From contig PEWQ01000053.1 of assembly GCA_002780065.1 (NCBI GenBank), forward strand, positions 1-12,353: DNA of 12,353 nucleotides, read 5' to 3'. The notes beneath the pieces are model-generated. The model saw nothing but the letters and a program-made list of their open reading frames with translations. It was not told the origin of the DNA and did not search any database. This stretch comes from Candidatus Hydrogenedentes bacterium CG07_land_8_20_14_0_80_42_17. GTDB lineage: Bacteria > UBA8481. The position numbers and the translations under genes were made by a program. This document shows positions 1 through 12,353 of this stretch, piece by piece; position 1 is the stretch's first letter; each line of letters opens with the position of its first letter.

Positions 1-108
1 AATCGATACCGGCTCGGGGTGACTTTGATCTCTCTTGCGGCACCTTTGATTCCATTGCGTAATTCTAGCATTACCGTAATTAGCTGGATACCCCATTTCT
101 TTATTTGA
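1..108 (+). pseudogene. Possible out-of-frame upstream part of the membrane protein gene (frame 1)
   Basis: Frame 1 is open from base 1 to a TGA at 106-108 and would encode about 35 residues, including a hydrophobic stretch (GVTLISLAAPLIPL). The downstream membrane protein frame has no convincing start, so one explanation is a single gene with a frameshift between about 84 and 108. An alternative reading on the minus strand is an ATG at 71-69 running off the window edge, also without an SD. The stretch is too short to decide. Confidence 0.25.
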
Positions 109-914
109 TCTTCAAACGGAAAAATATTTTATGGGGTGGAATATTTTCATTTATTCTGATTCTGCTCTGGAGCCTGTTTGCCTTTCAACATGTTATCAAT
201 AATTCCGGCCCAACTACTTTCGATAAATTGACCTTCAAAATGTTTGGACTCTTTTTCAAAACATTTATATCCGGTAATTTTATATCTTTTTCGCGAGAAT
301 TAATTCTCCCCCTTATTTTTTCTGCACTTGCCGGTCTAATTGGTATTTCTGTCCCTTTTATCAAGGCATTTCGTAACAAAAAAAGTATGGAATTTCATCT
401 CATTTTATCAGCACTATTACCATTTGCGTTTTATTATCCGACTCAATTTTTAATAAGTCTTGGTTTTACGTTTAGAGCTTTCTTTCCGAGTGGAATTCTC
501 CTTGTTATAGTGATGGCTCTTGGTATTGCTCAGCTAAAACCAAAATTTATATTTACTATAGTTGCAATTTTAATTCTCTCGTGGTCAGTAATTCTCAACT
601 TCTATTTTACTCCTTCTTATCCGTATAATTGGAATAAGCCTAGAGACTTGCATTATGAACTGATCTTCAAACAAATTTCCAATGATGACAATGACGGCAG
701 CATTTTTTACTTCAAAAGTTTTGAGTCAGTAATGGCATCAATTCGGTACATGCCTCATACAAATGCAAAAAAAATATTCAGCGAACTAGAATATAAAAAG
801 ATGATATTGCCTATGGAAAATAATTTTTTTATGAAGTTATTTCAAAAGAATGAAATCGAGGTTGCAGAAATATCTACGACTTCCGACACTTCAAAAATAA
901 TCGTAATTGAGTAA
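105..914 (+). CDS. Polytopic membrane protein, probably the C-terminal part of a larger (glycosyltransferase-like?) protein
   Basis: The product has about 269 residues. Hydrophobic segments lie near residues 8-28, 66-86, 97-120, 125-143 and 148-168, followed by a hydrophilic C-terminal domain of about 100 residues. An FRAFFP stretch (123-128) before a transmembrane helix recalls GT-C-like polytopic glycosyltransferases, but I see no catalytic motif and cannot name a family. The only start in this frame is a TTG at 105 without an SD sequence, and in-frame stops lie just upstream (60-62, 66-68, 81-83). Frame 1 is open from the window edge to a stop at 106-108 and encodes a mildly hydrophobic peptide, so the true N-terminus may lie upstream in another frame (see findings). 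The gene is visibly more AT-rich than its neighbours. It converges on the HD-domain gene with one base between the stop codons. The coding call is fairly safe; the function is unknown. Confidence 0.6.
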   Translation: MIFKRKNILWGGIFSFILILLWSLFAFQHVINNSGPTTFDKLTFKMFGLFFKTFISGNFISFSRELILPLIFSALAGLIGISVPFIKAFRNKKSMEFHLILSALLPFAFYYPTQFLISLGFTFRAFFPSGILLVIVMALGIAQLKPKFIFTIVAILILSWSVILNFYFTPSYPYNWNKPRDLHYELIFKQISNDDNDGSIFYFKSFESVMASIRYMPHTNAKKIFSELEYKKMILPMENNFFMKLFQKNEIEVAEISTTSDTSKIIVIE

Positions 915-915
915 T

Positions 916-1569
916 CTATCTTTTTCTGCCGTGCGGAATCATTACAAAATATCGAGCAGGCTTTAGAGAAGGCGACGCGCCGCGCGAAACTACAAAGTCG
1001 GAAAGATGAAATGCCCATTCAAGATCACTAGCAGGTTTTACGCGTCCCCATCTGCCAAGATGAGACCTGATCATTCCTCTGATTTGAGGTCTGTCGTTAA
1101 AAACATTATTCTTCTCGAACCAGTTCGCGGCAAAAATAGCGTGATCTTCATTTCGAGGAACAAATCCATTTTCTCCGTATTTGAAACTGTCATGCAATAA
1201 ACCGGCAACTATCAGATTGTCTGCCTCGTGATCCAATCCGTAAGGTTCTCCAATTCGTTGGGCAACTCTCGCAACTTTTTTCGAATGCCTAACGAGCCCA
1301 CCCATCATGTTGTCGGAAGAGACATCGTGCAATCCCATAACAGACGCCGGAATGTGCCAAAAATAACACGGTAAACGCGTCACTAAATCATAAATGAAGC
1401 TTCTTAAACCGCCGTCTGCTATCAAGCTCAGCTCATCGCCAAGCTCTTCATGTATATCAACCATCGGTTTGTCCATACAGCCTTCAATGACTTGCCTCTT
1501 CAATTCAGAACCTGAAATGAAACCTTCATGATATGTCTTTCTTAATTTTGTAAGCTTCTTGTTATCCAA
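916..1569 (-). CDS. HD-domain metal-dependent phosphohydrolase
   Basis: A 217-residue protein with the HD-superfamily metal ligands in order: H95 (VRHSKKVARVA), H126-D127 (LLHDSFKYG), H143 (EDHAIFAANWF), H170 (IRSHLGRWG) and D191 (HLSDFVVSR). The H..HD..H..H..D series resembles HD nucleases and phosphodiesterases of the YhaM type, which cleave phosphodiester or phosphomonoester bonds with one or two metals. The substrate cannot be read from sequence. The start is a TTG with a strong GGAGG six bases upstream; the next in-frame Met is about residue 32. It overlaps the end of the DHH gene by 8 bases, so translation is probably coupled. It is the last gene of the minus-strand operon and has no recognisable terminator before the convergent membrane protein gene. 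Pairing with a DHH phosphoesterase suggests a role in nucleic-acid or nucleotide turnover. Confidence 0.85.
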   Translation of the reverse strand: MDNKKLTKLRKTYHEGFISGSELKRQVIEGCMDKPMVDIHEELGDELSLIADGGLRSFIYDLVTRLPCYFWHIPASVMGLHDVSSDNMMGGLVRHSKKVARVAQRIGEPYGLDHEADNLIVAGLLHDSFKYGENGFVPRNEDHAIFAANWFEKNNVFNDRPQIRGMIRSHLGRWGRVKPASDLEWAFHLSDFVVSRGASPSLKPARYFVMIPHGRKR

Positions 1570-2593
1570 TTCGTTCCTCCAACATCTTTAAAAAATCATC
1601 CTTTATGGCATGAGGAATCCTTGCCGAACCTGCTCTCTCATGCCCAGTTCCGTCTCCTGCTCCAAGCGCATCGGCAATGCCTGCGAGCACTTTTCCGATA
1701 TGCACGTTGCCGCTCCGAAGTCGAACTGATAGGCGTGTAGTATCTTCTGAAATCTCCGAAATCACAACACATTTTTCCGGATATCTGTCTTGAAGCATGT
1801 TTGCGAGCGGTGAAGCCACTCTTATATCCCCGTATTCAACCTCGGCAAAAACCATCTTTCCGGCTATTTGTGCTCTGTCTTCAGCTTCTTCGATAAGCCT
1901 CTTAAAAATCATGCGTCGATCTTCAAAACATTTCTCATTCAAAAATTCGTCAGGCTCTGGAATATTCGAAAGATATTCAGCCATCTTCGTTGTCATCTTT
2001 TCTGCATACTGCGAAGCTAAAAATGTATCTTGCAATTCATTGAATCTTTTCAAATCACTTTTACAATTCTCGATCAAAAGTTCGGCAGGCTCTCTGCAGT
2101 AATCCATTATGCTTGCAAGCGCAGAAATCCAACCGGCATTAGCAGGCAAATCTTCAAATAATAGTTCATACATAACAAAGCCTATCGCAGGGTTTGGAGT
2201 CACAAAATAATTTCGAGGATTGAACATGCGTTTAATCGGAGTATTCATCGGATGAGGATGATGATCGATATTTATAAAGTTTTTATCGAATTGACAAAAA
2301 TCTTCGGTCATTCCCTGAGCCTCAACAAATATTCCTGAGCTATACTCTTTAAAAACTTTTTCAAAATGCAACGCGTCTTTCTTTCTGAATTCCGCCGAAG
2401 AAGCAAATCCAACATTTTTGCCGCTGTCCTTGAGATACCGCGCGAGAAGCGCCGCGCCGGTTATTCCGTCGCAATCGCCATGATGCGCAATAAGTATGGG
2501 GGAAGCCAAGCCGTCTATCTCAGCTTTGATTCTTTCTCCGGCTTGGAGGTACTCTTTAATTTCTCCGCTTTTATATGAGCCCAAAATCTTCAT
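1562..2593 (-). CDS. DHH-family phosphoesterase with C-terminal DHHA1-like domain
   Basis: A 343-residue protein of the DHH superfamily (RecJ/NrnA/archaeal RecJ-like nucleases). The N-terminal domain has motif I as AHHGDCDGITG (H37, H38, D40, D42), motif III as NIDHHPHP (D110-H111-H112) and a further acidic residue at D164 (SIMDYC). The C-terminal DHHA1-like domain ends in GTGHERAGSARIP (315-327), a version of the usual GGGH substrate-binding motif. Known members hydrolyse short oligonucleotides, cyclic dinucleotides or single-stranded nucleic acids with Mn2+. Where motif II normally supplies an Asp, the sequence reads FVEAQG with E91, which may tune metal binding. The start overlaps the GmhB-like gene by 23 bases, with GAAAAGAG about 6-10 bases upstream. 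The family is clear; the substrate is unknown, and its place in a sugar-nucleotide operon is unexplained. Confidence 0.88.
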   Translation of the reverse strand: MKILGSYKSGEIKEYLQAGERIKAEIDGLASPILIAHHGDCDGITGAALLARYLKDSGKNVGFASSAEFRKKDALHFEKVFKEYSSGIFVEAQGMTEDFCQFDKNFINIDHHPHPMNTPIKRMFNPRNYFVTPNPAIGFVMYELLFEDLPANAGWISALASIMDYCREPAELLIENCKSDLKRFNELQDTFLASQYAEKMTTKMAEYLSNIPEPDEFLNEKCFEDRRMIFKRLIEEAEDRAQIAGKMVFAEVEYGDIRVASPLANMLQDRYPEKCVVISEISEDTTRLSVRLRSGNVHIGKVLAGIADALGAGDGTGHERAGSARIPHAIKDDFLKMLEERIG

Positions 2594-3131
2594 TCAAAAC
2601 TCTTTTCACCGCGCTCAAAAGATCAGGCTCGATAAAATCCGGTTTAGCCGTCCATTCATCAGAAGGCTTCAGAGCCGCATTTCCTGTCTTAACAAGAATT
2701 GTTTTACAGCCCCCATTACGTCCCGCCTCGATATCGGAAATATTGTCGCCAATGAGATAAGTTTTCGAAGGATCGAATCCGTATTTTTTTGCGGCGGAGA
2801 ATATTAGTCCCGGCCGAGGTTTCCTGCAGTCGCAATTTTCGTCGACATTGTGCGTGCAGTAAAAGACATCTAGAATTTCTCCGCCCGCTTTTGCCGCATC
2901 ATCAAGCATTCGCTCTGTAATTTTCGACAAAGCTTCAGTCATCATAAGACCTTTTCCTACGCCTGCCTGATTCGAAATTACTATTACGCTGACGCCGGCA
3001 GAATGTAATTTTTTTAAAGCTAAAAGCGAACCGTCGATATATTCGATATCGTCTACGCAGTTCACGTATCGATTCTGCCTGTATTTGAATATGACTCCGT
3101 CTCTATCCAAAAAAATATATTTTTTCGTCAT
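2571..3131 (-). CDS. gmhB: D-glycero-D-manno-heptose 1,7-bisphosphate 7-phosphatase-like HAD phosphatase
   Basis: A 186-residue HAD-superfamily phosphatase of the GmhB/histidinol-phosphatase family. Visible are motif I FLDRDGV (nucleophile D9, acid/base D11; the usual Thr is Val), motif II ISNQAGVGKG (S53), the GmhB zinc loop with C92-x-H94 and C100-x-C102 followed by RKPRPG (K104), and motif IV GDNISDIEAG (D129, D133). In GDP-heptose synthesis this enzyme removes the 7-phosphate to give heptose 1-phosphate, the substrate of the guanylyltransferase encoded immediately upstream. I chose the ATG at 3131 because it forms an ATGA overlap with the HddC stop and gives the usual short N-terminus before DRDG. 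The alternative ATG at 3152 adds seven residues. The histidinol-phosphatase alternative is less likely in this context. Confidence 0.88.
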   Translation of the reverse strand: MTKKYIFLDRDGVIFKYRQNRYVNCVDDIEYIDGSLLALKKLHSAGVSVIVISNQAGVGKGLMMTEALSKITERMLDDAAKAGGEILDVFYCTHNVDENCDCRKPRPGLIFSAAKKYGFDPSKTYLIGDNISDIEAGRNGGCKTILVKTGNAALKPSDEWTAKPDFIEPDLLSAVKRVLNEDFGLI

Positions 3132-3874
3132 GATGCAATTATTCTTTTCCATTCTTTTCGAAAACGCTCCAATCTTTCAGGCGTTCCTATATCGTAAAAA
3201 TCTCCACTAATTTTGTATCCAAAAAGTTCTCTGCCCGATGCTTTCGGAAATATCTCCTGTTCCAGCGAAACGCGCTTATTCAAAGGAATCCGTTCGATAA
3301 AGCGTTTATTAAAGATATAAGCACCCGCATTTATGAACGTGAATCCACTCTGAAACTTCTTCTCGCTGAATCCTTCAATAGCTCCGTCAGAGTCAGCGCG
3401 GACGAAACCTCCTTCGTAATTCTGTTCTGCTGTACCTAGCGAAATAGTCGCAACCGATCCCTTTACAAGATGAAATTCGAGCATCTCCTCGTAATCAAAT
3501 AGTGCGATAGAATCTCCATTGAATACAAAAAAGTTTTCAGAGTTTATTAACTTCAATGCATTCCTCAACGCTCCGCCTGTTCCGAGCGGAATCGCTTCAT
3601 GCGAGAAGACAAATTCGAGCTCTTTTGCAAAATCAGAGCCTGCGTCTTTGCTCCAAAAATTTAACGCCTCTTCGAGACACTTTCCGTCATGCCCCGATGC
3701 AAAAATAAAACGGCGAAATCCTTTTTCAAAAAGATATTCAATCAAAATTACAAGAAATGGTTTTGAATAGACATCGACAATGACCTTCTGTTTTCCACCC
3801 GTAACAGAAAACAATCTCGTACCCAATCCTCCGCAAAGAACGACTGCATCAATATCAGAGAAATTTAAGCTCAT
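3128..3874 (-). CDS. hddC: Heptose 1-phosphate guanylyltransferase-like nucleotidyltransferase
   Basis: A 248-residue GT-A-fold sugar-nucleotidyltransferase. The N-terminal nucleotide-binding signature is VVLCGGLGTRLFSV (11-24), followed by the KPFL segment (38-41), LGTGGAL (97-103), FNGDS (118-122, metal-binding Asp), NAGAYIF (182-188) and the C-terminal YDIGTPERL (227-235). The length and the GGLGTRLxSV...KPFL arrangement fit D-glycero-alpha-D-manno-heptose 1-phosphate guanylyltransferase (HddC) better than glucose-1-phosphate thymidylyltransferase. The adjacent GmhB-like phosphatase supports this. The expected product is a GDP-heptose; another NDP-sugar remains possible. The gene starts 8 bases after the SDR stop with no clear SD, so it may depend on translational coupling, and its stop overlaps the proposed gmhB start. 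Confidence 0.82.
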   Translation of the reverse strand: MSLNFSDIDAVVLCGGLGTRLFSVTGGKQKVIVDVYSKPFLVILIEYLFEKGFRRFIFASGHDGKCLEEALNFWSKDAGSDFAKELEFVFSHEAIPLGTGGALRNALKLINSENFFVFNGDSIALFDYEEMLEFHLVKGSVATISLGTAEQNYEGGFVRADSDGAIEGFSEKKFQSGFTFINAGAYIFNKRFIERIPLNKRVSLEQEIFPKASGRELFGYKISGDFYDIGTPERLERFRKEWKRIIAS

Positions 3875-3882
3875 CGGTCTGG

Positions 3883-4821
3883 CTAAACGTTAGCATTAAA
3901 GTTTCTTCTCAAAACAGGAAAGAAAGCCGTCAGCTGGCGAATTCCACGTTCCAGAGACCACTCCGGTTTGAATCCAGTCGAAAGAAGTCTCTTATTCGAG
4001 ACAATGTAATCTCGCTTATCAACATCTTCACCGACCTGAGCCTCGAGCCAGGTAAAATTCGAAACAACTTTTTTTATCTCTGCGCACAATTCGAGCTTCG
4101 AAAGATTTGCATCCTCCAATCCGACATTGTAAGGCCGATTCTTCATTGATTCGAAATTATTGATTCCATGTAAAAACACTCTAGCTATATCTTCTATATG
4201 AATGAAGTTGCGTTTAAAATGCCCTTCAAAAACTACCACTGCGCGATCGTTCACTGCGCGCCAAGTAAAATCATTTACCAGAAGATCCAAACGCATTCGC
4301 GGAGAAACTCCGAACACAGTCGCAAACCTAAAAGTTATCGCGTTGCCACGTTCGAGCGCCGCCATTTCAGCTTCCATTTTGGTTATACCGTAAAGGCTGA
4401 TTGGCCGCAAAGGCGATTCTTCAGTGCAAAACTTGTCCTTCTCTCCTATGCCGTATCCGCTGTTAGTGACCGGAAGAATAATTCTCTGTTCTCTAGAAGT
4501 AATTCTGCAAATCATTCTCACCGCGTCGCGATTCGTCGTCACCGCGGCGGTCTTGTCTCTGTCGCAAAGAGGAGCTCCGACAAGCGCCGCCATAGGAATT
4601 ACTATGTCCGCAGAACGGGCAAGTTCCCTGACAAGCGCTTCATCTCTGCAATCTCCTCTAACAATTCTGAGATCTTCAAAGACCGCGCAGTCAAGAAGAC
4701 TTGTTTGATTGAAAAGAAAATTGTCAAGCACTGTGACTCTGTATCCCGACTCAAGCAATCTCCGAACTAAAACCGAACCTAGATAGCCGGCTCCGCCGGT
4801 AATAAATATATGTTCTTTCAT
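3883..4821 (-). CDS. NAD(P)-dependent extended-SDR sugar-nucleotide epimerase/dehydratase
   Basis: A 312-residue extended short-chain dehydrogenase. The Rossmann motif is TGGAGYLG (8-15), with D33 after beta-2 (VLDNF) suggesting NAD preference. The catalytic region has S121 in TNSGYG and the Y144-x3-K148 pair (LYGITK). RNFIHIEDIARVF (204-216) and YNVG (231-234) are typical of the NDP-sugar epimerase/dehydratase family. It probably acts on the sugar nucleotide made by neighbouring enzymes, as a C4 or other epimerase or as a 4,6-dehydratase. It lacks the TGITGQDGSYL N-terminus of classical GDP-mannose 4,6-dehydratase, so its reaction is not fixed. The gene starts 31 bases after the 3-dehydratase stop; an AGGTG lies about 12 bases upstream of the ATG, a weak SD. 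It is followed after 8 bases by the guanylyltransferase. Confidence 0.85.
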   Translation of the reverse strand: MKEHIFITGGAGYLGSVLVRRLLESGYRVTVLDNFLFNQTSLLDCAVFEDLRIVRGDCRDEALVRELARSADIVIPMAALVGAPLCDRDKTAAVTTNRDAVRMICRITSREQRIILPVTNSGYGIGEKDKFCTEESPLRPISLYGITKMEAEMAALERGNAITFRFATVFGVSPRMRLDLLVNDFTWRAVNDRAVVVFEGHFKRNFIHIEDIARVFLHGINNFESMKNRPYNVGLEDANLSKLELCAEIKKVVSNFTWLEAQVGEDVDKRDYIVSNKRLLSTGFKPEWSLERGIRQLTAFFPVLRRNFNANV

Positions 4822-4852
4822 AGCGTAATATTACACCTAGACATAAAATATT

Positions 4853-6034
4853 TCATCCTTTCTTCAGTCCCTCAATTACAGCATTACAGATATAGTCGAC
4901 ATCCTCCAGCTTCAGCGAAGGATGGTTCGGCAAAAAGAATCCGCAATGATGGATTCTGTCTGCCATCGGAAAACTTCCTATTCCATATCTCGATATCCAA
5001 AACGGATGCAAACCGAGATTACCCGCAGAAAAGATTCTGGTCTCCACTCCGTGCCGACCAAGCGATTCAACAATACTTTTTCGCTCATCAACATCTTTCG
5101 CCAACGCGCCGCAATGAATCGAGCAGACGCGACTGTCTTCAGGCGGAATTTGAAACTGTAATCTGCCTTCAAGATTCCTTAAATATCTTTTATGATTTTC
5201 TTCTCTGCGTTCAAGAATCCAATTCAGTTTTTTAATCTGGCCGATTCCAATCTTTGCATTCAAATCTGTAGTTCTTAAATTAAATCCTGGATAATAAAAA
5301 ACAAACGGCGAATGAAAATCATCAATATCGTACTTTGCCACCAACTTTGAATGAGTTTCTCGATCGAGGTCTTTGCTCCATCCATGACTGCGAAGCATCA
5401 AGAGCAAATCGTTCAGCTCCTTGTCATCCGTGGAGACCATCCCGCCTTCAATCGTCGACATCTGATGCCCGAAGTAAAAAGAGAAACTGGAAATATCTCC
5501 AAAGCTTCCGACATTTCGTTCCCGATATTTTGCTCCGATAGCCGCGCAAGCATCTTCTAATAGAATGAAGCCGTAACGTTCCTTCAGCGAAAGTATTTCA
5601 TCCATCTTCGCCGGCACTCCAAGCACCTGAACAAGAACTACAACAGAAGGATCGTGCTTCTTCAAAAGCATCTCTAAATAATCCGTATCAAGCGCAAACG
5701 TTTCCTTGTCAGCCTCGCACATTATCGGTTCGAATCCGAATTGAATAGCAGGCGCAATAGTGGTCACCCAGCCCACACTCGGCACAATGACCTTTTTATT
5801 CCGCAGTCTCCCTGATTCAAGAAGCGCGTAATACATCAACAAGTTTGCAGAGGACCCGGAGTTATTCGAGACGGAATAAGTTCGCCCGAGCCATTTGGAC
5901 CACTCCGCCTCAAATTTCTTTGTCATACTTCCCATAGTCAATCGAGGCGAAGTTTCCAGCCATGAGATCAACTCTTTGATATCTTTTTCGTCGATCGTGT
6001 CTTCGGCGAGATGGTAGCGAATAGGATTAGTCAT
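4853..6034 (-). CDS. ColD-like PLP-dependent sugar-nucleotide 3-dehydratase (DegT/DnrJ/EryC1 fold, His in place of catalytic Lys)
   Basis: A 393-residue DegT/DnrJ/EryC1/StrS-family protein. NSGSSANLL (58-66) binds the cofactor phosphate, LLEDACAAIGAKY (158-170) supplies the PLP-ring Asp (D161), and SFSFYFGHQMSTIEGGMV (183-200) is the active-site loop. Normal aminotransferases have the Schiff-base Lys in this loop; here the residue is H190. This is the hallmark of ColD (GDP-4-keto-6-deoxymannose 3-dehydratase) and of the E1/RfbH 3-dehydrases. The Cys cluster that binds [2Fe-2S] in E1 is absent: there is no Cys between 164 and 303, which favours the Fe-S-independent ColD type. The length matches ColD, about 390. 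The expected role is C3 deoxygenation of a GDP-4-keto-6-deoxy sugar. The start has GGAGA seven bases upstream. It is the first gene of the minus-strand sugar operon. Confidence 0.88.
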   Translation of the reverse strand: MTNPIRYHLAEDTIDEKDIKELISWLETSPRLTMGSMTKKFEAEWSKWLGRTYSVSNNSGSSANLLMYYALLESGRLRNKKVIVPSVGWVTTIAPAIQFGFEPIMCEADKETFALDTDYLEMLLKKHDPSVVVLVQVLGVPAKMDEILSLKERYGFILLEDACAAIGAKYRERNVGSFGDISSFSFYFGHQMSTIEGGMVSTDDKELNDLLLMLRSHGWSKDLDRETHSKLVAKYDIDDFHSPFVFYYPGFNLRTTDLNAKIGIGQIKKLNWILERREENHKRYLRNLEGRLQFQIPPEDSRVCSIHCGALAKDVDERKSIVESLGRHGVETRIFSAGNLGLHPFWISRYGIGSFPMADRIHHCGFFLPNHPSLKLEDVDYICNAVIEGLKKG

Positions 6035-6067
6035 TTATTTTCTCCACAAATTTATTCAAAGATACAG

Positions 6068-6096
6068 TTTAGCAAAAATAAAAAAAAATCGCTAAA
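6068..6096. repeat. Inverted repeat TTTAGC / GCTAAA around an A-rich core
   Basis: TTTAGC (6068-6073) and GCTAAA (6091-6096) flank a 17-base, nearly pure A tract. The right arm overlaps the -35 box of the flagellin promoter, and the whole lies between the divergent starts of the 3-dehydratase and the flagellin. It could be an operator or simply AT-rich promoter DNA. Confidence 0.3.
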
Positions 6097-6120
6097 GTAT
6101 TTAAGAAATTAATCCGATAA
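6093..6120 (+). promoter_or_regulatory. Sigma-28 (FliA/SigD-type) flagellar promoter
   Basis: TAAAGTAT (6093-6100) and TCCGATAA (6113-6120) are separated by 12 bases. This closely matches the flagellar class-III consensus TAAAGTTT-N11-GCCGATAA, with one mismatch in each box and one extra spacer base. It lies 89 bases upstream of the flagellin ATG and points toward it, so transcription should start near 6126-6128. Sigma-28 control of flagellin is established in many bacteria; the assignment here rests on motif and position. Confidence 0.8.
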
Positions 6121-6126
6121 ATGAAA

Positions 6127-6206
6127 TGGCGATTTTATGCGCCAGTGATGCAACTCAGGGAAGGAATGCACTCACAAAATATCTTATTCAAACCAAGGAG
6201 GGTTTG
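6127..6206 (+). promoter_or_regulatory. Structured flagellin 5' leader with candidate CsrA-binding hairpins
   Basis: Three adjacent hairpins can be drawn. The first is TGGCG/CGCCA (6127-6131 with 6140-6144), close to the predicted transcript start. The second is GTGATGCA (6145-6152) with TGCACTCAC (6167-6175, one bulged C); its loop carries ANGGA at 6157-6161 and 6161-6165. The third is CAAACC (6189-6194) with GGTTTG (6201-6206), a perfect 6-bp stem whose hexaloop AAGGAG (6195-6200) is also the SD and contains ANGGA. CsrA binds GGA in hairpin loops and represses translation when one site overlaps the SD, as on the Bacillus hag leader. Control by CsrA/FliW here is inference, but the structure is explicit in the sequence. 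Confidence 0.6.
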
Positions 6207-6208
6207 GC

Positions 6209-7033
6209 ATGAGGATTAGGGACAGTTTTACATCGATGGCGGTCACACGTCATTTTGATGATATCAGGTCTAAATCGGCGTACACACAGAGGCAAATGGG
6301 AGCAGGGGAAACATTAATTACGGCTAAAGACGATACTGCTAATTTCAGTATATCTCAGCGCCTGCGCGCTCAGATTGAGAGCAGTCAGCGCGCAGTGAAG
6401 AATGCTCAAGACGGAATCACTCTTATGCAGGAAGCTGATGGAGGGATCCAGTCAATCGTAGACAATCTGCAGAAGGCTCGAAGTTTGGCGATATATTCTG
6501 CAAGCGATGCCATTACTGATTCAGATAGAGCGACAGTCAATAAGGAATTTCAGATGTATATCGATGAGATCAACCGTCAATCACAGGCAACGAATTATAA
6601 CGGGAAACAGCTCATAGACGGCACCGGAGAGCAAAGTCTCAAGTTTCATGTTGGTGCAAACGAAGCCGACTCTATTTCGTTTAACCTGCCGACTGTCACA
6701 GCAGATTCGCTCGGAATAACCGGCACTTCTGTAGCAACGAGAGAAGACGCAGAAAATGCGCTTTCGATATTTGACACTGCGGTATTGAGATTAGGAGTTA
6801 CCAGATCTGACATAGGCGCATTCGTAAACAGGCTTGAAAATGCTCAAGGCTATACTCAAATACAAAATAACAACAATAGCGCCGCCAACTCGAAGATAAA
6901 AGATATCGATATAGCAGAAGGCTCAATTGCAATGGCAAAGGAGAAGATACAGTATGAAGCGGCTTCGGTTGCTTTATCAAAATCTTCGTCAGGTAATTCA
7001 GCCGCCGCGGCTCTGCTTCAATTGGGAATCTAA
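6209..7033 (+). CDS. fliC: Flagellin (short, D0/D1 domains only)
   Basis: A 274-residue bacterial flagellin. The N-terminal helical domain runs to about residue 150 and contains LRAQIESSQRAVKNAQDGI (52-70), LQKARSLAI (87-95) and NYNGKQLIDG (129-138), all recognisable D1 positions. The C-terminal helix includes IDIAEGSIAMAKEKIQYEA (233-251) and ends LLQLGI. The central part (about 150-180) is short, so the variable D2/D3 domains are essentially absent. The usual SSGLRINSAADDAAG segment is replaced by GAGETLITAKDDTAN, a divergent N-terminus. The protein would be exported by the flagellar type III system and polymerise into the filament. AAGGAGG at 6195-6201 lies 7 bases before the ATG inside a hairpin. 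It is preceded by a sigma-28 promoter, followed by a long inverted repeat, and flanked on both sides by sugar-nucleotide genes, which may indicate glycosylation. Confidence 0.92.
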   Translation: MRIRDSFTSMAVTRHFDDIRSKSAYTQRQMGAGETLITAKDDTANFSISQRLRAQIESSQRAVKNAQDGITLMQEADGGIQSIVDNLQKARSLAIYSASDAITDSDRATVNKEFQMYIDEINRQSQATNYNGKQLIDGTGEQSLKFHVGANEADSISFNLPTVTADSLGITGTSVATREDAENALSIFDTAVLRLGVTRSDIGAFVNRLENAQGYTQIQNNNNSAANSKIKDIDIAEGSIAMAKEKIQYEAASVALSKSSSGNSAAAALLQLGI

Positions 7034-7037
7034 AGTT

Positions 7038-7096
7038 AATTTATCAGGGGTGCGTGCTTTTCAAAAGGATGTGATAACCGCACCCCAAGATAAATT
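7038..7096 (+). terminator. Long inverted repeat after flagellin, probable terminator or 3'-stabilising hairpin
   Basis: AATTTATC (7038-7045) pairs with GATAAATT (7089-7096), and GGGGTGCG (7047-7054) with CGCACCCC (7079-7086). Together they make 16 bp in two blocks separated by a 1x2 internal loop, with a 24-base apical loop. It starts four bases after the flagellin stop. There is no clear U-tract, so intrinsic termination is uncertain; mRNA protection or a REP-like element are alternatives. Confidence 0.6.
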
Positions 7097-7113
7097 CATG
7101 ATGCGGGGGAAAT

Positions 7114-7142
7114 TTCATTCCGAACGGTTCCAATTTTATGAT
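7114..7142 (+). promoter_or_regulatory. Weak sigma-70-like promoter for the GDP-sugar synthase gene
   Basis: TTCATT (7114-7119) and TATGAT (7137-7142) are 17 bases apart. The -10 box is good and the -35 box is poor. A transcript would begin around 7149, only about five bases before the ATG at 7154, which fits the absence of an SD there. Confidence 0.3.
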
Positions 7143-7153
7143 ATTGTTTTATC

Positions 7154-8050
7154 ATGAAAATACTTGTCACAGGCGGAACAGGAATGCTGGGAAGAGCTCT
7201 CACCGAGTATCTTCCAGACGCAATATTTGTATCGAGCAGAGATGCTGATTTACGAAATATAAGCGAGACCGAATATCTCATAAATAAAATCGCGCCGCAG
7301 ACAGTAATTCATCTTGCCGCCGAAATCGGCGGAGTCAAAGCAAATATGGAAAAAAATCTGGAGTTTTTTGAATCGAATCTGCTCATGAATACCAATGTCA
7401 TAAGCTCTTCAGTAAAACATGGAGTCAAAAGATTTATCGGAGTTCTTTCCAGTTGCGCGTATTTCATTCCCGATGACCGGCCAGGCACCGAATCCGATCT
7501 GCATGTAGGTCTTCCCTATTTTGGAAATCTCGGATACGCATATTCGAAACGTGCTCTTGACATTCATGCGCAAATTGCTGCTGATAAAACTAAAATGCCT
7601 TACATGACTGTAACCCCTGTAACTATGTTTGGGCCGCACGATAACTTCAATTCTGAAACCGGGCATGTAGTCGCCGCGCTCATCGTCAAAGCTGTAAGCG
7701 CTGTAGAAAAAAACGGGACGATGTCTGTCTGGGGGAGCGGCAAGGCTATCAGGCAATTTGTTTATGTAAATGATATTGCAAAAATTCTCGCGCAACTTAT
7801 TGAAATAAATTTGACTGGAAATTTGATTATCGCGCCGGACATGGGAATCGAGATAAAAGCTCTGGCTGAGAGAATAGCGAATGCCGCGGGCTTCAAAGGA
7901 AGAATCGAATTTGATTCTGCAAAACCAGAAGGAGTCTCAAGAAAAGTTATTCAGAGTAAAAAGTTCAAAGAAATATTCGAAGATTTTCTTTTCACAGATA
8001 TAGACAAAGCATTGCAAGAGACAGTTGAGTGGTATAGAAAAAACAAGTAG
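7154..8050 (+). CDS. GDP-L-fucose synthase / GDP-L-colitose synthase family epimerase-reductase
   Basis: A 298-residue extended SDR. The Rossmann motif is TGGTGMLG (6-13), with HLAAEIGG (53-60). The catalytic centre is LSSCAYF (S100, C101) and Y128-x3-K132 (GYAYSK). FGPHDNFNSETGHVVAAL (159-176) matches the GDP-fucose synthase block, with H171 at the position of the epimerase acid/base His. The family epimerises C3/C5 or C5 and reduces the C4 keto group of a GDP-4-keto-deoxy sugar with NADPH. ColC, which completes GDP-colitose after ColD, belongs here. A ColD-like 3-dehydratase about 1.1 kb away makes a ColC-type role plausible; GDP-fucose or a heptose analogue are alternatives. No SD precedes the ATG, so translation may be near-leaderless. 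It lies downstream of flagellin but on an independent transcript if the inverted repeat terminates. Confidence 0.85.
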   Translation: MKILVTGGTGMLGRALTEYLPDAIFVSSRDADLRNISETEYLINKIAPQTVIHLAAEIGGVKANMEKNLEFFESNLLMNTNVISSSVKHGVKRFIGVLSSCAYFIPDDRPGTESDLHVGLPYFGNLGYAYSKRALDIHAQIAADKTKMPYMTVTPVTMFGPHDNFNSETGHVVAALIVKAVSAVEKNGTMSVWGSGKAIRQFVYVNDIAKILAQLIEINLTGNLIIAPDMGIEIKALAERIANAAGFKGRIEFDSAKPEGVSRKVIQSKKFKEIFEDFLFTDIDKALQETVEWYRKNK

Positions 8051-8080
8051 TCATAAACATTCATAAATTTCTTGCGCATC

Positions 8081-8108
8081 TTGCACATATTTAATTTCAT
8101 GGTATTAT
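8081..8108 (+). promoter_or_regulatory. Sigma-70-like promoter for the cyclase-to-OB-fold operon
   Basis: TTGCAC (8081-8086) and TATTAT (8103-8108) are separated by 16 bases in the 80-base gap before the cyclase gene. A start near 8115 would leave a short leader containing the SD AAAGGAG (8117-8123). It is the best match in the gap and is not confirmed. Confidence 0.4.
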
Positions 8109-8130
8109 TTTTTCTGAAAGGAGTTTTATT

Positions 8131-8916
8131 ATGGTAAAAATGTATGATCTTACTCAAAGGCTTTCCATTCACACTCCGCCGTGGCCGAGCTATATGCCTC
8201 TTCAGGTTCAGTACTTCAAGCGCATCGCTGGAGCTCACATGGGGCAAGGCGCAAACGGACAAATCATAAAGACATCGAATCATGTCGGCACTCATCTCGA
8301 TGGCGAGATTCACTTTGCGTCTAATGGCAGAGCAATCGGTGAATTATCTCTGGACGAGCTTGCCGGTCCAGGCGTTGTTGTAGACATTTCTGATTGCGTC
8401 AGTGATTATTCTCTATATTCGCCAAAGATGCTGATGGATCGAGCGGATATACGAAAGGGAGATATTCTCATCATAAACACCGGTTATCACCGATATGCAT
8501 GGGATCAGCCTCAAGCCGACGAAGTCAGGTACATGGTGAAGCATCCGGGACCTGATCCTGATTTTCATAAATGGGCGCTAAAGATGAAGTTCAAATGGAT
8601 CGGAGTCGATTGCGGTTCAGCGGATCATCCAATGAATACAATTCTTCGTTCATGGCATCCGAGGCTCTTCGCCGAGGCTGAAAACAAATTGAAAAAAGAT
8701 TACGGCAAGAGCTGGGACGAAATGTATCCGTACGAAGAATATTATCAAGTGATGCATCTCAAACTATTCCCGAAGGGACTCATTCACGCGGAAAATCTGG
8801 GTGGAGAAATTGAAAAGCTCAATAACAAAAGAACATGGGTCGGCTGTTTTGTATGGCGCGCAATCGAGCTTGAATCGTGCATTGCTAGAATTGTAGCAAT
8901 CGACTTTAAAAAGTAA
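8131..8916 (+). CDS. Cyclase-family (kynurenine formamidase-like) metal-dependent hydrolase
   Basis: A 261-residue protein of the cyclase superfamily (KynB, isatin hydrolase and relatives), which usually hydrolyse amide or lactam bonds using Mn2+ or Zn2+. The metal signature is SNHVGTHLDGEIHF (49-62), giving H51, H55, D57 and H61. Near the C-terminus GLIHAENLGGEIEKL (216-230) corresponds to the family's E-N-L active-site stretch, and a final ESCIARIVAI strand closes the fold. It is longer than KynB (about 210) because of a segment around residues 135-212 rich in aromatic and charged residues, so the substrate is probably not formylkynurenine. The start has AAAGGAG (8117-8123) seven bases upstream. 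It is the first gene of a five-gene operon and is followed after 28 bases by a nitrilase-like amidase. Confidence 0.87.
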   Translation: MVKMYDLTQRLSIHTPPWPSYMPLQVQYFKRIAGAHMGQGANGQIIKTSNHVGTHLDGEIHFASNGRAIGELSLDELAGPGVVVDISDCVSDYSLYSPKMLMDRADIRKGDILIINTGYHRYAWDQPQADEVRYMVKHPGPDPDFHKWALKMKFKWIGVDCGSADHPMNTILRSWHPRLFAEAENKLKKDYGKSWDEMYPYEEYYQVMHLKLFPKGLIHAENLGGEIEKLNNKRTWVGCFVWRAIELESCIARIVAIDFKK

Positions 8917-8944
8917 TTTGCTGTTTAAAAAAGCGAGGAAGTAA

Positions 8945-9808
8945 ATGGAGCGTTTCAAAATTGCATGCGCGCAATTTCCGATAATTCCAAATTCGATCGA
9001 TGCGAATACTGAAATGTGCATAAAATGGATTGGCAGAGCCTCTAAAGATCATAAAGCAAATCTAGTTGTTCTTCCGGAATCAGCCACAACAGGTTTCACT
9101 CCGAATATGCCGCTGGAAGCATTCTACAACATAATCGAGCCGTTAGATGGTTCTTCAGTCGAAAAAGTTTGTAAGGCCGCAAAAGATTTTGGAATCTATG
9201 TCATCTTTCCAATGTATGAAAAAGCGAAAAAGAAGAATATCATCTTCAATTCCGCAATTGTTATTTCAGATAAAGGCGAAGTGAAAGGTGTATATAGAAA
9301 GACTCATCTCTTTCCTACCGAGCGAATAAATTGCGGAGGCTGGAGCACTCCGGGCAAAGAGCTTCCAGTATTTGATTGCGGATTTGCCAAGATCGGAATA
9401 ACCATCTGTTACGAAGGAGATTTTCCGGAGCTGTCTCGAATTCTGGTTTTGAAAGGCGCAGAGGTCATAGCAAGACCTGCGGCGTTTTTAAGAAGTTTCG
9501 AGATATGGGAGCTTACAAACAAAGCTAGAGCATATGATAATCACGTTTATGTAGTTGCGACAAATAGTATAGGACCTGATGCAGGCGACAATTATTATTT
9601 TGGACATTCAATGATAGTCAATCCACTCGGTCAAAAAATTGCTCAAGCGCGCGGCACAAAAGAGATTGTCTCTGCATGGATAGAATCCAATCCTCACAAA
9701 TATGTGACCTACGGTTCAAAAATGGAAAGAAAATTTGATCATATTGAAGATCGAAACGTATCGATTTATGATATTCTTTTATTAAAGGAGGCAAAGAAAA
9801 GGAAGTAA
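8945..9808 (+). CDS. Carbon-nitrogen hydrolase (nitrilase superfamily amidase)
   Basis: A 287-residue nitrilase-superfamily enzyme with the complete Glu-Lys-Cys triad: E45 in LPESATTGF, K119 in YRKTHLF and C155 in ITICYEGDFPE. The second structural Glu region (PTERINCGG, E127) is also present. Members hydrolyse nitriles, aliphatic amides, carbamoyl amino acids or glutamine through a thioester at the Cys. The YEGDFPE motif points to an amidase or carbamoylase branch rather than a true nitrilase. GAGGAAG (8935-8941) precedes the ATG. Standing next to a cyclase-family hydrolase, it could perform the second of two C-N bond cleavages, for example ring opening then deamidation or decarbamoylation, but no substrate can be read from the sequence. 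Confidence 0.9.
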   Translation: MERFKIACAQFPIIPNSIDANTEMCIKWIGRASKDHKANLVVLPESATTGFTPNMPLEAFYNIIEPLDGSSVEKVCKAAKDFGIYVIFPMYEKAKKKNIIFNSAIVISDKGEVKGVYRKTHLFPTERINCGGWSTPGKELPVFDCGFAKIGITICYEGDFPELSRILVLKGAEVIARPAAFLRSFEIWELTNKARAYDNHVYVVATNSIGPDAGDNYYFGHSMIVNPLGQKIAQARGTKEIVSAWIESNPHKYVTYGSKMERKFDHIEDRNVSIYDILLLKEAKKRK

Positions 9809-9883
9809 GCTTTGTAAAATTCCAAGATCTTAATTTTTAATACTTTGCTCGGTAAAGTCACTGAGTAAGAAAGGAAGGTTTTT

Positions 9884-10636
9884 ATGTCTGTAGATTTGGA
9901 GAAATTATTAAGGCCCGTAGACACGCCATTGCCGCCATATCCGCCAAAGGTAATCACACTTGCTGACGGTTCAAAAATGGTTGTAAGACAGATTGGGCGT
10001 GATGACATACCCGATCTTCTTCCTCATGTAGAAGCTCTAATACATCATGAACGCGATTATTACGATATTGTTTCGGTGAGAGTCTATGCAGAACTTCTCG
10101 CATATTATAGATATCGTGTAGTTGATGAATATGTGCTGATCGGTCAAATAAACGGTGAACTATCCGCCATAGTGAATGGAAGAATATACTCACCTGAAAT
10201 CGGAATGTCTTATCATACTCTCGGACTTAAACGAGGACTCAGGATTGGCGCTCACTGCTTTGCGGCAAAGATGGAATATCATATCGATGTATTAAAACAG
10301 GAAGAAGTATTAATCGTTGCCGAATCACCAATTGGATTCAGACGCTGGATGATCGAATATAATCTCGAAAAAAAATTCGAAATACCTCACGAACTCGGTG
10401 GTTCTCCATCGTACTCATTGACGCGTGAAATATTCAATCGTGCCCGCGGAAGCTTAATAGTAGGTTCTCGGCCTGTTCCGCAAGATCTGCTGGACGAGGC
10501 AATGGAAAAAATTCTACCGCCGTCCGATCCTCCAAAAGCACCTCCGGATTTTCTCGCAGCAACGCGGGCGAAATACGACTCGACAGGCACATCCATCATT
10601 GCGGATCCGAAGAGAAAGAAGGTGTCCCATGCGTGA
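9884..10636 (+). CDS. Unrecognised protein, weak GNAT acyltransferase resemblance
   Basis: A 250-residue soluble protein that I cannot assign firmly. A Pro-rich leader (VDTPLPPYPPK, 12-22) precedes a segment typical of GNAT N-termini, VVRQIGRDDIPDLLPHVEAL (33-52). A strand-like region (VDEYVLIGQINGELSAI, 79-95) and GLKRGLRIGAHCFAAK (113-128) sit where acetyl-CoA-binding motif A would be, but the Q/R-x-x-G-x-G/A P-loop is imperfect. AESPIGFRRWMIEYNLEKKF (145-164) resembles the last GNAT helix and strand. A C-terminal tail of about 70 residues, Pro- and Lys-rich, is not part of a GNAT fold. The start has AAAGGAAGG (9870-9878). The gene overlaps the thiolase gene by 8 bases, so the two are probably coupled and functionally linked. 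It could be an acyltransferase or a degenerate CoA-binding subunit. Confidence 0.7.
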   Translation: MSVDLEKLLRPVDTPLPPYPPKVITLADGSKMVVRQIGRDDIPDLLPHVEALIHHERDYYDIVSVRVYAELLAYYRYRVVDEYVLIGQINGELSAIVNGRIYSPEIGMSYHTLGLKRGLRIGAHCFAAKMEYHIDVLKQEEVLIVAESPIGFRRWMIEYNLEKKFEIPHELGGSPSYSLTREIFNRARGSLIVGSRPVPQDLLDEAMEKILPPSDPPKAPPDFLAATRAKYDSTGTSIIADPKRKKVSHA

Positions 10637-11804
10637 AGTCTATATTGTCGGAATTGGTATAACTTCATTCGGTCGTCTTGAATATCCTCTAGTCGAGATA
10701 GCTTCTTATCCATCAGTTGTGGCTCTTCAAGATGCCGGGCTCGATACTGTAGATCACCTCTTTGTCGCAAATATGGGTGGAGGTCGAATCAATCATCAGA
10801 CTGCTCTAAGTTCTGCAGTGCTCGATCATCTTTCACTCTGGCCTGCCGGATCAGAAACGATAGAGAACGGACCTGCTTCAGGTTCTTCGGCTGTTAAACT
10901 CGGATTTCAAGCAATTGCATCCGGCATGTGCGAAACCGTACTCGTTGCCGGTGCCGAGCGAATGAGCGAAGTTAATCAACTCGATGCAACTGATTTTGTT
11001 GCGACTTTAACTCATCCGATGGCCGAACAGATTTACGGCATAACTCTTCCTGCGCTCGCCGGAATGTTCACGAGACTTTACATGGAAAAATACGGCGTCA
11101 CGCGTCGGCATTTAGCTATGGTTGCAGTCAAGAATCATGGAAACGCAATGGATAATTTCTTTGCTCACGTTCACACCAGAGTGACGTTAGAAGGCATACT
11201 TGATGACCGTGATGCGGAAACAAACAATCCTGTAATTGCAGATCCGCTTCACTTTTTTGATATGTGTCCTGTTTCCGACGGAGGCGCCGCAGTGGTTCTT
11301 GCCTCAAAAGAAGTTGCAAAGAAGCTTGGCAAACCCATGATACGTATTGCAGGCGTAGGACAGGCAACAGATACTCATGCGGTACACGAAAGGCCTGATC
11401 CTACAGAATTGACGGCTGTAAGACTCGCCGCAAAAAGGGCTTTTGAGATGGCAAAGATTGAGCCCAAAGATGTAAATGTCGCAGAACTGCATGATGCATT
11501 TACGATTCTTGAAATTGCCGAGAGCGAAGAAGTCGGATTCTTCAAGAAAGGCGAAGGACACCTTGCACTTGAACGAGGTGAAACTCAATTAACAGGAAAA
11601 ATTCCGATCAATCCTTCAGGCGGATTGAAAGCCAAAGGACATCCTGTCGGTGCAACAGGTGTAGCACAAGTGCACGAAATTGTTTTGCAGCTCAGAGGTC
11701 AGGCTGAAAAGCGGCAAGTAAAAGATCCTAAGATAGGGTTTACATGCAACTTCGGCGGGTTCGGAAACAATGTTGTCTGTACGGTCATTAAGAAGGAGGA
11801 GTGA
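10629..11804 (+). CDS. Thiolase-fold protein (SCP-x/archaeal type) with Pro at the nucleophilic Cys position
   Basis: A 391-residue thiolase-superfamily protein. Where the acyl-accepting Cys lies in the usual NxCASG motif, the sequence reads ENGPASGSSAVKLG, with P82 (CCT at 10872-10874). The other catalytic elements are intact: H288 in AELHDAFT and H338 in GLKAKGHPVGATG. The C-terminal strand TCNFGGFGNNVVC carries C373 and C384, as in DUF35-linked thiolases. Normal members form or cleave beta-ketoacyl-CoA thioesters; without the Cys, acyl transfer by the standard route would fail. I chose the ATG at 10629 (AAGAAGG upstream) over a TTG at 10599, because MREVYIVGIG is the usual thiolase N-terminus. 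It overlaps the preceding gene by 8 bases and is followed after one base by its OB-fold partner, an established pairing for this subfamily. Confidence 0.88.
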   Translation: MREVYIVGIGITSFGRLEYPLVEIASYPSVVALQDAGLDTVDHLFVANMGGGRINHQTALSSAVLDHLSLWPAGSETIENGPASGSSAVKLGFQAIASGMCETVLVAGAERMSEVNQLDATDFVATLTHPMAEQIYGITLPALAGMFTRLYMEKYGVTRRHLAMVAVKNHGNAMDNFFAHVHTRVTLEGILDDRDAETNNPVIADPLHFFDMCPVSDGGAAVVLASKEVAKKLGKPMIRIAGVGQATDTHAVHERPDPTELTAVRLAAKRAFEMAKIEPKDVNVAELHDAFTILEIAESEEVGFFKKGEGHLALERGETQLTGKIPINPSGGLKAKGHPVGATGVAQVHEIVLQLRGQAEKRQVKDPKIGFTCNFGGFGNNVVCTVIKKEE

Positions 11805-11805
11805 T

Positions 11806-12165
11806 ATGATACGCGATATTTTAGGATATAAATGCAGAAAGTGCGGTTCTATCTCTTATCCAAATCATTACAGGTGTCCCAAATGTCATCACACAGAATG
11901 GAGAAAAATGGATGTCGAGTTTGATACATTACCTCTTCCTAAAAATGGAACACTCCTGACTTACACACATCTTTACGCTTTGCCTCCGGATTACGAACAA
12001 GTCTTTCTTACACTAGGCATAGTTGAGCTCGAGAACGGCAACAGATTGACAGGACAGTTGAAGATAGAAAAACCAAAAATCGGAATGAAGGTAAAAGGCA
12101 AAGTCGAGGTTGTTCGAAAAACAGATTACGATAAATATTACGGCATTGTCTTTTACGAATCATAG
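11806..12165 (+). CDS. Zinc-ribbon/OB-fold protein (DUF35 type), thiolase partner
   Basis: A 119-residue protein. The N-terminal rubredoxin-like zinc ribbon has C10-x2-C13 (YKCRKCG) and C24-x2-C27 (RCPKCH). An OB-fold follows (about 40-117), with the typical TYTHLYALPPDYEQVFLTLG and NRLTGQL strands. DUF35/OB-fold proteins bind the neighbouring thiolase or 3-ketoacyl-CoA synthase and hold the CoA moiety, as in archaeal thiolase/HMG-CoA synthase complexes and the BbsAB benzoylsuccinyl-CoA thiolase. The ATG at 11806 has AAGGAGGAG (11793-11801) upstream and lies one base after the thiolase stop, so the pair is surely co-translated. An upstream alternative start at 11770 would lie inside the thiolase gene and lacks family-like residues. 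It is the last gene of the operon. Confidence 0.9.
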   Translation: MIRDILGYKCRKCGSISYPNHYRCPKCHHTEWRKMDVEFDTLPLPKNGTLLTYTHLYALPPDYEQVFLTLGIVELENGNRLTGQLKIEKPKIGMKVKGKVEVVRKTDYDKYYGIVFYES

Positions 12166-12205
12166 ATTTATCGAAATGATGTAGAGACGCAATATTTTCT
12201 CTTCA
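12166..12205. repeat. Degenerate palindromic element next to the tandem array
   Basis: GTAGAGACGCAATATT starts at 12181, and AGAGA (12183-12187) can pair with TCTCT (12198-12202). It looks like a decayed relative of GTAG-type short palindromes, directly before the 51-bp tandem copies, and may act as a hairpin downstream of the operon. Confidence 0.35.
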
Positions 12206-12353
12206 CGTAGGGACAAGGCATTGCCTTGTCCTATTTGGCCAGGGCGGGTGCCCTATCGTAGGGACAAGGCATTGCCTTGTCCTATTTGGACAGGGCGGGT
12301 GCCTTGTCGTAGGGACAAGGCGGTGCCTTGTCCTATTTGGCCAGGGCGGTGCC
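12206..12353. repeat. 51-bp tandem repeat, three copies (last cut by the window edge), each a dimer of a palindromic half-unit
   Basis: Copies begin at 12206, 12257 and 12308 with CGTAGGGACAAGGC; the third is 46 bases to the window end. Each holds a near-perfect palindrome, GGACAAGGCA-T-TGCCTTGTCC (12211-12231, 12262-12282, and 12313-12333 with GGT in the centre). A second weaker hairpin follows (AGGGC/GCCCT in copy 1; GACAGGGC/GCCTTGTC with one G-T pair in copy 2). The two halves of a unit align with each other, so the 51-mer is a diverged dimer. Copy 3 also lacks one G in its GGGCGG stretch. No gene is visible here; the array probably continues beyond the window. Confidence 0.88.

Follow-up and report, generated by a model that had tools for sequence, protein, structure and literature searches.

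A conserved thiolase-fold protein with proline in place of the nucleophilic cysteine, its GNAT-fold and DUF35 partners, and a proposed role in oxidative pyrimidine breakdown

In Candidatus Hydrogenedentes bacterium CG07_land_8_20_14_0_80_42_17, a gene for a thiolase-like protein devoid of the nucleophilic cysteine of its family lies between genes encoding a GNAT-fold protein and a DUF35 protein, on a stretch of 12,353 nucleotides of contig PEWQ01000053.1 (the window, meaning here the whole stretch analysed). We regard this thiolase as a probably functional enzyme whose chemistry has changed, rather than as the product of a broken gene. As a tentative route, to which we grant somewhat less than an even chance, we propose that the thiolase-fold/DUF35 pair is functional and that, together with its GNAT-fold partner, it participates in the oxidative breakdown of a pyrimidine, most likely uracil. 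In a literature search covering open-licence papers, neither this trio nor the gene cluster in which it occurs was found to have been described before. The features of the window on which the analysis is based are the following:

8131..8916, + strand: cyclase-family metal-dependent hydrolase, candidate ring opener (Pfam PF04199)
8945..9808, + strand: nitrilase-superfamily amidase, candidate for amide or ureido hydrolysis (Pfam PF00795)
9884..10636, + strand: GNAT-fold protein, 250 aa, first gene of the trio (AlphaFold2, Foldseek, VIA)
10629..11804, + strand: Cys-free thiolase, 391 aa, member of the GPASG clade (Pfam PF00108/PF22691, NF004720, AlphaFold2, tree)
10863..10889, + strand: ENGPASGSS motif, residues 79-87 (sequence)
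11490..11501, + strand: HDAF motif, with His288 present and Ala290 where the family often has Cys (alignment)
11640..11642, + strand: His338 of the GHP motif, invariant (alignment)
11806..12165, + strand: DUF35 partner, zinc ribbon plus OB fold, 119 aa (Pfam PF12172, PF01796)

The thiolase gene runs from an ATG at 10629 (a mechanical list of open reading frames gives a TTG at 10599) to a stop codon at 11802-11804; its start is overlapped by the last 8 bases of the GNAT gene, and a single base separates it from the DUF35 gene downstream. The protein scores above the cut-offs of Pfam PF00108 and PF22691, corresponding to the thiolase N and C domains, and its best NCBIfam model is NF004720, at 408.5 bits against a cut-off of 420. 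The AlphaFold2 model (pLDDT 91.6) matches in a fold search the archaeal DUF35-associated thiolases 6et9, 7yvy and 4yzo, with TM values of 0.84-0.93. These Pfam domains, the fold similarity (TM up to 0.93) and the invariant GHP and HDxF motifs place the protein in the thiolase fold superfamily, among the SCP2-thiolase-like, DUF35-associated members. However, two hallmarks of a catalytic thiolase are missing. The NxCASG loop has lost its nucleophilic cysteine, residue 82 being Pro in all 22 members of the clade described below, and the second acid/base cysteine is found neither in the HDCF loop, where residue 290 is Ala (22/22), nor consistently in the CxG loop, where position 373 is variable. 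The proline had been noticed in a first-pass annotation of the DNA (ENGPASGSS, at 10860-10890), whose numbering of residues 82, H288, H338 and C373 proved correct. Codon 82, at the position of the nucleophilic Cys in most relatives, is indeed CCT (10872-10874), two base changes away from either Cys codon.

The same annotation reasoned that finding Cys in all close homologues would point to a local mutation or a pseudogene. A scan of 84,980 species genomes yielded 18 thiolase loci at 72-77% identity, labelled as Chlorobiaceae, Riflebacteria/Ozemobacter, Deltaproteobacteria, Bacteroidota, Ignavibacteriales, Verrucomicrobia, Kiritimatiellae, Lentisphaerae, Zixibacteriota, Terriglobia, Eisenbacteria and Actinomycetes, and three more homologues (54-62% identity) came from a diverse genome set, giving a total of 21 (54-77%). 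All 21 carry Pro at position 82, as does the window thiolase (22/22), so that the exchange extends across about a dozen phyla. The residue is encoded by all four Pro codons (CCT 6, CCC 7, CCG 8 and CCA 1), as expected from synonymous change under a fixed Pro82. The explanation by a sequencing error or a pseudogene, to which we assign a negligible probability, was rejected in view of the same residue in 22 sequences, the four codons, and the intact reading frame and neighbours; the proposal of a conserved, altered family thus held. In the phylogenetic tree the 22 sequences form a single clade (SH-aLRT 100), and its genes are always paired with GNAT-like and DUF35 genes, as the annotation had suggested might be the case. 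The sister group (support 97), which includes a paralogue from the same genome, has Ser at position 82, and more distant homologues mostly have Cys (ESACASG and similar). On this distribution, the loss of the cysteine seems to be older than the gain of the proline. The paralogue (L002:1486-2616, on contig C6) is a second Cys-free thiolase, with ESASSTG and HDAF sequences, and adjoins a DUF35 gene of its own with no GNAT gene.

Conservation was evaluated in an alignment of the 22 clade members and nine proteins from outside the clade. Both catalytic histidines, His288 and His338, are invariant in the 31 proteins, as anticipated from the single sequence. The replacement of the HDCF-loop Cys by Ala290 had escaped the first reading; by itself it is indecisive, because a few Cys82 homologues also lack the Cys in this loop. 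One could imagine that another cysteine takes over as nucleophile, and C373 had been put forward for this role, but it was rejected, being Cys in only 16 of the 22 clade members, with Leu, Val, Thr or Ile in the others. Another candidate is C213 (11265-11267), which is Cys throughout the clade (22/22) and nearly specific to it (1/9 outside, with Ser in the other 8/9); its position, however, precedes the SDG motif and falls outside the known catalytic loops, which makes a replacement nucleophile very improbable. Across the clade 113 of 391 positions are invariant, and N80, G81, P82, H250, F375, F378 and N380 are found only in its members (H250 being encoded at 11376-11378). Since several of these clade-only residues are in or near active-site motifs, remodelling is favoured over decay.

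Regarding the partners, the GNAT-fold protein gave no Pfam match in a profile search, and its assignment is based on the AlphaFold2 model (pLDDT 83.4), identified as a GNAT fold by both Foldseek and VIA (Z up to 13.7), in agreement with the first-pass description of the upstream gene as GNAT-like; a homologue at locus L108 passes Pfam Acetyltransf_1. The acetyl-CoA loop of GNAT proteins (Q/RxxGxG/A) reads RGLRIGA here and is partly conserved, with an invariant Arg, and many charged residues of the protein are also invariant. In the DUF35 protein, the zinc ligands C10, C13, C24 and C27 are invariant in 20 homologues. The arrangement with GNAT upstream and DUF35 downstream of the thiolase was found in 24 of 24 loci examined, namely the 22 P82 loci, in which alone residue 82 was scored, plus L123 and L125.

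In other genomes the trio is usually part of a larger cluster, with the typical order GNAT-thiolase-DUF35-AllH-AllF-AllG-cyclase-molybdenum hydroxylase, the last of these having three subunits. The neighbours belong to the Pfam AllH and AllG and the NCBIfam FdrA families, so that AllF, AllG and AllH occur together. AllG, of the oxamate-carbamoyltransferase type, is present in all 21 other trio genomes, even when the trio is located elsewhere, and the cyclase-family hydrolase in 20 of them. By comparison, AllG was found in 12 of 97 diverse control genomes, and the five controls with a GNAT gene all fall within those 12 (Fisher p 1.2e-5 for the GNAT-AllG co-occurrence, a value that ignores kinship). 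In two related genomes the genes of the small and the large molybdenum hydroxylase subunit are separated by an inserted gene of the Fic family, similar to protein adenylyltransferases (L085:5515-6564 and L087:6660-7709).

Clues to the substrate are provided by transport and salvage genes. A uracil-permease-like NCS2 gene directly follows the trio in L019/L122 (338.8 bits, versus 209 for xanthine permease), another is found in the L108 cluster, and at L079 (genome G094) a cytosine deaminase and a uridine phosphorylase lie beside the AllG-cyclase unit; pyrimidine-specific genes are thus found in the L122, L108 and L079 clusters. A purine pathway, acting on xanthine or urate, would agree with the permeases of two clusters, L106 and L112, which look xanthine-like, but the trio-adjacent permease and the salvage genes of L079 favour a pyrimidine instead. 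The most economical reading of these gene contents points to oxidative uracil (barbiturate) catabolism, and the case for uracil as the likely substrate of the clusters can be considered fairly strong. The AllF/AllG-cyclase unit of L079 (8478-13363) also holds an aldehyde ferredoxin oxidoreductase-like gene; no xanthine-dehydrogenase-type genes were found in the L079 stretch fetched, and another oxidoreductase may replace the molybdenum hydroxylase there.

Members of the trio are not always found together. GNAT-like genes, 38-41% identical to that of the window, are located in AllFGH-cyclase-molybdenum hydroxylase clusters at L106:13788-14459 and L108:11809-12360, in genomes with no thiolase match, indicating that the GNAT protein can function without the thiolase and DUF35. 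Genomes G014 and G051 combine a GNAT gene at 38-41% identity with the pathway genes but carry no thiolase, and in G001 and G019 the pathway genes occur without any of the three trio genes; the step performed by the trio would therefore be late or replaceable. The existence of GNAT without thiolase in G014 and G051, as well as the absence of both family cysteines, would also be understandable if the thiolase-DUF35 pair were a non-catalytic scaffold whose sole task is to bind CoA or to stabilise the GNAT enzyme. Against this, His288 and His338 are invariant, as are the GHP and HDAF loops and numerous residues of the pocket motifs, with 113 invariant positions in total, and we regard a purely structural role as unlikely.

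Comparison with characterised systems helps to place the trio. The nearest solved relatives, in sequence as in fold, are the archaeal acetoacetyl-CoA thiolase/DUF35/HMG-CoA synthase complex (6et9, 6esq) and the Pyrococcus furiosus thiolase 7yvy (35-40% identical, TM 0.86-0.93), both of which keep the nucleophilic Cys. Like the trio, the archaeal complex combines a thiolase, a DUF35 protein and a third, acyl-handling partner, but this third partner is HMG-CoA synthase and not a GNAT-fold protein. PhlABC, a Friedel-Crafts acylase (5m3k), also has three parts, the thiolase-type PhlC, the DUF35 protein PhlB and a third subunit, PhlA; in contrast to the window thiolase, PhlC requires Cys88 as acyl carrier (PMC6392133). 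The layout of the trio thus resembles both HMG-CoA synthase-thiolase-DUF35 and PhlABC, with GNAT replacing the synthase-like subunit and, by analogy, we infer that GNAT, thiolase and DUF35 form a complex. The nucleophile is also absent from the thiolase-like protein ST0096 of Sulfolobus tokodaii (4yzo, 37-38% identical by fold alignment; DNTSGSGGS), although this protein has Ser where Pro is found here and HDM instead of HDAF.

A Cys-free thiolase fold bound to DUF35 is also the architecture of the steroid aldolases Ltp2-ChsH2 (6ok1) and Sal-Shy (9myr), 24-25% identical to the window protein, which act on steroid thioesters. Both structures appear among the fold matches, and the trio might accordingly contain a retro-aldolase of this type, splitting a beta-hydroxy thioester with no need for a nucleophilic Cys. 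Their catalytic Tyr motif, YDHF in TcLtp2 and YDCY in CtSal (PMC12329534), is nevertheless missing here, being HDAF in 22/22: the Tyr is replaced by His, and the His/Cys by Ala. The P82 thiolase, despite its DUF35 partner, is therefore not classed with the steroid aldolases and, as genes for a beta-hydroxyacyl pathway were not found in the clusters either, we consider retro-aldol cleavage quite improbable.

The metabolic context formed by AllFGH, the cyclase and the molybdenum hydroxylase is visible only through other genomes. The genome containing the window carries CoxM-CoxS-CoxL-AllH on contig C196, and the cyclase and nitrilase genes lie beside the trio in the window. In most genomes with a trio a cyclase copy, 72-84% identical, lies beside AllG or the trio itself, and a nitrilase copy (59%) directly follows the cyclase in G001, a genome from the same order, which has the gene arrangement CoxMSL-AllH-AllF-AllG-cyclase-nitrilase in the absence of the trio. 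Among AllF, AllG and AllH, only AllH was recovered from the genome of the window: AllG was not found in this 87% complete assembly, and the search for FdrA recovered no more than a weak partial match (25%) that contains a stop and probably represents a succinyl-CoA synthetase. In the same genome, locus L135 (C69:507-4547) contains large and small molybdenum hydroxylase subunits adjoining a gene that resembles the cytosine deaminase of L079 (40% identity), and could possibly be another nucleobase catabolic unit. The contig ends, at positions 12206-12353 of the window, in 2.9 tandem copies of a 51-base repeat that contains a palindrome and has a related copy on contig C205; this repeat is the probable reason why the assembly stops just downstream of DUF35. 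The region 2571-8050 holds sugar-nucleotide genes, namely those for a phosphatase, a nucleotidyltransferase, two epimerase/dehydratases and a DegT aminotransferase around a flagellin gene, possibly serving the synthesis of a flagellin or surface glycan unrelated to the trio. A role of the trio itself in flagellin glycans or surface sugars was discarded, as the neighbours of homologous trios are AllFGH, cyclase and molybdenum hydroxylase genes and not genes of this kind.

In the route we propose, the molybdenum hydroxylase would oxidise uracil to barbiturate, the cyclase-family hydrolase would open the barbiturate ring to ureidomalonate, an AllFGH-type carbamoyltransferase, or an amidase, would take off the carbamoyl group, and the remaining three-carbon malonyl remnant would be passed to the trio. 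We know of no cyclase-family enzyme that acts as a barbiturase. An oxidative pyrimidine pathway through barbiturase and ureidomalonase has been described (PMC3758960), with barbiturate, ureidomalonate and a malonate-type C3 product as proposed here; its barbiturase is AtzD-like, whereas the candidates in the present clusters are a cyclase-family ring opener and an AllFGH-like carbamoyl step. The AllG, AllH and FdrA family members of the clusters are related to the E. coli oxamic transcarbamylase AllFGH (PMC11326118), although, unlike in E. coli, the substrate is probably not oxalurate, because the surrounding genes are those for cyclase-family and molybdenum hydroxylases and for pyrimidine salvage.

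As to the thiolase step, proline has no backbone NH, and the second oxyanion site of thiolases is formed by the GHP His and the His/Asn of the HDxF/NEAF loop. In PhlC, the acyl oxyanion hole consists of two backbone NH groups, one from the nucleophilic Cys and one from a Gly (PMC6392133). P82 should thus deprive the enzyme of its nucleophile and, at the same time, of one backbone NH of this hole, while the second site, made of the GHP and HDxF histidines, is intact, and His288 and His338 could still hold a thioester enolate. A Cys-free thiolase of this kind would carry out enolate-forming C-C cleavage with no acyl-enzyme, a mechanism that, by analogy with its relatives, we propose with moderate confidence. 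The most likely reaction would be a decarboxylation that turns a malonyl-CoA-type thioester into acetyl-CoA, and the GNAT subunit would move acyl groups onto or off CoA; the case for these two assignments is weak. Precedents diverge: the Cys-free thiolase-like TbSLP of T. brucei decarboxylates malonyl-CoA slowly (kcat 0.005 per s), while CtSal, also Cys-free, does not (PMC12329534). In the aldolase CtSal the counterpart of the HDCF-loop Cys is the proton donor, a role also proposed for this residue in SCP2 thiolases (PMC12329534). Among the options listed in the first-pass annotation, decarboxylation without a covalent acyl intermediate appears to fit best.

A variant of this scheme assumes an amide-to-thioester exchange, in which a GNAT working in reverse would make malonyl-CoA, plus ammonia or urea, from malonamate or ureidomalonate and CoA, and the thiolase would decarboxylate the malonyl-CoA at once, pulling the uphill step, so that the trio would constitute an energy-saving amidase-decarboxylase complex. 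This would account for GNAT, thiolase and DUF35 as one unit and also for GNAT without thiolase (L106, L108), and would give a role to the invariant charged residues of the GNAT and its modified CoA loop RGLRIGA; in related complexes DUF35 is a scaffold and has been proposed to bind acyl-CoA (PMC12329534, PMC6392133). The exchange is, however, energetically uphill unless tightly coupled. No GNAT is known to us to run in the amide-to-thioester direction, and we consider this variant unlikely. Equally speculative, and rather doubtful, is the broader version of the idea, that a new complex of GNAT, Cys-free thiolase and DUF35 turns malonamate or ureidomalonate into acetyl-CoA by decarboxylation-pulled exchange, within a hitherto undescribed, energy-conserving oxidative uracil pathway (cyclase-family ring opening, AllFGH-type carbamoyl-phosphate formation) that reached many phyla by horizontal transfer.

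Cys-free thiolase/DUF35 enzymes are already known in Ltp2 and Sal. If our proposal of a functional pair acting in pyrimidine breakdown is true, the P82 proteins would represent a second class of such enzymes besides the steroid aldolases, one in which Pro82 would make an acyl-enzyme mechanism very unlikely. The clusters would also provide gene candidates for the oxidative pyrimidine pathway, known biochemically since the 1950s and for which a review names only AtzD-like barbiturases (PMC3758960), and they suggest that AllFGH-type carbamoyl-phosphate chemistry would serve pyrimidines besides allantoin.
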